Part shown: positions 1 to 64,000 of the stretch, in pieces
How positions within the stretch are numbered: position 1 is the stretch's first letter
How the letters are laid out: every line of letters begins with the position of its first letter
Assembly: GCA_003134435.1 (NCBI GenBank)
Contig: PLBE01000221.1
Location: 1 to 64,000 of the forward strand
Source of the DNA: Acidobacteriaceae bacterium
Lineage (GTDB): Bacteria > Acidobacteriota > Terriglobia > Terriglobales > Acidobacteriaceae
Direction of reading: 5' to 3'
Length of the DNA stretch: 64,000 nt
Notes under the pieces: generated by a model
The model's database searches: none
What the model saw: the letters and a program-made list of their open reading frames with translations, nothing else
What the model was told of the DNA's origin: nothing
Translations under genes and position numbers: made by a program

Positions 1-1430
1 CACCACTCTTCGCAGACGATGCATTCCGTGGCCATCGCCCATGGAAGACAGCGGCCACGGTCGTAGAAAGCGGTACCGATCCGGATGGGCTGAGTGTTAG
101 CGCTCACGTCCACCACCCAACCTTTTGATTGGGGCGAAGTCTCCCAGATCGCGCCGGTTGGACAAACATCGGAGCACAAGACGCAACTGGGCTCGCAATA
201 ACCGACGCGAGGCACAACAACGGGCGTCCAGATTCCCTCCAACCCAGCTTCAGTGAGTGCGGGATGCAGGGCGTTGTTGGGGCACACCTTCATACACTCG
301 CCACAGCGAATGCAGCGCGCCAGAAAATCCGATTCCTCCAGCGCACCGGGAGGGCGAATAAGGCGATCATCTTTTTCCACTGCGAAGGCGGTCGCGCTGC
401 GCACCAGTGGAATCGCAACCGCGCCCGTGGCTAGCGCTGTAAGAGCCTTGCGGCGAGCAAGGTTGGGGCCGAGGGCGACCGCATGATTTTCGAGTTTGGG
501 GAAGAATTTGAACTCGAGTCCTTGATGCGGACACTCGCCAATGCAGTTCAAACAGAGGTGGCATTCCGCCTGGTGCCAGGGCACGCCGCCGATCGGATCG
601 TCGCCGCCCTGACAGTGCCGCAGACAACGGTTGCAGTCGTCGCAGGCGGCTGCGTCTTTCCGCAGACTGAGAATCGACCAGCGCGACAAGGCACCCAGCA
701 GCGCGCCCAGGGGACAAAGCGCGCGGCAGAAAAATCTGGTAACACGCAGATTCAGGGCCATGATGCAGATAAAGATCAGTCCCAGAGTCAGGCCCTGCCG
801 GAAGTGCGGCTGTTTGAAGCTGAGTACGGCGGCGTTGAGAAGGGCGTGCAGTCCGCCGCCTATTTGACGCACGACTCCGGAATCGGCGTTTTCCGCCACT
901 GTCAGGCTGGCGTTTGTCAGATAGTTGAAAGCCGGAAGAATCGACAAGCTGATAGATCGCGTTAGAAAAGAAAACGGATCCAGCCATCCGACTAATCCCG
1001 TCCCCAGAAGAGCGGCCATCAGCGTGGCAACCAGAATGTAGTACTTTGTCGTCTGCCAGCGTTTGTAGCGGTTGGAATCGATGAGCAGTTTGCCGCGCTT
1101 ATTTTCCGACTTCAGGCTTCCGAAGAAGTGGTTCAGGGTGCCCATCGGGCAAACCCAGCCACAGAAAAACCGGCCCACAAAGAGCGTTGGGATGATGATC
1201 AGTAGGCTCCACAGCAGGCCGCGATACAGAGCGCGGCTGGCCAGAGCGTTGGAGATCGCGATTAGTGGGTCGAGTTCGAAGAACAGTCGCACGGGATAAC
1301 CGAGGTGGATTTCGCCGGCGCTGGAGCGCAGGGAACCGCGAAACTCCGTCCGCGAGAGGAGCAGAACGAAGACTAGAAGAAAAGCGATCTGACAGAGACG
1401 ACGCAACCGCCTCAGCGTCGCGTATTTCAC
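1..1430 (-). CDS. NapH/NapG-like membrane polyferredoxin (4Fe-4S), C-terminus cut by window edge
   Basis: Read on the minus strand this is one open frame of about 476 codons that runs off the window. The N-terminal half has several hydrophobic segments and two cytoplasmic cysteine motifs of the NapH/NosR type (FCGWVCPMGTLN and CRALCPLGALLG). Next come three ferredoxin-like cysteine sets: CDDCNRCLRHC, CHLCLNCIGEC and, after a NapG/MauM-like segment, CIRCGECMKVC, then CEPSCVLCSDVC and CIVCEE at the edge. A basic ARRKALTAL stretch followed by hydrophobic residues precedes the NapG-like part. The family relays electrons between quinones and periplasmic oxidoreductases; the partner is not visible here. 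GTG at 1430 is chosen because an in-frame TGA lies two codons upstream. It is effectively a NapH-NapG fusion. Confidence 0.85.
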   Translation of the reverse strand, partial: MKYATLRRLRRLCQIAFLLVFVLLLSRTEFRGSLRSSAGEIHLGYPVRLFFELDPLIAISNALASRALYRGLLWSLLIIIPTLFVGRFFCGWVCPMGTLNHFFGSLKSENKRGKLLIDSNRYKRWQTTKYYILVATLMAALLGTGLVGWLDPFSFLTRSISLSILPAFNYLTNASLTVAENADSGVVRQIGGGLHALLNAAVLSFKQPHFRQGLTLGLIFICIMALNLRVTRFFCRALCPLGALLGALSRWSILSLRKDAAACDDCNRCLRHCQGGDDPIGGVPWHQAECHLCLNCIGECPHQGLEFKFFPKLENHAVALGPNLARRKALTALATGAVAIPLVRSATAFAVEKDDRLIRPPGALEESDFLARCIRCGECMKVCPNNALHPALTEAGLEGIWTPVVVPRVGYCEPSCVLCSDVCPTGAIWETSPQSKGWVVDVSANTQPIRIGTAFYDRGRCLPWAMATECIVCEEW

Positions 1431-1464
1431 AATTCATTCTGACGATTCGCAGGGCACACCGGCG

Positions 1465-1478
1465 GTGATTGTCATCAC
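1465..1478. promoter_or_regulatory. Putative Crp/Fnr-type operator (GTGAT-N4-ATCAC)
   Basis: GTGATTGTCATCAC lies in the 130-base gap between the divergent polyferredoxin gene and the gene starting at 1561. Its half-sites are identical to those of the palindrome at 4725-4738 and match the GTGA-N6-TCAC core of Crp/Fnr-family sites. Binding is inferred. Confidence 0.5.
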
Positions 1479-1560
1479 ACACGAAGGTACCGTAGATCAC
1501 CGCTGCCGAGCGGCGCCACGATTGAGACTGAGCGGGTAGCTTGAGGACGGGAGGATTGTC

Positions 1561-2037
1561 ATGATGATGTTGTATCGTCTCGTTCGGATGATCGAGACCC
1601 ACTCCCAATCGCTGGCCGCCTGCCTTCTCGATCGCGTCCAGCATTCTGAATTGACGCAAAATTACCAGCGCAACGTTCCCCCCGAAGACCTGAAAGAACG
1701 GGTTTACGAGATCTACCGCCATCTCGGGGAGTGGCTCATCGGCAAGGATGAAACTCACCTGGAGCAACGCTACCTGCAGATTGGAGCGGCCCGGGCGGGC
1801 CAGCATGTGCCCTTGAGCGAGTTGATCTGGGTGATCGTTTTGACCAAAGAAAATCTGTGGGAATTCATCAAGAAAGAAGCGGTTTTGGAACGTCCGGTGG
1901 AGGTATTTGGCGAACTGGAAATGTTACAGTTGCTGGAGCAGTTCTTCGATCGGGCAATCTATTACGCCTCGGTCGGCTATGAACTGGCGGTCGCTGACCC
2001 TCTCGGGGAACCAAGCGCGCCATCCAAGAAAGCATAA
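1561..2037 (+). CDS. Small all-helical protein, RsbRD N-terminal-like
   Basis: A 158-residue soluble, apparently all-alpha protein without a signal peptide or membrane segment. The pattern LGEWLIGKDE, LSELIWVIVLTKENLWEFI and a closing FFDRAIYYASVGYE resembles the N-terminal sensory domain of RsbT co-antagonists (RsbRD_N) and of some histidine kinases, but no STAS or kinase domain follows. GGGAGG sits six bases before the first of three consecutive ATG codons. The CoA-transferase gene starts 14 bases downstream, so the two are probably co-transcribed. The family call rests on pattern recall only; the function is unknown. Confidence 0.65.
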   Translation: MMMLYRLVRMIETHSQSLAACLLDRVQHSELTQNYQRNVPPEDLKERVYEIYRHLGEWLIGKDETHLEQRYLQIGAARAGQHVPLSELIWVIVLTKENLWEFIKKEAVLERPVEVFGELEMLQLLEQFFDRAIYYASVGYELAVADPLGEPSAPSKKA

Positions 2038-2051
2038 GGAGACTACGGGGA

Positions 2052-3380
2052 ATGTCGATGTCGTGGGAAATTGACTACGCTACAAAAGTGCAAACCGCGG
2101 ACGACGCTTTGCGCTGCGTCGAATCGGGTATGCGCGTTTATATCCAGCCGGGTTGCGCCGAACCCGAAACGCTGGTGGAAGCTCTGATGCGGCGCGGCCC
2201 GTTCGTTCGTGATGTCGAAATTGTCCACATGATGACGATGGGATGCGCTCCCTACGTGTCGGCGGAGATGGCGGGACATTTTCGGCACAACGCCATGTTC
2301 ATCGGCGCCAATGTCCGCGAGGCCATCAATGAAGGCCGGGCCGACTATACGCCCATCTACCTGAGCGAGATTGAAGGACTTTTCGAGAGCGGCGCGATGC
2401 CGATCGATGTAGCGCTGATCGAGGTGTCTCCGCCGGATTCGCACGGTTTTTGCAGCTTTGGCGTCGGTGTCGACACCACGCTGACGGCCGCCAAGTGCGC
2501 GCGTTTTGTAATCGCCCAGGTGAACGGGCAGATGCCGCGAACTTATGGCGACAGCTTCATTCATGTAAGTGACATCGACAAGGTGGTGGAATCGACACGG
2601 CCTCTGTGTGCACTGAAGCCTTCGCAAACTACCGATATGCACCGCGCTATTGCGCGCAACGTTGCCGGGTTGATTGAGGATGGTTCGGTGCTGCAGACCG
2701 GCATCGGCGGCATTCCGGATGCGGTGCTGCCGTTTCTGATGGATCGCAAGGATCTCGCCGTCCACAGCGAACTGGTGTCGGATGGCGTGATTCCGTTGAT
2801 CGAAGCGGGAGTGCTCACGGGCGCGCGCAAGAATTTTAAGCCGCGTAAGATCATTCTCGGTTTCGCGCTGGGGTCGAAGAAGCTGTTCGACTTTGTCGAC
2901 AACAATCCCATCTTTGAGTTCCACCCCACGGCCTACACCAACGATCCATTATTCGTTGCTCGCAACGACAACATGGTGGCCATCAACTCGGCGCTGCAGA
3001 TCGACTTGACCGGGCAGGTCTGCTCCGACTCCATTGGCAACCATTTTTACAGCGGGATCGGCGGGCAGGTCGACTTCCTGCGTGGAGCATCGCGCTCCAA
3101 GGGCGGCAAGCCGATCATTGCCATCTCTTCGACCGCGAAGAATGGAACGATATCGCGGATTGTTCCAATGCTGAGCCCGGGAGCGGGCGTGGTCACCTCG
3201 CGCGGGTTGATCCGCTACGTAGTGACGGAGTACGGAGTGGCATACCTGCACGGCAAGACGATTCGGCAGCGGGCACTGTCGCTGATCGAGATCGCGCATC
3301 CCAAGTTCCGCGAAGAACTCTACGAATATTGCGAAAAGACAAAGTGGCTGCATCGGCCGCAGGCCGCGGTGAAGCCATAG
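2052..3380 (+). CDS. Acetyl-CoA hydrolase / 4-hydroxybutyrate CoA-transferase family protein
   Basis: A 442-residue enzyme of the AbfT/Cat2 class, which moves CoA between acyl-CoA and a free acid such as acetate, butyrate or 4-hydroxybutyrate. The GIGGIPDAVL loop (about 217-226) is followed by VHSELVSDG, where Glu240 fits the catalytic glutamate that forms the glutamyl-CoA thioester. The C-terminal EYGVAYLHGKT and AHPKFREEL blocks are typical of the family, and the length is normal. It follows the 1561 gene by 14 bases with AAGGAG upstream. Together with the PFOR and ADP-forming synthetase nearby it suggests acyl-CoA exchange during fermentative metabolism. The exact substrate cannot be told from sequence. 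Confidence 0.88.
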   Translation: MSMSWEIDYATKVQTADDALRCVESGMRVYIQPGCAEPETLVEALMRRGPFVRDVEIVHMMTMGCAPYVSAEMAGHFRHNAMFIGANVREAINEGRADYTPIYLSEIEGLFESGAMPIDVALIEVSPPDSHGFCSFGVGVDTTLTAAKCARFVIAQVNGQMPRTYGDSFIHVSDIDKVVESTRPLCALKPSQTTDMHRAIARNVAGLIEDGSVLQTGIGGIPDAVLPFLMDRKDLAVHSELVSDGVIPLIEAGVLTGARKNFKPRKIILGFALGSKKLFDFVDNNPIFEFHPTAYTNDPLFVARNDNMVAINSALQIDLTGQVCSDSIGNHFYSGIGGQVDFLRGASRSKGGKPIIAISSTAKNGTISRIVPMLSPGAGVVTSRGLIRYVVTEYGVAYLHGKTIRQRALSLIEIAHPKFREELYEYCEKTKWLHRPQAAVKP

Positions 3381-3425
3381 ACCGTTAGGACGGCCGGGCG
3401 GGAACGCCTGGCTCCGTTGTCCGGA

Positions 3426-3908
3426 TCAGATGTCATGGGACCGGCCAGATAGTGGCCGCGCAGCTTCCTGCTTAGCCAGCCTTGCCACCAACGCGGTCAA
3501 CTTTGGAAGACCGTTTTCGACCACAGCGGATAACGCCTCGCCGTGGTCGAAGCATTCTCCGCACAAAGAAACAACGTAGGCCCGCGGAGTGCGACCATAC
3601 AGTTGCTGAACCAGGGTCAGAATTCCCGCAGGTGAGCCGTGGTGAGACGACCCGGTTCGCGCTTCCGGAATCACGGGCGCGCAGGTCAACTCTCCGGGCT
3701 GGCCACCTCGAGCCGCGTCAATAAAGAAAATGGCATCGGCATGCCGGAACTTGTCGGCCAATTCAGGAGTGAGTTGATGGCGGACGATCACCTCAACTTC
3801 AGCTTCTGGAAGCGAGAGGTCGCGGGATAGTTCTTCCGCTGCTCGCCAGCCCAAGCCGTCGTCGGAGCGTAGCGGGTTACCGTAGCCGACGATCAGGATG
3901 CGCGCCAT
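3426..3908 (-). CDS. Hydrogenase maturation protease family protein (HyaD/HycI-like)
   Basis: A 160-residue cytosolic protease of the family that clips the C-terminal tail of [NiFe]-hydrogenase large subunits after nickel insertion. The signature GYGNPLRSDDGLG fills residues 8-20. Asp16 or Asp17, Asp64 (FFIDAARGG) and His89/His90 (SSHHGS) fit the three nickel-binding positions of the family. No hydrogenase structural or hyp gene is in the window, so its substrate must be encoded elsewhere or it has another role. It lies 61 bases downstream of the Crp/Fnr gene on the same strand, which suggests co-expression. The opposing CoA-transferase gene ends 45 bases away. Confidence 0.85.
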   Translation of the reverse strand: MARILIVGYGNPLRSDDGLGWRAAEELSRDLSLPEAEVEVIVRHQLTPELADKFRHADAIFFIDAARGGQPGELTCAPVIPEARTGSSHHGSPAGILTLVQQLYGRTPRAYVVSLCGECFDHGEALSAVVENGLPKLTALVARLAKQEAARPLSGRSHDI

Positions 3909-3969
3909 AAGAGATGGTGGTACGCCGAGTTTCGAGGCTACGCTTCTTCCGCCAAGAGTCAGGATTGAA

Positions 3970-4683
3970 TCAGGAGTTGATCATTTTTTCGAGCGCGGCT
4001 TTGTCCCGGATGATCAGAGTGGCGCCCTTTAATTGCAAAAGCTGCTTCTTCTTGAACTGGGAGAATAGACGGCTGACGGTTTCGCGTGTCGTGCCGATGA
4101 TCTCGGCGATTTCCTCATGGGTGAGCGTCAACTTCACCTGCAGCGGATCGCCATTACGGTTGGTGTTGGACCATCCCAGCAGCAATTGCGCGAATCTTTC
4201 GGAGGGGGAGTTGGTGAGTCCCAAGGTGCGCATCCCCTGGTAAGCCGCGTAGTAGTTGCGGCTGAGTTGCTCCGCCACGCGCACCGCAACCTCTCCATAT
4301 TCCCGCATAAAGTGCAGCAAGGCATCGCGGGTAATGAAATTTGCCTGGCCGGGCTCGATCATCTCGGCGGTGACTTCGTAGGGGCGATTGGAAATCGTTG
4401 CGCTCAGCCCGAGAACGTCCCCTGCTTCCGAAATTTTGGTGATGACGGTCTTGCCTTCGGAAGACGATGTCGACAACTTGGCTTTCCCGGTGCAAAGCAG
4501 AAACACGCCACGGGGCTGCTGGCCTTCGATAAAAAGCATGGCGGATTTCGGGTAAACGGCGGTGGACTTGATGTCATTCAACCGCTGCATGGCCGCCACT
4601 GGGAGTGCGCAGAATAAATGTTCCTCCCGCATCGGGCAGGTGAGGCAGTTATCGAGGATGTTCAGCCCGTAGGGAGCGCGCAT
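3970..4683 (-). CDS. Crp/Fnr family transcriptional regulator with N-terminal cysteine cluster
   Basis: A 237-residue regulator: a cyclic-nucleotide-binding-type beta barrel (about 30-130), a dimerisation helix, then a winged helix with LTHEEIAEIIGTTRETVSRLF as helix-turn-helix. The E-x-x-S-R of the recognition helix matches Fnr. The N-terminus carries Cys13, Cys16 and Cys25 (NCLTCPM...FC) plus Cys64, so a redox-sensitive Fe-S cluster is possible though the spacing differs from E. coli Fnr. I chose ATG 4683; a TTG at 4704 would add seven residues, but it sits on top of an extended -10 element. A perfect palindrome lies 42-55 bases upstream, suggesting autoregulation. Probably the controller of the GTGA-N6-TCAC sites in this window. 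Confidence 0.88.
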   Translation of the reverse strand: MRAPYGLNILDNCLTCPMREEHLFCALPVAAMQRLNDIKSTAVYPKSAMLFIEGQQPRGVFLLCTGKAKLSTSSSEGKTVITKISEAGDVLGLSATISNRPYEVTAEMIEPGQANFITRDALLHFMREYGEVAVRVAEQLSRNYYAAYQGMRTLGLTNSPSERFAQLLLGWSNTNRNGDPLQVKLTLTHEEIAEIIGTTRETVSRLFSQFKKKQLLQLKGATLIIRDKAALEKMINS

Positions 4684-4704
4684 TCGGCACAACGATCCGA
4701 GCAA

Positions 4705-4713
4705 ATTGTATCA
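4705..4713 (-). promoter_or_regulatory. Extended -10 promoter element of the Crp/Fnr gene
   Basis: On the minus strand TGATACAAT fits an extended -10 (TGn followed by TACAAT, five of six bases of TATAAT). Transcription would start near 4698, about 15 bases before the ATG at 4683. No good -35 is seen; the operator occupies that position. Confidence 0.4.
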
Positions 4714-4724
4714 CCGATCGCAGA

Positions 4725-4738
4725 GTGATCATGATCAC
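4725..4738. promoter_or_regulatory. Perfect 14-bp palindrome, Crp/Fnr-type operator
   Basis: GTGATCATGATCAC is a perfect palindrome with the TGAT-N4-ATCA core of Fnr sites and the GTGA-N6-TCAC core of Crp sites. It lies between the Crp/Fnr gene and the divergent osmC-like gene. Its centre is about 33 bases upstream of the start predicted for the Crp/Fnr gene, a position that would favour repression. Confidence 0.6.
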
Positions 4739-4880
4739 GATAGGCCGTGACTTCAACCACGGTCAGCGGCCAACGATTGCGAGGAAAATCCGACTGTAAA
4801 GGGTCTATGCACCCCCGGGGGCTCGATCGAGGTTTCCTGGAAGACCACAATCCCGGGAAATCTCAAACTTTTTCGCTGCG

Positions 4881-4897
4881 GTCACGCTAGCCGTGAC
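4881..4897. promoter_or_regulatory. Inverted repeat GTCACG-N5-CGTGAC upstream of osmC-like gene
   Basis: A 17-base interrupted palindrome with six-base arms, 35 bases before the osmC-like start. The half-sites face opposite to the Crp type (TCAC...GTGA), so another regulator or a short RNA stem is possible. No direct evidence of function. Confidence 0.3.
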
Positions 4898-4931
4898 TTT
4901 GAAACAGGCGACATAAGGATGGTGATAGCAC

Positions 4932-5444
4932 ATGGAAGAAGCACATCGCTTTCGAGTCGTGGCGTGGTGGGCCTCGGGCCGGACTGGGATTGCTAAGTCC
5001 ACTTCCGCACCCAATGCAATCCATTTCACCTCACCGCCAGCGTTCGGAGGTCTGGACGGGAGGTGGACCCCGGAGGATTTGCTGCTCTGCGCGATCGGCA
5101 GTTGCTATACCACCACCTTCCAGACCCTCGCCGAATACTCGAAGTTCGAGTACACCGATCTGCAGGTGGAAGTCGACGGCGCGATATGCAAGGCGGACAC
5201 GGGCTACAGTCTCGGCGAAGTACTCATTCGCGCAAATCTGACGATTCCGCAGGAAGAAGAACGGCCGCGGGGGATAAAGCTCTTACATAAGGCTAAGGGC
5301 CTATGCCTGGTGTCTCGCGCGCTCTCGCTCGAACAGCGCTTTGAACCGCATGTGCGGGTAGGGGAAGCGCGGACGGAAACTGACGAGCCTTTGTCCGTTT
5401 CCGGCAAAGGGGACGGCGTCCACCCCAACACAAAGGCGCAATGA
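4932..5444 (+). CDS. OsmC/Ohr family peroxiredoxin-like protein
   Basis: A 170-residue OsmC-fold protein. The two conserved cysteines are visible: Cys58 in CAIGSCYTTTF, at the start of the central helix, and Cys125 in KGLCLVSRAL. The motif WTPEDLLL before the helix is typical. OsmC/Ohr proteins reduce organic hydroperoxides through these cysteines, usually with lipoylated or thiol partners. The N-terminal 45 residues and the C-terminal 25 are less typical, so it belongs to the wider OsmC group rather than to Ohr proper. GGTGA precedes the ATG. It stands divergent to the Crp/Fnr gene and just before a universal stress protein. Confidence 0.87.
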   Translation: MEEAHRFRVVAWWASGRTGIAKSTSAPNAIHFTSPPAFGGLDGRWTPEDLLLCAIGSCYTTTFQTLAEYSKFEYTDLQVEVDGAICKADTGYSLGEVLIRANLTIPQEEERPRGIKLLHKAKGLCLVSRALSLEQRFEPHVRVGEARTETDEPLSVSGKGDGVHPNTKAQ

Positions 5445-5553
5445 TGGCGTGCTCGCCAGACCCGCTGCACGCCTTGATCGTCACGGGGAGGATGACGGCC
5501 CCAAAGGAGTGCGGTCACCTTCTCCAGTAAAGACATTTTCTGGGAGGCGTTTT

Positions 5554-6471
5554 ATGCGTACCGTCGAAGCGGGTAAGAGGATCGATCTCAAGAACATCCT
5601 GTTTGCCACAGATTTTTCATCCTGCTCGAATGCGGCATTGCCTTATGCTTTGTCGATTGCACGCCGGTTTGGAGCGACGTTGCATGCGGCTTACGTGAAA
5701 CCAACCGACGCGGAGGTTTTCTTCGCGTCACCGGAAAGCTGGCCGACGGTAGCCGAGGCGGACGAAAAGAGAGTTCAAGCGCGTATCGAGCAGATGGAAA
5801 AGCAGCTCCACGATCTGCCCCACGATGTGTTGACCCCGCGCGGTAAGGTCGCGGAAGCGGTCGCCAGCATCATCGAAGAATGGAGCATTGATTTGCTTGT
5901 GCTCGCCACGCACGGCCGTTCGGGCCTTGGAAAATTGTTAATGGGCTCGGTGGCCGAGGAGATCTTCCGGCGCGCAGCCTGCCCGGTTCTGAGCGTGGGG
6001 CCAAATCTCTGCACCAAACCGGACGACGAGATTCACCTTCAGCGGATCCTGTTCGCCACTGACTTCAGCGAAGATGCGCTGGCGGCCTTGGCCCACGCCA
6101 TCTCGCTCGCAGAGGAGGATGAAGCACAACTGACATTGCTGCACGTGGTTGAGCAACCGGCCGCCGGCATCGCGGACGCGGAAGAGGTCAACGCCTCCCT
6201 GATGTTCCGCCTCCGGCAACTGGTGCCGGCGGAAGCGGATCCCTGGTGTCACGCGGAATGCCAGGTTGCATTCGGACGGCAGTTCGCACCTGCAGCGGAG
6301 AGCATTCTGGAGGTCGCGAAAGATCGAAAGGTGGACTTGATGGTTCTCGGTGCGCGTCCCCTGCATGGCAAGTTCGGACAGGTCATGACGCACCTGGCCA
6401 GCACTACGGCGCAGATATTGACCCAGGCGACGTGCCCGGTACTGACCGTCCGGGGCGTGAGCACCAAGTAA
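5554..6471 (+). CDS. Tandem universal stress protein (two UspA domains)
   Basis: A 305-residue protein with two Usp domains, residues about 10-150 and 160-300. Domain 1 has ILFATDFS and the nucleotide-binding pattern ATHG-N9-GS (ATHGRSGLGKLLMGS), so ATP binding is likely. Domain 2 keeps ILFATDFSEDA and CPVLTVRG but its binding loop (LGARPLHGKFG) is degenerate. The frame is open from 5449, but ATG 5554 has GGGAGG upstream and begins just before domain 1. Usp proteins help survival under starvation, hypoxia or oxidative stress. It sits between osmC and the acyl-CoA synthetase in the cluster with Crp/Fnr-type sites. Confidence 0.9.
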   Translation: MRTVEAGKRIDLKNILFATDFSSCSNAALPYALSIARRFGATLHAAYVKPTDAEVFFASPESWPTVAEADEKRVQARIEQMEKQLHDLPHDVLTPRGKVAEAVASIIEEWSIDLLVLATHGRSGLGKLLMGSVAEEIFRRAACPVLSVGPNLCTKPDDEIHLQRILFATDFSEDALAALAHAISLAEEDEAQLTLLHVVEQPAAGIADAEEVNASLMFRLRQLVPAEADPWCHAECQVAFGRQFAPAAESILEVAKDRKVDLMVLGARPLHGKFGQVMTHLASTTAQILTQATCPVLTVRGVSTK

Positions 6472-6636
6472 CGGTGGGAACGTACCTGGGCTGCCCCGAT
6501 TGCGAACCCGAAATTTCACTCCGGGTTGCGAACTGCCAAACATTCGGTGATAGACATTCGCCGATGGTCTATCCTTGCGTTGACGGACTTCGACGGACCG
6601 TGACGACAAAATCACAATACAACGTAAGGAGCTGCT

Positions 6637-9402
6637 ATGAGTTCGACCGAGGCTGGAGTAGCGGGATGGCCGCCCAACCATCAAGGCGAGAAGACTAACG
6701 CGCCCGTGAGCTACGGTTTGGAGGCAATCTTTAGTCCCGCCTCGGTAGCCGTGATTGGCGCGACTAGCCGTCCCGGGACGGTGGGCCGGACCGTACTGGA
6801 AAATCTGCTCAATGCCAAGTTTCGCGGGAAAGTGTATGCCGTCAACGCGAAGCATCCGGAAGTGCTGGGTCTGAAGGCCTACGCGAGCATCCGCGATATC
6901 GCTGAGCCAGTCGACCTGGCCGTGATCGCCACGCCAGCGGCGACTGTACCGCAACTCATTGCCGAGTGCGTGGATGCCCACGCCAAGTCCGCGGTTGTGA
7001 TTTCCGCGGGATTCAGAGAGCGTGGCGCGGCCGGGGCAGCCATCGAAGAGCAGATTCAAGAGCAGTTGCGGCGCGGTTCCATGCGCCTGATTGGCCCGAA
7101 TTGCCTGGGGATTATGAACCCGGCGATCGGATTGAATGCGACCTTCGCTAAGGATGCCACCAAGGCGGGGAACGTCGCGTTCCTGAGTCAGAGTGGAGCG
7201 CTCTTGAGCGCCATCCTCGACTGGAGCCACCGCGAAGAGGTGGGGTTCAGCGCGATTGTCTCGACCGGTTCGATGCTGGATGTAGGTTGGGGCGATTTGA
7301 TCTACCACTTTGGCGACGACCCGCGGACCAAGAGCATCCTGCTCTACATGGAGTCGGTGGGAGATGCGCGGTCGTTCGTGTCCGCGGCACGTGAAGTTGC
7401 GCTCACCAAGCCCATTATCGTGATCAAGGCCGGTCGATCGCAGGCTGCCTCGCGGGCCGCCGCGTCGCATACGGGCGCGCTGACGGGCAGCGACGAGGTA
7501 CTCGAAGCTGCTTTCCGCCGCTCCGGTGTCTTGCGCGTACACAACATTGCGGACCTCTTTTATATGGCGGAGGTTCTCGGTCGCCAACCCCGCCCTAAAG
7601 GTCCCCGGCTCACCATTCTCACGAATGCAGGCGGGCCCGGAGTTCTGGCCACCGACGCCCTGGTGGCCAATGGCGGAGAACTAGCCGAGCTTTCTCCGGA
7701 GAGTCTGCGCCGTCTGGACGAGTTCCTCCCGGAGCATTGGAGCCACAACAATCCCATTGACGTTCTTGGCGATGCAGATCCGGAGCGCTATGCCAAAGCC
7801 CTCGAAATTGCGTCTCAGGATCCGAACAGCGATGGATTGCTGGTGATTCTCGCCCCACAGGGCATGACGGACCCGGCCCAGATTGCGGAGCGTCTGAAAC
7901 CTTACGCCAAGCAGACGGGCAAACCGGTGCTCGCCAGTTGGATGGGAGGGAGCAGCATCGCTGCCGGAGAGGCTACCCTGAATACGGCGGGCATTCCGAC
8001 TTTCCCTTTTCCAGATACCGCGGCACGCGCCTTCACCTACATGTGGAGATACAGTTACAACCTGCGCGGGCTCTACGAGACGCCGGCGCTGGCCGAGCAA
8101 TCTGAACCGGAGTGCGTGTCCCGCCAACGGGCTGAGAAGATCATTCAAGACGCGCGCAGTCGGGGTCGCGTTCTGCTTACTGAATTGGAATCGAAGGAAG
8201 TGCTTTCGCTCTATGGCATTCCCACGGTAGAAACGCACTTCGCCGGCAGCGAAGACGAGGCCGCGGCGCTGGCGGCGACTATCGGCTATCCGGTGGTGCT
8301 GAAAGTTTTTTCCGAAACCATCACGCACAAGACCGATGTGGGCGGAGTGAAGCTGAATTTGCGCGATGAAATGGCAGTGCGTTCCGGTTATCGCGCCATC
8401 CAGTCTTCGGTGGTGGAGAAAGCGGGCGTCGGCCAATTCAAGGGCGTCAGTGTCCAGCCGATGGTAAAGTTCGAGGGCTACGAATTAATTCTGGGCAGCA
8501 GCGTGGACCCGCAGTTTGGGCCCGTGATCCTGTTCGGCTCCGGCGGCCAACTGGTCGAAGTGTATGGTGACCGGGCACTGGCGTTACCTCCGCTGAATAC
8601 GACGCTGGCACAGCGAATGATGGAGCAAACCCGGGTTTTCACGGCGCTTAAGGGAGTCCGCGGACGCAAACCGGTCGACCTGGGGGCGCTCGAGAAACTG
8701 TTAGTTCGTTTCAGCCAACTCGTGCTCGAACAACGGTGGATTGCCGAGATTGACATCAATCCTCTTCTGGCTTCATCCGATCAGATCCTGGCCCTCGATG
8801 GCAGAATCGTATTGCACGGGCCCAGCACCACGCTCGACCAGTTGCCCAAGCCCGCCATCCGGCCTTATCCGTTGCAGTACGTCTCGACGTGGACGATGAA
8901 GGATGGAAATCAGGTTACGATCCGTCCGATCCGTCCCGAAGACGAACCGCTGATGGTGAAGTTTCACGAGACACTTTCGGATCGCAGCGTGTATTTGCGC
9001 TACTTCTCGACTCTCAGCCTGAGCCGGCGAGTGGCTCATGAACGGCTGCTGCGCATCTGTTTCGGAGACTACGACCGCGAGGTTGTACTGGTTGCCGAGC
9101 GCACCGATCCGGCGACGGGAGAGCGCCAGATTACGGCTGTGGGACGCATGACCAAACTTCATGACCGAAATGAAGCGGAAATCGCGGCGCTGGTTTCCGA
9201 TCAGTATCAGCATCTGGGTTTGGGAAATGAACTATTCCGGCGTGCAGTGCAGATTGCCCGCGATGAAAAAGTAAGCCAGGTATCCGCGGAGACGTTGCCT
9301 GACAACCTGGCGATGCAGGCCATCCTCAGGCGGCTTGGCTTTCGGGTTCGGCCGGACGAGGATCTGAGTTCGGTCCGGGCGTTCCTGGACCTCAGGGAAT
9401 GA
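6637..9402 (+). CDS. ADP-forming acyl-CoA synthetase fused to a GNAT acetyltransferase
   Basis: A 921-residue fusion. The order is: CoA-binding Rossmann domain (about 25-130), succinyl-CoA-ligase-like flavodoxin domain (170-310) with the likely phospho-histidine near 278 in [17 protein letters not shown], a second ligase-like region, an ATP-grasp domain (about 515-730; [24 protein letters not shown]), and a C-terminal GNAT domain (about 750-921; [14 protein letters not shown]). ADP-forming synthetases convert acetyl-CoA, ADP and phosphate to acetate, ATP and CoA; versions with a GNAT domain (Pat-like) can act as protein lysine acetyltransferases. Catalytic residues of the synthetase part look intact, so both jobs are possible. 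AAGGAG lies seven bases before the ATG. PFOR follows 246 bases downstream. Confidence 0.9.
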
Positions 9403-9528
9403 GTGCTGGGGGCCTGCCCAGAGCGTTAGCCATAAGAGAGACTGAGGTAACGGAGTCGTCCACACTTCGGGCGGGTGCGAGCAGAACTGTTCGTGCAATT
9501 CTGATTTGCATTTCTACTCTTTTCCCAT

Positions 9529-9544
9529 TGTGACCCAGATCACA
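9529..9544. promoter_or_regulatory. Crp-type site TGTGA-N6-TCACA upstream of PFOR
   Basis: TGTGACCCAGATCACA has both perfect five-base Crp half-sites at the right six-base spacing. It is in the 246-base gap before the PFOR gene. A possible promoter (TTGAGC 9573-9578, 16 bases, TATAGG 9595-9600) would put the site about 70 bases upstream of the start, a usual activating position; that promoter is weak. Confidence 0.6.
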
Positions 9545-9648
9545 CTTCGCTGTGAGCCATGTACCCGACAATTTGAGCTCCTTCCGTCATTCTCTATAGG
9601 ACCGCTCGCTCAGAGTGGCCCAAGCTCCAAAGTCCAGAAGGGAATGTC

Positions 9649-12600
9649 ATGAAGCGCAAGTTCAAGACCATGGACGGCAACGAAGCCGTCGCCTATGTCG
9701 CGTACCGCCTGAACGAAGTCATTGCCATTTATCCCATCACGCCCTCGTCGAACATGGGCGAATGGGCCGACCAATGGTCGTCGGAATCGGTGCCCAATAT
9801 CTGGGGCTCCGTGCCCCACGTGGTCGAAATGCAAAGCGAAGGCGGCGCTGCGGGAGCGGTTCATGGCGCGCTCCAGACCGGGGCTCTCTCCACTACGTTC
9901 ACCGCGTCCCAGGGCTTGCTGTTGATGATCCCGAACATGAACAAGATCGCAGGCGAGCTTACACCCACGGCATTTCACGTCAGCGCGCGCACCATTGCAA
10001 CCCACGCCCTCTCGATCTTCGGCGACCATTCCGACGTGATGTTCTGCCGCACCACCGGCTTTGCCATGCTCTCGTCGAATTCTGTACAGGAAGCGATGGA
10101 TCTGGCGCTCATCGCGCATTCGGCCACGCTCGAAACCCGCATTCCTTTCCTGCATTTCTTTGACGGCTTCCGCACCTCTCACGAAGTCAACAAAATCGAA
10201 TTGCTGACCGAAGACGACATGCGGACCATGATCAACATGGATCGCGTGTTCGAGCACCGGCAGCGGGCGCTTTCTCCCGACCATCCGGTCTTGCGCGGCA
10301 CCGCGCAGAACCCTGACGTGTATTTTCAGGCGCGCGAGGCCGGCAATTCTTTCTACGACGCGTGCCCGGAAAAAGTGCAGGCGGCAATGGATAAATTCGC
10401 CCAGACTGTCGGCCGTTCCTATCATCTCTTCGACTACGTGGGAGCACCCGATGCCGAGCGCGTGATCGTCATGATGGGTTCCGGCGCGGAAACCACGCAT
10501 GAGACTGTCGACCACCTCAATCAGAAAGGCGAGAAAGTCGGACTGTTGAAAGTTCGCTTGTATCGCCCCTTCTCGGTGCAGCGTTTTATCGAAGCGCTTC
10601 CGGCCACTGTGCGCAAGATTGCCGTGCTGGATCGCACCAAAGAAGCGGGAGCCGGCAGGGAGCCGCTGTATCTGGACGTAGTCAACGGACTGCAGGAAGG
10701 CATCAAACTGGGCTATGGCAAGTTGAAGGTAGCGCCCGACACCATTGGCGGGCGTTACGGCCTGTCTTCCAAGGAATTTACACCTGCCATGGTCAAAGCT
10801 GTTTATGACAATCTGGCCGCAGCGAAGCCCAAAGACCATTTCACGGTCGGCATCCAGGACGATGTAACCCACACCAGCCTCAACTACGACTCGGACTTCT
10901 CCATCGAGCCAGAAAATGTAGTGCGGGCGATGTTCTACGGTTTGGGCGCAGACGGCACGGTCGGCGCCAACAAGAATTCCATCAAGATCATCGGCGAAAA
11001 CACCGACAACTACGGCCAGGGATATTTCGTCTACGACTCCAAGAAGTCGGGAGCGATGACCGTATCCCACCTGCGTTTCGGACCCCAGCCGATTCGGTCC
11101 AGCTACCTGATTACCAAGGCGAACTTCGTAGCCTGCCATCAGTGGATTTTCCTCGAGCGCTACGACATGCTCAGCGCGCTGGTTCCGGGCGGAGTCTTTC
11201 TGCTCAACAGTCCATTTAACAAAGACGAAGTCTGGGACCGGCTGCCGCGCGAAGTGCAGACCCAGCTGATCGCCAAAAAAGCGCGATTCTTTATCATCGA
11301 CGCCTACCAGGTGGCTCGCGACACGGGCATGGGCTCGCGCATGAACACCATTTTGCAAGCCTGTTTCTTCGCCATCTCCAAGGTTCTGCCGCGCGATGAA
11401 GCCATCGAGGCAATTCGCGAGTCGATCCGCTACACCTACGGCAAGAAAGGCGACGAGGTCGTCCAGCAAAATCTGCGCGCCGTGGATGAGACTTTGGCGC
11501 ACATGTTTGAAGTCAACGTTCCCGAAAAAGTAACGAGCCATGCCGAAATGCCGGCCGCGTTCGCTGCGGGAGCGCCTCAGTTCGAGCGCGATGTGCTCGG
11601 CGTAATCTACGCCGGCCACGGCGACGAAATACCCGTGAGCGCATTCCCCGTCGACGGCACCTTCCCCACCGGCACGGCTAAGTGGGAAAAGCGCAACATC
11701 GCGCTCGAAATTCCCGCATGGGACACAAAGACCTGCATTCAGTGCGGCAAGTGCGCCATGGTTTGTCCCCACGCCGTGCTGCGCATCAAGGTATACGACT
11801 CCAAGCAGTTAGAGGGTGCGCCTCAGACGTTCAAATCCACCGAAGTCCGCGACAAGGACTGGCAGGGGCAGAAGTACACCATCCAGGTTGCGCCCGAAGA
11901 TTGCACTGGGTGCGGCATCTGCGTCGACGTCTGTCCGGCCAAGAACAAGAGCGAGACGCGCCTCAAGGCCATCAATATGGTGGCGCAACCCCCGCTGCGA
12001 GAACCGGAACGCGAGAACTGGGATTTCTTTCTCAAGATTCCAGAGCTCGATCGCCGCAAGATCAAAAACACCAGCATTCGCCAACAACAGGTGCAGGAGC
12101 CTCTGTTCGAATTTTCGGGAGCTTGCTCCGGATGCGGCGAAACGCCCTATCTAAAGCTGGTTTCACAGCTCTTTGGAGATCGCACCGTAATCGCCAACGC
12201 CACGGGCTGCTCCTCGATCTACGGCGGGAACCTGCCGACCACACCGTGGTCCAAGAACATCGATGGCCGGGGACCGGCGTGGTCGAATTCTCTGTTCGAA
12301 GACAACGCCGAGTTTGGCATGGGCTTCAGGCTCTCCATCGACAAGCAGACGGAATTTGCCCGCGAGTTGGTGCATCGCCTGGCGGCCTCCATCGGAGAAG
12401 ACCTGGCCGCCGCCCTGGTGACCGCGCCCCAAAAAGACGAGTCCGACATTTATGAGCAGCGCCAGCGCGTGGAACTGTTGAAGCAAAAGCTGCATGGCGC
12501 GAACTCGATAGAAGCCAGGCAACTGCTGTCGGTCGCCGACTTGCTGGTGAAGAAAAGCGTGTGGATCATTGGCGGAGACGGTTGGGCTTACGACATTGGT

Positions 12601-13269
12601 TACGGCGGCCTCGACCACGTCCTGGCCAGCGGACGCAACGTGAACGTGCTCGTACTCGACACCGAGGTCTATTCCAACACCGGCGGGCAAGCCTCGAAGT
12701 CCACTCCCCGCGGAGCCGTAGCCAAGTTCGCCGCCGGAGGCAAGCCTGGTCCCAAGAAAGATCTTGGACTGATGGCCATGACCTACGGCAATGTCTATGT
12801 CGCGAGCGTTGCCATGGGCGCCAAAGACGAGCACACGCTCAAGGCATTTCTGGAAGCCGAAGCCTACGACGGCCCCAGCCTCATCATTGCTTACTCCCAT
12901 TGCATCGCACACGGCATCGACATGACGACGGCCATGTCAGACCAGAAAGTTGCGGTGGAATCTGGCCAGTGGCTGCTCTACCGCTATCACCCAGAACGCG
13001 GCCTGGCCGGCGACAATCCGCTAACCCTCGATTCCCGGACCCCGACGCGCAAAGTCAAAGACTATCTGCAACAGCAGACTCGCTTTAAAATGCTGGCCAA
13101 GAGCAATCCGGAACACGCCAAACTTCTGTGGCAAGAGGCCCAGCAGGACGCGGAGACTCGATACCGTCTGTACGAGTATCTGGCGCAGCGCAAGACAGAG
13201 AAAGCCGCGGCTCCGGCTGCGACGGAAAAGCCGCAAGCTTCTCCGCTGCCCGTGGTGACCGGGAAATAG
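9649..13269 (+). CDS. nifJ: Pyruvate:ferredoxin (flavodoxin) oxidoreductase
   Basis: A 1206-residue single-chain PFOR of full length. It oxidises pyruvate with CoA to acetyl-CoA and CO2 and reduces ferredoxin or flavodoxin, in the cytoplasm. The N-terminus has the pyrimidine-side TPP domain (YPITPSSNMGEWAD), then the gamma-type domain. Two 4Fe-4S motifs, CIQCGKCAMVC (about 695) and CTGCGICVDVC (about 752), are followed by the CSGCGETPY pair near 826 and the TPP-binding GDGWAYDIGYGG...DTEVYSNTGGQ (about 975-1010), which with a downstream cysteine bind the proximal cluster. The start ATG follows AAGGGA. The dihydroorotate-dehydrogenase-like gene follows 73 bases later. Oxygen-sensitive chemistry fits the Crp/Fnr-type site upstream. 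Confidence 0.97.
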   Translation: MKRKFKTMDGNEAVAYVAYRLNEVIAIYPITPSSNMGEWADQWSSESVPNIWGSVPHVVEMQSEGGAAGAVHGALQTGALSTTFTASQGLLLMIPNMNKIAGELTPTAFHVSARTIATHALSIFGDHSDVMFCRTTGFAMLSSNSVQEAMDLALIAHSATLETRIPFLHFFDGFRTSHEVNKIELLTEDDMRTMINMDRVFEHRQRALSPDHPVLRGTAQNPDVYFQAREAGNSFYDACPEKVQAAMDKFAQTVGRSYHLFDYVGAPDAERVIVMMGSGAETTHETVDHLNQKGEKVGLLKVRLYRPFSVQRFIEALPATVRKIAVLDRTKEAGAGREPLYLDVVNGLQEGIKLGYGKLKVAPDTIGGRYGLSSKEFTPAMVKAVYDNLAAAKPKDHFTVGIQDDVTHTSLNYDSDFSIEPENVVRAMFYGLGADGTVGANKNSIKIIGENTDNYGQGYFVYDSKKSGAMTVSHLRFGPQPIRSSYLITKANFVACHQWIFLERYDMLSALVPGGVFLLNSPFNKDEVWDRLPREVQTQLIAKKARFFIIDAYQVARDTGMGSRMNTILQACFFAISKVLPRDEAIEAIRESIRYTYGKKGDEVVQQNLRAVDETLAHMFEVNVPEKVTSHAEMPAAFAAGAPQFERDVLGVIYAGHGDEIPVSAFPVDGTFPTGTAKWEKRNIALEIPAWDTKTCIQCGKCAMVCPHAVLRIKVYDSKQLEGAPQTFKSTEVRDKDWQGQKYTIQVAPEDCTGCGICVDVCPAKNKSETRLKAINMVAQPPLREPERENWDFFLKIPELDRRKIKNTSIRQQQVQEPLFEFSGACSGCGETPYLKLVSQLFGDRTVIANATGCSSIYGGNLPTTPWSKNIDGRGPAWSNSLFEDNAEFGMGFRLSIDKQTEFARELVHRLAASIGEDLAAALVTAPQKDESDIYEQRQRVELLKQKLHGANSIEARQLLSVADLLVKKSVWIIGGDGWAYDIGYGGLDHVLASGRNVNVLVLDTEVYSNTGGQASKSTPRGAVAKFAAGGKPGPKKDLGLMAMTYGNVYVASVAMGAKDEHTLKAFLEAEAYDGPSLIIAYSHCIAHGIDMTTAMSDQKVAVESGQWLLYRYHPERGLAGDNPLTLDSRTPTRKVKDYLQQQTRFKMLAKSNPEHAKLLWQEAQQDAETRYRLYEYLAQRKTEKAAAPAATEKPQASPLPVVTGK

Positions 13270-13342
13270 TAACGCTCCATCGTCAAGAGCCAAGGTTCGA
13301 GATTAACGAATACCAAGTTAGAGACAGCACAAGGGAAACTTT

Positions 13343-14350
13343 ATGAGCTTAAGCACCAAGTATCTGGGCCTGCCGTTGCGCACTCCGCTGGTGGCCTCCG
13401 CCTCCCCGCTCTCCCAGGAAGTCAGCGGCATACGAGCCCTCGAAGATGCCGGAGCCTCAGCCGTCGTGCTCTATTCCCTTTTTGAGGAACAACTGCGTCA
13501 GGAAGCCATGGAACTGGAGCGCGATCTTAACGCCGGCACCGAGAGCTTTGCCGAAGCCACCAGTTATTTTCCGCGGGCCAGCGAATTTCATACCGGATCC
13601 GAAGGCTATCTCGAACACATTCGTCGCGCCAAAGCCGCGGTGAAGATCCCCATCATCGCGAGCCTCAACAGTTCGACTATGGGCGGCTGGACGAAGTTTG
13701 CCAGGCAGGTTGAGCAGGCCGGCGCCGACGCGATCGAGTGCAATATTTATTCGATTCCGACCAACACGGAGGTTTTGGGATCCGATTTGGAGAATGCGTA
13801 TCTCGACATTGTCCGCGAAGTGAAGACTTCCGTTACCATTCCTGTGGCCGTCAAGCTCAGCCCGTTCTTCAGCAACTTTGCCAACATGGCAAAACGTCTC
13901 GACCAGATCGGCGCCGACGGCCTGGTGTTGTTCAACCGTTTCTACCAGCCCGACATCGACCTGGAGGAACTCGAAATCAAACCCAGCGTGCTGCTCAGCA
14001 GTCCGCAGGAGTTACGACTGCCGCTGACCTGGATCGGCATTCTCTACGGACGAATCCGCGCCAACCTGGCCGCAACCAGCGGCGTCTATGGCCCCAAAGA
14101 CGTTATCAAGCTCCTCATGGTCGGCGCCGATGTGACCATGCTGTGCTCCGCGTTATTGCGCAATGGCGTCGGGCATCTCCGCCACGTCGAGCAGGGCCTT
14201 CAGGAATGGATGGAAGAACACGAATATGAATCCGTGCAACAGATGCAAGGCAGCATGAGCCAACTCCGATGCCCCGATCCCGGGGCCTTCGAGCGCTCCC
14301 AATACATGCGCGCCGTCAAGGGTATGGAGCACGTGCTGGTAAACAGCTGA
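13343..14350 (+). CDS. Dihydroorotate dehydrogenase-like flavoprotein paired with PFOR
   Basis: A 335-residue TIM-barrel protein of the DHOD superfamily (YLGLPLRTPLVASASPLS at the start, PIIASLNSSTMGGWTKFARQVEQAGADAIECN in the middle, VAVKLSP near residue 170, GADGLVLFNRF near 195). It looks like the DHOD-like class often found beside nifJ rather than the pyrimidine enzyme. Its substrate is unknown; FMN binding is inferred from the fold. AAGGGA precedes the ATG. Position directly after PFOR suggests a role with reduced ferredoxin or amino-acid intermediates, but nothing in the sequence shows which. Confidence 0.87.
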   Translation: MSLSTKYLGLPLRTPLVASASPLSQEVSGIRALEDAGASAVVLYSLFEEQLRQEAMELERDLNAGTESFAEATSYFPRASEFHTGSEGYLEHIRRAKAAVKIPIIASLNSSTMGGWTKFARQVEQAGADAIECNIYSIPTNTEVLGSDLENAYLDIVREVKTSVTIPVAVKLSPFFSNFANMAKRLDQIGADGLVLFNRFYQPDIDLEELEIKPSVLLSSPQELRLPLTWIGILYGRIRANLAATSGVYGPKDVIKLLMVGADVTMLCSALLRNGVGHLRHVEQGLQEWMEEHEYESVQQMQGSMSQLRCPDPGAFERSQYMRAVKGMEHVLVNS

Positions 14351-14466
14351 TGCTGGAGTGAGTTTCAACAGTTTGATACCAGGGGAGTCCCGATTTGTTT
14401 TGGAATAGCGGAATCCGGATGGAACGAAACTAGAGGTTCTGTCGTATAAACAATCGAGGGCAGGCC

Positions 14467-14658
14467 ATGAAAACTCTACAAATTTCTTTGATTGCTTCTT
14501 TGATTGGATCTGCGGCTGGGTTGGGAGCATGGATCTTCGGCCTCGGGGGAATTATCTGGCCCGGTCACCCTCAAATGGCCAGCTTTCTGCTCACACTGGT
14601 TACGACCATAGTGATTCAGATTGCCTGGCCCCGGCTGATGGAAACGAATTCGCGGTGA
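14467..14658 (+). CDS. Small two-helix membrane protein, unknown
   Basis: A 63-residue frame encoding two likely membrane helices (about 7-32 and 40-56) separated by a WPGHPQM turn, and a short polar tail. GAGGG lies upstream of the ATG. It sits 116 bases after the DHOD-like gene. I do not recognise a family. Composition (hydrophobic, with a clean polar C-terminus) argues for a real small membrane protein, but its size makes this tentative. Confidence 0.5.
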   Translation: MKTLQISLIASLIGSAAGLGAWIFGLGGIIWPGHPQMASFLLTLVTTIVIQIAWPRLMETNSR

Positions 14659-14798
14659 TTCGTGAAATCAAGGGTACTGAGTCTTAGTGTGCCTCGGCAA
14701 GCTTTCTTTCTCGCCCTTTTCACCAGACCACATTGCAAGCTTAAGAAGATCAAGTCACGAAAACGCTATCAACAAACAGCGCAACTAAATATTTCTCC

Positions 14799-16577
14799 CT
14801 AACCCGCCGTTCCTTCGAAGTGCGCTTCGATTTCTTCCAGGGTCTTCCCTTTCGTTTCCGGCAGGAAGACTGCCGCGGTAATGAAGTAGATCACCGTACA
14901 GGCGGCAAATCCGAAAAACATGGTTGCGTACCCATGCTTGCCGACCGTCGGAAGGAAAACGGCGGCAATGGTCGTCGACACAGCCTGGTTGAGCAGCAAC
15001 GCGATGCTCATGCCGTTGGAACGGATGCGCGTCGGCATTAACTCGGAGAGCGCCAGCCAGACGCATACTCCCGGACCGATCGCGTAGAACGCCATAAATA
15101 CAAAAAGTGTAATCGCCACCAGCCAGCCATTGTGAGTGCTGGGCACGGGAGTAATCAACGCGTTGTCAATTTTCAACGAGGCCGTCCGGGCCGCTTCGAG
15201 ATTGCTGAAGGGATTGGAGAAAAATGCGACCACTTTGTTGGCAGGTACACAGCTTTCGCGCGTGATCTCAATCGGCGCGGCCGCTTCGTCATCGGAACGC
15301 GCCACCTTGGTGGCCGCGCGGAAATCCCCATACGAATAAATGACGACCAGCGAGGTGGGACGACTGCCGAGCGCCTTGCCTGCCTCCCCGCTGGCATTGA
15401 GCAGCGCGTCCGCAGTCTTCCCGTCGTAGCGCAACGTAACTCTCTGGTCCGGGTCCACCATGGTTTGAACGGCTTGGCGTGAATCCACTCGCAAGCTTTC
15501 AGTCTGGCGAAACAGCAAACCGGTGCAGACGAGCGACACAATGATGCCCGCGCTGCCCACCGACAACAGGAACTTCCGCCCCTTGCGATCCACTAGCAGC
15601 ACGCCGCCAATGGTCATCAGAAAATTCACGATGGTGAATATTACGTAACCCCAATGGGCATGGACGTCGGAGAGGCCGCTCTGCAGAAGGATGTTGGTGT
15701 TGTAGCCGATGATGGAGTTGACGCCGGTGGCCTGATTGCAGGCGAGAATGACGCAGGCGAGAACAAACGGGATTACATACCTGCGCCGCAGCAACGATTC
15801 CTTGACCCTGGCGCCGTTTGAGCTGTTTGCTTTTTCGGCGGAGGCCGCCTGCTCCATTTCAGACAGTTCGACATCCGCCTGCTCGCTGGTGCGCGAGCGG
15901 AGAAGCGCGGCATAGGCGGCATCCCGTCTCTCCTGGCGGAACAACCAGCGTGGAGACTCCGATACCATAAAACTGCCAATCACGAACAAAATTCCCGGTG
16001 GCAACGACACCCAGAAGATACTGCGCCATGCCGTGTCTTTGAAGGCAAAGAGTCTTGTGGCATCGCCCAACTTAGCCACTTCTTCGACGCGAAAACTGAA
16101 ATACATACCCACGATGGCCGCGGTCACGATCCCCAGGGTCAGCAGCCATTGGAAAATTCCTGTCCCCTTGCCGCGACTCGACGCCGACAGGCACTCCGCC
16201 AGATAGAGCGGGACAACGACACCGATCAAGCCGGCACTCACGCCTTGCAAGAGGCGGCCCAGCACCAAGGATTCATAGCCGCGAGAAAGCGCAATCGTTG
16301 GAATGCTGCAGACAAACAGCACGCCACTGAGGATCATCAGAGGCTTGCGTCCCATCCAATCCGCCAGCGCGCCGGCGAACAGAGTCGAGATCACGCTGCC
16401 GAGGAGCACGGCCGCAACCACGATGGAGAGCTGGCCCGCGTTTAAACCGGACGTGGCTTCCAGATAGGGCAAGGCCCCAGCGATAATGCCCACGTCCACG
16501 CCGTAGAGTAATCCGCCCAGCCCCGCTACCAGCAGCAGGAAGCGGTTGTAGCCGACTTTTTCGTTGCTCAGCACCAT
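14799..16577 (-). CDS. MFS sugar-porter family transporter with large loop insertion
   Basis: A 592-residue inner-membrane transporter of the sugar-porter family: GGLLYGVDVGIIAGAL in helix 1, DWMGRKPLM in loop 2-3, GRLLQGVSAGLIGVVVPLYLAE in helices 4-5, ESPRWLFRQERRDAA after helix 6, CNQATGVNSIIGYNTNIL in helix 7, DRKGRKFLL, and the C-terminal PETKGKTLEEIE. The odd part is about 130 polar residues (roughly 358-488) between the segment ending GLLFRQ and the one starting GWLVAITLFVFMAF; sugar porters have a short external loop there. AAGGG precedes the ATG. A palindrome lies 60 bases upstream. Substrate probably a hexose or pentose; the galKET operon nearby is suggestive only. Confidence 0.88.
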   Translation of the reverse strand: MVLSNEKVGYNRFLLLVAGLGGLLYGVDVGIIAGALPYLEATSGLNAGQLSIVVAAVLLGSVISTLFAGALADWMGRKPLMILSGVLFVCSIPTIALSRGYESLVLGRLLQGVSAGLIGVVVPLYLAECLSASSRGKGTGIFQWLLTLGIVTAAIVGMYFSFRVEEVAKLGDATRLFAFKDTAWRSIFWVSLPPGILFVIGSFMVSESPRWLFRQERRDAAYAALLRSRTSEQADVELSEMEQAASAEKANSSNGARVKESLLRRRYVIPFVLACVILACNQATGVNSIIGYNTNILLQSGLSDVHAHWGYVIFTIVNFLMTIGGVLLVDRKGRKFLLSVGSAGIIVSLVCTGLLFRQTESLRVDSRQAVQTMVDPDQRVTLRYDGKTADALLNASGEAGKALGSRPTSLVVIYSYGDFRAATKVARSDDEAAAPIEITRESCVPANKVVAFFSNPFSNLEAARTASLKIDNALITPVPSTHNGWLVAITLFVFMAFYAIGPGVCVWLALSELMPTRIRSNGMSIALLLNQAVSTTIAAVFLPTVGKHGYATMFFGFAACTVIYFITAAVFLPETKGKTLEEIEAHFEGTAG

Positions 16578-16636
16578 GGCAGCCCTTTCGACCCGACAAT
16601 TGAAGCCAACAATTCATCCCTCCGGAAGTAAGTAGT

Positions 16637-16648
16637 CAGTCATGACTG
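16637..16648. promoter_or_regulatory. Palindrome CAGTCATGACTG, candidate operator of the MFS gene
   Basis: A perfect 12-base palindrome located 60-71 bases upstream of the MFS start, in the gap between cysH and the transporter. Its place and symmetry fit a dimeric repressor site; no regulator gene is adjacent. Confidence 0.35.
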
Positions 16649-16774
16649 TGTTGGAGGAGAAGCAAGCATGACCTCCGACCTACGTGGATTCGCGAGCAAC
16701 CCACAGATTCAGTACGCATGTGAAGAGGGAATGCTATCAGAGATCGATGGCCAAAGTGAGGTGGCTCGCGGCTC

Positions 16775-16796
16775 GGCAAAGACGCGCCTCGGCGCG
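16775..16796 (-). terminator. Weak hairpin after cysH
   Basis: Directly after the cysH stop on the minus strand, CGCGC and GCGCG arms flank a four-base loop and TCTTT follows. The U-tract is short, so this is a weak candidate terminator for the sulfur operon. Confidence 0.3.
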
Positions 16797-16805
16797 AAAC
16801 CTTTG

Positions 16806-17522
16806 TTATGCGTCCACTGCAGGAAATGCCGGCAGCGGCTCAATTCTATGCAAGCCACATTCCGTCTTGTTCGAGCCCGACCAGCGGCCCGCTCTGGGAT
16901 CTTCCCCGGGCAGGACCGCACGCGTGCAATGGATGCAGCCTATGCTGGGATAGTTTTTATCGTGCAGCGAGTTGTAGGGTACGTCGTGTTCGAGGAGATA
17001 CTGCCAAACTTGTTGCGAATTCCAGTCGGCAACCGGATTCAGCTTCACCAAACCGGACTTTTCGTCCATCTCAATTTTGCGGGCGCTCTGCCGGGCGGCG
17101 GTCTGATCGCGGCGAATGCTGGTGATCCATGCGCTCAGTCCACTAAGTTTGCGGCGGAGCGGCTCAACCTTGCGCAGGTTGCAGCATTGATCGGGATTGC
17201 GGGCCCAGAGTGCGGCACCGTGAACTCGCTCCTGCTCTTCCGGCGGCAGCAGCGAAAAGACGCGCTCAACTCTGATTTCATATTTCTGCTCGATCCTGTC
17301 CATCAAGCTGTAGGTCTCCGGAAACAGAAATTCGGTGTCCAGCGTAAATACGCGAAACTTCTTGCGCAACCGTGACGCCATATCAATCAGCACCATGCCT
17401 TCTGCGCCGAAGGCCGACGCAATAGCCACGCTGTCTCCAAAGGTTTCAAAGGCCCAGGCCAGCACCTGTTGCGGACTCCAACTCTCGGCAATCAAACGAA
17501 TTTCCGCGATCTGGTCGTTCAT
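16806..17522 (-). CDS. cysH: Adenylyl-sulfate (APS) reductase, assimilatory, 4Fe-4S type
   Basis: A 238-residue cytoplasmic reductase that makes sulfite from APS using thioredoxin. The PP-loop-type nucleotide fold opens with SVAIASAFGAEGMVLIDM. The cysteine pairs CC (NPDQCCNLRK, about 115) and CIHC (about 203) mark the [4Fe-4S] form that prefers APS over PAPS. The catalytic ECGLH box is at the C-terminus. ATG 17522 has AAGGAG eight bases upstream and overlaps the cobA stop as ATGA; a GTG nine bases earlier lies inside the Shine-Dalgarno and is rejected. It is the last gene of the four-gene sulfur operon. Confidence 0.93.
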   Translation of the reverse strand: MNDQIAEIRLIAESWSPQQVLAWAFETFGDSVAIASAFGAEGMVLIDMASRLRKKFRVFTLDTEFLFPETYSLMDRIEQKYEIRVERVFSLLPPEEQERVHGAALWARNPDQCCNLRKVEPLRRKLSGLSAWITSIRRDQTAARQSARKIEMDEKSGLVKLNPVADWNSQQVWQYLLEHDVPYNSLHDKNYPSIGCIHCTRAVLPGEDPRAGRWSGSNKTECGLHRIEPLPAFPAVDA

Positions 17523-18388
17523 GCAATCCACTCCTTAGCCGCACGGGGCGGCCATGGCGAGCGGGGAAACATCTTGCCGAGACGCGCGGGCAAGCCTTTG
17601 TCTCTGAACTCGATTTCTGGGATCGCCAATCCATCGACCACCGCGGCCGGATTGGCCAGGCGCACCACCTCGCCTACGACCAGCAAGGTTGGAGACGCGA
17701 CTCGCGGCATGCGGGGAAGATCCCACACCGTGGCTCGCTCGACTTTCTGATACTGAGTGGTGGCGCGAGAAACCACAACGCACGGAGTCTCAGGACTAAC
17801 TCCCGCTGACGTCAGCCGCAGCGCAACATCCGAATAATCCGGCCCGGGCATATAGATGACGAGCGTCGCTCCACTGGCAGCCAACTTGCTCCAGTCAGCG
17901 CCACATTTCTCGGAAGCGCATGGTTCACCAGTTCGCGATCTGGACGCTCGATGGGCGGTAAGGAAAACAACCGCGTCTGACGCGCGACGATGTGTGAGCG
18001 GAATCTGGGCGGCGGCGGCCGCACCGAGGGCCGATGTCACTCCCGGCACGATCTCGAAAGGAATGCGGTTTCGGCGCAGGAACTCGATCTCTTCCCCGGC
18101 GCGCCCGAAAATCAGCGGATCACCGCCTTTGAGACGAACAACGCCCAGACCCGACTTCGCCAGCGCCACCATCAGACCGTTAATTTCGCCTTGAAGAATT
18201 CTCTTTTTCCCGCAGCGCTTGCCCACGTTGAGAATCTGCGCCGTCGGCGAAATTAGCTTCAGAACCTCCAACGAGACCAGGTCGTCGTGCAAAACCGCTT
18301 CTGCGCCCTGCAGCAGACGCAGCGCCTTCACGGTCAGCAACTCGGAATCACCCGGACCTGCGCCCACCAGATAAACTTTTCCCCTCAT
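17519..18388 (-). CDS. cobA: Uroporphyrinogen-III C-methyltransferase (SUMT)
   Basis: A 289-residue SAM-dependent enzyme that methylates uroporphyrinogen III twice to precorrin-2, the siroheme precursor needed by the sulfite reductase of the same operon. Motifs: VYLVGAGPGDSELLTVKA at the N-terminus, VVRLKGGDPLIFGRAGEE (about 85-102), VPGVTSALGAAAAAQIPLTHR (about 115-135) and VYMPG-like IYMPG near 175. The frame is open further upstream, but ATG 18388 overlaps the preceding stop as ATGA and starts right at the first strand of the fold. About 40 residues extend past the usual C-terminal end. Confidence 0.93.
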   Translation of the reverse strand: MRGKVYLVGAGPGDSELLTVKALRLLQGAEAVLHDDLVSLEVLKLISPTAQILNVGKRCGKKRILQGEINGLMVALAKSGLGVVRLKGGDPLIFGRAGEEIEFLRRNRIPFEIVPGVTSALGAAAAAQIPLTHRRASDAVVFLTAHRASRSRTGEPCASEKCGADWSKLAASGATLVIYMPGPDYSDVALRLTSAGVSPETPCVVVSRATTQYQKVERATVWDLPRMPRVASPTLLVVGEVVRLANPAAVVDGLAIPEIEFRDKGLPARLGKMFPRSPWPPRAAKEWIA

Positions 18389-19023
18389 GGTCGCCCACCT
18401 TGCGGGTCTATCGCCGCCTTCGCTCTTAATGCCGGGTTTCCAGCTAAATGCGCTTCGACCGCTTCCCTGCTCGCCAGGGACTGCAGCAAATTCCACTTGG
18501 TCTCGAGATCAAGAGCGCTCGCCAGAATCAGCTTTCTGGTCTCGCCAAGTTCCTCCACCCAAGCCGCGTATCCCGCGCTGAACTGTCGTTCCAGTTGGTG
18601 CCGAAGTCTCTGCGCCAGCGATGGACTCCGGCCACCGGTCGAAATCGCTACCTGCAAGCCTCCGCGCCGCACCACTGCGGGATAAAAGAAATCGCAATAC
18701 TCCGGCACATCGACCACGTTGCACAGCACTCCGCGCCGCTGCGCTTCACGATAGATCTGTTCGTTCAAGCGGTTGCAAGACGTTGCCACGACCGCAAGGA
18801 ACTTGCTATCGAGGTCAGATGCCGAAAAGGCTCGCAGTTCCAGATCGATCTTCCCCAGGTCGGACCATTCCCGAACCTGTGGGCTGGCCTCGAGCGCAAC
18901 CACGCGGAGGTGCGCGCCGGTATCCATGAGGCCTCCGATCTTGGGCTCGCCGACCTTCCCCGCACCGACAACCAGGCACTGCCTTCCAGTCAAACGTATG
19001 AACATTGGGAACAGGCTAGTCAC
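18385..19023 (-). CDS. Precorrin-2 dehydrogenase / sirohydrochlorin ferrochelatase (CysG N-terminal type)
   Basis: A 212-residue Met8p/CysG-N-like protein that oxidises precorrin-2 and can insert iron to form siroheme. The NAD-binding loop reads VVGAGKVGEPKI in place of the usual GGGxVAxRK; the later NVVDVPEYCDFFYPAVVRRGGLQVAISTGGRSP block is canonical. I chose GTG 19023: AGGAGG lies five bases upstream, and the codon overlaps the sulfite reductase stop by eight bases. The frame is open to 19047. Its downstream neighbour cobA overlaps by four bases, so the two-protein pathway replaces the fused CysG of enterobacteria. Confidence 0.9.
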   Translation of the reverse strand: MTSLFPMFIRLTGRQCLVVGAGKVGEPKIGGLMDTGAHLRVVALEASPQVREWSDLGKIDLELRAFSASDLDSKFLAVVATSCNRLNEQIYREAQRRGVLCNVVDVPEYCDFFYPAVVRRGGLQVAISTGGRSPSLAQRLRHQLERQFSAGYAAWVEELGETRKLILASALDLETKWNLLQSLASREAVEAHLAGNPALRAKAAIDPQGGRP

Positions 19024-20737
19024 CTTCGCCTCCTGCGGCTCGGGCAATCGCTCCTGCCGTCACCGGCGGCGTATCGCGAGCAACCGCGTCCACCGAACCG
19101 CCCGCTAGAAATTCACGCAACTCTGCGTCCGTGTGCCGGCCAAAAAACTGACGCAGGTTTTCGCCTGGCGAACGCGACGCGAGATAGCGCCTAAGCAATC
19201 TCTCGATTGCATCCGGAACCTCGGTCGCCAGGCAGCGATAGCCGACGGGCCGCGCGGTCGCCTGATGCAAACCGAGCGCCCCGCCGACGCAGAAGTAATA
19301 GGCATCTACAAGATGGCCATCGACTTTCATCTTCTTGCCATCGATGCCAATATCCGCAATCCAGTGCTGGCCACAACTATTCGGGCATCCCGTAACGTGC
19401 AGTTTGAGATGCTGATCGAAGCCCGGCAGGCGTTCTTCGAGTTCTTCGACCAGCCAGCGGGAAAAGCTCTTTGTCTCCGTGATCGCCAGTTTGCAAAATT
19501 CCGTACCGCTGCACGCGACCGTCCCGCGCCAAAATGACGATCCGCCCACGCGCAATCCAACCGCATCCAATTCCCGTGCCAGCGCCTCGGCATGGAACTC
19601 GGGAACATTCACGATGAGCAGGTTCTGCATGTTGCTGGTACGCAGTTCGCCAGCGGCAAAGCGATCCGCCAGATCGGCTGCGACACGCATTTGTTCAGCG
19701 GTAATTCGACCGCGGAGCACCGCCGCGCCCACATAGCGATAGCCCGCTTGCTTTTGCGGATGAATTCCCACGTGGTCACGATAGACATCTTCGGGCAACT
19801 CTTCCTCGACTGCGGCATCGAATCGGAATCCAATCCGAGTCTGGAGTTCATCGAGAAATCTCTCCGCCGTCCATCCATGTCGCAGAAAGAGAAATTTCAG
19901 CCGGGCTCGTTCGCGATGTTCGCGCAATACATCGGAGTCGCGAAACAGTTCGGCAATCCCGAGGACGGCGGGCAAAACCTGGTGCCAGCGGACAAATGCG
20001 TTCAATCGCGCCCCCAGGTAGGGCTCGGTGGAGAGGCCGCCCGCAACCCGCAACGAGAAACCCACCTCGGGCGTTCCGCGGCGCACACGGGTGGTCGCGG
20101 TCAACCCGACATCGTTGATTTCCGGATACGGGCACCACACGCGGCATCCCGTAATCGAGATCTTGAACTTGCGTGGAAGATTGTAGAAGTCGGCATGGCC
20201 GGACAACATGCGCGAAGCTTCGAGCGCCAAAGGCGAAGCGTTACAAATCTCGTCCGCATCCACGCCAGCGACTGGGCAGCCGGTAACATTGCGCGTCACA
20301 TCACCACAGGCGCTGGTGGTGTTCAATCCCACCCGCCTGAGCGCTTCGAGCAAATCCGGTAGCGCCTCGATCGTGACCCAATGCAACTGAATGTTCTGGC
20401 GAACCGTGATGTCGGCAATTCCGTGAGCGTAGCGTTGAGTAAGGTCGGCAATCGTGCGCAGTTGCTCGGAGCGCAAAAAGCCGTTGGGAATCCGAATTCT
20501 GACCATGAAGCAAGGCAGCGCCCGGCCTTCGCCATTCTGCCCTCCGGTGACGCCAGCACCGTCGCCCTGGGTGTAGACTCCCCACCAGCGGAAGTAGGTT
20601 CCTATCCACTCTGGCGGAATGGATGCGAATCCCTCACGGGCGAAACGCCGGATTTCTTCCAGCCCTTCCCACGGATTCTTGGAGCGTTTGAGACGCTCGA
20701 CTCTTTGCGCCTTGGTTTCCTTCCCTGGATCTGTCAT
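19016..20737 (-). CDS. Ferredoxin-dependent sulfite (or nitrite) reductase
   Basis: A 573-residue siroheme/4Fe-4S hemoprotein with the two-fold repeat of the family. The N-terminal half has RWWGVYTQGDG and ITVRQNIQLHW; TTSACGDVTRN follows; cluster ligands are the C-x5-C in VACSGTEFCKLA and the C-x3-C in VTGCPNSCGQHW. The Tyr and Cys of the first two motifs resemble those of sulfite-specific enzymes. Operon mates (siroheme synthesis, APS reductase) make sulfite the likely substrate, giving sulfide for cysteine. ATG 20737 with GGGGGA upstream is preferred to GTG 20770, because the latter lies inside the terminator stem. Expression is probably controlled by the leader attenuator upstream. Confidence 0.9.
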   Translation of the reverse strand: MTDPGKETKAQRVERLKRSKNPWEGLEEIRRFAREGFASIPPEWIGTYFRWWGVYTQGDGAGVTGGQNGEGRALPCFMVRIRIPNGFLRSEQLRTIADLTQRYAHGIADITVRQNIQLHWVTIEALPDLLEALRRVGLNTTSACGDVTRNVTGCPVAGVDADEICNASPLALEASRMLSGHADFYNLPRKFKISITGCRVWCPYPEINDVGLTATTRVRRGTPEVGFSLRVAGGLSTEPYLGARLNAFVRWHQVLPAVLGIAELFRDSDVLREHRERARLKFLFLRHGWTAERFLDELQTRIGFRFDAAVEEELPEDVYRDHVGIHPQKQAGYRYVGAAVLRGRITAEQMRVAADLADRFAAGELRTSNMQNLLIVNVPEFHAEALARELDAVGLRVGGSSFWRGTVACSGTEFCKLAITETKSFSRWLVEELEERLPGFDQHLKLHVTGCPNSCGQHWIADIGIDGKKMKVDGHLVDAYYFCVGGALGLHQATARPVGYRCLATEVPDAIERLLRRYLASRSPGENLRQFFGRHTDAELREFLAGGSVDAVARDTPPVTAGAIARAAGGEGD

Positions 20738-20753
20738 CGCCTGACTGTCCCCC

Positions 20754-20792
20754 AAAAATGAAAAGCCCACCGCCAGTGCTGCTGGCGGTGGG
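20754..20792 (-). terminator. Intrinsic terminator in the leader of the sulfur-assimilation operon
   Basis: On the minus strand the arms CCCACCGCCAG and CTGGCGGTGGG (20792-20782 and 20776-20766) form a perfect 11-bp stem with a five-base loop, followed by CTTTTCATTTTT. It ends 17 bases before the sulfite reductase ATG. Its 5' arm can pair instead with CTGGCGCGGGG at 20848-20838 inside the leader ORF (CTGGCG paired to CGCCAG, two mismatches, GGG to CCC), which would block termination. Confidence 0.85.
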
Positions 20793-20817
20793 TTATAAGT
20801 GCCGGTATTTTAATAAC

Positions 20818-20910
20818 TTACTTCAGGTCGGCAACCTCCCCGCGCCAGCGCACAGCGATGCGACAACAACAACACGCGCACATGCACATAGCGGAGAAAT
20901 TGAGTTTCAT
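20818..20910 (-). CDS. Cysteine-rich leader peptide (attenuator ORF) of the sulfur operon
   Basis: A 30-codon ORF, ATG 20910 to TAA 20818. Residues 8-16 read MCMCACCCC: six cysteine codons in eight positions (9, 11, 13-16), four of them consecutive TGT. The tail is RIAVRWRGEV and seven more residues. Other possible starts are the ATGs at 20889 and 20883. If the promoter at 20921-20950 is right, the transcript begins about three bases before the first ATG, so translation would be leaderless. The ORF ends 26 bases before the terminator stem. Role inferred: a ribosome stalled for lack of Cys-tRNA would leave the antiterminator strand free and let the operon be read; fast translation would let the terminator form. 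Confidence 0.8.
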   Translation of the reverse strand: MKLNFSAMCMCACCCCRIAVRWRGEVADLK

Positions 20911-20920
20911 CCTATTCGGG

Positions 20921-20950
20921 ATTCTAGGTTCCCTGGCTGGCGATGGTCAA
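20921..20950 (-). promoter_or_regulatory. Sigma-70-type promoter of the sulfur operon
   Basis: Minus-strand TTGACC (20950-20945), an 18-base spacer and TAGAAT (20926-20921), each five of six to consensus. The expected start is near 20913, three bases before the leader-peptide ATG at 20910. Confidence 0.6.
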
Positions 20951-21041
20951 CCAACTTCAGCCATTGCCTCGATTGATATTTTCCATTCGATGAATCAATA
21001 TTTCTGCATTGCCATTCTCTTGGATTGCGATTCGAAGTACG

Positions 21042-22109
21042 TCATGTCCCGGACGCGGGCGGGCCCGAATCCCGATAATGCTGGGCTGGAACATTGCGCA
21101 ACCACTGCGCGGCAGTTTCGGCGGTGATGTCGCGCTGCGGCATGGCCAACATCTCGTAGCCCACCATGAATTTTCGGATCGTCGCCGAGCGCAGCAACGG
21201 CGGATAAAAATGGGCATGCAGGTGAAACTCCGGATAGTCTCCGCCATCGGTGGGCCGCTGATGAAAACCCATAGTGTAAGGAAACGACGTGCGAAACAGG
21301 TTGTCATAGCGAATCGTCGTCTGTTGGAGAATCTCGGCCAGAGCGGTGCGCTCCTGGTCATGCAATTGATCGATAGCGGAGACGCATCTCCGGCTGATCA
21401 AAAGAATCTCGAAGGGCCAAACTGCCCAGAAAGGCACGAGCGCAACGAAATGATCGTTGCTCGCTACCAGGCGCTCCTGTTTTGCAAGCTCAACTTCCAG
21501 ATAATCACGCAACAGCGTCGTGCCGTGTACCTTCCGGTAGTCACGGAACGCGGTCAGTTCCTTTTCTAATTCATTGGGCAGAGTTTCGTTTGCCCAGATT
21601 TGTCCATGGGGATGAGGGTTGCTGCATCCCATCATGGCTCCACGATTCTCAAAGATCTGCACGGAATGAATGTGTGGATCGCTTGCGAGGATGGAGAATT
21701 CCTCGACCCAGGTATCGACCACCCGGCGCAGTGCGCCGACGCTCATTCGCGACAGGGTGAGGTCGTGCTGGGGCGAGAAGCAAACCACGCGGCAGCGCCC
21801 GGATTCGCTGTGCGCAACCAGCAGGCCTTGCTCTTCAATCTTGCGGGGCGGGGTATCCGGCTTCAGCGCAGCGAAGTCGTTATCGAAAGCGAACGTCCCC
21901 GCGTAGAGAGGATTTTCAACCCCACCAGCCCGCGCATTGCCGGGGCAAAGGTAACAGCTCGGATCGTAACTGGCAGTCGTCTCGGGCGCGATCTCTTCAA
22001 CCTGTCCCTGCCAGGGCCGCTGCGTACGGTGAGGCGACACCAACACCCATTCCCCCGTCAGCGGATTCAAGCGTCGATGCGGCTGCGAAGCCAGATCAGA
22101 GAAGTTCAT
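21042..22109 (-). CDS. galT: Galactose-1-phosphate uridylyltransferase
   Basis: A 355-residue Leloir-pathway enzyme exchanging UMP between UDP-glucose and galactose-1-phosphate. The HIT-type active site [13 protein letters not shown] (about residue 160-175) carries the nucleotide-accepting histidine. The N-terminal [16 protein letters not shown] and the CYLCPGN pair (zinc site) are present, as is a later [12 protein letters not shown] motif. It follows galE by 33 bases and is the last gene of galK-galE-galT. The C-terminus is close to the sulfur operon promoter, about 90 bases away. Confidence 0.95.
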
Positions 22110-22142
22110 GGAATCACTTGGATTCTTGGCGCCGATGCCTTA

Positions 22143-23153
22143 CTACATCCTTCGATTGCCCTCGTATCCATTCGGATGCGCGCGATGCCATTGCCACGCG
22201 CTTTCGACGATCGCGGTCAAATCGTGGAATTTCGGCTGCCATCCCAGTTCGCGTCGAATTTTGTCCGAACTGGCGATTAATACCGCTGGATCCCCTACGC
22301 GGCGCGGCGATTCAACGACCGGAACCGCATGCCCGGAAATCTCTCGCACCACTTCGACCACCTGCCGCACACTGAAACCCTGGCCATTGCCCAGGTTGTA
22401 AATCAGCGGCGTGGAATCCGCCGGGCCGTCCTGCGCCAGTTTTTCGAGAGCCAGCAAGTGCGCGCGCGCCAAGTCGCTGACGTGAATGTAATCGCGGATG
22501 CAAGTTCCGTCGGGCGTGGGATAGTCCGTGCCGAAAATGTTTACGTGATCGGCTCGGCCAAGCGCGACTTGCAAAATCCTTGGGATCAGATGCGACTCCG
22601 GCTGGTGGGCTTCTCCCTGGTCGGGACGGGACGCGCCTGCGGCATTAAAATATCGCAAGCTGGCGTAGCGCAGGCCGTGAATCTGATGCAACCATGCGAG
22701 CATGCGCTCTACCAGCAGCTTCGATTCACCGTATGCGTTGGTTGGACGAAGAGGGTCATCCTCTTCAATGGGCGTACGCTCGGGATTACCGAACAACGCG
22801 GCCGTCGAAGAGAAAACAAAGCGCTTGACCCCGGCCGCCAGCATCGCCTCCAGCAGGGCCAGAGCGTTGGCGGTGTTGTTGCGGAAGAACTGTTCCGGGA
22901 CCTTCATCGATTCGCCCGCTTCGATCAGCGCCGCGAAATGCATGACAGCATCAATCGGGCGGGACTGGAATAGTTGATCGAGCGCAGCTCGATCCGCCAA
23001 ATCACCAACGACCAAGCCCGCATTCTTTGGCACCGCCTGGCGGTGGCCCCGGCTCAGGTTATCGAACACAGTAACCTCGTGTCCGGTCTGCAGCAATTCA
23101 TGAGCCACCACGCTACCGATGTAGCCCGCTCCTCCTGTCACCAGAACTCTCAT
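22143..23153 (-). CDS. galE: UDP-glucose 4-epimerase
   Basis: A 336-residue short-chain-dehydrogenase-type epimerase interconverting UDP-galactose and UDP-glucose. The NAD-binding GGAGYIGS is at residues 7-14 and the catalytic Y-x3-K in YGESK near 150, after the SSTAALFG serine motif. The length is normal. It lies 38 bases after galK and 33 before galT, so all three are probably one transcript. Confidence 0.95.
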   Translation of the reverse strand: MRVLVTGGAGYIGSVVAHELLQTGHEVTVFDNLSRGHRQAVPKNAGLVVGDLADRAALDQLFQSRPIDAVMHFAALIEAGESMKVPEQFFRNNTANALALLEAMLAAGVKRFVFSSTAALFGNPERTPIEEDDPLRPTNAYGESKLLVERMLAWLHQIHGLRYASLRYFNAAGASRPDQGEAHQPESHLIPRILQVALGRADHVNIFGTDYPTPDGTCIRDYIHVSDLARAHLLALEKLAQDGPADSTPLIYNLGNGQGFSVRQVVEVVREISGHAVPVVESPRRVGDPAVLIASSDKIRRELGWQPKFHDLTAIVESAWQWHRAHPNGYEGNRRM

Positions 23154-23191
23154 TCAATTCTGACCATTCCCAGGAAAGATTTGGAGGACTC

Positions 23192-24409
23192 TCAAAACAT
23201 CTGACCGACTCCGTCGGCGGCGTAGCAAACATAGATCTCGGGTTTGCAGCCAGTGGCGCGAGTATAGCCCTCCTGCACGGTTTGCTGAAACGCTTCGACG
23301 CAGGCGCTTTCGACGAGCGCGATGGTACAACCACCAAAACCGCCTCCGGTCATTCGCGTTCCGTAAACACCCTCGGCCTGCCCCGCCAGTTGCACCATCA
23401 AATCGAGTTCCGAGCAGCTCACCTCGAAGTCGTCGCGCAGGCTGCGATGCGATTCCAGCATCAGCTTGCCGAAGGCCGGCAAGTCTCCACTTTCCAGCGC
23501 CGTCGCAGCCTGGCGGACGCGCGCATTTTCACTGATTACGTGATGGCAACGCCGACGGACCACATCGGGCAAGTTGTGCCCGAAGGTATCCAGATCCTCG
23601 GCAGTCACGTCCCGCAAGGCAAGCACGTGGGGCAGACATTTCGAGAGCTCGCGCACACCCGCTTCGCATTCGGCTCGGCGCTGGTTGTATTCGCCCTTGG
23701 CGATGCTGTGTTTGACCATGGTGTTGCAAATCGCAAGGGCGACACCGTCCGGCAGCGGCAACAGGCGATAATCGAGGGAACGGCAATCGAGCATCAGTGC
23801 CTGACCCTGCTTGCCATGACTGGATACAAATTGATCCATGATGCCGCAGCGCGCGCCGACAAACTCGTTTTCGGCCTGCTGACAAAGCAGAGCCAGTTTC
23901 GTCCGGTCAATGCCGGTTCCATTGCACATGGTTCCGCTGGTCTGGTCGGGCCTATGATCGGACGAGTCCAGCAGTGCATATCCGATGGCCACTTCAAGCG
24001 AAGCGGAGGAACTCAACCCCGCCCCCTGCGGTACGTCTCCAACGACCAGCACGTTAGCTCCGACCAGCGTCTTGCCCGCCCGCTCCAGCATTTTCACGAC
24101 CCCGATTACATAATCGCTCCAGTGTCCGGTTCGCGCGACGGGCAAATGATCCAGATCAAGTTCAATATGTTCGGAATAGTTTTCCGAGTAAATCACCAGC
24201 TTCCGGCCTGGACGGGGAGCGATCGAGACCATCGTATGAAACCCGATCGCCGCCGGCATGACAAAACCACTGTTGTAATCGGTGTGTTCGCCGATCAGAT
24301 TGACTCGCCCCGGCGCCTGGTACGTCCGAGAGCCCCCCCCAAAGAGCTGAGAGAACCTCTGCTTCAGAATGGAGGTGCGATTCTCGGCTGTCAATTTCGT
24401 GTTATCCAT
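23192..24409 (-). CDS. galK: Galactokinase
   Basis: A GHMP kinase (405 residues from ATG 24409) that phosphorylates galactose at C1. The signature GRVNLIGEHTDYNSGFVMP is near residues 34-52, the phosphate loop GDVPQGAGLSSSASLE near 125, and the C-terminal GTRMTGGGFGGCTIAL near 340. An alternative ATG at 24445 would add twelve residues; neither start has a clear Shine-Dalgarno, and the shorter one already exceeds the usual N-terminal length before the galactose-binding motif. It opens the galKET operon. Confidence 0.95.
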   Translation of the reverse strand: MDNTKLTAENRTSILKQRFSQLFGGGSRTYQAPGRVNLIGEHTDYNSGFVMPAAIGFHTMVSIAPRPGRKLVIYSENYSEHIELDLDHLPVARTGHWSDYVIGVVKMLERAGKTLVGANVLVVGDVPQGAGLSSSASLEVAIGYALLDSSDHRPDQTSGTMCNGTGIDRTKLALLCQQAENEFVGARCGIMDQFVSSHGKQGQALMLDCRSLDYRLLPLPDGVALAICNTMVKHSIAKGEYNQRRAECEAGVRELSKCLPHVLALRDVTAEDLDTFGHNLPDVVRRRCHHVISENARVRQAATALESGDLPAFGKLMLESHRSLRDDFEVSCSELDLMVQLAGQAEGVYGTRMTGGGFGGCTIALVESACVEAFQQTVQEGYTRATGCKPEIYVCYAADGVGQMF

Positions 24410-24589
24410 GAAGATTAGCCGCAAGCTCAGGTTTGCCAGGGCCATTCAAGCGGGAGCGATTACCTAACCGTGGCGCGTTCATGTTGAAACGGTGAACACT
24501 CAATGGTACCAAGAACGCCGCCCCCTATCGAATCGTTGTGCCCGAGCACCGGGGACCGGATAACATCAACTCGGACACTGCCGGACCTG

Positions 24590-25735
24590 CTAGCGATTAG
24601 CGCCCAAGCGTCGCATAAAAACAATGGTTGTATTCGGGTAATAATGGCTAAGGATTTGCGCGAAATCTGCACCTCCCTTCGCCATTGCCATCGCTCCCGA
24701 CTGGCAGAGCCCGATGCCATGTCCCTGTCCAGTGCCTTCCAGAATGACATGCTCGCCCTGCTTTCGCCTAATGTAAGTATTGCTGGGAGCGGTACCCCAG
24801 CCCAGCCGTCGATTCAGTTGCAATCGTGACGACTCATCGGAATCGCGCAGGGTGGCGGCATTGCGCGCCGAGATTCGGCTCTGCCAACGCGATGGGTGCA
24901 GGCGGCAGTACTTGCAATCAACCGAATAGTAGGGATAGACGCCGGAAGGAAGGCCGAGTTCGAGAGGCGTGCGGGTACGGCCACGGCAACTGCGAGTGTA
25001 CATTGCCGCAAAAGGCTGCGAGTCGTAGGCCAGCACCAGTCCGCGCGTGGCTAGAGCGGCCTCGGCGACGCTGCCGGGACCGGGCGGGTCGCGCAGAAAC
25101 TGACAATGCGTGCTGTCGCAGAAATCGAACTCGGAGTGGCGCCCCTTGCCGGCGACCAAGTAGGAACGAGCCGCAACCGCCTGGGCTTTCAGAGCCTCGA
25201 TCGGCGCTCCGGCTAAGCCTTCGGCCCCCACCACGGAGGCAACCGCGGTTTCGAGATCCATACTGACCACGGCAACGACAACGCCGGAGACCGGCTTTAA
25301 TTCCAGGGTTCCGCGATAGTGGCGCGCGATCTTTCCTGGAACCGAAAGTACAAAACCTGCCGGGCCGCCGTCCCGACCGGTGATGGTCAGTGTGGAAGTA
25401 TGTACAGTGCTGGTTCCGACGCGGACCGCCAGGACGCTCCCGATGGAACGCACCTCGGCGACCTGCACACCAGAACTTCTTTCCAGTACTGAGGTTTGTT
25501 GTTCACTGTGCAAAATGAGCGCGTTGTTGTCCTCCGCACTCACGGTTAGCTCGCGCGGTTCGAACAGACCGAGCACACCGATACGAACGTTCCCGTTTCG
25601 CGGCTCCTGAGTTCGTACGCGCTCGACGCGAGCATCCTCTGCCAACGCTACCGCCAACAGCATCACTCCGCAGGCGATAGCCAGTTTGATGGCACTCTCA
25701 ATTCGTCCGTGCTGTCTTGGCGCATGTCGGCTCAT
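24590..25735 (-). CDS. SpoIID/LytB domain protein, secreted
   Basis: A 381-residue protein with an N-terminal hydrophobic segment (about 16-32) that would export or anchor it. The SpoIID region spans about 140-375: AEGLAGAPIEALKAQAVAARSYLVAGKG, then HCQFLRDP, SVDCKYC, and the closing GTGQGHGIGLCQSGAMAMAKGG with YYPNTTI. SpoIID of Bacillus is a lytic transglycosylase acting on denuded glycans; LytB enhances an amidase. Non-sporulating bacteria carry related proteins of unknown role. Its ATG overlaps the stop of the transpeptidase gene (ATGA), so it is the last gene of the six-gene operon. Confidence 0.85.
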   Translation of the reverse strand: MSRHAPRQHGRIESAIKLAIACGVMLLAVALAEDARVERVRTQEPRNGNVRIGVLGLFEPRELTVSAEDNNALILHSEQQTSVLERSSGVQVAEVRSIGSVLAVRVGTSTVHTSTLTITGRDGGPAGFVLSVPGKIARHYRGTLELKPVSGVVVAVVSMDLETAVASVVGAEGLAGAPIEALKAQAVAARSYLVAGKGRHSEFDFCDSTHCQFLRDPPGPGSVAEAALATRGLVLAYDSQPFAAMYTRSCRGRTRTPLELGLPSGVYPYYSVDCKYCRLHPSRWQSRISARNAATLRDSDESSRLQLNRRLGWGTAPSNTYIRRKQGEHVILEGTGQGHGIGLCQSGAMAMAKGGADFAQILSHYYPNTTIVFMRRLGANR

Positions 25736-26673
25736 GGCTCAATGCTGCGCAACATCCGTCCGGCGATTCCGGCGGCCTGGCTACCCGGAACCCCATGAAC
25801 ACGAACCAGAAGCAGAACGGTCGGATGGCCGGCTGGGAACAACACTACGGTGAAACCGTCGCCCGGGGCGTGCCGCGCATGAATGCAGGGTGCAGTGCCA
25901 GTTTTGGCGAGAGCCACGGAGTTTAGAAGAGCGCGATCGACATCAGCGGCAGTTCCCTGCCGCGCCGACTGCGCCATCCCGTCCAGCACCAGGCGCACTC
26001 CCCGGTCGTAACGGCTTCGAATCAACTCCCGGTATGCACGAGCCATGTTTAGCGGCGCGATCAACCATGCCGTGTCGGAACCGTGATCAGGACCGGGGTC
26101 CGCGGCAACATGATTGCTCAATCCGGCGAGGGCAGGACCGGAGTTTTCTTTCGATGGAGGCTGCAGTCCGAAGCGGGCCGCGAACGGAGTCATCTCCGCG
26201 GCAGTCATCTGTGCTGTAAGCATTCGAAAGTAAGAGTTGCACGATTGCGCGATGGCAGACGTGAGATCCATCTTGCCGTGGCCGCGAGGGCGCCAGCAAC
26301 CGGTGCTTGCACCGCGACAGATATGCACGGGATATCTGAAATCGTGCCCTTCACCGTAGGCTAGGGCCGTGAAAGGCTTAACCAGCGACCCCATCGCAAT
26401 AGGTATCTCGGGATGATCCCAACGCGAGGCAAGCACCTCTCCAGAGGGAATGTCAATCAGCAGAAACGAAATATCATCGCTGGGGAAATCGCGATGGAGC
26501 GTCTGGGCGGTGGATTGAGCAAACAGCGAAGTTCCTCGACTGTCACTGCTCAAGTTTGAGCGCCCGTCCATGCCACTGTCACTGCGACCTGGCGTGGAAC
26601 GCTGCGCGCGCTGGCTTCCAGGAAACAGCAAGCAGAGGCCGACGATTACCAGCAGGAGCGCGAGAATTCTCAT
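25732..26673 (-). CDS. Small penicillin-binding-type transpeptidase domain protein
   Basis: A 313-residue exported protein: hydrophobic N-terminus (3-17), a polar linker, then a compact serine-transpeptidase fold. All three motifs are in order: Ser96-Leu-Val-Lys99 (SxxK), Ser144-Cys-Asn146 (SxN) and Lys257-Thr-Gly259 (KTG). It is about half the length of class B PBPs and lacks a dimerisation domain, so a D,D-carboxypeptidase, a beta-lactam sensor or a small transpeptidase are all possible. ATG 26673 overlaps the previous stop as ATGA, which decides against the ATG nine bases upstream. Confidence 0.8.
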   Translation of the reverse strand: MRILALLLVIVGLCLLFPGSQRAQRSTPGRSDSGMDGRSNLSSDSRGTSLFAQSTAQTLHRDFPSDDISFLLIDIPSGEVLASRWDHPEIPIAMGSLVKPFTALAYGEGHDFRYPVHICRGASTGCWRPRGHGKMDLTSAIAQSCNSYFRMLTAQMTAAEMTPFAARFGLQPPSKENSGPALAGLSNHVAADPGPDHGSDTAWLIAPLNMARAYRELIRSRYDRGVRLVLDGMAQSARQGTAADVDRALLNSVALAKTGTAPCIHARHAPGDGFTVVLFPAGHPTVLLLVRVHGVPGSQAAGIAGRMLRSIEP

Positions 26674-28385
26674 CGGGACCATTCGTAGGTAACCGTTTGC
26701 AAGACTCGGTCTGGTTCGGCGCGCAGCACCACTCTCTCCGCGGAAACACCGGCGAGGGTCGCGCTCAGGCTCGTCATGTTGTCGGAGAAGAATTGCGGTT
26801 TCTGATCCATGCCGCGAACATCAGAAAGCGACCCGGTCGGCCGGTCGACCAAGCCAAAGAAGCGCGCGAAGTTGCTCTGCTCCTGCCTGTGATTGAAACC
26901 GGCGATCAAGGTTGCGGACTTGACATCCGACTTGCGGTTCAGTCCTGCCAACATGGCCTTGATCAAGGCAGGGTCGTCAGCAATCATAAGAACCTTGCCG
27001 CGAACAGCCAGCGCAAGCGGCCACAATCCATCGAGTTTGTAATAGCCTGACGACTGCTCCCAGACAAGTCCATGCTCGCCCGCGGTGAGACCGGGTCGCA
27101 GGAAGTCCGTCAGTCCGGCCTGAACGGCAGGCTCATTCCAGTCCGAGGCCGCAGCCAGACCAATGGCGGAGTGAATTCGGATGAAGACTCCCGACGGATC
27201 GCGCTCGGTCGATTGCACCTGGAGCGAAGCCAGAATCTGTGTTTTCTCAAACAATGCTTTCAAAAGCCCTGTGCCTTGAGGCCGGACGATCGGTGCAACG
27301 GCTTGTTGATCGATACGAGTCTCAAGATCGGACCCGCCACCGGTTTCGCCGGAGGTGAGTTGTACTTCGGGAGCCATCTCGGAAACAAGCGAAGGGCCAG
27401 AATGCGGGGCCAGGAGCTTGGTTTCAATCAGGTCGAAACAGGAATCGCGGGAAGGATACGCCTTGGTTTCGTAGATGGCCGCACGTTCTGGGATCAGGCG
27501 GATCAGGCTGGCGGCCTCCTCCAATCCTGTATCAGCGACCGGCGATGCCGGTGATTTCCGAAGCAAAACGCGCTCCTCGCGGTATTGCTCGAGGGAACGA
27601 AACAAGTCGGACACCGCGGCGGAGTACTGCTTCATTTCGGTAATGTTCTGCTGAACCCAGTAGGTTCGGAAATACGGGCTGGGGACAATTTTCTCGAGAT
27701 TCATCACCATGCGGAGATCGCCCGCCGGTCCGGCGGACGCGACCGCTTGCGACCACCATGGCTCGGAGGCCAAGTCGTGAACTTGCGTCTGGGTCTGGCT
27801 TTTCGACATCAGTTGCAGCGCGCCGGCCAGAAGATCTTCGCGGGTCGCCAACAGCAGGTAGTCGCCGGAAACGGCAAAGGCGACTTGCTTCTGCGATTCA
27901 GGATCGCTGCGCACGTAGAAAGCGACTCCGCCAGCGTTCCGCGGTTCAAACTTCGCGCGCGTTTGCCAAAGCGTCGTTTGCATCGACCTCGCCGATGGCA
28001 AGTAGGTCACATAGAGGAACTCGAGGTTCCCGATGTCATACAGAGCCAGCGCGCTGCGCGTTCCGGCGACCTGCGACAGGAAATCCATGCTGGGAGGAAT
28101 TCCGGCAGCGGCAGCGAATTGGGCGCTAGCTCCCTGAAGACGAAGAAGAAGGCGCGAGCGCGAGAAGACTTCGTAATTGCTGGTCGTGACCCATTGTTTT
28201 TTTTCAGTGGAGGAATTCCAATCCGCCAGCAATGAAGATAAGTCTCGCGCCTCGAGGTACAGCAGCGAACCAGCGGGAACGTACTTGGAAAGCGCCTTTT
28301 CCGGGGCGGTCGCGGCATGGTAAGCGGCCCGGCCAATGGCGGCAAGCAGCAGGGCGAGGGAAAGAAAAAGGAAGATGCGTTTCAT
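26670..28385 (-). CDS. DUF3352-like exported protein, unknown function
   Basis: A 571-residue protein with a signal peptide or anchor (MKRIFLFLSLALLLAAIGRAA). The pattern that follows (SKYVPAGSLLYLEARDLSSLLADW, then VAFAVSGDYLLLATREDLLAGAL, later IRIHSAIGLAA) resembles DUF3352, a family of secreted proteins of unknown role. No catalytic motif is visible. It overlaps both neighbours in the operon by four bases. The 40500-41429 protein has a similar DDNTLAFGTEASLKSAL element and may be a distant paralogue. DUF2138 proteins of enterobacteria are an alternative relation to test. Confidence 0.65.
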   Translation of the reverse strand: MKRIFLFLSLALLLAAIGRAAYHAATAPEKALSKYVPAGSLLYLEARDLSSLLADWNSSTEKKQWVTTSNYEVFSRSRLLLRLQGASAQFAAAAGIPPSMDFLSQVAGTRSALALYDIGNLEFLYVTYLPSARSMQTTLWQTRAKFEPRNAGGVAFYVRSDPESQKQVAFAVSGDYLLLATREDLLAGALQLMSKSQTQTQVHDLASEPWWSQAVASAGPAGDLRMVMNLEKIVPSPYFRTYWVQQNITEMKQYSAAVSDLFRSLEQYREERVLLRKSPASPVADTGLEEAASLIRLIPERAAIYETKAYPSRDSCFDLIETKLLAPHSGPSLVSEMAPEVQLTSGETGGGSDLETRIDQQAVAPIVRPQGTGLLKALFEKTQILASLQVQSTERDPSGVFIRIHSAIGLAAASDWNEPAVQAGLTDFLRPGLTAGEHGLVWEQSSGYYKLDGLWPLALAVRGKVLMIADDPALIKAMLAGLNRKSDVKSATLIAGFNHRQEQSNFARFFGLVDRPTGSLSDVRGMDQKPQFFSDNMTSLSATLAGVSAERVVLRAEPDRVLQTVTYEWSR

Positions 28386-31300
28386 TGCTTAACTCCTCCT
28401 TGCCGCAAATTAGCGTCGTCGAGTGCGACCTTCATTGCCAGCGCCTCGCGAACTGCAAGCCGCGGCCGAACCACGCCATCCTGTTCCAGAGCTTCATGCA
28501 ACAGCGGTTGGCGAGCGGCGTTCTGACGTTCGGCCCACAATTCGGCCTTGGCGACTGCGATGTTGTGGCTGAGTCGCTTGCGAGCTTCTGGCGAGTTCTC
28601 AGCGCGACGAGCTATTTCAAAATATGAGACTGCATCCGCCAGATGATGGAGGCGCATCATGACGTCACCAATTGTCCGCGCCAACTCCGCCTGCTGGGTG
28701 CCGGTAAGAGACTGACTCGCACTCGTTGGAATTGTTTGGGCAGCCTCATCCTCATCGCCGTCATCCTCGCGGCCATCAGAACTATGCGGCGGCGCGTCGT
28801 CCGCAGTGAGGTTGCCCCCCGGGCTTAAATCTAGCCTTGCACTGTGGCGCGAACCGAAGCCTGGGCCAAGGCTTGAAGTGGGAGAGCCGAGGAAATGCCT
28901 CTGGATCAGTGGATCGAGAATGGCCACGGCGAACTCGTCCGATCGCAGAGCGGCCGCCGCCATGAACAGTGGGACCAGAGCTTCATCGCGGCGCGGAAAA
29001 TCGATGATGCAATGGCTGAGCAGCCGGACCTTCGTATGCGCGTCCGCAGCGTTGTGAGCGGCGCGGATGCGAGATTCATAGAAGTAGAACTGATCCGTTT
29101 GAGCTGCGGTGATGGCCTTAGGATCTCCGGCGAGCAAGTTCAGCTCGCCACTGCCAAGATCCGGGTGCGGATGCCCGGCCAAAGCCAGCGCAGCCTCGAT
29201 TCGAACATGGTAAGCGTCCTTCGCTCCCGCGGCGATCGACGCCAACATGGCTTCGGAGCGAGCGGCGTCCTTACCGGCGGCGATCTTCGCTTTGGCCAAT
29301 CGCAAACGGTAGGTACCATCCCATGGCGCTGACTGGACGAGTTGATCGAGAAATTCGATCGCTTCGGCGTTGTGACCGGATTTCTCCAGAAGGGCGGCGG
29401 CGGGATCGAGATTCTCAAAAGGATTACCGACAACAACCACCAAGCGGCGCAACAGACTGAGCCCGCCGGGCGTATCCCCCGACGCGAGCCGGGTCTCGGC
29501 GAGACCTAAGAAGTTGGCCGCAGTCAGTTGATGGTCGTCGATTTCCCGGGCAAAGACGAATTCGAGAATCTTGCGGGCCGCCTGCCTGTCGCCGCCTTCC
29601 AACAGTTTTTGCGCGGCGCGGCGCAGGATCTCCGGAGCTGGAACGTTCTGGGGCTGGTTGCGATACCCCGCTATGGTCTCATCGAGCGTTCCAAGTTTCG
29701 CGGCCACTTTGAGAGCAAGTGGGACCAGAGCGCCCTCCCGGGAATCGCGGGTCTCTTTCGGCAAAGCGCCTAAGGCATCGGCGGCCGATGCGTACTTCTT
29801 TGTGCGTACCATGTACGTGATCCAGCGCACTTGCCAGGAGTCAAGACCCTGCTGCGCGTTGTCGCGTTCAGCCCCATCCAGTTTAACGAGCAGGTCCTGT
29901 TTGGACTCAATAATCCGCCGATAGATGGGAGCACGCACGGCGAGCGGGATCCAGGCAGCATCGACGACATCGGCCAATATCTGCGTGGAATCGTGAGCGG
30001 CAGAGGAAATATCCAGAAGCCAAGCGGTCGCGGAAACTGGATCGCCGATGGCGGTATAGGCGGGTTGCAGCATGGCGTTCGAACGCCAGTTGCCGTATTG
30101 ATGCAGATAGGCGCGAATGATCGCATCGGCATCGGGCTTGAGCTCAGGGTAGAGCCTGCGGACGCGAAGCTGATCGCAGGTACGTCCAAAATCACGCCAG
30201 AAACTCTCGGGAACGTGAGTGCTGACCAGCTGTTTGGAGAGCGCGTCGAAGGCCTGTTTCCACTGGGCTAGAGCGGCAGCGCGGTCGCCTTGCTTGTAGT
30301 ACGCGACCGCCAGGTTGTCATAAACATCGGCGCGGTTCGGTGTAAGTTCAAGGGTGTGCTGGTAGTCGACAATGGCACGCCGCGTTTCACCAGCGTCGGC
30401 ATAGTAATTGGCCAGCGCCAGGTATTCAGAGGGAGTCGCCGGACTCTGTTCCAGAAGGGCCGGCAGAAAGTCTTCGGAATGGCCGCGCTTGCTAACGTCC
30501 AAATACTCACCATACCGCGAACCGTAGTAGAACCAGGTGTTACCCGCGAGTTGCTGGGAGCGATCGACCGGCTTCGTGAGGCGCTCTGCAACAGTGTTGT
30601 CGCCCAGGGTATCGGTAAAAGCGGTGTCTGCGGTGGCAGTGGGCTCGGCAAAATAAAGTGCGACGAGCGCGTTGTAGGCCTTGTTCCATACGGGTGGGCG
30701 CGCCGCTCCGCGGGCTTGTACAACGGAGTGCGCCAGTTCGCCACTCCCGTGCGCGACCACGTAACTCGCCGCCTGCTCGCCCGATGGCCTCGGCCAGATC
30801 GATGCGATGCGAACCAACTCCCGGGGTTGATGCGCGAGAAGCAACTGGAAGAAACGTTGTTGGCGCGTCGGATCCAAACCGCTTGCGGCAAAAACGCCGG
30901 CGAGGACACGTTGTTCGTCGGCTTCGTTGCCGGCGGAACGATAAGCATCGGCGGCGGCGAGGGGCGGGGCATTGCCAAACGCCGGGGGCACGCCCTTTTC
31001 GTACTGCTCAAGCTTTAATCCAAGTTCGGCAAACCGGCCGCGGCGGCGCTCCAGATTGATAAACGGCTGCACCTGAGCATACGAATCTTTGAAGGCGGTT
31101 GGCTTCTCCATCATCAACTCAAAGCGCCAACGCGATTCCTGGTCGGCGAGAGCGGCACTTTCAGCGAGAGGAATGGCAAACTGCTCGACGTCGAGCGCAC
31201 TCATGACCCGGCGCGTGTTTTCGGCAAAGGTGGCGAAAGTCTGACGCTCCTCGGGAGTGAAGTAAGCATTCACCGTGCCACCCATCTCTTCGAGGACGGC

Positions 31301-34300
31301 AGCCATGCCGTTGCGCGCGGTAGCGATGCGGTTCTGGTGGACTCGTTCGCGCCACTGGGTGTCGGTTACAGCGGCAATCCCCTGCTTTTCGACTTGCTCT
31401 TTGAGAACGGGCAAACTCGCCGGGGCGTCCGCGAGGGCGTTCGCGACGGTCATGTAGGCCTGCTCGTGCTGGCGCAGGCGGGTCATGATGTGGACGTAGG
31501 TTTTAGCGCCAGCGTGATTCTCCGCAACGGCCAGCAGGTCCGAGCCCGCGGCCTTGACTCCGCGCTCGGCAAATGTACGCGCTTCAGTGAGCATGCCCCA
31601 CGATTCGAGCCGCCGGGCAACCTCAAAATAGTTGGCAGCATTTTCGGGACGCCCATCGATGAGCGTGGTCTGCAGCGCGGCGACCACGTCTTTTTCTTTG
31701 CCCTGACGCGCGCGCACTGCCGCGACCTTCTCCATCCACTGCGGATCTTTGTATGCCAGCTGAAAAACACGCTCGTAGTCCGCTGCCGCATCGTCGAAGC
31801 GCATCAACCGCTCTTCGAGTCCGGCGCGAGCAGTGTACAGATCGACGCGATCGGGGCGGATAGCAATCGCCTTGGCATAAACATCGATCGCAGCCGGATA
31901 GTTCTCCAGATTGGTCTGGATGCGGGCCAATACGGTCGACCAGCGATCATCGCGCGGAGACTGGACCACGGTCCTGGAATAGAAGTCCACGAGTTGCTGC
32001 CGGCGCTGGTAGCGGAGGGCATAGAGCGCGGCCTCGCTTGCGGCCGCTTCGTCTTCGGGGAAATTATTAATCAACTCGATGTACTGGTCGACCGCGCCCG
32101 GGTAGTCCTTTAAGCGGGTGAGCGCCGGGATCAAACCGCGACGCAGAGCGGCAATTTCGTTTTTGCGCGCATCAGCCGAAAGAGGCGCACTACGCAGGAG
32201 CTCAATTTCGTCGACATAAAATTGCTGAAGTCCGTGATCGTCGCCCGCCTGTGCATAGGCATCCGCCATGGCGGCCAGATACTCCGCGTTGTAAGGAGAA
32301 TCCTTCAGAAGCCGGGTAAGCAAATCGCGCGCCTGCTGATACTGTTTCGCATCGGTCGATTTCCGAGCCGCCTCGTAAGTGAACTGCTGGCTCAGTTCCG
32401 GGTAGGCGTCTCTCGCCGCCTGCAGCAGGACAGCAATGACTTGCGGAGTTTTACCGGTGCGCCAGTAAAAGTCAACGGTCGAGCGAACTACACCAAGAAT
32501 CCTGGGATTTTCTCGATAGAGTAGCGCAACATTCTTCTCGGCCGACTGGAAGTCCTTGCGCCCTTCGTACAACTGAATCACCGCATACCGAAGTTGCAGC
32601 CGGGTGACGGGGTCGGTGGTGAGCGCCGCCTGTCTTTCCAGAGCGTGCTGGCGCACGGTTTCGAGCGATTTCTGTTGCGCCAGATTCTCAATATCCTGAG
32701 CCTGTTCAATCGAGGAGGTGCGAGTGACAAGCGAGTCCAGTAGAGCTTCCATTTCGGGCTTGCGATTCTGCGCTTCCAGCACTTTCGCGCGCAGGAAGAC
32801 GGAAGAAGTCGATACGGTAGGTATAGGAGCATTCGGCAGCGTGAGGATGTTGGCGGTCGCCAGATCGACCAGATCGCGAAACTTGGGACGTCGCGCCAGA
32901 GCTAACAGCCTGAGTTGGGCAGGAGAACTGGGAAGTCCGCTGAGCGATCCGCGAACGTATTCCTCGATCGCGTGGGCGTAGTCGCGCCGGTTCTCAAAGA
33001 TCGCGCCAGCTTCGTAGGCGTAAAGGTTCGAATCGTGCAGGCGGTCACGACCCCGATTCAACATGCGCAAAGCGTTGTCAAAATCGTAATAGTCCCAATA
33101 AATCGTGGCCGATTCCAGATAACCGCCAGCCTCGCCCGGGGCAACCTGGGAGATACGCTCCCAGTATGGCGCGGCATCGGCGAAGCGCTCGCGGTCGGCA
33201 TAGATGTCGCCGATTCGCGCCATGATTTCGGTATCGCGGGGATTCGCCCGCAGCCAATTGTCTTCAATTTTGACCGCGACCGCAGTGTCAGCGGGCTCGA
33301 AGTAAGCCAGAGAGCGAAAAACAGACGAGGCGCTTCGAGCAATCTCCGGTTCGGCAGGATACTGGGCGGCCAGCGATTCGAGCACGGGCGCGCTCGCTTC
33401 AAAGTGCGACTGCCAGAGTTCGGCGACAGCGATGAAATCAGCAGCAGCGGGATTGCGTTCCCAACTAACGTCATCGGGCGCACTCTGGCGCAAAGCGCTC
33501 AACTCGGGTTCCAACTTGCCGGTTCGTGAAAGATATTCGAAAAACTGGTTGCGGAGTTCTGTTTCTTCGAACCAATGCTGGCGTAACAGCGCCTCCCATG
33601 CGATGGGATCGCGAGTCAGAGGCATCTGGTATGCGGAGAGAAGGTTGTGAACAAATACGGGGTTGTGCGGGAAGCGCTGGTGGGCGTACTGATTCAACCG
33701 GAGATACAGAACCGGGCCATCACCATACACATTATCGTTGAAGTACCGTTCCAGGTCGCTACCATTAAAGCTTCTCACGGCTTCGCGGGTCAGTTGCTCG
33801 AAATCTGAGTTTCGCCGCTGACGCAGATAGAAGCGCGCCATCTTGTCGTACCAGGACTTCGCCGGGAAGCGGGCGATTGCCCGGCGGTAAACTTCTTCCT
33901 GTTCAGCGCCGAGTTGGTTCTGATCGAGGAACTCGGCAAGCCGCTGGTAGAGTCCAGGATCGTCGGGATTGTGGTCAATCTCCCGCCGCAGAACCATAAG
34001 CGCCTGTGGAATCTGTTTCAACTGCACCAGGCGAGCCAGATAGCGATCGAGAACGTGCGCGTATTCGGGTGAGCGGGCGTCCGTCTGAGACGTGGGCGAG
34101 GCCGCTGAACTGACTTGAAACGCCTGGCTTGGCGGGCGTCGCGCGGTTGCGCTCTGTGGCGACCCGGCGTCCTCTCCCTCACCACCCCGGTCGTCTCCGC
34201 GGTAAATTCCGTTTTCAGCATCGGCGGCTGACAGGTTCAATGCTGCTTCCGCCGAACCCAGAGGCACGTTCTGCGCTTTGCCGGCTAGCTCCTGGAGCAC

Positions 34301-35929
34301 GGAATCGTAGATCGCAAATTCGCTGACACTGTCGTCCTTGCGGGAATAAGCATCGGCCATGAGCAGCGCGACGGAAGTGCGCTCGGGAGCGTTAGGGAAA
34401 TTCGCCAGAAACTCGCGGCCTCTCTGAATGACAGCATCGCTTTCGCCGGCACTCGCATAGAAATCCAGCAGTTCGTAATGAAGCTCCGGACGGCGCGTCG
34501 AGGCGGGGAATTTAGTATCGAGCAAGGCCAGCAGTTCCGCCGCGCGCGCGCGGTGAAAGTAGGGTACGGCGCGTTGCTCTTCCTCGGAATATTGCGCCGC
34601 CGGCGCAGTCGTGTTCAAGAGCAACGAAAGAATACCGTTCAGATAGCCCGGGCCCTGGTCCATGGTAGCGATATCGCGGTACATCGAGAGTTCTCCCGAA
34701 CCAAAGCGGATCGGCGTCTCCGGCGCAGTCAGCAGGAGATTTGCAAGTCCGGAGATAGCCACTTCCTGAGCGTCGGGCAATCCCTTGCTGTTGTAGAGCG
34801 CGAAGTAGTAGCGCGCCGACTCGGGATAAGCGTGGATGTCTTCGAGCAGGCGCGCGCAAATGAATAGCTCCTGCGAAGTCCAAGGCGACTTGCGGCCTTC
34901 CTTGTGGCGGCGGAAATCGGCGATCGCCTGTTGCGCCACATCCAGCTTGCCTTGCTGCTGGTAGTAATAAAAAAGACGCGCCGTCGCGTTGAGATCTTCG
35001 GGGTTGGCGGTCAGCGCAGCGCGCGTCTGATCGAGAAACTTGCGCAGATTGTCGGTTTCACGCAACAGGTCGAAATAGCTTCTGACCAGTTCCGGATCCC
35101 AGAGGGGCTGGAAACTTTGCTCGTAAACCGCCAAGCCCTCACGCACCGAGCCCTGGCGGTACTCAACCATCGCCTTCGCTTTCACGGGGAAAATACGGTC
35201 GCCGGGAAATTGCTGCGTATAGTCGGCAATAAGTCTGGCGGCGGCAGCATACTCTTTCTGCGAAACTAGAAACTGCAGGAAACGGGCATAGAGCGACTGC
35301 TCGCGCGGGTAGCGGGCAATCCAGGCGCGGTACTGGGCAATGGAAACATCCTTCGGCAGACCCTGTTCCTGAATGATGCCAAAGATTCGATCAAACGATT
35401 TCCACGAGCGCTGTTCGGCTGGAGCGATAAGCTTCTCCGCTACACTCGGTGGCGCGTTGGCGATCAGCGCTAGCGTCTTGATTTCATCGGCCGGACGCAG
35501 GCGCCGGTGATAGAAATCCGCGAGGGCCAACTCGGCGTTCGTTGTATCGGACGACCTCTCGACATAGGCCTTCCAGTCAGATTCGGCCGCGGCGGAGTCG
35601 AGCTGTTGCTCGTCCTCAAGCGCGCGCAGAGAGTAAAGCTCGGCATTGCCGGGCTGGGCTTTGATGAGGTCGGCGAGCGCCGGACGAGTTTCGCGCGCTG
35701 GGCGGCGAAAGAGTACATCGCCTCCGGGCAGCGCCATGACGCGAAAGAACACGTCATGGAGCGCGCTCCCCGCCTCGATGTTCCGAACCCAGGAAGGCAA
35801 CTCGCCGACGGCAGAGATGGCAGAGCCAATTGCGATCACGAACGCAGTCACCGCCAGCAGGCGCCTACGCCGGCGCGATGAAAAACTGTATCGGCGATCA
35901 CTTTGCAAACGATCAAGGAAGCACTTCAA
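28382..35929 (-). CDS. Giant tetratricopeptide-repeat protein (about 2,515 residues), membrane-anchored
   Basis: One uninterrupted frame of 2,515 codons made of helical TPR-like repeats throughout, such as ALYNSKGLPDAQEVAI and AVDQYIELINNFPEDEAAA. A basic stretch and one hydrophobic segment near the N-terminus (SRRRRRLLAVTAFVIAIG) suggest an anchor with the repeats in the periplasm. Two low-complexity linkers break the repeats, near residue 600 (EGEDAGSPQSATARRPPSQ) and near 2370 (acidic, DGREDDGDEDEAAQ). Start TTG 35929 is chosen because AGGAGG lies six bases upstream; it overlaps the VIT/VWA gene by 17 bases. Such a protein should be a scaffold for partner binding; the partners are probably the operon's other products. 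Confidence 0.85.
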   Translation of the reverse strand: MKCFLDRLQSDRRYSFSSRRRRRLLAVTAFVIAIGSAISAVGELPSWVRNIEAGSALHDVFFRVMALPGGDVLFRRPARETRPALADLIKAQPGNAELYSLRALEDEQQLDSAAAESDWKAYVERSSDTTNAELALADFYHRRLRPADEIKTLALIANAPPSVAEKLIAPAEQRSWKSFDRIFGIIQEQGLPKDVSIAQYRAWIARYPREQSLYARFLQFLVSQKEYAAAARLIADYTQQFPGDRIFPVKAKAMVEYRQGSVREGLAVYEQSFQPLWDPELVRSYFDLLRETDNLRKFLDQTRAALTANPEDLNATARLFYYYQQQGKLDVAQQAIADFRRHKEGRKSPWTSQELFICARLLEDIHAYPESARYYFALYNSKGLPDAQEVAISGLANLLLTAPETPIRFGSGELSMYRDIATMDQGPGYLNGILSLLLNTTAPAAQYSEEEQRAVPYFHRARAAELLALLDTKFPASTRRPELHYELLDFYASAGESDAVIQRGREFLANFPNAPERTSVALLMADAYSRKDDSVSEFAIYDSVLQELAGKAQNVPLGSAEAALNLSAADAENGIYRGDDRGGEGEDAGSPQSATARRPPSQAFQVSSAASPTSQTDARSPEYAHVLDRYLARLVQLKQIPQALMVLRREIDHNPDDPGLYQRLAEFLDQNQLGAEQEEVYRRAIARFPAKSWYDKMARFYLRQRRNSDFEQLTREAVRSFNGSDLERYFNDNVYGDGPVLYLRLNQYAHQRFPHNPVFVHNLLSAYQMPLTRDPIAWEALLRQHWFEETELRNQFFEYLSRTGKLEPELSALRQSAPDDVSWERNPAAADFIAVAELWQSHFEASAPVLESLAAQYPAEPEIARSASSVFRSLAYFEPADTAVAVKIEDNWLRANPRDTEIMARIGDIYADRERFADAAPYWERISQVAPGEAGGYLESATIYWDYYDFDNALRMLNRGRDRLHDSNLYAYEAGAIFENRRDYAHAIEEYVRGSLSGLPSSPAQLRLLALARRPKFRDLVDLATANILTLPNAPIPTVSTSSVFLRAKVLEAQNRKPEMEALLDSLVTRTSSIEQAQDIENLAQQKSLETVRQHALERQAALTTDPVTRLQLRYAVIQLYEGRKDFQSAEKNVALLYRENPRILGVVRSTVDFYWRTGKTPQVIAVLLQAARDAYPELSQQFTYEAARKSTDAKQYQQARDLLTRLLKDSPYNAEYLAAMADAYAQAGDDHGLQQFYVDEIELLRSAPLSADARKNEIAALRRGLIPALTRLKDYPGAVDQYIELINNFPEDEAAASEAALYALRYQRRQQLVDFYSRTVVQSPRDDRWSTVLARIQTNLENYPAAIDVYAKAIAIRPDRVDLYTARAGLEERLMRFDDAAADYERVFQLAYKDPQWMEKVAAVRARQGKEKDVVAALQTTLIDGRPENAANYFEVARRLESWGMLTEARTFAERGVKAAGSDLLAVAENHAGAKTYVHIMTRLRQHEQAYMTVANALADAPASLPVLKEQVEKQGIAAVTDTQWRERVHQNRIATARNGMAAVLEEMGGTVNAYFTPEERQTFATFAENTRRVMSALDVEQFAIPLAESAALADQESRWRFELMMEKPTAFKDSYAQVQPFINLERRRGRFAELGLKLEQYEKGVPPAFGNAPPLAAADAYRSAGNEADEQRVLAGVFAASGLDPTRQQRFFQLLLAHQPRELVRIASIWPRPSGEQAASYVVAHGSGELAHSVVQARGAARPPVWNKAYNALVALYFAEPTATADTAFTDTLGDNTVAERLTKPVDRSQQLAGNTWFYYGSRYGEYLDVSKRGHSEDFLPALLEQSPATPSEYLALANYYADAGETRRAIVDYQHTLELTPNRADVYDNLAVAYYKQGDRAAALAQWKQAFDALSKQLVSTHVPESFWRDFGRTCDQLRVRRLYPELKPDADAIIRAYLHQYGNWRSNAMLQPAYTAIGDPVSATAWLLDISSAAHDSTQILADVVDAAWIPLAVRAPIYRRIIESKQDLLVKLDGAERDNAQQGLDSWQVRWITYMVRTKKYASAADALGALPKETRDSREGALVPLALKVAAKLGTLDETIAGYRNQPQNVPAPEILRRAAQKLLEGGDRQAARKILEFVFAREIDDHQLTAANFLGLAETRLASGDTPGGLSLLRRLVVVVGNPFENLDPAAALLEKSGHNAEAIEFLDQLVQSAPWDGTYRLRLAKAKIAAGKDAARSEAMLASIAAGAKDAYHVRIEAALALAGHPHPDLGSGELNLLAGDPKAITAAQTDQFYFYESRIRAAHNAADAHTKVRLLSHCIIDFPRRDEALVPLFMAAAALRSDEFAVAILDPLIQRHFLGSPTSSLGPGFGSRHSARLDLSPGGNLTADDAPPHSSDGREDDGDEDEAAQTIPTSASQSLTGTQQAELARTIGDVMMRLHHLADAVSYFEIARRAENSPEARKRLSHNIAVAKAELWAERQNAARQPLLHEALEQDGVVRPRLAVREALAMKVALDDANLRQGGVKQ

Positions 35930-38303
35930 TCTGCACCTCCTGGGTCCCAATGTTGTGCGCTATATCTTCGGCGGTTACAGTCAGCGCGTACCTACCGGGA
36001 ATGGTTTGTGCTGGAATCAACAGATCGCCCGTGTTGGCGGCAGCTGTCGCATTCCACCTCAGTTCGACAGGCGCAGCGCCTTCGAGTCGCGCCACCAGCG
36101 TACGGGTGCTCTGCGAGGCTCCAACCTTCAGCGTTATGGTCTGGCCGCGCTGAAAGAGCTTGCGATCAAGCTTCACTTCGACGATCGGCGGCCGGCTCGC
36201 GATCACGAATGTCTTCGACGCCCGATAGGCATGCCCCAGGCGATCGCGCAGAATCAGGCGTACCGTGTAGGTTCCATCCCGCATCTCGGCGGGCGCAAGA
36301 AAGCGAGTCTGCCAGACATCTTCGGACGAAAGATGGCGAAGCGGCTGCACCAGGCCAAACGGAAACAGCGCGATGACCGAGACCATCGACGGATCGGCCT
36401 TAACCCGCAGCACGGGATCGCCAGGGCGGATAACGCGAGGCCGCAGCAAAGCGCGCGGAGCGGCCAGGAACGATGTATACGGCGTGACGAATTTGTACTG
36501 ACGCGCAAGACGGATGATCTCGTCAATGGTGGCTTGATCTTCGCCATCGCGCTCGATCTTTTCGAGCAGCGCATCCACTCGGGCGCGCGCCCACAACCGC
36601 GGCAGTTGCGAGTGTGCAAGAGATTCACCCGGCAAGTTGACATTGCCTTCCATTCCGAGCGCTGCTCCGTCACGCACCCCGCTGACCTTAAAGCTGACAT
36701 TTTCCTGCGGCCTCTGGAAACGCCCCACCCATGAGGCGAGAGACCCGGAAAATATTGCGCCGTGCAGCGGGTAGACGCTATCGACAGCGGATTCCGGCGC
36801 TACCGTAAGCTGCAGTTGCCCAACCGGACTGCGCCCAATTTTCGCGAGAAATGAACTCAGCTTGAAGTCCATCGGTTCCGTGGAGAGTACATGTTCCAGA
36901 ACCCCGTCCTGGCGCGCGAGCAGGCGAAACAAGGGCAGGTTGGCATCGTCACCCACGGCGAGAATGTAGGTGCGCGGGCGCTGCGTCTCGGCGAGTCGTT
37001 GCCATGCGGAGGCGTACCACGCTGCCAGCTTTCCATTCTGAATAGGACCACGCGTGGCGCCGCCATCGCTGAGAATGACCAGATACGCATTGTTTACTCC
37101 AGCAGCAGCCGCTTGCTGCAGTCCGGTCTCGAGCGCGCGTTGAATATCGGTGCCTCCACGCAGGCGGCTGGAGCGGACGAAATCAATCGCATGTTGAATG
37201 TGAACCGGGTCAGCGGTGGTCACGGGTAACACTTGAGTTTCACTGTTGAAGAGCACCAGGCTGAAACGATCGGTGGGACGCAGCGTCCTCAGAAGTGTTT
37301 CAAAAGCCCGGTAGCTGCGCTCTAGTTTTTCCCATTGCATCGACAGCGATGTATCGAAAAGGACAACGATTGTCTTGGGGACGATCGAGTTGGAAGCGGC
37401 GATTTCCGGTTTTTGCCCCACCGCCGCCGCTTGACCCAATCCCAGCAGAGCCTCCACCTCGAAGAAACCGGGTTCGTTCGCGCTGCGGACCGGGGATTTC
37501 TCCGTCGGCGCGGGCTGTCCACTGACCGCGTTGCGGTAGGTCAGAACCTGCAGGCTGTCGGATGCGGCGGGATCGAGGTCGTAGGTAATGGCGAAGTCTT
37601 CCGCCAGATTTACGTTCTGTGCTTCGAAGTGTCCGGCAACGAGGTGGGGCGTATTGTGATCGAATTGCAGCGGGAAGCTCTTTGCCGGCGACTGGAAGTT
37701 GCGAATGGCGTGCGCCGAGCGCAGTTCGAAGTTGACACGAAGATGGCGGGCCACCTGCGCCGAATAGGCGTCGGGACGCAACGGGATGGCGAAGTAGGAC
37801 TTCAGATTCTCCACCGCAATCGACTCGTGATACTCGATTTCGAGGCGCTTCGTGCCGAATGCGGGGATTGGAACAATGCGCGCGCTGAAGACGGACGTGC
37901 GTTTCGCTTCTTCGGCGCCGCGCTCCCCCATCTCCAGCAAACCAGGATCGATGGCCTGTTGCTTGAGTTGGTTGTAGATCTCCTCCGCCCGCTTGCGCTC
38001 GAGAATTACCGCGGGGATGCGAATGGGGCCATCCCACGTGGCGAAATCAGACACAGTCGCGTGGCTGGGTAGCGCAAAAATGTAATTCCCTTCTTCGATG
38101 CTCGCGGTGTGGTTGGCAAAAACCTGGCGCACGAAGACGCGAGCATCCCCGTTGTCGATCTGGACTGTAATTTCCATTTCTTCGAGCGAGAGAATGGAAG
38201 AATCGGGCTGCTGCTTGTCGCGGGGAAGCAGCACGCCCGCGTCAGCCCGCAGCATCGCCGCAGCCAGCAGCGAAAAAAACATCGAGAGTACTATGCGTTT
38301 CAT
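35913..38303 (-). CDS. VIT and von Willebrand factor A domain protein, exported
   Basis: A 796-residue protein. Signal peptide MKRIVLSMFFSLLAAAMLRA; a VIT domain (about 45-170) as in inter-alpha-trypsin inhibitor heavy chains, with YIFALPSHATVSDF and ERKRAEEIYNQLK; a VWA domain (about 310-490) with a complete metal site: DTSLS, the threonine of RGGTDIQRAL and VILSDGGATRG; and a C-terminal Ig-like region (DGTYTVRLILRDRLGH and a final RYALTVTAEDIAH). Family members bind proteins through the metal site. ATG overlaps the propeller stop by four bases. It is predicted periplasmic or surface-bound, a likely partner of the TPR protein. Confidence 0.88.
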   Translation of the reverse strand: MKRIVLSMFFSLLAAAMLRADAGVLLPRDKQQPDSSILSLEEMEITVQIDNGDARVFVRQVFANHTASIEEGNYIFALPSHATVSDFATWDGPIRIPAVILERKRAEEIYNQLKQQAIDPGLLEMGERGAEEAKRTSVFSARIVPIPAFGTKRLEIEYHESIAVENLKSYFAIPLRPDAYSAQVARHLRVNFELRSAHAIRNFQSPAKSFPLQFDHNTPHLVAGHFEAQNVNLAEDFAITYDLDPAASDSLQVLTYRNAVSGQPAPTEKSPVRSANEPGFFEVEALLGLGQAAAVGQKPEIAASNSIVPKTIVVLFDTSLSMQWEKLERSYRAFETLLRTLRPTDRFSLVLFNSETQVLPVTTADPVHIQHAIDFVRSSRLRGGTDIQRALETGLQQAAAAGVNNAYLVILSDGGATRGPIQNGKLAAWYASAWQRLAETQRPRTYILAVGDDANLPLFRLLARQDGVLEHVLSTEPMDFKLSSFLAKIGRSPVGQLQLTVAPESAVDSVYPLHGAIFSGSLASWVGRFQRPQENVSFKVSGVRDGAALGMEGNVNLPGESLAHSQLPRLWARARVDALLEKIERDGEDQATIDEIIRLARQYKFVTPYTSFLAAPRALLRPRVIRPGDPVLRVKADPSMVSVIALFPFGLVQPLRHLSSEDVWQTRFLAPAEMRDGTYTVRLILRDRLGHAYRASKTFVIASRPPIVEVKLDRKLFQRGQTITLKVGASQSTRTLVARLEGAAPVELRWNATAAANTGDLLIPAQTIPGRYALTVTAEDIAHNIGTQEVQIEVLP

Positions 38304-40243
38304 GAGTGCAGCTTCTGTTCTGGAATTCGAACCAGCCCGTTGTCAGTGCCGATGTAGAGATAACCGCCGCCAACCGCGAGCGCGGTCACGTTCAAGGACG
38401 GCAGTCCGTGGTCGATGATCGACCACCGTTCCGATTGGCGATCGAAAACGTACAAACCTTTCCCCAAAGTCCCAGCCAGCACATGATTGGGCGTCACCAG
38501 CATCGCATTGGGATTGACTTCGAAGGCGCCGGACGCATTCTCGAAAGTATGGAAATGGCCCGAGCGATCCAGACCGAGAATGCCTGCACCGTAGGTTCCT
38601 ACCATCCAATCGGAACCGACGCGCACCACGCCGGTAATCCAGTTGTGCTTCAGGTTCGAACTTGTCGTGGTGTAATTCATCGTGACGTCGCCCTTTTCCA
38701 GCACCGAAAGACCTCCCAGTGTGCCGGCGAGCAGTTCGTCGTCCGCGACGCCGAGCGCATAAACATGGTTGTTCACCAAACCCTGGAAGGCGTAGATACT
38801 GCGGGCTCCACTGGGGTCGAGAAAGGTCAGGCCTGCGGGAGTCGCCAGGGCAATGCCGTCGCGATAAGCAGCAACGTCGGTCACGTGGTCGGCAATGAGC
38901 CCATCGGCGCGAGTGAGAACCTGCTGCTCGCTGCCGGCGCTGTCAAAGCGAACCAGGCCGTTCGCGGTGGCCACGTCAATCGTGCCCGCCTTCGGATCGA
39001 GCAGGATACGGTTAATGCAGAACACGTGTTCGTCTTCGATATGAGATGCGCGCGCATTGTCGGGCTCCAAAAGGTCAAGCCCGCGGTCGAAGTATCCCAC
39101 CCATAGCCTGCCATTGGCATCCTTTGCCAGGGCGGAAATATTGCGATCGCTCAGCACCACTGGACCTGGTTGCAGCACTTGCTCCCATCCGAAACCGTTA
39201 GAGTTCATGCGGTAGAGTCCGCTGCGAGCCACCGCGAATACGGAATCGGCGGAGCTGAAAAGCTGGCGCACTTCGGACAACTGGGGTCTTGACTCCGAGG
39301 TCTCTTCAGCAGCCGGCCCCGGATTCGGACGTCGCCCTTCGAGCGCAATCGGAATCACGCCTTGATCTTCGGTTCCGACGTAAAGCTGTTTCGGTGTCGC
39401 GAGCAGAGCGGTAGCCATGACTCCGGGAGCGAGCACGCGGGAAAAGCGTCCGCCCCTAAAGACAGCGACACCGATTGGCGTGCCAACGTAGGTGGTATCG
39501 CCGGAAATGGCGAGCGACTCGACCTGCGGATCGGGCAGTCCTTGCGCTTCGGAGAAGTCGTCGGTAGCGGCGGCATGGAAATGAAGAACACCCCGGTCCA
39601 GAGTCCCGACCCACAAGTCCGACTCACTGCCGGCGAGGGCGGTCACATAGACATCTTTCAATGAGGGATGCAGGACGGCAATCTGCTTGCCGTCGTAGAC
39701 AAGAACGCCTCGCCTTTTCGTGCCGATCAGCAGATGGCCCGAGGTATCCGGCAAAATGGCGGTGATGGCGCGCGCATCGGCGCCGTCAGGAACGATCTGC
39801 CGAAACCCGCGGCCGTTGAAGGCGAGCAGGCCATCGTTCGCGGTGGCCAGAATGATCTCAGGTTCACGGGAGTCAGCCAGAACTGCGGAAACCAGAGCGA
39901 TCAGCGGCGATCCAGGAAGATCGCGGCCTACCGCATATTGGTGAACCAGAACGCCGCGCGGATCATATTCGAGAAGTCCGGCCGGACCGGCGACATAAAG
40001 ATGATCCTGAAATCGAGTCGCCTGGAAGAATACCGCAGGCGAACTGATGACTTCGAAATCGGCGTTGGCAGAGGAGGCCAGCGGACGAACGACAAATCGA
40101 ATCGCGCTGGCCGATCGGACGTCCCTGGCTGCCGAATGCAGAGCGCTCGTGGCGCGCCAGATTACGAACGCTCCCACTGCCATGGTGAGCAGGAGCGTGG
40201 CTGCGACTGCTCTGCGCACTGACGGGACGACCGTCCGCTTCAT
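38300..40243 (-). CDS. Membrane-anchored beta-propeller protein (two-component-regulator-propeller type)
   Basis: A 647-residue protein with one N-terminal membrane helix (AVAATLLLTMAVGAFVIW) and about 550 residues of repeats of the Reg_prop kind: ITAILPDTSGHLLIGTKRRG, VTALAGSESDLWVGTLDRG, ISALAKDANGRLWVGYFDRG, ending VTALAVGGGYLYIGTDNGLVRI. Such repeats fold as blades and form the sensor part of hybrid kinases, but no kinase or output domain follows here. ATG 40243 has GAGGAAGG five bases upstream; the frame is open to 40378. It is the first gene of the six-gene operon. Confidence 0.85.
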   Translation of the reverse strand: MKRTVVPSVRRAVAATLLLTMAVGAFVIWRATSALHSAARDVRSASAIRFVVRPLASSANADFEVISSPAVFFQATRFQDHLYVAGPAGLLEYDPRGVLVHQYAVGRDLPGSPLIALVSAVLADSREPEIILATANDGLLAFNGRGFRQIVPDGADARAITAILPDTSGHLLIGTKRRGVLVYDGKQIAVLHPSLKDVYVTALAGSESDLWVGTLDRGVLHFHAAATDDFSEAQGLPDPQVESLAISGDTTYVGTPIGVAVFRGGRFSRVLAPGVMATALLATPKQLYVGTEDQGVIPIALEGRRPNPGPAAEETSESRPQLSEVRQLFSSADSVFAVARSGLYRMNSNGFGWEQVLQPGPVVLSDRNISALAKDANGRLWVGYFDRGLDLLEPDNARASHIEDEHVFCINRILLDPKAGTIDVATANGLVRFDSAGSEQQVLTRADGLIADHVTDVAAYRDGIALATPAGLTFLDPSGARSIYAFQGLVNNHVYALGVADDELLAGTLGGLSVLEKGDVTMNYTTTSSNLKHNWITGVVRVGSDWMVGTYGAGILGLDRSGHFHTFENASGAFEVNPNAMLVTPNHVLAGTLGKGLYVFDRQSERWSIIDHGLPSLNVTALAVGGGYLYIGTDNGLVRIPEQKLHS

Positions 40244-40267
40244 GACTACCTTCCTCGCAGAAAGTGA

Positions 40268-40295
40268 ACTATAAACCTCGAACACTTCGCGGCAA
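40268..40295 (-). promoter_or_regulatory. Promoter of the six-gene envelope operon
   Basis: Minus-strand TTGCCG (40295-40290), 16 bases, TATAGT (40273-40268). Start expected near 40261, giving an 18-base leader that holds the GAGGAAGG ribosome-binding site. Confidence 0.5.
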
Positions 40296-40440
40296 ATAGA
40301 AAGCAAGGTTCGTACCAAAATGTAATCTCGCCACGCGCAAGGGGTTGCGAGGCAAGCAGGGGCCGTGGGTTGTGTCACGCAGGAAACAGCGTATGGATTC
40401 AGACACGGGGGAGAAAAGAGCGTTGCAGAACCGAGGGATC

Positions 40441-40474
40441 AAAGAAAACGTCCCGGGGGAAATCCCGGGACGTT
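40441..40474 (-). terminator. Intrinsic terminator after the 40500-41429 gene
   Basis: Arms AACGTCCCGGG and CCCGGGACGTT form a perfect 11-bp stem with a six-base loop; on the minus strand TTTTCTTT follows. It ends the gene that stops at 40500 and separates it from the propeller operon. Confidence 0.85.
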
Positions 40475-40499
40475 GATGATTGGACTTCTTTGCGCGTTG

Positions 40500-41429
40500 C
40501 TAGTGAGAAACGGCGGCGAACAGCGGCGAGTGCATCAGGGACTGAAACTTCTGGTCGTCACTTTTGAAGTGCAGTTGCACATTGGAGCTGTCGGAATCGA
40601 CAGTGGTAGCGTCGAGAGCTGTTTTTTCAATCGGGCTGGCATTCAGTTTCTTGTAGAGCATGCCGGCCTTGACGACAGACGAGAGCGTAGCCGCCGTCAT
40701 CGAGTCGGCGGTGAGGACGCTCAAATCGAAATTGACTCCACTCTGGAAGTTCATGGTATAGCGCGAGGCCAGGATGCGCTTCTTGAGGGTGTCGTAGTCC
40801 GCAACTTTGGCGGCATCGCCCAGGGCGGAAAACATCATGGCCTGGGTTCCCTTCTGGTCGAGAACACTCCACACCGGCGCTCCATCCACCGCGGCCATCT
40901 GTTCCGTCATGGTCGGATTGGAATCCAACGATGGACGCTTGCCATCGCGAGTATCGAGCGCGCTCTTCAACGAAGCCTCGGTGCCGAAGGCCAACGTGTT
41001 GTCGTCCATGAAGGTCATCACCAAGCCGTTATCCATCGGGTAGATGCTGGCGGTACCGTATTTCGTGGCCGCGATCTTCTTGAGCTTCAGTTTCTTGAGG
41101 ACAACTTTGGCAGAGAACGAGCCAGCCGCCACGCCGATGGTTTGAATTCCCTTCTTGTCAGTGCGGAAAGAGGCGAAGTTGAGCTGGTCGAGATCGTGCT
41201 CAGCATCAATGCCAATGCCCTTCAGGGCAGTTTCGAGCTCCTTGAGGTTGTCGGGCAGGACTTGCTGTTTGAGCGCCTGGGCGGTGGGCGAATCCTTGAG
41301 CGCGCGATAATCGACGCCGATCAGTTGCTGAATCTCAGATGGCACCATGGAGCGCGCCGAGGATGCAATCGGCATGGCGTAGCCAGCCGTGGCGCACAAA
41401 ACCAAAACTGCAAGGCATACATTCTTCAT
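40500..41429 (-). CDS. Secreted protein of unknown function, DUF3352-like
   Basis: A 309-residue protein with a clear signal peptide (MKNVCLAVLVLCATAGYAMP). It is mature-chain alpha/beta with no enzyme motif: LGVDYRALKDSPTAQALK-like opening (GVDYRALKDS), then MDNGLVMTFMDDNTLAFGTEASLKSALDT. That last element is like one in the 26670-28385 protein, so both may share a fold. ATG 41429 follows GAGGG by six bases; the frame is open to 41459. It has its own terminator. A single-gene transcript upstream of the envelope operon. Confidence 0.7.
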   Translation of the reverse strand: MKNVCLAVLVLCATAGYAMPIASSARSMVPSEIQQLIGVDYRALKDSPTAQALKQQVLPDNLKELETALKGIGIDAEHDLDQLNFASFRTDKKGIQTIGVAAGSFSAKVVLKKLKLKKIAATKYGTASIYPMDNGLVMTFMDDNTLAFGTEASLKSALDTRDGKRPSLDSNPTMTEQMAAVDGAPVWSVLDQKGTQAMMFSALGDAAKVADYDTLKKRILASRYTMNFQSGVNFDLSVLTADSMTAATLSSVVKAGMLYKKLNASPIEKTALDATTVDSDSSNVQLHFKSDDQKFQSLMHSPLFAAVSH

Positions 41430-41589
41430 AGAATCCCTCAAAAACAAAATCCTCAACACCAGCCTTTGAAAATGGGACTGTCAAGGTTTGTCTGCAACGG
41501 TTAGATGCAAGTTGCGAAACACTCGTTGGCGACCTTTGCAGTCTTTAAATCCCGTTATGACTTTGATTCTAGCCCTTAATCGGCGGGGC

Positions 41590-41638
41590 AGTAACGTTAC
41601 TAAAGTGCGTCCTGCCCGGCGTGTTCCTAGAACGTTCT
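41590..41638. promoter_or_regulatory. Two ACGT-centred palindromes in the gap before the secreted-protein gene
   Basis: AGTAACGTTACT (41590-41601) and AGAACGTTCT (41629-41638) are perfect palindromes 27 bases apart in the gap between the FTCD gene and the secreted-protein gene. They may be sites for one dimeric regulator; nothing else supports this. Confidence 0.3.
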
Positions 41639-41687
41639 CATTCGCTTCACCTTGCGTGGGAAAATCGGGCTCTTGTTGAATTGCTCC

Positions 41688-43178
41688 TTAAGCCTGGAGC
41701 GCAGCGGCGCGCTTCTGCGTCTCATTCACAAAGACCTCGTCTTGCGGAGAATCCTTCTTCAACGAGTCGAGATTGATCGCAACATTCGCCAGCGCGCCTT
41801 CGAGCGCGGCTCGTGCCAGAGCAGTGGCGGTGATCAGGTCGGACTTCATATTCGGGTTGGTGATCGGCCTCAGGCTACTCGCGATCTCGGCGATCTCCGC
41901 AACTTTTCCTGCTACGCCCAGAGGGACGCTGGTCGCTTGCTTGAGCGCGGCACTGATCGCAGCGTTGCCATCTGAACCTTCTTTGGCCGACTTATAGGCC
42001 CTCATGACCACGTTATAGGAGTCGGCGTCAGCATCGATCGCCGATTTAAGCTCTTCGCGAAGCTGGCTGAGTCTGGCGATGGCTGCGCTCAGTTGGGCTT
42101 CGTATTGCACATACGCTTTTTTGCCCCGCGACATGGACGCAACCATGCCGGCCAGTCCGGCGGCCATGGCTCCGCTGGCGGCGGCGGCGCTACCGCCTCC
42201 CGGAGTCGCGGTCGGAGCGGCGAGTTGTTCAATGAACGGTTCAACGCCGGCGCGCAGGCCGCCCACCGCCGTCTTGCCGCCCATTACGGCGGTCAGGCGA
42301 TTTTCCAGGATGAGCGACGAGTCGAAGTTTTCTACTTGCAGAAACCATTCGGCGGCTTGTTCCAGCGCCTTCTTGGGAATCAGCCCCACGATCTCGCTGG
42401 AGACGGGGATGACGCCGTAACGCTGGGCTTCGCGCCTCACGAATTCGAAGACGCGGTGGACCGGCGTCTGTTCGAAGTCGGTGAGGTTCATGGAAACTTG
42501 CGCCAGCCCGCGGACCAGGAATCCGGCGCCTTTGACAAAGCGTAAGCCTCCATTCGAAAAGCGCACGGCCTTTGCGATCTTCTTCGCGATGTCTACGTCG
42601 GTCGTGTTCAGGAAAACGTTGTAGGCAACCAGAAATTTACGTGCTCCCACGACCGTCGCGCCCGCGGTGGGATGAACGCGGGCTTCGCCGAAATCAGGTT
42701 TGCGCGCAGGATTGGTCGCAATGTCGGCGCGGATGCCTTCAAACTGGCCGCGGCGGATGTTCTCCAGATTCTGGCGCTCAGGCGTGGCCGCGGCGGCTTC
42801 GTAAAGATAGACAGGGATCTGAAAGCGCTTCGCAATCTCGGCTCCAACGTGGCGGGCCATGGTGACACAGTCTTCAATGGTGACACCGTCGATGGGAATG
42901 AAGGGGACGACATCGGCCGCACCCATGCGCGGATGCGCGCCTTGATGTTTGGTGAGATCGATCAACTCGGCGGCTTTGCCTACACCGCGAATAGCGGCTT
43001 CCTGAACGGCATCGCGTTCACCAACCAGAGTGATGACGCAACGGTTGTGGTCGGAATCCATCTCGCGATCGAGCAGATAGACTCCCGAGATTTTCATAGC
43101 TTCGATGATGGCGTCGACTTTGGCGGGGTCGCGGCCTTCAGAGAAATTAGGAACGCATTCCACAAGAGTGCTGGGCAT
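41688..43178 (-). CDS. ftcD: Bifunctional glutamate formimidoyltransferase / formimidoyltetrahydrofolate cyclodeaminase
   Basis: A 496-residue fusion like the vertebrate FTCD. Residues 1-300 are the formiminotransferase: LVECVPNFSEGRD start and HQGAHPRMGAADVVPFIPI, with the catalytic histidine of the family near 82. Residues 310-496 are the all-helical cyclodeaminase (AAPTATPGGGSAAAASGAMAAGLAGMV). Together they move the formimino group of N-formimino-glutamate to tetrahydrofolate and release ammonia, giving methenyl-THF, a step of histidine breakdown. No hut genes are in the window. ATG 43178 begins right at the conserved N-terminus; the 79 codons upstream in frame are proline-rich and unlike the family. 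No strong Shine-Dalgarno is seen. Confidence 0.92.
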   Translation of the reverse strand: MPSTLVECVPNFSEGRDPAKVDAIIEAMKISGVYLLDREMDSDHNRCVITLVGERDAVQEAAIRGVGKAAELIDLTKHQGAHPRMGAADVVPFIPIDGVTIEDCVTMARHVGAEIAKRFQIPVYLYEAAAATPERQNLENIRRGQFEGIRADIATNPARKPDFGEARVHPTAGATVVGARKFLVAYNVFLNTTDVDIAKKIAKAVRFSNGGLRFVKGAGFLVRGLAQVSMNLTDFEQTPVHRVFEFVRREAQRYGVIPVSSEIVGLIPKKALEQAAEWFLQVENFDSSLILENRLTAVMGGKTAVGGLRAGVEPFIEQLAAPTATPGGGSAAAASGAMAAGLAGMVASMSRGKKAYVQYEAQLSAAIARLSQLREELKSAIDADADSYNVVMRAYKSAKEGSDGNAAISAALKQATSVPLGVAGKVAEIAEIASSLRPITNPNMKSDLITATALARAALEGALANVAINLDSLKKDSPQDEVFVNETQKRAAALQA

Positions 43179-43588
43179 GGCCAGAAGGATAACGGGCAGT
43201 GGAGGGGTCGGGCAACTGGGGGTCCTTAGTGGCGTGAATGGCGTCTTGTCCGTCGAGTGTCGTCCCCGGCAATGTGGCAAACGGACGACCGTGCCCGGCG
43301 CTCCACCCAGCAGTGGCAATGAACGCCCCTGGCACTGCCGAATTAGGCGATGCCGAATTTTGACAACGTGCTCGCACAACAGGCAGACTGCAACACTGAA
43401 CGAGATCGGCGGCAAGGAATAATCCGAATGTCTCCATCGCGTTCTCTTTTGCGGATGCAGATTCAGCGGCCACCAACGTTAGCACTTTGCGATAGAAACG
43501 TTCTTGGTTTTCCGCGAACCCGAGAGCAATGCTAGAATCCGGGATCGCAGTTGCAAGGGGACGACAATTCCAACAGCAGGAGCCTACT
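43179..43588. other. Intergenic stretch without a convincing gene
   Basis: About 410 bases between the divergent ftcD and DUF4242 genes. Minus-strand frames cross it, but they run into both neighbours and have no family-like content. Only one promoter-like element (43530-43538) is seen. Confidence 0.6.
43530..43538 (+). promoter_or_regulatory. Extended -10 promoter before the DUF4242 gene
   Basis: TGCTAGAAT: TGn plus TAGAAT (five of six). The start would be near 43546, leaving a leader of about 43 bases with AGCAGGAG before the ATG at 43589. No clear -35. Confidence 0.4.
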
Positions 43589-43864
43589 ATGCCGAAATAC
43601 GTAATTGAGCGCGAGATTCCCAACGCCGGGAAACTGACCCAGCAGGAACTCCTTGGCATCTCGCAGAAATCCTGCGGCGTTCTGCAGAAGCTTGGTCCGC
43701 AGGTGCAGTGGCTTGAAAGTTTCGTCACCGACGACAAGATCTATTGCATCTATATCGCGCCGAATGAAGAGATGGTTCGCGAACACGCCCGTCAGGGAGG
43801 GTTCCCGGCCAATCGAATTTCCGCCGTCCGATCCGTCATCAGTCCAACGACTGCGGAAGGTTAG
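43589..43864 (+). CDS. DUF4242 small protein
   Basis: A 91-residue ferredoxin-fold-like protein of the DUF4242 family: MPKYVIEREIPNAGKL at the start, ISQKSCGVLQKLGPQVQWLESFVT and DKIYCIYIAPNEEMVREHARQGGFP. Members are small cytosolic proteins; some have been described as nickel-binding, but the role here is unknown. GGAG lies eight bases before ATG 43589; the frame is open to 43529. The glutamate racemase start follows its stop by three bases, so they are co-transcribed. Confidence 0.85.
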   Translation: MPKYVIEREIPNAGKLTQQELLGISQKSCGVLQKLGPQVQWLESFVTDDKIYCIYIAPNEEMVREHARQGGFPANRISAVRSVISPTTAEG

Positions 43865-43867
43865 AGC

Positions 43868-44722
43868 TTGACCATTGTGCCCAAATCACGCCGGCCAACC
43901 ATTGGCGTCTTTGATTCCGGCGTTGGCGGCCTCACGGTTCTGCGCGCGCTGCTCGACCGCATCCCCGACGCCCATTATCTTTACTTCGGCGACACGGCCC
44001 GTCTGCCTTACGGATCGAAGTCGGCAGCCACGGTTGCGCACTACGCCGTCGGGGCGGTGCGCTATCTGCAAGATCACGGAGCCGAGTTGCTGGTGATCGC
44101 CTGCAACACGGCCACTGCCCTCGCGCTCGACGAGATCAGAGCTGCGGCCGGGGTCGAAGTGATCGGCGTCGTCGAACCGGGAGCGCACGCCGCAACGGCG
44201 GCCAGTCGCAATCGCAAGGTGGTTGTCATCGGCACCGAGGCTACCGTCAGCAGCCATGCCTACCGGCGGGCGCTCGAGGCCCGATCCGTCATGGTGCGTG
44301 AGATGGCTTGCCCTTTGTTTGTGCCGCTGGTCGAAGAGGGGTGGCTCGAACATCCCGTGACCGAGCAGGTGGCCAGGATTTATCTATCGGAAGCTTTTTC
44401 GGAGGATGCGGGTGATGCCGACGTTTTGGTGCTCGGCTGCACCCACTATCCGCTGATTAAGCCCTTGCTGAGACGAGTGGCGCCGGGGCACGTCAAAATT
44501 GTGGATTCAGCCGAATCGACTGCCGAGGACGTGGCTTGTTACTTGGGAGAGCAAGCAAAGACCGGCCCGCCGCGTTCTTCGCCGGAGACACAGAACGTGG
44601 AACTAGGCGCTTCCAATCTCAAGTTTTTTGCCACCGATTCGGCGGAGAAGTTCAGGAAGATGGGAACCCGTTTTCTGGGACTTCCGGTCGAAGATGTAGT
44701 GCATGTGGATTTGAAAGAATAG
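43868..44722 (+). CDS. murI: Glutamate racemase
   Basis: A 284-residue cytoplasmic racemase making D-glutamate for peptidoglycan. The motif IGVFDSGVGGLTVLRAL is at the N-terminus; the two catalytic cysteines are in IACNTATA (about 77) and LGCTHYPL (about 190). Its start is TTG 43868 with GGAAGG seven bases upstream; a GTG three codons later is the alternative. The last 30 residues before the end contain a family-atypical polar insert (PPRSSPETQNVE). It is followed by the terminator of the convergent tonB-like gene. Confidence 0.95.
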   Translation: MTIVPKSRRPTIGVFDSGVGGLTVLRALLDRIPDAHYLYFGDTARLPYGSKSAATVAHYAVGAVRYLQDHGAELLVIACNTATALALDEIRAAAGVEVIGVVEPGAHAATAASRNRKVVVIGTEATVSSHAYRRALEARSVMVREMACPLFVPLVEEGWLEHPVTEQVARIYLSEAFSEDAGDADVLVLGCTHYPLIKPLLRRVAPGHVKIVDSAESTAEDVACYLGEQAKTGPPRSSPETQNVELGASNLKFFATDSAEKFRKMGTRFLGLPVEDVVHVDLKE

Positions 44723-44765
44723 ACGGGACCCGTGCTGCGCGTGGCTGGACGAACGCCCGTGCCTC

Positions 44766-44793
44766 AAAGAAAAACGGCCGCTTGTGGCGGCCG
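44766..44793 (-). terminator. Intrinsic terminator of the tonB-like gene
   Basis: CGGCCGC and GCGGCCG arms (44775-44793, five-base loop); on the minus strand GTTTTTCTTT follows. It lies in the gap between convergent murI and the tonB-like gene. Confidence 0.75.
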
Positions 44794-44837
44794 CTATCGG
44801 GGCTCCTAAACCTTATTCTCTCAATTCCCTTCCCGCC

Positions 44838-45833
44838 TCAGTACAAATGGAAATCAACTTCCACGCTCACAAGCGCGGCCACCGGCTTGCCATCTTTCTT
44901 GGCCGGTTCGAAACGCCATTTCTTGACTGCTTCTATCGCCTTTTCATCCAATCCCAATCCTAAAGTGCGAACTACTCGAATGTCGCGAGGAGTGCCGTCG
45001 GGGCTCACGACCAACTGCAATACCACCGTGCCCATGTGCTTAACTTTGCGGGCTTCTTCCGAGTACTCGGGTTCCGGCGCGTAAATTTCTTTCGGAGCGG
45101 AAACGCCGCCGCCGACACGAAATACACCGCCTCCGGTACCACCACCATGACCGGGACCGTATCCGGGTCCCTCCCCCGAACCCACACCACCGCCGCTGCC
45201 CGAGCCAATGCCCCCGCCCGAGCCCGTTCCGTTCGAAGGCACCGACGGAAGATGTGAAAGCGGGTCGCCCAGTTCCGGCATATTCGGCTGCTGCAGATGG
45301 ATGTCGGGAGGAACCACAATCGTCGGGGCTACCGGCAGTTTCGGATCGAGATTGCGAATCACGGCTGCGGGCGGAGTGATCTGCTGCATGGATTGTTTGG
45401 GCAAACGGCCCTGCGACGCCTGCAACTTATCGCGATCGCCGCCACCACCCCCGCCTCCGCTCACCGACTTTGATGGCGGCAAGACCGGAAGATCATCGGG
45501 TGCAATCAACAAAACGGTCTCCTTCGGCTTGGCGACATCGACGATCCGTCGCCCCAGGAATGTCGCCGCGATGATCACCGCCACCGCGAGCAGGTGGATG
45601 ACCGTCGAGCCAGCCGCTCCGCGTCCCTTGTAGTTGTAGAAGCCCCAGATATCGCGCACCGGCACCGGCTTCGAAGTCAGCACCAGGGGCGGAAGTTTCT
45701 TGGGAAAAAAGAAGTCGTCGACGTTGCGGAACAGGGATTTCCACAGAGGCTCGTTCAGAGTCTGGTTGTTCAGCAGAAGATGAAGCTCGGGTTCTGGACC
45801 CAGCGGATTCTGCGGTGATTCGAGTTCTGCCAT
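44838..45833 (-). CDS. TonB family energy-transducer protein
   Basis: A 331-residue protein: a cytoplasmic N-terminal part of about 75 residues, one membrane helix (STVIHLLAVAVIIAATFLG), a long periplasmic linker rich in proline and glycine (a GGGGGGG run near 130 and GSGSGGGVGSGEG near 215), and a C-terminal TonB domain (about 250-331: PEYSEEARKVKHMGTVVLQLVV and AVKKWRFEPAKKDGKPV). TonB proteins pass inner-membrane proton-motive energy to outer-membrane receptors. The long cytoplasmic N-terminus is unlike E. coli TonB. No exbB, exbD or receptor gene is adjacent. Confidence 0.88.
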   Translation of the reverse strand: MAELESPQNPLGPEPELHLLLNNQTLNEPLWKSLFRNVDDFFFPKKLPPLVLTSKPVPVRDIWGFYNYKGRGAAGSTVIHLLAVAVIIAATFLGRRIVDVAKPKETVLLIAPDDLPVLPPSKSVSGGGGGGGDRDKLQASQGRLPKQSMQQITPPAAVIRNLDPKLPVAPTIVVPPDIHLQQPNMPELGDPLSHLPSVPSNGTGSGGGIGSGSGGGVGSGEGPGYGPGHGGGTGGGVFRVGGGVSAPKEIYAPEPEYSEEARKVKHMGTVVLQLVVSPDGTPRDIRVVRTLGLGLDEKAIEAVKKWRFEPAKKDGKPVAALVSVEVDFHLY

Positions 45834-46078
45834 ATTTTCCCGAGCCGAAACCCAGTTGCAAGCTTCAGGGAGCCAATCAATTTGGATGCGCGAGCTGTCC
45901 CCAAAGGTCGCTCGTAAATCGCACTCACTCTGCAGCCTATACGTATCTTATTTCGTTAGATGCACGTTGGCCTTTGATCTACTAAAAATTGTACACGGTT
46001 TTTCACGGGCGCAAACAGTACTTTTTGAATTCGTACCTGGGCCTCAACGCGCAAGCGCGTATCCTACCGGATTCCCTA

Positions 46079-46084
46079 TATAAT
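46079..46084 (+). promoter_or_regulatory. Consensus -10 (TATAAT) before ileS
   Basis: TATAAT lies 40 bases before the ileS start. The -35 position is poor and is covered by the inverted repeat ACGCGCAAGCGCGT at 46047-46060. The predicted leader is about 33 bases, too short for a T-box. Confidence 0.45.
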
Positions 46085-46123
46085 GAGAAGATTCAATCAG
46101 TTGGGAGAACCTTGCGAGTGCCG

Positions 46124-48952
46124 ATGGATCTGAAATCCAGCATCAATTTGCCTAAGACCGCCTTCCCCATGAAGGCCGGCCTCCCTCAAAACGAGCCCAA
46201 AATGCTGGAGCGATGGGAACAGATGGGGCTCTACGAGCGCATTCGTCAAGCGCGGAAAGGCAAGAAAAAGTACATCCTGCATGACGGACCTCCCTACACT
46301 AGCGGGCCGATCCATCTGGGCACCGCTATGAACAAGTGCCTCAAGGATTTTGTGGTCAAGTCAAAGACAATGTCCGGGTTCGACGCGCCTTACGTCCCCG
46401 GCTGGGATTGCCACGGGTTGCCGATCGAGATCAAGGTCGACAAAGAACTTGGTGGCAAGAAGCTGGAGATGCACCCCACCGCCGTCCGCGCCGAGTGCCG
46501 CAGGTACGCGCAGAAGTATCTCGACTTGCAGCGCCAGCAATTCAAGCGCATCGGCGTCTTCGGACGCTTTGACAGACCTTACGCGACCATGACGCCGCAG
46601 TACGAGTCGGTCGTGCTCCAGACTTTCTTCTCTTTCTATGAGAATGGATTCGTCTACAAAGGACTGCGCGCCGTTTACTGGTGTATGCACGACGAAACGG
46701 CTCTGGCCGAAGCCGAAGTCGAATACGAGAACCACACCAGCTCTACCGTGTGGGTCAAATACGCGTTGCTCGATGACCCCGCAGGCATCGATCCGGCCCT
46801 GGCAGGCAAGAAACTTTCCACCATCATCTGGACGACAACCCCATGGACGCTGCCCGCCTCCATGGCCGTGGCTTTTCATCCCAACGAAGAGTATGTCGGG
46901 CTGGAATCGGGTGGCGAAGTTTATATCGTTGCCTCCAAGCTCGCGAAAGATGCCGCCGAGAAGTGCGGCCTCGCCAACCCGCGCGAAATCGCCCATTTCC
47001 CCGGACGCAAACTGGAGCGGCTGAACTTTCAGCATCCATTCCTCGACCGCAAAGTCCTAGGCGTCCTCGCCGATTACGTGACCATGGACACGGGAACCGG
47101 AGTCGTGCACACCGCGCCCTCGCACGGTGCGGAAGACTTCGCCACCGGGGTCAAGTACGGACTCGATGCCACCAGCAACGTCGACGAAAAAGGCATCTTG
47201 CGCAACGGCCTGCCTGAATATGACGGCAAGCGGGTGTGGGAGGCCAATCAGCCCATCATCGACCTGGTAAAAAAACGCGGCGCGCTGCTGCACACGGAAA
47301 AAACCGAGCACTCGTATCCGCACTGCTGGCGCTGCCACAATCCCGTGATCTTCCGCGCCACCGAGCAGTGGTTTATTTCCATGGAAACCCCAATGCCGGG
47401 CGGCCATGGCAAAGACGACACGCTGCGCACGCGCACGCTCAGCGAGATTAAGAGCGTGAAATGGGACCCCACCTGGGGTGAAGAACGTCTCTCCAACATG
47501 ATTCAGACTCGCCCCGACTGGTGCATCTCGCGCCAGCGCGTTTGGGGCGTGCCCATCGCCGTCTTTCTTTGCGAAAGCTGCGGCAAGCCGCTCAACGACC
47601 GCGCCATCAATCGTAAGGTCGTCGAACTTTTTGGCCGATCGGGCGCCGATGCCTGGTTCACTTCCGAACCCGACAGCATTATTCCCGCTGGCACCAAGTG
47701 CCCGCATTGCGGCGGCGCGAAGTTCGAAAAGGAATTTGACATCTTCGACGTCTGGCTTGAATCCGGTGCCAGTTATCTGGCCCTGGTTGCGGACGAGCCC
47801 GACTATTATCCGTGGCCTTCCGATCTCTACCTTGAAGGCGGCGACCAGTACCGCGGTTGGTTCCAATCGTCCCTTCTATGCGCCATGGGCACTCACGCTA
47901 CCCCTCCGTATCGCGGCGTGGTCACGCCCGGCTGGACGCTGGACGAAAAAGGGCAGGCCATGTCGAAATCGCGTGGCAACGATGTCGATCCGGTCGACAT
48001 CGCCAGCCGGCTGGGCGGAGAAATCGTTCGCCTGTGGACAGCTTCGGTAGACTTCCGCGAAGACGTGGTTGGCTCCGAAGCTCTGATGCAGCGCGTCGGC
48101 GAAAACTACAAAAAGATTCGCAACACGTTCCGCTACGTACTGAGCAACCTCTACGATTTCGATCCGGTGAAAGACGCCGTGTCTTTCGATCAGATGGAGG
48201 AACTCGACCAGTACATGCTGCGTCAGACCTGCGCGTTCGCGGCCGACGTGCGCAGCGGCTATGACGAGTTCGCCTTCCACCGGATCTATCACCGGGTGAA
48301 CCATTTCTGCATCGTGGATTTGAGCGCGTTCTACTTCGACGTGCTGAAAGACCGCCTCTACATTTCAGCGCCGAAGTCGCACGGCCGCCGCAGTGCACAA
48401 ACCGCGATCTGGCGCATCGGGGAAGCGCTGACTCGATTGCTGGCGCCGATACTGACTTTCACCTCCGAGGAGGTCTGGCCATATTTGCCCAAGGCCGAGG
48501 GCCGCGAAGAGAGCGTGCACCTTGCAAGCTTCCCGAACGCAACCGAAATTGCAGGCATGGGAACGGCGCCGGCTGATTCGACTCAGCAAGCCGATTGGAC
48601 GACGCTGCGTTCCGTCCGCGACGAAGTGCTGAAGGCTCTCGAAGAAGCCCGTAACAGCAAACTCATCGGCGGCGGCCTGGAAGCTCAAGTCCTGCTCACC
48701 GCTCCCGATCCCGTACATTCGGTTTTGAAGCGCTACGAGGCTCAATTGCGTTACCTGTTCATCGTCTCGGCAGTCAGCGTGGCTCAAGGTCCCACCAACG
48801 GCACAGGCAGCGTACAGGTGGAAGTCAAGAAAGCCGGCGGCCAAAAATGCGAACGTTGTTGGAATTACTCGATCCACGTCGGCGAAGATCAGAACTATCC
48901 GACGGTATGCGAGCGCTGCAGCGCCGTGCTCAAAGAAATTGCAAGCGCGTAA
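46124..48952 (+). CDS. ileS: Isoleucyl-tRNA synthetase
   Basis: A class I synthetase of 942 residues from ATG 46124. The HIGH-type motif is HLGT in PYTSGPIHLGTAMN near residue 64; the editing domain follows (TTTPWTLPASMAVAFHP); KMSKS appears as AMSKSRG near 623. The C-terminal zinc finger is intact (CERCWN...CERC). The frame is open to 45989, and TTG 46112 (after GGGAGA) or GTG 46118 are other possible starts. lspA follows 48 bases later, a pairing seen in many bacteria. Confidence 0.97.
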   Translation: MDLKSSINLPKTAFPMKAGLPQNEPKMLERWEQMGLYERIRQARKGKKKYILHDGPPYTSGPIHLGTAMNKCLKDFVVKSKTMSGFDAPYVPGWDCHGLPIEIKVDKELGGKKLEMHPTAVRAECRRYAQKYLDLQRQQFKRIGVFGRFDRPYATMTPQYESVVLQTFFSFYENGFVYKGLRAVYWCMHDETALAEAEVEYENHTSSTVWVKYALLDDPAGIDPALAGKKLSTIIWTTTPWTLPASMAVAFHPNEEYVGLESGGEVYIVASKLAKDAAEKCGLANPREIAHFPGRKLERLNFQHPFLDRKVLGVLADYVTMDTGTGVVHTAPSHGAEDFATGVKYGLDATSNVDEKGILRNGLPEYDGKRVWEANQPIIDLVKKRGALLHTEKTEHSYPHCWRCHNPVIFRATEQWFISMETPMPGGHGKDDTLRTRTLSEIKSVKWDPTWGEERLSNMIQTRPDWCISRQRVWGVPIAVFLCESCGKPLNDRAINRKVVELFGRSGADAWFTSEPDSIIPAGTKCPHCGGAKFEKEFDIFDVWLESGASYLALVADEPDYYPWPSDLYLEGGDQYRGWFQSSLLCAMGTHATPPYRGVVTPGWTLDEKGQAMSKSRGNDVDPVDIASRLGGEIVRLWTASVDFREDVVGSEALMQRVGENYKKIRNTFRYVLSNLYDFDPVKDAVSFDQMEELDQYMLRQTCAFAADVRSGYDEFAFHRIYHRVNHFCIVDLSAFYFDVLKDRLYISAPKSHGRRSAQTAIWRIGEALTRLLAPILTFTSEEVWPYLPKAEGREESVHLASFPNATEIAGMGTAPADSTQQADWTTLRSVRDEVLKALEEARNSKLIGGGLEAQVLLTAPDPVHSVLKRYEAQLRYLFIVSAVSVAQGPTNGTGSVQVEVKKAGGQKCERCWNYSIHVGEDQNYPTVCERCSAVLKEIASA

Positions 48953-49000
48953 CCGGAGCATCCTCAAACGCGATAAAGTATAAGAGGAAGCTCCCGGGTC

Positions 49001-49486
49001 ATGCGCAAATATCATTTTCTGATTGCACTGTCGGTCGTGGTTCTCGATCGCTTCACCAAGTGGACGATCGCGCGCCGTCTTTCCCTGCATGACAGCATCC
49101 CGGTGATTCCCGGATTCTTTCGCATCATCCACGCCGAAAACCCGGGGGCGGCGTTTGGCATTTTTGCGGATTCTCCTTCGGAATGGAAAGTCGGATTGCT
49201 GATCGCGTTTTCCGTGATTGCGCTGCTGATCGTCTCCGTGCTGCTCTGGAAAAACAGTCACAGCCTGAACTCGACTGGGATCGGGCTGTCGTTGATTCTG
49301 GGCGGCGCCATGGGGAATCTGTGGGACCGCCTGGTCAGCCGGCATGTGGTGGATTTTTTGCTCTTCTATGTCGGCCCACATCAGTGGCCGGCCTTCAACG
49401 TGGCCGACAGCGCGATTGTGGTAGGAGCGGGACTGCTGGTGTTTGAGATCGTGTTCACCAAATCGCCCAGCGAGCAATCAGCATAA
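49001..49486 (+). CDS. lspA: Lipoprotein signal peptidase II
   Basis: A 161-residue inner-membrane aspartic protease that cleaves prolipoprotein signal peptides after lipidation. Four membrane helices are visible. The catalytic aspartates lie in NLWDRLVSRHVVDFLLF and WPAFNVADSAI, and the conserved NPGAAFGIF motif is near residue 47. AGGAAG precedes the ATG. It is the second gene of ileS-lspA. Confidence 0.96.
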   Translation: MRKYHFLIALSVVVLDRFTKWTIARRLSLHDSIPVIPGFFRIIHAENPGAAFGIFADSPSEWKVGLLIAFSVIALLIVSVLLWKNSHSLNSTGIGLSLILGGAMGNLWDRLVSRHVVDFLLFYVGPHQWPAFNVADSAIVVGAGLLVFEIVFTKSPSEQSA

Positions 49487-49629
49487 CGCAAATGGTTGCG
49501 GCTTGGGCGATAGCAAAAACCTCCGTCTCAGCGCTTTGCTGACCTCTGGTCTTGCCCTCCCTTACCTCCGTAACTGGAGTCTCCCGCGCCGCAATGCCAA
49601 GATCGGGAGCAGTTGGCCGGAGGCTCTTG

Positions 49630-50655
49630 ATGCGAAAATATGTGGTCATCAGCTTTTCTTTGATCTTGTGGGCGGAAATGTGCGCCGGCCTATTGGCCGA
49701 AACCCAGATTCCGAAAGCTCCCCAAACTGCCCGTCAGGCGCTGATGGAAATGTTCTTCAACCAGGAACCGGGAACCTTTCTCAAACATCTGCCTGCCGTC
49801 ACCCGCGCCGCGCTCGAGAAATCGGGGACACTGACCAGCATGCAGCAGTATTCCGCACTCGCCGGGCAGATCCAAACCCAGGGAAAAAGTTTTAAGACTT
49901 TTGAGACTGGGCCGGTCATGCTGGCCACAGAAGATACCAAGACCGGCCAGAAGTTTGAGATCGTGGTGGACAAGGACTCCCGGCAAGGCGATCAGGACGA
50001 GATCGAGGTATCCTTCCGCAGCTATAAAGACAATCAGGCGCAACCGACCGCCTTCAAGCCACGCATCGTCTTCTCCATGAAAATGGAATCGGGGTTGTGG
50101 AAATTGAATGACATTGCCATTACTGTCAATCTGCCCCTCGACGACGCCGATTTCTTGAAACGCATCTCGGATGGCATAGCAGCGCGGGCCGCAGCCGCCA
50201 GTCCGTTGCTCCACACCCAAGGCATCGGCCAGGCTCCGGGACAGATTACGACACCCATTACGACCCGCATTCCCAACAACACTTTCGGGAGCGATACCAG
50301 CACTCTGACGGCACTGCGCAAGATTCTCAAGGCAGAATCTACCTACGCCGCAACCTATCCCGCGGTCGGGTATACCTGCAGCCTCTCCGATCTCGGTGGC
50401 TTTGGCGCCAGCGAACCCAACGAACGCCAAGCCATGCTGATCGATATAGGACTGGTCAGCGGCAAACATCAGGGCTACAGTTTCTCGCTGTCGGGGTGCG
50501 CCGGTACTCCCGCCGCGAGTTTCCAGTTGACGGCCACACCCATCGGCAACAGTTACGGTCGCCGCGCATTTTGTAGCGATCGATCAGGCATCATTCGCTT
50601 TTCGACCGATGGCCAGGCTGCGACCTGTCTGGGGCATGGGACGGCCTTGCCGTAG
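49630..50655 (+). CDS. Secreted protein with a type IV pilin head-like C-terminal domain
   Basis: A 341-residue protein with a signal peptide (VVISFSLILWAEMCAGLLA) but no pilin-type N-terminal methylation motif. Residues about 30-200 are an unrecognised mixed region (ARQALMEMFFNQEPGTFLKHLP, GLWKLNDIAI). Residues about 220-341 look like the globular head of acidobacterial type IV pilin-like proteins: LRKILKAESTYAATYPAVGYTCSLSDLGG, then GYSFSLSGC and AFCSDRSGIIRFSTDG. So a pilin head seems to have been joined to another exported domain. GGAGG lies before ATG 49630. Function unknown. Confidence 0.7.
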   Translation: MRKYVVISFSLILWAEMCAGLLAETQIPKAPQTARQALMEMFFNQEPGTFLKHLPAVTRAALEKSGTLTSMQQYSALAGQIQTQGKSFKTFETGPVMLATEDTKTGQKFEIVVDKDSRQGDQDEIEVSFRSYKDNQAQPTAFKPRIVFSMKMESGLWKLNDIAITVNLPLDDADFLKRISDGIAARAAAASPLLHTQGIGQAPGQITTPITTRIPNNTFGSDTSTLTALRKILKAESTYAATYPAVGYTCSLSDLGGFGASEPNERQAMLIDIGLVSGKHQGYSFSLSGCAGTPAASFQLTATPIGNSYGRRAFCSDRSGIIRFSTDGQAATCLGHGTALP

Positions 50656-50697
50656 ACGCTGTCATTGGACTTCACCTAAGTTCGGCTTTTGGTTGCG

Positions 50698-53124
50698 CTA
50701 AGGCGTCCCGTAGAGCTGGCGGTAGACGTTGGCATTGCGCAGGATGGCTTGCACGTATTCGCGGGTTTCAGTAAAGGGGATGGACTCGACGAATTCTTGC
50801 GGATCGCGGTAGTGACCCTGTCCCAGCCAGTCTTCCACCCGGTCCGAGCCGGCGTTGTAGGCGGCCAGCGCGTACTCGAACTGCCCGTTGTACCGATCGA
50901 CCATATCCTTGAAGTAGCGCGTGCCGAGTTGGAGGTTCACGGCAGGCGTGTAGAGTTGCGGCGCCGAGTATCTCTTAAGCTTGACTTGCTTGGCAACGCT
51001 TTTCCCGGTCTTCGGCAGAAGCTGCATCAGACCCACGGCGTTGGCGCGAGAGATGGCCGCGGCATTAAATTCCGATTCCTGCCGGATCAGCGACGCAACC
51101 AGGTAGGGGTCGAGCCCGTTCAGATCCGAATATTTGCGCAGATCAGCCCAGTAAGCTTTCGGGAAAAGCGCTTCCCAGTAAGGACGCGGCAGGTCGGGAA
51201 TGTCGACGGCAAAATAGTTGGGCGTCGAGTGCTTCATGATCTCGATGCCGCGATCATAGCGGCCAAGATCCTGGTAAACGCGCGCCATCGCCGGAGGCGC
51301 CCAGGAACCGCCTTCCTGGCTGGCAGCGGCCTGAAGTTCCCGCACAGCCAAATCGGCCAGTCCGCCATTCGAAAGCAGACGCGCCCGGGCTACACGCAGA
51401 TTGTCCTCGGGAGGGTCGGCGGCGGTAATCTTTCCCGCGCTTGACAGCGGAGAAACGCGGTCGAGCAGGGCGTAGTGAGGCGGAGGTTCCTTCATGGGTA
51501 CGTCATTCAGCGACGCATCCTTGAGCGAGCTTTCTTTCGATACAGCTGGCTTCGACGCCGCTTCCTTGGCCATCGCGGCACCTGCGCCCGGCAGGCTTCT
51601 CAAACGCCGCCTTCCGAATTCCGCGTAGTAGTAGTTGTGAAAGCGGTCGGAGAGTTTCTGATAAAAGGCCCGCGCCATCGCCGGATTCCCATCTTCTTCG
51701 GCAATGCGAGCGCGCCAGTAGAGCGCGGCTGGCACCTCTGCGGAGTCGGGATAGAGGGCGATCTGATTTTCGAAACCCTGGCGGGCTTCATCGGTGCGGC
51801 CTTGCCGAAAGGCGAGCCAGCTAGCCTTCCAGTGGGCATACGATGCCTTGCTGCCATTCGGGAAGCGCTGCTGCAATTCGCGGAAAGAATCGATGGCCTT
51901 ATCGTAGTCGCGCTTCAGAAGGTGCATGTTCCCTGCCGAAAACAGCGCCTGTTCGAGCCAGGGGCTGGTGGGACCAAAGCGCCGCAGTTCGTTGAGCGTC
52001 TTTTCCACTGCCTCTTCGTCGCTGGACGAACGCTCGGTCTCGCTCAGCAGGTAGAGGCGCTCAGCTTCGGAGTCGCCGACATTCTGCACCCCCATGGCCG
52101 TCAGAATCTGCCGGGCATCGTGACTGCGTCCATTTTTTTCCAGCGCTCCAGCCAGAGCCAGTTGGACCTCCGGACGAATCGTGGGACTGACTTCGGCGAC
52201 CAGCGCCTGGTACTCGTGCACCGCATCGCCGTAGTGCTTCGCTTTGAGCAGCAGATCGGCACGAGCGCGGCGTTCGGCGACATCGCCGGAGATCCCAAGC
52301 TTGTGCAATTCCGCTCCCGCCGCGTCTGCCTCGGAACTGTTGGGCAGGTTGAAATAAACATTGCGGAAAGCGCTGGCCGCCTTCTGATTGTCGCCCGCCG
52401 CTTCGTAGGCGCGGCCCAGGGCAAATTCGAGGTCGCTGCGCACCGGCGCGCGATCTTTCTCGAGCAGCGCGGCTGCTTCCGCCGCGCGATCCTCATTGAG
52501 CAGCGCATCGGCGTATACCAGATCCGCATCGCGAACCAGCAGCGAGTCGGGAAAGTTCTTGCTGAAATCAGCCAGCGTGGAGAGCGCTTCGGCGTTATGA
52601 GCCGTTTTCAGGTAAGCATCGCCCAGATAATAGGCAACGTAGTCGCCGAGTTCGCTGGCGCCCGCCTTGGCCCGATTGAGCGGGTCGATTGCCTTGCCGT
52701 AATCGTGGTCGAGCGTGTGGGCATACCCAAGAACGAGCCAGGCCAGGGCTCCGGCATCTTCTTTGGCGTGACGGCGGGCGTAGGCTTCAACTCCGGCGTA
52801 GGCAGGGGCGGTGCGTTCCTGCAACAACTGCTGCGCCATGAAACGGAGACTGGCCGAGGCAACAAAGGCCTGGCGCGCCCGGCGCACCCGCGGAGAGACG
52901 CTTTTATGCTTCTTCCGGGCCGTGGAAGCGGCGGCCGTGCCCTTGCTCTTGCTCGGGGCTGAGCCGTGCGGGGTGGGCGTGCGTTTGACCGCTGAAGGAT
53001 TCGCGGGTGTGCCGTCGGTCGGTGCGGACGTGGGCGATTGGGATTGGGCGTTCGCGGGCGGCCAAGAGCCGAGCGAAAACAGGAGTAAAATTCCAGCGAA
53101 AGCCACCACTGCAAAACAGCGCAC
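50698..53124 (-). CDS. Soluble lytic murein transglycosylase (Slt type) with TPR-like repeats
   Basis: An 808-residue exported enzyme: signal peptide, a Pro/Ser/Ala-rich stretch, an alpha-superhelical repeat region (about 90-560), then a C-terminal lysozyme-like domain (about 650-800). The catalytic glutamate is in ASLIRQESEFN near 682, with AVGLMQLLPKTGK, NLQLGTRYF and ALAAYNAGSDRV after it. It cleaves the glycan strand to give 1,6-anhydro-muramic ends. GTG 53124 is the start, 11 bases after the stop of the GAF-like gene, so the two are co-transcribed. Confidence 0.92.
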   Translation of the reverse strand: MRCFAVVAFAGILLLFSLGSWPPANAQSQSPTSAPTDGTPANPSAVKRTPTPHGSAPSKSKGTAAASTARKKHKSVSPRVRRARQAFVASASLRFMAQQLLQERTAPAYAGVEAYARRHAKEDAGALAWLVLGYAHTLDHDYGKAIDPLNRAKAGASELGDYVAYYLGDAYLKTAHNAEALSTLADFSKNFPDSLLVRDADLVYADALLNEDRAAEAAALLEKDRAPVRSDLEFALGRAYEAAGDNQKAASAFRNVYFNLPNSSEADAAGAELHKLGISGDVAERRARADLLLKAKHYGDAVHEYQALVAEVSPTIRPEVQLALAGALEKNGRSHDARQILTAMGVQNVGDSEAERLYLLSETERSSSDEEAVEKTLNELRRFGPTSPWLEQALFSAGNMHLLKRDYDKAIDSFRELQQRFPNGSKASYAHWKASWLAFRQGRTDEARQGFENQIALYPDSAEVPAALYWRARIAEEDGNPAMARAFYQKLSDRFHNYYYAEFGRRRLRSLPGAGAAMAKEAASKPAVSKESSLKDASLNDVPMKEPPPHYALLDRVSPLSSAGKITAADPPEDNLRVARARLLSNGGLADLAVRELQAAASQEGGSWAPPAMARVYQDLGRYDRGIEIMKHSTPNYFAVDIPDLPRPYWEALFPKAYWADLRKYSDLNGLDPYLVASLIRQESEFNAAAISRANAVGLMQLLPKTGKSVAKQVKLKRYSAPQLYTPAVNLQLGTRYFKDMVDRYNGQFEYALAAYNAGSDRVEDWLGQGHYRDPQEFVESIPFTETREYVQAILRNANVYRQLYGTP

Positions 53125-53135
53125 TCAAACCCTAC

Positions 53136-54494
53136 CTACTGCCTGAAATCGGCACCCATGATGGAGAGATCGTCTTCTGCGAGACTTCGTATTATTTCAT
53201 GCTGAAAGTAATCGCCGGAAGCAGCAACCGTATTCCCGTAACGTTTCTGGTACATGGCTCGGCTTTTTTCAATCGCTTCCTGCAGTCGGTCGTAAAGATC
53301 CTTGTTCTTCCGCCCCTCCACGACCTTGGCCTGATTGTAGAGCTTGATCTCGTCGACCAGGAGACGGGCAAAACGCTGCGCCTTGCGATGCACATCCTGT
53401 TCTTCAGGCGAGATCGTGGCCACCGGCAAATCAGAGGTCGCGAGAGTCGGCGGAAAAGAATCCGGCGCAATCGGCGGCAACCCGACAGACGGAGCCTCGG
53501 CTTCGCCCCCCGAGGCAGCCAACGCGGACTGAACTTCGGTGACGGCACTCTGCGCCTCGGCCCTTGTACTCTCGGCGATTGTGCCGGCAGTGACCTGTGG
53601 CGCGTCAACCGGCGTGTTGGCAACACATTCGGAAGGTGTTCCCGCGGAGGCCGATGCTGCCATGGCATGTCCGACCGCATACACTGGAGCGGACGCGGCA
53701 AAGGGGTCATTAAATGCAGGTGCTGCAGGTGCCGAGGACGAGCGGGCTGCCGGTTCGTGCGGCGAGGTCTGCGGCCATGTCGGACCGTGACTTTCGCTAT
53801 GACTGTCACCATGACCGTCACTCTGCCCCTCCGACTGTACGGCGGACGAGTCTTTATGTGCCTGCTTCCGCAGGGAGTTGACCTCAAGCCATGCGCTCGT
53901 CGAAAGCACGAGAAGTTCGAGCGATCCGGAATCAAGCAAGCCTGAGTCCTCGGGACCGCCGTCCGCGTATACCAGCGCGGCTACTTTGTCTTTCAACATC
54001 AGAGGCAGAATCCAGGCTTCCCCGCTGGCTGGCGCTCCCACTTCCCCCAGGAAGCGTGCATCGAGATCGGCCACCTTCGCGCTGGCCGCGACCTGGTCCG
54101 CGAGGGTGCGAACGACCGCAGGCGCGTTTTGGTCAAGCGCAAAGTCTTTGACCGCATCGCCCTTGGCAAAGCCGCGCGCCTGCCACCCGGTGGCATGGCT
54201 TCCTTTGACCACGAAGAGAGCGATCCGCGCGGCGTAGCGGGCACCCGTATCGAGCAAGGCCCGCAGTATTTCCCGTTGCGAGGTTCCCAGCTGGATTTCG
54301 GCCACGGCTCGAGCCAGATCGGCCGAACCGGGAGCGAGCGCGGTGCCAGAACTGGTAGTTGCGGCCCCCGGAGCAACCGCGATCTCGTCCATCACCCGGC
54401 GAACAATCTCGGTGCGGATTTGGGCCGCGTGGCTGTCCAGAACCTGACCAGCCACCCGTTCTACAATTGCTTCAATCCAACCGCGCTCCTTCAT
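53136..54494 (-). CDS. GAF-like domain protein with His/Ser-rich linker, unknown
   Basis: A 452-residue soluble protein. The N-terminal 220 residues look like a GAF-type sensory region (REILRALLDTGARYAARIALFVVKG, then EAWILPLMLKDKVAALVYADG). A low-complexity linker follows (EGQSDGHGDSHSESHG, then Ala/Pro-rich). The C-terminal 80 residues form a conserved helical block (QRFARLLVDEIKLYNQAKVVEGRKNKDLYDRL, ending DDLSIMGADF). ATG 54494 has GGGAG five bases upstream, better than TTG 54506. It precedes slt by 11 bases. A signalling or regulatory job is likely but unshown. Confidence 0.7.
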   Translation of the reverse strand: MKERGWIEAIVERVAGQVLDSHAAQIRTEIVRRVMDEIAVAPGAATTSSGTALAPGSADLARAVAEIQLGTSQREILRALLDTGARYAARIALFVVKGSHATGWQARGFAKGDAVKDFALDQNAPAVVRTLADQVAASAKVADLDARFLGEVGAPASGEAWILPLMLKDKVAALVYADGGPEDSGLLDSGSLELLVLSTSAWLEVNSLRKQAHKDSSAVQSEGQSDGHGDSHSESHGPTWPQTSPHEPAARSSSAPAAPAFNDPFAASAPVYAVGHAMAASASAGTPSECVANTPVDAPQVTAGTIAESTRAEAQSAVTEVQSALAASGGEAEAPSVGLPPIAPDSFPPTLATSDLPVATISPEEQDVHRKAQRFARLLVDEIKLYNQAKVVEGRKNKDLYDRLQEAIEKSRAMYQKRYGNTVAASGDYFQHEIIRSLAEDDLSIMGADFRQ

Positions 54495-54634
54495 GCGTAC
54501 TCCCAAGTAAAAGTATTGTCGGGGGCGAAGGAAGTAACCTTCTAACCTCTTATTGTATGGCGGCTTGCGTCTATTAGCGGCGCACCTTGGTACCTGCCCT
54601 AGTGGTGCCGTAAAGCGGTCAATCTCTTAGGAAA

Positions 54635-54660
54635 GGAAACTTTTCTGGCATCCACGCGTC
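54635..54660 (+). promoter_or_regulatory. Candidate ECF-sigma promoter (GGAAAC-N16-CGTC)
   Basis: GGAAAC (54635-54640), 16 bases, CGTC (54657-54660): the usual layout of ECF-dependent promoters (AAC at -35, CGTC at -10). It is 88 bases before the ECF sigma gene, as expected for autoregulation. Confidence 0.5.
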
Positions 54661-54748
54661 GAAACAGCCTACTGCAAACCACCGTTAGCAAGTACAATAG
54701 CACTGCGGATTCCGTGGCGCTGTCGGAAAAATCTGCATCAAGTTACGA

Positions 54749-55378
54749 ATGAGTACCATCCAACCCAACATAGAGCAACCGGTCAGCGAAGAGATGCAGC
54801 TGGTCCGGCGCGCGAAACGCGGCGACGATCAGGCGTTCGAAGAGTTGGTGAGGCGCTATGATCGCAACGTTTTCCGCATTGCACAGCACATTACGCAGAA
54901 TCGCGAGGATGCTGAAGATGTGGTTCAGGAAGCCTTCCTCAAGGCGTATGGCAACCTGGCGAAGTTCCAGGAACAGTCCAAGTTTTATACCTGGCTGGTG
55001 CGTATTGCGGTCAACGAAGCGCTGATGAAGTTGCGCCGGAGAAAGCCGGAACGCACGGTTTCTCTGGACGAGGAAGTAAAAACTGAAGACGACTCGCTGC
55101 CCCGTGAGGTTGCGGATTGGAGCCCCAATCCAGAACAGATGTACAACCAGGCGGAGCTGCGGGAGATTCTGACTCGCACCATTCAAGGATTGCCATCGGG
55201 ATTCCGGACCGTGTTCGTACTTCGCGACGTGGAAGGCCTGTCGACCGAAGAGACGGCGCAGGCTCTCGAACTCAGCATTCCGGCGGTGAAGTCTCGGTTG
55301 CTCCGCGCCCGCCTGCAATTGCGCGAGCGGCTGAACCGTTACTTTCAGAAAAGGGCGAGTGGAGATGGCGACCAGTGA
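54749..55378 (+). CDS. ECF RNA polymerase sigma factor (RpoE-like)
   Basis: A 209-residue extracytoplasmic-function sigma factor. Region 2 covers about 28-95 (FEELVRRYDRNVFRIAQHITQNREDAEDVVQEAFLKAY) and region 4 about 140-195 (LPSGFRTVFVLRDVEGLSTEETAQALELSIPAVKSRLLRAR). It recruits RNA polymerase to stress promoters. Its stop overlaps the GTG of a zinc-containing anti-sigma gene (GTGA), the usual sigma/anti-sigma coupling. A GGAAAC-N16-CGTC motif upstream points to autoregulation. Confidence 0.93.
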   Translation: MSTIQPNIEQPVSEEMQLVRRAKRGDDQAFEELVRRYDRNVFRIAQHITQNREDAEDVVQEAFLKAYGNLAKFQEQSKFYTWLVRIAVNEALMKLRRRKPERTVSLDEEVKTEDDSLPREVADWSPNPEQMYNQAELREILTRTIQGLPSGFRTVFVLRDVEGLSTEETAQALELSIPAVKSRLLRARLQLRERLNRYFQKRASGDGDQ

Positions 55379-55632
55379 AGTGTTCTGAGTTTCTCAACGA
55401 ATTAACCAACTACCTTGATGGCGCGCTGGACGCCCGCACCAAGACCGAACTCGACGACCATCTGGCATGGTGCCACAACTGCTACGTGGTCTGCGATACC
55501 ACCCGCAAGACCATCGAGATTTATCGCGACTCCGAGCTTTATGAGTTGCCCGACGATCTGCGGACGCGGCTGCGCTCTGCCATTATGACCAAGTGCGCGG
55601 CGCATAAGAAGTCCGACCCGCCGCACAGCTGA
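55375..55632 (+). CDS. Zinc-finger (ZAS/zf-HC2) anti-sigma factor
   Basis: An 85-residue protein starting at GTG 55375, overlapping the sigma stop. The ZAS pattern is complete: an early cysteine (VKCSEF) and H-x3-C-x2-C in HLAWCHNC. There is no membrane segment, so it should act in the cytoplasm, holding the ECF sigma factor until the zinc cysteines are oxidised or the complex is otherwise released. The family link is by motif; redox sensing is inferred. Confidence 0.88.
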   Translation: MKCSEFLNELTNYLDGALDARTKTELDDHLAWCHNCYVVCDTTRKTIEIYRDSELYELPDDLRTRLRSAIMTKCAAHKKSDPPHS

Positions 55633-55862
55633 CCGGTCATAGTGCACGTCGACATATTTCCTGTTTTCCCTGTGTATTCCCGCTGCTGGCCCCGGATGCG
55701 CCCAAGCGTTTGATTCCGTGGCGCGTGAGATCCGTACCTCCTCTGCTATTGGCCTCGCGAACCTTTTTCGTCATCCTCGAATCTAAACAGTTAGATCTCG
55801 CCTCGCTGTTGCAATGCAGGAGGTGGTTCGGCTTTATCGTTTTAATCTGTGGAGGCTATCCG

Positions 55863-56093
55863 ATGTTTTCAAAGTTGATGGATGCCATGTTTGGTTGCCG
55901 GCACGAGCGCTACAGTTTTCCCATCACGGTGCGCGCCGGTTCTCGACGCGCTCAGACCGCGCAGCGGACGGGCACTTATGTTGCCTGCCTGGATTGCGGC
56001 AAGGAATTTCGCTATGACTGGCAGGAAATGAAGATTGTGGGATCACAGGTACGAGAGATCGCCCGTTCCCTAGTCACGAAAGAAGCCGCCTGA
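55863..56093 (+). CDS. Small zinc-ribbon-like protein, unknown
   Basis: A 76-residue protein with an N-terminal GCRHERYSFPITV and a C-terminal YVACLDCGKEFRYDW. The C-x-H and C-x2-C pairs could bind one zinc. GGAGG lies seven bases before ATG 55863; the open frame runs back to 55710 but has no family-like content there. It stands alone 230 bases after the anti-sigma gene; I see nothing in that gap. Confidence 0.65.
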   Translation: MFSKLMDAMFGCRHERYSFPITVRAGSRRAQTAQRTGTYVACLDCGKEFRYDWQEMKIVGSQVREIARSLVTKEAA

Positions 56094-56102
56094 GGATTCC
56101 AA

Positions 56103-56138
56103 AAGAAGGTTCGCGCTGTTCCCCCGCAGTGCCTTCTT
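56103..56138 (+). terminator. Possible hairpin after the zinc-ribbon gene
   Basis: AAGAAGG (56103-56109) and CCTTCTT (56132-56138) can pair around an imperfect inner stem (CTG/CAG). The tail UUCUU is short. The rest of the gap to 56470 holds nothing I recognise. Confidence 0.3.
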
Positions 56139-56470
56139 CTTAGCCCTTAGCGTCTGAAACTGAACATTCCACGCGAGTCTCCCCGAGTTCTTGCTCTTCG
56201 TTTTCCCGTTTTGGAACAGCCCCTGCCTGACTGCATCTCGAAGTGGCTTCCTGCGCACTCATTCCGTCCCACTGATTTCATCGTAGAAGGCACAAAACAT
56301 CACATCCGATTGTGACGGAAGTGTGGCCGTCATTCGAGGCATGGGCTGGAAATTTTCCTACCTTCCCGACCGCGCCAAAGCGCATAATTAAATCAGTTCC
56401 GAGCCCGGAGCACGCTTCTCTTTTTCCTTCCAGAAGCTTTCCCGCTCTCCCGCTCGGACGGGAGGTGTCT

Positions 56471-56953
56471 GTGCCTCTTTCCATGCTTCGGGAATTCCTC
56501 GATCGTAATCGCATTCAATACCTGGTGATCTCGCACTCCGTGGCCTACACCGCGCAGGGGATTGCCGCCCTTACTCACACACCCGGGAAAGAACTGGCAA
56601 AAACCGTCATGGTGATGCTGGATGGACGGCTCGCGATGGCCGTCGTGCCAGCTTCATTTCGAGTGGATCTATACCGGCTCAAGAAATACCTGGGTGCAGT
56701 CTCGGTGGAACTGGCCAGCGAACTCGAATTTCGCGGCCGTTTTCCGGACTGCGAAACCGGGTCGATGCCACCCTTCGGCAATCTTTACGGCATGGATGTT
56801 TTCGTGGATCAGTCGCTGGCCGAAGATCACGAAATCGCCTTCAACGCTGGTTCGCACCGGGAACTGGTGCGCATGAGGTTCGCCGACTTCAATCAATTGG
56901 TGAAGCCGGTGCTCCTGCCGCTGGCGGGGAAGGCCCATGTTCACGCGGCTTGA
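56471..56953 (+). CDS. YbaK/EbsC family aminoacyl-tRNA deacylase-like protein
   Basis: A 160-residue YbaK-fold protein, of the group that hydrolyses mischarged tRNAs (ProX, YbaK). Recognisable blocks are YLVISHSVAYTAQGIAALTHTPGKELAKTVMV, a central LKKYLGAVSVELASELEF and TGSMPPFGNLYGMDVFVD; the lysine of the KTVM-like strand is present. Start GTG 56471 is preferred because GGGAGG lies five bases upstream; the frame extends to 56312 but that part is not family-like. It is isolated between two intergenic gaps. Confidence 0.83.
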   Translation: MPLSMLREFLDRNRIQYLVISHSVAYTAQGIAALTHTPGKELAKTVMVMLDGRLAMAVVPASFRVDLYRLKKYLGAVSVELASELEFRGRFPDCETGSMPPFGNLYGMDVFVDQSLAEDHEIAFNAGSHRELVRMRFADFNQLVKPVLLPLAGKAHVHAA

Positions 56954-56968
56954 GTGCTGCGGGCAGTG

Positions 56969-57032
56969 GGTCGTTGGTCGCTAGTCGCTAGGCTTGTTCG
57001 CTAGAGCCGTTGTTCGCCAACAGCCAACGACC
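56969..57032. repeat. Intergenic inverted repeat with GGTCGTTGG/CCAACGACC arms
   Basis: Nine-base arms at 56969-56977 and 57024-57032 around a centre that includes the tandem GTCGCTAGTCGCTAG. It lies in the gap before the arginine decarboxylase. It may be a dispersed palindromic element; only one copy is in the window. Confidence 0.5.
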
Positions 57033-57173
57033 AAGGACTGCAGCCGAAGCCTCCAAGCGGGCGGTGCTTCGGCGAACTGGGATATTCCTGTTTTTTTCAT
57101 ACAATCTTCATAAATCACTGTGTTAGATTTGCCCCTCAGACTAAAAACAGCTTTTTTTCTGGAGGAAACTGCA

Positions 57174-57731
57174 TTGGGCAAGGACATGGTCCCCAAGAAA
57201 ATCTTCTTCACCAAAGGAGTGGGGAAACACAAAGAGCGCCTCACCTCTTTCGAACTTGCGTTGCGTGACGCCGGCATCGCCGCGCAAAATCTCGTGCGCG
57301 TCTCTTCCATCTTTCCGCCCAACTGCAAACTTGTTCCGCGCTCGCAGGGACTCACTTACCTATCGCCTGGAGAAGTTGTATTCGCGGTCGTCGCCGAAAA
57401 CTCCACTCACGAACCCCATCGCCTTCTGGCCTCTTCGATTGGCGTCGCCATTCCTGCCGACCGCAACACCTATGGCTACCTAAGCGAGCACCACTCCTTC
57501 GGTGAGACCGAAGATGCCGCCGGAGATTACGCGGAAGAACTCGCCGCTGAAATGCTGGCCACCACTCTGAACGTGGAGTTCGATTCCGACCGCTCGTGGG
57601 ACGAGAAAAAAGAGATCTATCGCATCTCCAACAAAATCGTCCGCACCGCCAACGTAACGCAATCCGCGGTAGGCGACAAACGCGGGCTGTGGACTACAGT
57701 GATCGCGTCGGCTGTGCTGATCTTCGACTAG
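57174..57731 (+). CDS. pdaD: Pyruvoyl-dependent arginine decarboxylase
   Basis: A 185-residue proenzyme from TTG 57174 (GGAGG eight bases upstream; ATG 57186 is the alternative). The self-cleavage region [13 protein letters not shown] is canonical: cleavage between the two serines makes the alpha chain with an N-terminal pyruvoyl group. C-terminal blocks [24 protein letters not shown] and the final [12 protein letters not shown] fit the family. It converts arginine to agmatine in the cytoplasm, the first step of the polyamine route completed by aguA and aguB 3 kb away. The next gene is convergent, four bases from its stop. Confidence 0.93.
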
Positions 57732-57734
57732 AGG

Positions 57735-58310
57735 CTACTTTTGGCTCTTGTCGAAGCGCAAGTGTACTAGCGAGTCGACCTCACTATCGAGCTCACTTTG
57801 CGACGGCGCGCCCGCTCTGACCACGAGGATTCGTCGATCGGACAGAGTAATCGCGATTGCTGAGTTGTAGCGGGGCACTTGATTCGGAGTGGAGAAATCC
57901 AGCCGCCGATAGTCATAGCTTGGCTCGGGAACCTTGGTTGGACCAACGATTTTGACGTCTTTCACGCCCAGCCACATTCCTTTAATCTCGCCAATATAGG
58001 CCAGCGCAACTGTATCGTGAGTCTTGTCGCTGCTCCGCTGTTTTGTGTCGTAAAGAAACGCCATTCTGAGTGCACCGCCGCGCTGCGGTGGATCCCAGAG
58101 AGTCAAGATCATGCGTTCTCGGCCAGTGGTGTCGTGACCGAAGAGTTTATCGTTCTCGTCGACCTTCGGGCTGAATTTCTCCGGAAACTCGTACGTCAGC
58201 CCCATGCTCTCTTCGCGGAAGACATTTCCACGAACGCTGCCTTTACCCTGAGCAACGCACAGTGTGCAGATAACTATCGCGCCGACCAACGCCCCAATGA
58301 ACCACCTCAT
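57735..58310 (-). CDS. Secreted protein of unknown function
   Basis: A 191-residue protein with a signal peptide (MRWFIGALVGAIVICTLCVAQ). The mature part reads as a beta-rich domain (SMGLTYEFPEKFSPKVDENDKLFG, then SDRRILVVRAGA). No known family comes to mind. Its ATG overlaps the stop of the deoxyhypusine-synthase-like gene (ATGA), so the two are translationally coupled, which is unusual for a secreted protein and a cytosolic polyamine enzyme. Confidence 0.7.
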   Translation of the reverse strand: MRWFIGALVGAIVICTLCVAQGKGSVRGNVFREESMGLTYEFPEKFSPKVDENDKLFGHDTTGRERMILTLWDPPQRGGALRMAFLYDTKQRSSDKTHDTVALAYIGEIKGMWLGVKDVKIVGPTKVPEPSYDYRRLDFSTPNQVPRYNSAIAITLSDRRILVVRAGAPSQSELDSEVDSLVHLRFDKSQK

Positions 58311-59431
58311 TCTCCCGCCTTCGCCAGCTTCTTCTTCGCGGCCGGCTTCTTCTCCAGTCGCTCCAGCACGGCGGCCACAATCAGCGGCAGGCCTACCGTA
58401 GCGTCCACAAAAACTTCGCCAAACTTCCCGCCTTCCGCTGGAGGCACGAACTTACCCCACGAGACCGCTTCGCTATACGGACTGCCCGACAGCCCGCCCC
58501 AGTAAACCGGTTCCGGGCAGATGCGCAGTCCATAGTGATAGCGCTTCAGCGGCAGGTCTTCCCCTCCCCGGCGGTGGCGCAATTCGATGAACGGGCCAAA
58601 CTGCTGCGACCAGTTGCGCGGAACACCGCCGCCAATGGTGAAGATTCCCAGCCGCTTCTGACCGAGCAGGGTTGCGGCGAAGTGTTCCAGGTCTTCAAAG
58701 GGATCGAAACGGAATCGCGGCTTACTTTCCTTGTCGCGCTCGCGGTTGGTCAATGCATAGTCGAGTCCGAGCTCGGAATCGGAGAATGCGGGCACAAATA
58801 CGGAAACATTTTTTTCGTAGGCCGACTTCAGAATGCCGCGTTGCCCTTTGGCGCGCTTGGCCAGATGCGCGCCAATCGCGCGGTTCAACTTATACGAGCA
58901 CATGACTTCGTCCGCGTCCCAGCCGCCAAACACCGCGGCCATCACGCGCTCCACGTCGTCGAGGTTCTGCTCGGGTTCGAGCGTGTCGTAGACGCGGTTG
59001 TATCCCGCCTCGTAGAGTTCCTCGTCACTGAGTTCCGGATTATGCCGGAAATGAGCGCGCCCGGTCGCTTCGACCAGCCCATGCGCCATCAGCGCGCCAG
59101 TGGAAACGATAGCATTCACGATACCGCGATCGATCAGCTCCGCAATCACCAGGCCTTGCTTGGCCACGGTCATCGCGCCAGCAAGCGTCATAACAACGAA
59201 GCATTCTTTGTCGCGCGCCATGGCCTCCAGCACGTCGGCCGCTTCGCCAAGCTGGCGGCCGGTGAAGGCTGTCTTCGACATGGCGCGCACCAGGTCGTCG
59301 ATGGATCGAATCTTGCCGAGATCCAGTGGCTCCAGCGGAATCAGACGATCAGCCACCGGGTCGTGCAGCTTGCGATCAATGCCCGCGCCTTCCTCATGAT
59401 TAGCGTGCTTCGAACTACTCTTGTGCTTCAA
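58307..59431 (-). CDS. speY: Deoxyhypusine synthase-like protein (homospermidine-type)
   Basis: A 374-residue member of the deoxyhypusine synthase family. The catalytic lysine is kept in SEAVSWGKF (near 334), NAD-site blocks such as VSTGALMAHGLVEA and FTIGGGVPRNW are clear, and FVDATVGLPLIVAA closes the fold. Bacteria lack eIF5A, so these enzymes act on free polyamines, most likely joining aminobutyl groups to putrescine (homospermidine) or, as in related enzymes, to agmatine. Start TTG 59431 has GGAGG eight bases upstream. It lies between arginine decarboxylase and the putrescine genes, which supports a polyamine role. The symbol is given with reserve. Confidence 0.82.
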   Translation of the reverse strand: MKHKSSSKHANHEEGAGIDRKLHDPVADRLIPLEPLDLGKIRSIDDLVRAMSKTAFTGRQLGEAADVLEAMARDKECFVVMTLAGAMTVAKQGLVIAELIDRGIVNAIVSTGALMAHGLVEATGRAHFRHNPELSDEELYEAGYNRVYDTLEPEQNLDDVERVMAAVFGGWDADEVMCSYKLNRAIGAHLAKRAKGQRGILKSAYEKNVSVFVPAFSDSELGLDYALTNRERDKESKPRFRFDPFEDLEHFAATLLGQKRLGIFTIGGGVPRNWSQQFGPFIELRHRRGGEDLPLKRYHYGLRICPEPVYWGGLSGSPYSEAVSWGKFVPPAEGGKFGEVFVDATVGLPLIVAAVLERLEKKPAAKKKLAKAGE

Positions 59432-59479
59432 GGGCAATTCCTCCGCGGTAGGGATGCGTTTTGGTGAAAAACCAATGTA

Positions 59480-59965
59480 CTAGAAGTTCGTGAATGCGGC
59501 GAAACGCATCGCGGACGTTACGGCCTGATGTCTGTTTGAGACAGCGATGCATCCGTCTGTCCAGTCGTGCAGAGTGTGCGTTTTCCCGACCCACGCATAC
59601 TCTTTGGGAAGCCCGTGCAGCATGATATCGCCTCCAGGACTGACTCCGAGTTTCTTTGCGGCCGCGACGTCTTTCGGGGCCGGATAAGAAATGTGAAAGG
59701 CTTTGTAGTAATGGCTGCCAGGGTTTCGTCCATCGAGTACATAAGTCCCCTCGGGGGTTCGATGATCTCCCTGGCGTATTTTTGGCCCAACAGGTTCGCT
59801 TCCGAGCGCGACCTTGTATGACCGTACTTCCTCCCCCCCTGACAGAAGCACCAGCTTGCGCTGTTGCTTGTAAACGACGACCCGATCGACTTCGACGCGC
59901 GTGTTCTGTGCGATAAGGAATAACCCGGAGGTGAACAAAAAGAAAGCGGCTGCGAGTATTCGCAT
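59480..59965 (-). CDS. L,D-transpeptidase (YkuD/YafK type)
   Basis: A 161-residue exported protein: signal peptide (MRILAAAFFLFTSGLFLIAQ), then a YkuD-like domain with RTPEGTYVLDGRNPGS, HISYPAP, MLHGLP and the catalytic-cysteine motif TDGCIAVSN. Such enzymes form 3-3 peptidoglycan crosslinks or attach proteins to the wall. The residues after AVSN (to the stop 16 codons later) do not look like the usual ending with its NxExxExW and GTPI motifs, so the tail may be shortened or shifted. It lies 48 bases before the deoxyhypusine-synthase-like gene, same strand. Confidence 0.8.
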   Translation of the reverse strand: MRILAAAFFLFTSGLFLIAQNTRVEVDRVVVYKQQRKLVLLSGGEEVRSYKVALGSEPVGPKIRQGDHRTPEGTYVLDGRNPGSHYYKAFHISYPAPKDVAAAKKLGVSPGGDIMLHGLPKEYAWVGKTHTLHDWTDGCIAVSNRHQAVTSAMRFAAFTNF

Positions 59966-60074
59966 TCACATAATTCTATCCGCAACGGCAGTCACTCGCT
60001 TTGGTATCCTAAGGCCTAGTTGTTGTGCTGTGAAGTTGCAGTCCGTTTGCGGATGCGCTGAATGAACAACCCGG

Positions 60075-60992
60075 ATGGAGAAGCAATTGACGGATCAATT
60101 CACCATCGCCCTGATCCAAATGTCGTGCGGCCCCGAGCCCGCCGATAATCTGACTAAGGCGCTAGATCGCGTAGCGGAGGCGGCACGAAAGGGCGCCCAC
60201 GTCGTCTGCCTGCCCGAGCTTTTCCAGACGCAGTATTTCTGCCAGCGCGAAGACGCTGCGCTGTTCGATCTCGCGGAGCCGATCCCCGGAGCCACCACAG
60301 AAATCCTCGCCGCCGCCGCCCTCAAGAATAAGGTTGTGCTGATCGCGTCGCTCTTCGAGAAGCGCGCGCCGGGGCTCTATCACAACACGGCGGCCATTTT
60401 CGATTCAGGTGGCGCTCTCGGCGGCATCTACCGCAAGATGCACATTCCCGACGATCCGCTTTACTACGAGAAGTTTTATTTCACTCCCGGCGATCTGGGC
60501 TTCAAGGCTTTCGAAACTTCCGCCGGAAAACTCGGCACGCTGGTCTGCTGGGATCAGTGGTATCCCGAAGGCGCGCGCCTCACAGCTCTGCAAGGGGCGA
60601 GCATCCTGTTTTATCCGACCGCCATCGGATGGCATCCTGCCGAGAAGGCCGAATTCGGCGAGGCGCAACACGATGCCTGGCGCACCATCCAGCGAGCGCA
60701 CGCCATCGCGAACGGCGTTTATGTCGGCGTGGTGAATCGCGTCGGCCTTGAGACCGGTGATATCCGTGGCAATTCCGTGCCCGGCAAAGGCCTCGAGTTC
60801 TGGGGAGGGTCGTTCTTTTGCGACCCGTTCGGCCGCGTCCTGGCCGAAGCATCACACGATAAAGAAGAAATTCTGCTCGGCGAAGTGGACCTGAGTCATC
60901 TCGAAGACATTCGCCGCAACTGGCCTTTCCTGCGCGACCGTCGCATCGACGCGTACGCTCCCATCACCAGCCGCATGCTCGACGGAAAATAG
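60075..60992 (+). CDS. aguB: N-carbamoylputrescine amidase
   Basis: A 305-residue nitrilase-superfamily enzyme hydrolysing N-carbamoylputrescine to putrescine, CO2 and ammonia. The Glu-Lys-Cys triad is visible: CLPELFQTQYF, IYRKMHIPDD and LVCWDQWYPEGAR; the last two match the amidase subfamily closely. ATG 60075 has no clear Shine-Dalgarno; TTG 60087, with GGAGAA upstream, is a possible alternative. aguA starts two bases after its stop. Confidence 0.94.
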   Translation: MEKQLTDQFTIALIQMSCGPEPADNLTKALDRVAEAARKGAHVVCLPELFQTQYFCQREDAALFDLAEPIPGATTEILAAAALKNKVVLIASLFEKRAPGLYHNTAAIFDSGGALGGIYRKMHIPDDPLYYEKFYFTPGDLGFKAFETSAGKLGTLVCWDQWYPEGARLTALQGASILFYPTAIGWHPAEKAEFGEAQHDAWRTIQRAHAIANGVYVGVVNRVGLETGDIRGNSVPGKGLEFWGGSFFCDPFGRVLAEASHDKEEILLGEVDLSHLEDIRRNWPFLRDRRIDAYAPITSRMLDGK

Positions 60993-60994
60993 CA

Positions 60995-62110
60995 ATGCCC
61001 AGATCTTCCGCCACGCGCGCCAAACTCCCCGCCGCCCAGGGCTACCGCATGCCCGCGGAATGGGAACCCCACGAATCCACCTGGCTGGCCTGGCCACACC
61101 TTCGCGATGACTGGCCCGGCAAGTTCGAGCCGATTCCGTGGGTCTATGCCGAAATCGTTCGCAACCTGGCGCGGCATGAGCGTGTAGACCTGATCGTCAA
61201 TGACGCCAACTGGGAAAATCGGGCGCGCACGGTGCTCGAAAAAGCAGGCGCGCTGTCTGACAACGTTTCCATCCACCGCTGGCGCACGGATCGCGTCTGG
61301 ACGCGCGACTCCGGTTGCATCTTCCTGGCGCCGCCCGCCGATCGTCACCGTGACAAAGTGGATTCCAGCCTGCTGGCGCTGCACTTTCAGTTCAACGCAT
61401 GGGCGAAATATCCAAATTACACGCAGGACGAAAAAGTCGGACACCGTATGGCGAAGTCGGCTGGGGTTCGAGTCGTCCAACCGGTCAGCGTGAGTCCGTT
61501 CAGCGACCAGCACCGTGTCGTGCTCGAAGGCGGCGCGATCGACGTCAACGGCTGCGGCACCTTGCTGACCACCGAAGAATGCCTGCTCTCGACCACGCAG
61601 CAGCGCAATCCGCCCATGGACCGTGCGGCCTATGAACAACTGTTTGCCGACTATTTTGGTGTGCGGTCCGTCATCTGGCTCGACAGCGGCATAGCCGGCG
61701 ACGACACGCACGGACACGTGGATGACATCACCCGCTTTGTCGCTCCCCATACCGTGGTCACCATGGTCGAAGCGAACGAGCAAAATGAAAATTACGCGGC
61801 CCTGTATGCCAACCTGGGCCGTCTGAGAAATGCTCGCACTGCCGATGGCGAAAAACTCGAGATCGTAGAGATTCCTATGCCCCGTGCCATCGTCTTCGAA
61901 GGCCGCCAGTTGCCCGCCAGTTACGCGAACTTCTATATCGCGAATGGCGCAGTGCTGGTGCCCGTCTTTAACGATCCTAACGATCGCATCGCGCTCAACA
62001 CGCTCGCGAAAGTTTTCCCATCACGCGAAATCGTACCCATCTATTCCGGCGATCTGATCTGGGGATTCGGCGCGCTGCACTGCATGACGCAGCAACAACC
62101 GGCGAGATGA
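60995..62110 (+). CDS. aguA: Agmatine deiminase
   Basis: A 371-residue guanidine-modifying enzyme that converts agmatine to N-carbamoylputrescine and ammonia. Family markers: PAEWEPHESTWLAWPH, DRVWTRDSGCIF, VVLEGGAIDVNGCGTLLTTEECLL, the catalytic histidine in THGHVDDITRFV and the cysteine nucleophile in GALHCMTQQQPA at the end. It follows aguB by two bases, so they form one operon completing the agmatine-to-putrescine step. Confidence 0.96.
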   Translation: MPRSSATRAKLPAAQGYRMPAEWEPHESTWLAWPHLRDDWPGKFEPIPWVYAEIVRNLARHERVDLIVNDANWENRARTVLEKAGALSDNVSIHRWRTDRVWTRDSGCIFLAPPADRHRDKVDSSLLALHFQFNAWAKYPNYTQDEKVGHRMAKSAGVRVVQPVSVSPFSDQHRVVLEGGAIDVNGCGTLLTTEECLLSTTQQRNPPMDRAAYEQLFADYFGVRSVIWLDSGIAGDDTHGHVDDITRFVAPHTVVTMVEANEQNENYAALYANLGRLRNARTADGEKLEIVEIPMPRAIVFEGRQLPASYANFYIANGAVLVPVFNDPNDRIALNTLAKVFPSREIVPIYSGDLIWGFGALHCMTQQQPAR

Positions 62111-62157
62111 AGCTCGAAGCCCGCAGCCTGTGACAAAAGCGAGACCTTTCAAGGGAT

Positions 62158-62232
62158 TTGTCATCCCGACCTAAGCGAAGGATCTGCAGGCCGCCACAAA
62201 ATGCGGATCCTTCGCTTCGCTCGGGATGACAA
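62158..62232. repeat. Palindromic intergenic repeat (REP-like) with GTCATCCCGA-type arms
   Basis: The left arm TTGTCATCCCGA (62158-62169) is the reverse complement of TCGGGATGACAA (62221-62232). Inner arms AAGCGAAGGATC and GATCCTTCGCTT extend the stem, leaving a loop of about 20 bases. Such hairpins are widespread between genes in related genomes as I recall. It lies between aguA and cinA. Confidence 0.7.
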
Positions 62233-62275
62233 TTGTGAAGGATTGACATCTACTCCATCATTTACACTCTTACCC

Positions 62276-63520
62276 GTGGACGCAGAGATTATCGCCGTGG
62301 GATCTGAATTACTGACTCCCCATCGTCAGGACACCAACTCGCTCTACCTCACCGAGAAACTTAACGAACTCGGGATTGAAGTCCGCTACAAGTGCATTGT
62401 GGGCGACGACCTTGTCGGGCTGATTGCAGCCGCAAAACTCGCCATGCGGCGTTCCGACATCATCATCTTCAGCGGCGGCCTCGGTCCCACTGAAGACGAC
62501 TTGACGCGCGAGGCCGTGGCGGATGCGCTGGGATTGAAACTGCAGCGCGATCCCACAATCACCGCCAAGCTCGAAGAACGTTTCGCTAAGCGCGGCATAA
62601 AGATGACGCCAAACAATGCCAAGCAAGCCGATGTCCTGACCAGCGCAGCGGCGTTGCCGAATGCGCTCGGCACCGCGCCCGGCCAGTGGATCGCCGGAAA
62701 GTACGACGGGGAGGAGCGGCTGTTGATGCTGCTTCCCGGGCCTCCCTATGAACTCAAGGCGCTCTTCGAAACCGAATGCATCCCGCGCCTGCGCGCCCGA
62801 ATTCCGGTACAGCACATTGCGACGCGCACGCTCAAAATGGCCATGATGCCGGAATCGCAAGTGGACGCTCGAGTCGCGCCCATCTACAAAACCTATACCG
62901 ACGTCGAAACTACGATTCTGGCAGGAGCGGGCGAGATTCAACTCCACCTGCGCTGCCGGAAAGATTCGGCGGCCGATGCCGAGGCGCGGGTCGAGGAACT
63001 GGCTGAAAAAATGGAGGACGAACTGGGCGACGCCATCTTTTCGCGGAAAGGCGAAACCATCGAACAGATCGTCAGCTATCTGCTGCAGATGCGCAGCTTG
63101 ACGCTGGCAGTGGCGGAATCCTGTACCGGAGGCCTGCTGGCCGAGCGCATCACTTCGATCAGCGGCAGCTCGCGCTACTTTCTGGGCGGCGCGGTCGTGT
63201 ATTCGAACGAACTCAAGACCCAATTTGCAAATGTGCCCAAGGCTCTGATCGACCGGCACGGAGCGGTCAGCCGCGAAGTCGCGGCTGCGATGGCCGAAGG
63301 CATTCGCAAGCGTTGCCTCGCCAGCTATGGAATCGGCATCACTGGAGTTGCGGGCCCCAGCGGCGGCACTGAGCAGAAGCCAGTTGGCCTCGTTTACATC
63401 GCGCTGGCGGGAGAGGAAGGGACACAGGTCGCCGAACGTAATTTTCCCGGCGACCGAAAACGCATTCGCCAGTTTTCGACCCAGCAGGCTCTGGAAATGA
63501 TCCGGCGGGCCCTTTTGTAA
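62276..63520 (+). CDS. cinA: CinA family protein (competence/damage-inducible, NMN deamidase type)
   Basis: A 414-residue protein from GTG 62276: a molybdopterin-binding-like domain (about 1-170; IIAVGSELLTPHRQDTNS, FSGGLGPTEDDLTREAV), a middle linker domain, and a C-terminal CinA domain (about 255-414; LAVAESCTGGLLAERITS, GITGVAGPSGGTEQKPVG) that deamidates NMN in pyridine-nucleotide recycling. The open frame reaches 62201 but that part is the palindromic repeat and is rejected. There is no Shine-Dalgarno near the GTG; a TTGACA (62243) and TACACT (62263) could give a leaderless message, though the spacer is short. Confidence 0.93.
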   Translation: MDAEIIAVGSELLTPHRQDTNSLYLTEKLNELGIEVRYKCIVGDDLVGLIAAAKLAMRRSDIIIFSGGLGPTEDDLTREAVADALGLKLQRDPTITAKLEERFAKRGIKMTPNNAKQADVLTSAAALPNALGTAPGQWIAGKYDGEERLLMLLPGPPYELKALFETECIPRLRARIPVQHIATRTLKMAMMPESQVDARVAPIYKTYTDVETTILAGAGEIQLHLRCRKDSAADAEARVEELAEKMEDELGDAIFSRKGETIEQIVSYLLQMRSLTLAVAESCTGGLLAERITSISGSSRYFLGGAVVYSNELKTQFANVPKALIDRHGAVSREVAAAMAEGIRKRCLASYGIGITGVAGPSGGTEQKPVGLVYIALAGEEGTQVAERNFPGDRKRIRQFSTQQALEMIRRALL

Positions 63521-63543
63521 TGCGTCCCTGCGATTACTGCATG

Positions 63544-63580
63544 GTTCCTGTGTGAGGGGACATCCGGTCACCACAGGAAC
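63544..63580. repeat. Inverted repeat between cinA and thpR
   Basis: GTTCCTGTG and CACAGGAAC (nine-base arms) around 19 bases. No U-tract follows on either strand, so it is not a classic terminator. Confidence 0.4.
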
Positions 63581-63599
63581 ATAATTAAAGAATAAAGAG

Positions 63600-64000
63600 A
63601 TGCGAATCTTCGTCGGCATCGACCTCGACCCGGAAGTCCGCGCCCGGATCGCTCGCTTTCTCGAAGGCGTCGAGAGTTTTGCGCCCGATGCGCGCTGGGT
63701 GCGTCCCGAGTCGCTGCATATCACTTTGAAGTTCATCGGCGAACAAACGCCAGACCAGGTAGCGGCCCTCGCCAAACGTCTGCCTCGAGTCGAGAACGGC
63801 GAGTTCGAAATTCGCGCCGGAGGCTATGGATTTTTCCCGACGGCCAAAGCGCCCCGCGTATTCTGGATCGGAATCGACGGCGGCCCGCAACTCACAAGAC
63901 TGGCCCATAACATCGATGCGGCCACGGCCGAACTCGGTGTTCCGCGCGAGGACCGGCCTTACAGTCCACATCTGACCCTGGCCCGCGGTGGCGCTGGCAG
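63600..64000 (+). CDS. thpR: RNA 2',3'-cyclic phosphodiesterase (2'-5' RNA ligase family), partial
   Basis: The frame opens at ATG 63600 (MRIFVGIDLDPEVRARIARF) and continues past the window end, 133 codons seen. Both H-x-T-x motifs of the 2H phosphoesterase fold are present: HITLKFIGE near residue 41 and HLTLAR near 124. The family hydrolyses 2',3'-cyclic phosphates and can join tRNA halves in vitro. It follows cinA by 79 bases, a common pairing. Confidence 0.9.
   Translation, partial: MRIFVGIDLDPEVRARIARFLEGVESFAPDARWVRPESLHITLKFIGEQTPDQVAALAKRLPRVENGEFEIRAGGYGFFPTAKAPRVFWIGIDGGPQLTRLAHNIDAATAELGVPREDRPYSPHLTLARGGAG

Follow-up and report, generated by a model that had tools for sequence, protein, structure and literature searches.

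A putative ribosome-mediated cysteine attenuator ahead of the sulfite reductase operon in an acidobacterium, with similar leaders elsewhere in the phylum

The leader preceding the sulfite reductase-siroheme-cysH operon of an Acidobacteriaceae bacterium very probably controls this operon by ribosome-mediated transcription attenuation, with charged tRNA-Cys as the signal (estimated probability about 0.88, from sequence comparison and fold modelling). It was found in a window of 64,000 nt, the whole stretch of DNA analysed here, where it sits between galT and the gene of a NirA/SirA-family sulfite reductase (19016..20737, minus strand, ATG at 20737) whose best solved relative is M. tuberculosis NirA (1ZJ8). 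The downstream operon genes on the same strand (16806..19047) encode the N-terminal part of siroheme synthase (cysG), uroporphyrinogen-III methyltransferase (cobA) and CysH, and the genes behind the leader are those of sulfate assimilation. The genome assembly containing the window (G000) comprises 5.75 Mb in 261 contigs; among named records, MAGs of Candidatus Sulfotelmatobacter / Terriglobales come closest. A match to CysD (TIGR02039) is lacking in this assembly, although one exists in 90 out of 151 genomes from its class.

All elements of the leader lie on the minus strand. A sigma-70-like promoter (TTGACC-18-TAGAAT, 20921..20950), conserved as TTGAC/TAnnnT in most homologues, is made up of a -35 element TTGACC (20950-20945), an 18-nt spacer and a -10 element TAGAAT (20926-20921). 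It is followed by a leader ORF of 30 codons, MKLNFSAMCMCACCCCRIAVRWRGEVADLK, which with its stop codon extends over 20818..20910 (ATG at 20910), and whose peptide contains MCMCACCCC. The Cys run, kept in relatives, is centred on four consecutive Cys codons, TGTTGTTGTTGT (20863..20874), recognised from sequence and alignment, and two further TGC codons lie in the presumptive stall zone (20886-20884 and 20880-20878). The codons immediately upstream of the run constitute segment 1, CTCAATTTCTCCGC (20891..20904), which, according to an arm-swap test, pairs with segment 2 to form a protector (1:2). Segment 2, CTGGCGCGGGGAGGTTGCCGA (20828..20848), lies in the terminal part of the leader ORF and is at the same time the 5' arm of an antiterminator, as judged from pairing, swap and fold tests. 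Its partner there, segment 3, CCCACCGCCAG (20782..20792), is common to the antiterminator (2:3) and the terminator (3:4), in which it pairs with segment 4, CTGGCGGTGGG (20766..20776), the 3' arm of a perfect 11-bp stem (20792-20766) followed by a U-rich tract (20755..20765).

The promoter-like pair, the ORF and the stem with its U-rich tail had been noticed in the initial annotation and are all present, and the tail does end 17 bases before the sulfite reductase gene (tail to 20755, ATG at 20737); the gap between leader stop and stem is 25 bases, and not 26 as then counted. The antiterminator had been described as six pairs, two mismatches and three pairs. These exist, but they are not the whole of it: a helix III joins TGCCG (20833-20829) to CGGCA (20800..20804), its 3' arm, and is replaced by alternative pairs in relatives. 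The segment-1 partner at 20904-20891 had also been overlooked. A search of the window against Rfam gave no match above gathering score to any riboswitch or attenuator family.

A scan with the reductase protein yielded 80 homologous loci which, as best matches to the query, over-represent close relatives. A Cys-rich sORF followed by a terminator was present at 55 of the 59 acidobacterial sulfite-reductase loci with readable upstream DNA, and the same device was found at none of 17 such loci labelled Rokubacteria, Methylomirabilota or Actinomycetota. A bulge-free terminator finder overlooked some leaders and was replaced by another. One of the four acidobacterial exceptions (L068) has a CCCCC leader and a terminator farther upstream of the gene. 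The leader peptide, encoded by about 30 codons, follows the consensus M-x9-C(C/M)C(T/A)CCCC-AC-VC-SGAGRLLT approximately, the cluster containing 3-8 Cys with variable residues around them, and the distance from stop to terminator is about 28 nt, mostly 25–30 nt. Changes within Cys codons are mainly TGT/TGC exchanges, with 114 synonymous and 69 nonsynonymous changes versus 184 and 262 at other codons, in pairwise counts that are phylogenetically non-independent. The Cys run and the pairing of the terminator are both retained in close as well as distant relatives, a comparison suggested by the initial annotation. Within the 5.75-Mb genome itself there are 58 TGYx4 sites, and among about 50 inspected only that of the window falls within a short ORF with a terminator behind it; a covariance model detected no second copy of the leader in this genome. 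The lone TGYx4 case among the sites inspected, the lack of a second match to the model and the conservation at 55 of 59 loci place the arrangement in the window beyond chance.

The promoter occupies an almost fixed position. In most of 48 leaders a TTGAC-17/18-TAnnnT element ends 7–11 nt 5' of the start codon, with a mean promoter score of 11.2 as against 7.2 in random windows, and an SD-like sequence is absent. Judging from the promoter, transcription should start at the leader start codon or at most ~4 nt before it, giving a predicted 5' UTR of 0–4 nt. Since the conserved promoter puts the start within a few bases of the ATG, the leader is presumably translated as a near-leaderless message, in agreement with the earlier suggestion of a leaderless sensor.

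For the terminator (3:4), 95 % of the cells of the alignment are paired, five pairs have changed on both sides, and the covariation score was reached in 0 of 500 shuffles. The antiterminator (2:3) consists of CTGGCG/CGCCAG, GGG/CCC and, by the leader stop, helix III; its cells are paired in 85.6 % of cases, compared to 32–54 % in slid versions. On the fixed alignment its covariation is modest, 101 of 500 shuffles matching the count of pairs changed on both sides. Such counting underestimates the covariation, since the register of pairing differs in divergent leaders, and 2:3 was assessed by arm swapping instead. The helix III arms pair more stably with their own partners than with swapped ones (-11.1 vs -10.1 kcal/mol; 0/5000), and the same holds for 1:2 (-25.1 vs -21.4 kcal/mol; 0/5000). 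Inspection of the alignments by eye shows helix III as TGCCG/CGGCA, TGCTG/CAGCA or CGGA/TCCG (L047, L054) and, in further relatives, as TCCTAA/TTAGGA (L070), CCTAAA/TTTAGG (L072) or GGATA/TATCC (L056).

From this anatomy we infer ribosome stalling, termination and a response to cysteine as follows. When Cys-tRNA is short, the ribosome would stall in the Cys run and cover segment 1 just upstream, so that segment 2 is available to the emerging segment 3; formation of 2:3 would block the terminator and allow transcription of the operon. With ample Cys-tRNA, the ribosome would reach the stop codon and cover segment 2, or depart so that 1:2 forms. With segment 2 occupied in either way, segment 3 would pair with segment 4 and transcription would end.

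Ribosome positions were modelled on transcripts cut at the terminator loop, with a 28-nt ribosome footprint held unpaired. In 47 of 48 leaders the antiterminator exceeded 0.5 for a stall at one Cys codon at least, while its mean was 0.07 for a ribosome on the stop codon and 0.36 without ribosome. The two-state folding asked for at the outset thus predicts an antiterminator on Cys stalling that is all but absent once the stop codon is reached. When the run was repeated under slightly altered definitions, values exceeded 0.5 in 55 of 56 leaders, versus 31 % of controls in which the intervening segment was shuffled. It speaks against the scheme that in some leaders, including that of the window, 2:3 outweighs 1:2 already in the absence of a ribosome. 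Equilibrium folding of the full leader with footprints was uninformative, as the terminator wins in nearly every relative regardless of the ribosome. Since the full terminator is favoured at equilibrium, the switch must be kinetic, which is the usual mode of decision for attenuators. The leader combines a short ORF in which codons for the operon's end product are enriched, an intrinsic terminator between this ORF and the first structural gene and, by computation, a terminator-excluding antiterminator favoured by stalling at the sensor codons. Conservation, competing structures that co-vary or re-pair, and ribosome-position modelling all lend support to the ribosome-mediated attenuation initially proposed.

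The leader of the window carries one extra C (20862) directly after the TGT run that is absent from all aligned relatives, including the nearest one found (L133, 84 % identical). This base, private to the window assembly, converts the conserved tail ACVCxGAGRLxT into RIAVRWRGEVADLK and makes TAA (20820) the leader stop in place of TGA (20825). For a ribosome on the stop codon, the modelled antiterminator of the window leader amounts to 0.01 at the family stop and 0.49 at its own stop, an incomplete masking of segment 2 that is due to the extra base. The latter may be an assembly error, or it may be a recent, tolerated indel. Another leader, MCCCACCCCACALAQGGC (L025), is also frame-shifted with respect to the family tail.

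Other ways of reading the leader have to be weighed against transcription attenuation. For the polycysteine leaderless sORFs of mycobacteria, an action on translation has been reported (PMC9031893, PMC13236596), and the downstream gene family is the same, which would suit a mechanism where a ribosome in the Cys run gates the reductase ribosome-binding site and not termination. This is nevertheless quite improbable, given that a G+C-rich hairpin with a U-tract is conserved and covarying and ends upstream of the sulfite reductase ribosome-binding site, at a distance from the gene that differs widely between relatives and that a site-sequestering switch would not tolerate. An ordinary constitutive terminator preceded by a chance, untranslated ORF could be invoked on the grounds that terminator-like sites are no more numerous in single-sequence scans than in shuffles; as ORF, Cys run, spacing, promoter and pairings are all kept across the phylum, this explanation is extremely improbable.

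The poly-Cys nascent peptide might itself sense metal or redox state instead of charged tRNA-Cys, as has been proposed for the Cys-rich uORFs of copper genes. Metal binding by a CC-rich peptide is conceivable, and a peroxiredoxin is among the genes behind similar leaders. Still, most genes behind such leaders belong to cysteine or sulfur assimilation, the residues flanking the Cys codons vary as does the number of Cys, and these codons are placed with respect to segments 1 and 2 in a way consistent with codon stalling, so that peptide sensing appears very improbable.

Cysteine leaders as such are not without precedent. They have been predicted, without terminators, in Mycobacterium, P. acnes and B. 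longum (Seliverstov 2005, PMC1262725), observed in mycobacteria by ribosome profiling (Shell 2015, PMC4633059) and, in M. smegmatis, reported to attenuate translation in response to cysteine (Canestrari 2020, as summarised in PMC9031893). The mycobacterial cys leaders share with the present one a Cys-run sORF before sulfur-assimilation genes, with a reductase of the same NirA/SirA family behind it. They are leaderless, the window leader being predicted as near-leaderless from promoter position; they are reported to act on translation and have no conserved terminator, while here there is a covarying intrinsic terminator together with an antiterminator and a protector segment. In Rhodobacterales, uORFC-8-2 is a two-Cys uORF with an intrinsic terminator before cysS, predicted like the present leader to be a ribosome-mediated attenuator (Brewer 2021, PMC8632094). 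It is confined to a tRNA synthetase gene in one alphaproteobacterial order, whereas the acidobacterial leaders have up to 8 Cys in 9 codons and precede biosynthetic and other sulfur operons in another phylum. The enterobacterial trp and his attenuators likewise have a leader peptide rich in end-product codons, mutually exclusive 1:2, 2:3 and 3:4 pairings and an intrinsic terminator. Here, however, another amino acid would be sensed by a near-leaderless sensor, segment 1 precedes the sensor codons, and the last stretch of the leader ORF, beside the stop codon, serves as segment 2. In the light of the computational tests, the device of the window is very probably a classical ribosome-mediated cysteine attenuator working like those of trp and his. 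Attenuators of Acidobacteria have been described as almost wholly unassigned (PMC2965389), and no prior description of the device in Acidobacteriota was found in the open-licence literature.

Similar leaders precede other genes in the phylum. A covariance model (R1) had a match at E<=0.01 per genome in 30 of 396 genomes of the phylum, a few of which are expected by chance as this cut-off was applied to each genome separately. R1 leaders lie before an operon of rhodanese, family-2A encapsulin and a cysteine desulfurase-like gene (the latter recognised by eye), and before 1-Cys peroxiredoxin, cysM/K, cysD, cysH, a NirA-like reductase and a YedE/TsuA-like transporter. In gene-based surveys run independently of R1, Cys leaders were found at 13 of 30 peroxiredoxin loci, 3 of 30 cysD loci, 3 of 30 cysM/K loci (one weak) and 8 of 20 encapsulin loci; the opposite strand of the 90 upstream stretches surveyed for peroxiredoxin, cysD and cysM/K gave a single match. 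When modelled, 10 of the 13 peroxiredoxin leaders exceeded 0.5 and 12 of 13 differed by more than 0.3 between stall and stop (controls, 35 %), which supports the switch in this set; the figures for encapsulin leaders were 4 of 8 versus 41 % of controls, and the remaining sets gave mixed results.

The peroxiredoxin leaders (L240-L249, L251, L254, L262) contain up to 6 consecutive Cys codons, followed by a terminator. Cys leaders with terminator before rhodanese / family-2A encapsulin shell operons occur in other Acidobacteriota (L175, L176, L182, L187, L155, L157, L195, L204-L206); in L182 the cysteine desulfurase-like gene comes next. No Cys leader was found upstream of the encapsulin gene of the window's own genome (G000:C67:3865-4752). 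Cys leaders before cysM/K, cysD, cysH, the NirA-like reductase and the YedE/TsuA-like transporter were seen at L184, L185, L186, L168, L158, L160, L178, L179, L210 and L222, cysM/K being followed in L184 by sulfur-carrier-like and JAMM-like genes. Less clear cases are two Cys-containing leaders that, together with a terminator, stand ahead of an OMPP1/FadL-type outer membrane protein and an HbpS-like protein (L188, L177). Similar terminators also follow aromatic leaders, namely WYWW before the DAHP synthase gene (L159) and CWW before trpE (L166), which suggests that genes for aromatic amino acids are attenuated in Acidobacteriota as well.

On balance, it seems reasonably likely that Acidobacteriota possess a phylum-wide cysteine-attenuator regulon, mostly near-leaderless and evolved independently of the mycobacterial leaders, which controls sulfite reductase, 1-Cys peroxiredoxin, the family-2A (sulfur-storage) encapsulin-rhodanese-cysteine desulfurase operon, cysteine synthase, cysD, cysH and a thiosulfate-transporter-like gene. 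In a dominant soil phylum, one attenuator gains a complete, testable anatomy and signal, and cysteine attenuation would here proceed via classical termination instead of the mycobacterial route. The sequence signature draws other sulfur genes, including those of an encapsulin nanocompartment, into the predicted cysteine regulon. If this holds true, one charged tRNA would report to sulfur uptake, storage and redox defence.

Follow-up and report, generated by a model that had tools for sequence, protein, structure and literature searches.

The described systems closest to the locus presented here are the Yfa/Mag macroglobulin operons (yfaATSQP in Escherichia coli and magABCDEF in Pseudomonas aeruginosa). 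The Mag complex is a membrane-tethered periplasmic assembly, and P. aeruginosa depends on MagE to process MagD normally (PMC5764988). The idea of a periplasmic protein partnering a PBP is also found in the type I A2M that works with PBP1c, a bifunctional synthase (ECAM–PbpC; PMC5764988). For SpoIID-type enzymes of other bacteria, cleavage of glycan strands has been documented in vitro (PMC6635528).

The locus under study lies in a window of 64,000 nucleotides from a member of the Terriglobia (soil phylum Acidobacteriota). Like Yfa/Mag, it is an exported multi-protein operon with a homologous PBP-like plus SpoIID-like module (YfaQ in E. coli) and an N-terminally anchored protein of ∼570 amino acids (aa), similar in size to YfaA/MagB. 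In contrast to Yfa/Mag, it has no macroglobulin, DUF1175, DUF2135 or detectable DUF2138; its PBP and SpoIID are encoded by two different genes, keep their active sites intact and have no HExxH tail, and it has additional TPR, VIT/VWA and propeller proteins. The operon thus falls outside the Yfa/Mag family, of whose defining features four are missing and one, the YfaQ-type domains, is present. It differs from ECAM–PbpC by its bare transpeptidase domain and lack of a macroglobulin, and from the SpoIID/LytB enzymes, with which it shares a SpoIID domain with conserved glutamate and Cys/His cluster, by the absence of sporulation and by a genetic tie to a PBP and to a TPR/VWA/propeller core. The VIT plus VWA architecture recurs in TIGR03788 (marine sortase target), but the gene 2 protein scores 144.6 bits against this model, far under the cut-off of 551.65. 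An earlier note on this DNA named no described system with such a set of genes, and a search of open-access papers turned up no account of one.

Layout and components of the operon

Six overlapping open reading frames occupy positions 24590–40243 on the minus strand and are given below in the order of transcription, with the two elements located upstream.

40447..40474, minus strand: putative intrinsic terminator of the preceding gene (perfect 11-bp stem with 8 G–C pairs, T-rich tail)
40268..40295, minus strand: promoter-like TTGCCG-16-TATAGT, in a suitable position for ATG 40243, at chance level
38300..40243, minus strand: gene 1, N-terminally anchored beta-propeller with Reg_prop repeats, 647 aa (Pfam Reg_prop, 3.9e-13)
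35913..38303, minus strand: gene 2, secreted VIT plus VWA protein with complete MIDAS, 796 aa (Pfam VIT, 2.1e-17; VWA_2, 5e-11)
28382..35929, minus strand: gene 3, giant TPR solenoid, 2,515 aa from TTG 35929 (Pfam TPR families)
26670..28385, minus strand: gene 4, anchored protein of no named family, 571 aa (no Pfam or NCBIfam match)
25732..26682, minus strand: gene 5, stand-alone PBP transpeptidase domain, 316 aa (Pfam Transpeptidase, 1.1e-10)
24590..25735, minus strand: gene 6, SpoIID/LytB, 381 aa (Pfam SpoIID, 1.8e-16; TIGR02669, 1.4e-41)

The earlier domain calls (SpoIID, PBP transpeptidase, TPR, VIT plus VWA, propeller) are all borne out by Pfam, and each of the six proteins has the N-terminal hydrophobic segment expected of an export signal or anchor. 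From gene 6/5 to gene 2/1 the junctions overlap by 4, 13, 4, 17 and 4 bases. Overlaps of 4 or 17 bases, as earlier described, are therefore found at four junctions; the fifth, between genes 5 and 4, measures 13 bases and shrinks to 4 only if the internal ATG 26673 is used. The frame of gene 1 is open to GTG 40378, its 647 aa being counted from ATG 40243, and that of gene 3 is open to 35950. The TTG start of gene 3 falls within the 3′ end of gene 2 and is itself conserved; the 17-base overlap occurs in 75 loci, where TTG is by far the commonest start codon. A strong ribosome site (GAGGAAGG) lies 7 bases 5′ of ATG 40243 and, together with the predicted terminator at 40474–40447, does mark a boundary of the unit. 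Less can be made of the single promoter-like element to which expression had been attributed: the sequence is present at 40295–40268, yet five such sites were found against 4.6 expected by chance.

The protein of gene 2 is the most conserved member of the set (median identity 57%), and its metal site, noted as complete from the start, keeps the DxSxS..T..D motif in all aligned homologues. The TPR protein has an N-terminal anchor and no further transmembrane segment. Gene 4 had been called DUF3352-like, an assignment that is not supported, as none of 25 family members matches the DUF3352 model or any other convincing Pfam family; the 25 homologues share 20 invariant residues, and no relative by sequence was found in the PDB. 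The suggested comparison with DUF2138 (YfaA) was equally negative, with no sequence relation detected and a profile–profile probability of 0.4%, the YfaA profile holding two sequences, since a plasmid search for DUF2138 diversity gave only E. coli and one Citrobacter.

In the PBP, which has no pedestal domain, the motifs S99-x-x-K102, S147-C-N149 and K260-T-G are invariant in 26 members, and the nearest solved structures are of the PBP2/MrdA, SpoVD and FtsI types. A class D beta-lactamase was considered and rejected, the second motif being SCN and not SxV in 26/26 sequences; there was no oxacillinase among the PDB matches. In SpoIID, the only such match in this genome, E172 is invariant and C206/H210/C211 are near-invariant. 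Because these catalytic motifs are conserved, both enzymes look active.

A four-gene core and a separable PBP–SpoIID module

The gene 4 protein was found in 46 of 299 Terriglobia genomes, a count that, like the other genome-wide counts, is drawn from draft genomes. Pooling whole-genome neighbourhoods, a GTDB-wide scan and other families of the phylum gave 119 distinct loci from across Acidobacteriota, in which the order propeller, VIT/VWA, TPR of ∼2,500 aa and anchored protein of ∼570 aa is nearly invariant. The TPR gene adjoins gene 4 in 110 of 115 testable loci, the VIT/VWA gene is in its expected place in 90/95, and 44 of the 50 that could be tested have a propeller homologue at the corresponding position. 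In distant families the core order is retained, with the overlaps replaced by gaps. The matches of the GTDB-wide scan, which used a single peptide pattern so that distant relatives in other phyla may exist, are all from Acidobacteriota save two by label, one of which is a Terriglobia contig of the genome set. These counts confirm that the six-gene set is genuine, its order being conserved beyond chance. Co-occurrence had been proposed as the check on the operon, with separate genes in no fixed order as the outcome that would speak against it; the order found in 119 loci clearly contradicts that outcome and supports a single system of six genes that are inherited together, encode exported products and include wall enzymes.

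The two enzymes follow the core less strictly. The PBP gene is downstream of it in only 72/109 loci and the SpoIID gene in only 61/99, so that the pair is a separable module and the system consists of a four-gene core plus this module, which is at times absent or at the other end. The core without PBP–SpoIID is seen in Granulicella and in many loci outside the Terriglobia. This could mean that core and pair do different jobs, in that the core would serve as a scaffold for signalling or adhesion and the pair would merely ride in the operon. Such a division of labour seems unlikely to us, given that two separate lineages of the pair became attached to the core, at its downstream and upstream ends respectively, that several genomes with no adjacent SpoIID retain one at another site, and that SpoIID is rare in genomes with neither this operon nor a macroglobulin operon: SpoIID occurs in 42/46 operon genomes, 52/58 genomes with DUF1175 and 20/195 with neither (Fisher P 2.6e-45, genomes being counted without correction for relatedness). 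Nevertheless, wall work is not the whole function of the core, because about one-third of the loci have no adjacent PBP or SpoIID and 4/46 operon genomes have no SpoIID at all.

Dispensability of the pair would also fit an accessory role in an export or assembly machine, in which a surface polymer or protein would cross the envelope along a path built from the TPR, propeller and VIT/VWA proteins, with PBP/SpoIID making the opening in the wall. Generic matches of the TPR protein to BcsC, PgaA and PilW and of the propeller to PorZ, all below cut-off, point the same way, as does one contig of a metagenome-assembled genome (MAG) on which a Wzz chain-length domain is joined to the TPR protein. That joint, however, is at a contig end. 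Moreover, no flank family is common to more than three of 43 compared loci, so that the operon is not enlarged by conserved neighbours and its flanks offer no recurring porin, translocase, ATPase or polymerase. A machine of this kind, which we hold to be improbable, would leave unexplained the mutual exclusion with A2M operons described below.

Homology with YfaQ and exclusion of macroglobulin operons

The loose resemblance to yfa/mag loci that had been noted proves to be true homology for the PBP–SpoIID pair, which corresponds to a split YfaQ. The comparison is half right, since macroglobulin, DUF1175 and detectable DUF2138 are absent and the two systems are mutually exclusive. E. coli YfaQ is a fusion of PBP-like, SpoIID-like and DUF2300 parts, the first two in the same order as window genes 5 and 6. 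With a YfaQ profile of two sequences, the match to the PBP family has an HH probability of 93% (E 4e-7) and that to the SpoIID family one of 83%, with a Pfam SpoIID match at 7e-6. Terriglobia without the window operon often have a related pair, PBP and SpoIID-DUF2300, beside a DUF1175/A2M operon and convergent to its gene set (DUF1175, A2M and a gene of ∼257 aa). This arrangement is a yfa operon in split form; Pfam confirmed it at two of these loci, and others show the same ORF sizes. DUF2138 itself is found in 0/396 genomes of the phylum, so that by this marker there is no canonical yfa operon. In the genome of the window DUF1175 (YfaT/MagC) is absent, no A2M domain is found in the six proteins and the only A2M is on another contig.

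In the PBP tree a fully supported branch separates all 26 operon PBPs from the A2M-linked PBPs. One lineage (G073, G034) has an A2M-type pair directly upstream of the propeller, replacing the downstream pair. HExxH is present in 18/19 A2M-type SpoIIDs and in 1/80 of the operon type, there at an unconserved place and in none at the A2M-type place; gene 6 lacks the HExxH/DUF2300 tail, and the SpoIID of the A2M-type pair recruited upstream of the TPR operon is also without HExxH. This distribution suggests that the macroglobulin is what the HExxH part serves, which would explain why the tail is missing in window-type SpoIIDs. From gene order, we infer that MagE corresponds to YfaQ.

The marker of the operon occurs in 46 of the 299 genomes and DUF1175, taken as marker for type II A2M operons (direct Pfam checks at two loci only), in 58; both occur in 0/299, against 8.9 expected (P 2e-5 overall, 3e-6 when stratified by family and 0.033 by genus, the last resting on few mixed genera). 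Three genomes in which an A2M-type pair accompanies the operon were considered as carriers of two systems and rejected, the pair lying within the operon or, next to it, where the contig ends. Common descent and incomplete assemblies might have produced the exclusion by accident, without functional replacement, as the modest genus-level P and the many fragmented MAGs would allow, but in five families and seven genera the two types are found in alternation and the within-family P is 3e-6, which makes an accident quite improbable. In Terriglobia, the operon seems to take the place of the Yfa/Mag macroglobulin system, which is known for trapping proteases.

A possible wall-enzyme scaffold and its significance

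The function that we favour, with confidence just short of calling it probable, is a membrane-tethered periplasmic scaffold that places wall-cutting and cross-linking enzymes, as a macroglobulin-free alternative to Yfa/Mag. N-terminal anchors would hold the TPR protein and the gene 4 protein at the inner membrane, where both would form the scaffold; the TPR solenoid, with roughly 70 helical hairpins by its length, could offer many docking surfaces, on which the VIT/VWA and propeller proteins would dock as binding modules. SpoIID would act as a lytic transglycosylase that cuts glycan strands and the PBP would trim or cross-link peptide stems at the scaffold site, and their combined action may open the wall locally and then re-seal or repair it. 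With the same wall-enzyme pair carried by a TPR/VWA/propeller platform and not by a macroglobulin, the system might work like the type II Yfa/Mag complex and stand in for it in Terriglobia. The physical complex, the docking, the activity in the cell and a purpose in repair or defence are what we infer. Bolder, and in our opinion somewhat unlikely, is the proposal of a new envelope machine, a TPR super-scaffold loaded with VWA and propeller proteins and commanding a dedicated cutter and cross-linker, evolved to replace a complement-like macroglobulin system and exchanging its wall-enzyme module with that system.

An undescribed, phylum-wide gene system is now linked to the Yfa/Mag macroglobulin operons, themselves poorly understood, and YfaQ is shown to be a PBP-like, SpoIID-like and HExxH protein. 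A role of HExxH in serving the macroglobulin would agree with the reported dependence of MagD processing on MagE. Should the two systems be alternatives, what type II macroglobulin operons do to the wall could be tested in Acidobacteria that grow in culture, Granulicella among them.

Upstream ORF and a Wzz–TPR joint

The operon is immediately preceded by one ORF, in which Pfam found no match:

window:40500-41459, minus strand, 319-aa ORF, stopping ahead of a strong terminator

At a MAG contig end (L040:1-1500, G044:C9), a Wzz chain-length domain lies in frame ahead of the TPR protein, a joint that reflects either a chimeric contig or a genuine fusion.

Further copies of gene 4 and of the operon

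Gene 4 recurs once more in the window's own genome, as an incomplete copy with 38% identity that opens a 3.4-kb contig (L079, G000:C254:1-3359) and is followed by a GMC oxidoreductase; this copy represents either a paralogous operon or contamination, reported at 4.4% for this genome. In one other Acidobacteriota family (f45), a relative of gene 4 is found distant from any TPR gene (L177, L180 and L181), and two genomes with this arrangement (G356 and G345) carry a copy of the operon as well. The operon is also present in public records titled Betaproteobacteria (L096) and Rhodanobacteraceae (L135). The former title is probably wrong, since the contig is identical to one of a genome placed in Terriglobia.

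Macroglobulin and YfaQ-like proteins

The sole alpha-2-macroglobulin of the window's genome (L218:4719-10070; 1,783 aa) contains TED and CarboxypepD_reg domains, and its upstream neighbour (482 aa) combines zf-HC2 and CarboxypepD_reg domains in one protein. DUF1175, taken here as the marker of type II macroglobulin operons, is absent from the genome. In E. coli YfaQ (L039:6149-7798), the DUF2300 part ends with HEYLH, an HExxH metallopeptidase-like motif, which is common to nearly all Terriglobia SpoIID-DUF2300 proteins linked to macroglobulin operons.
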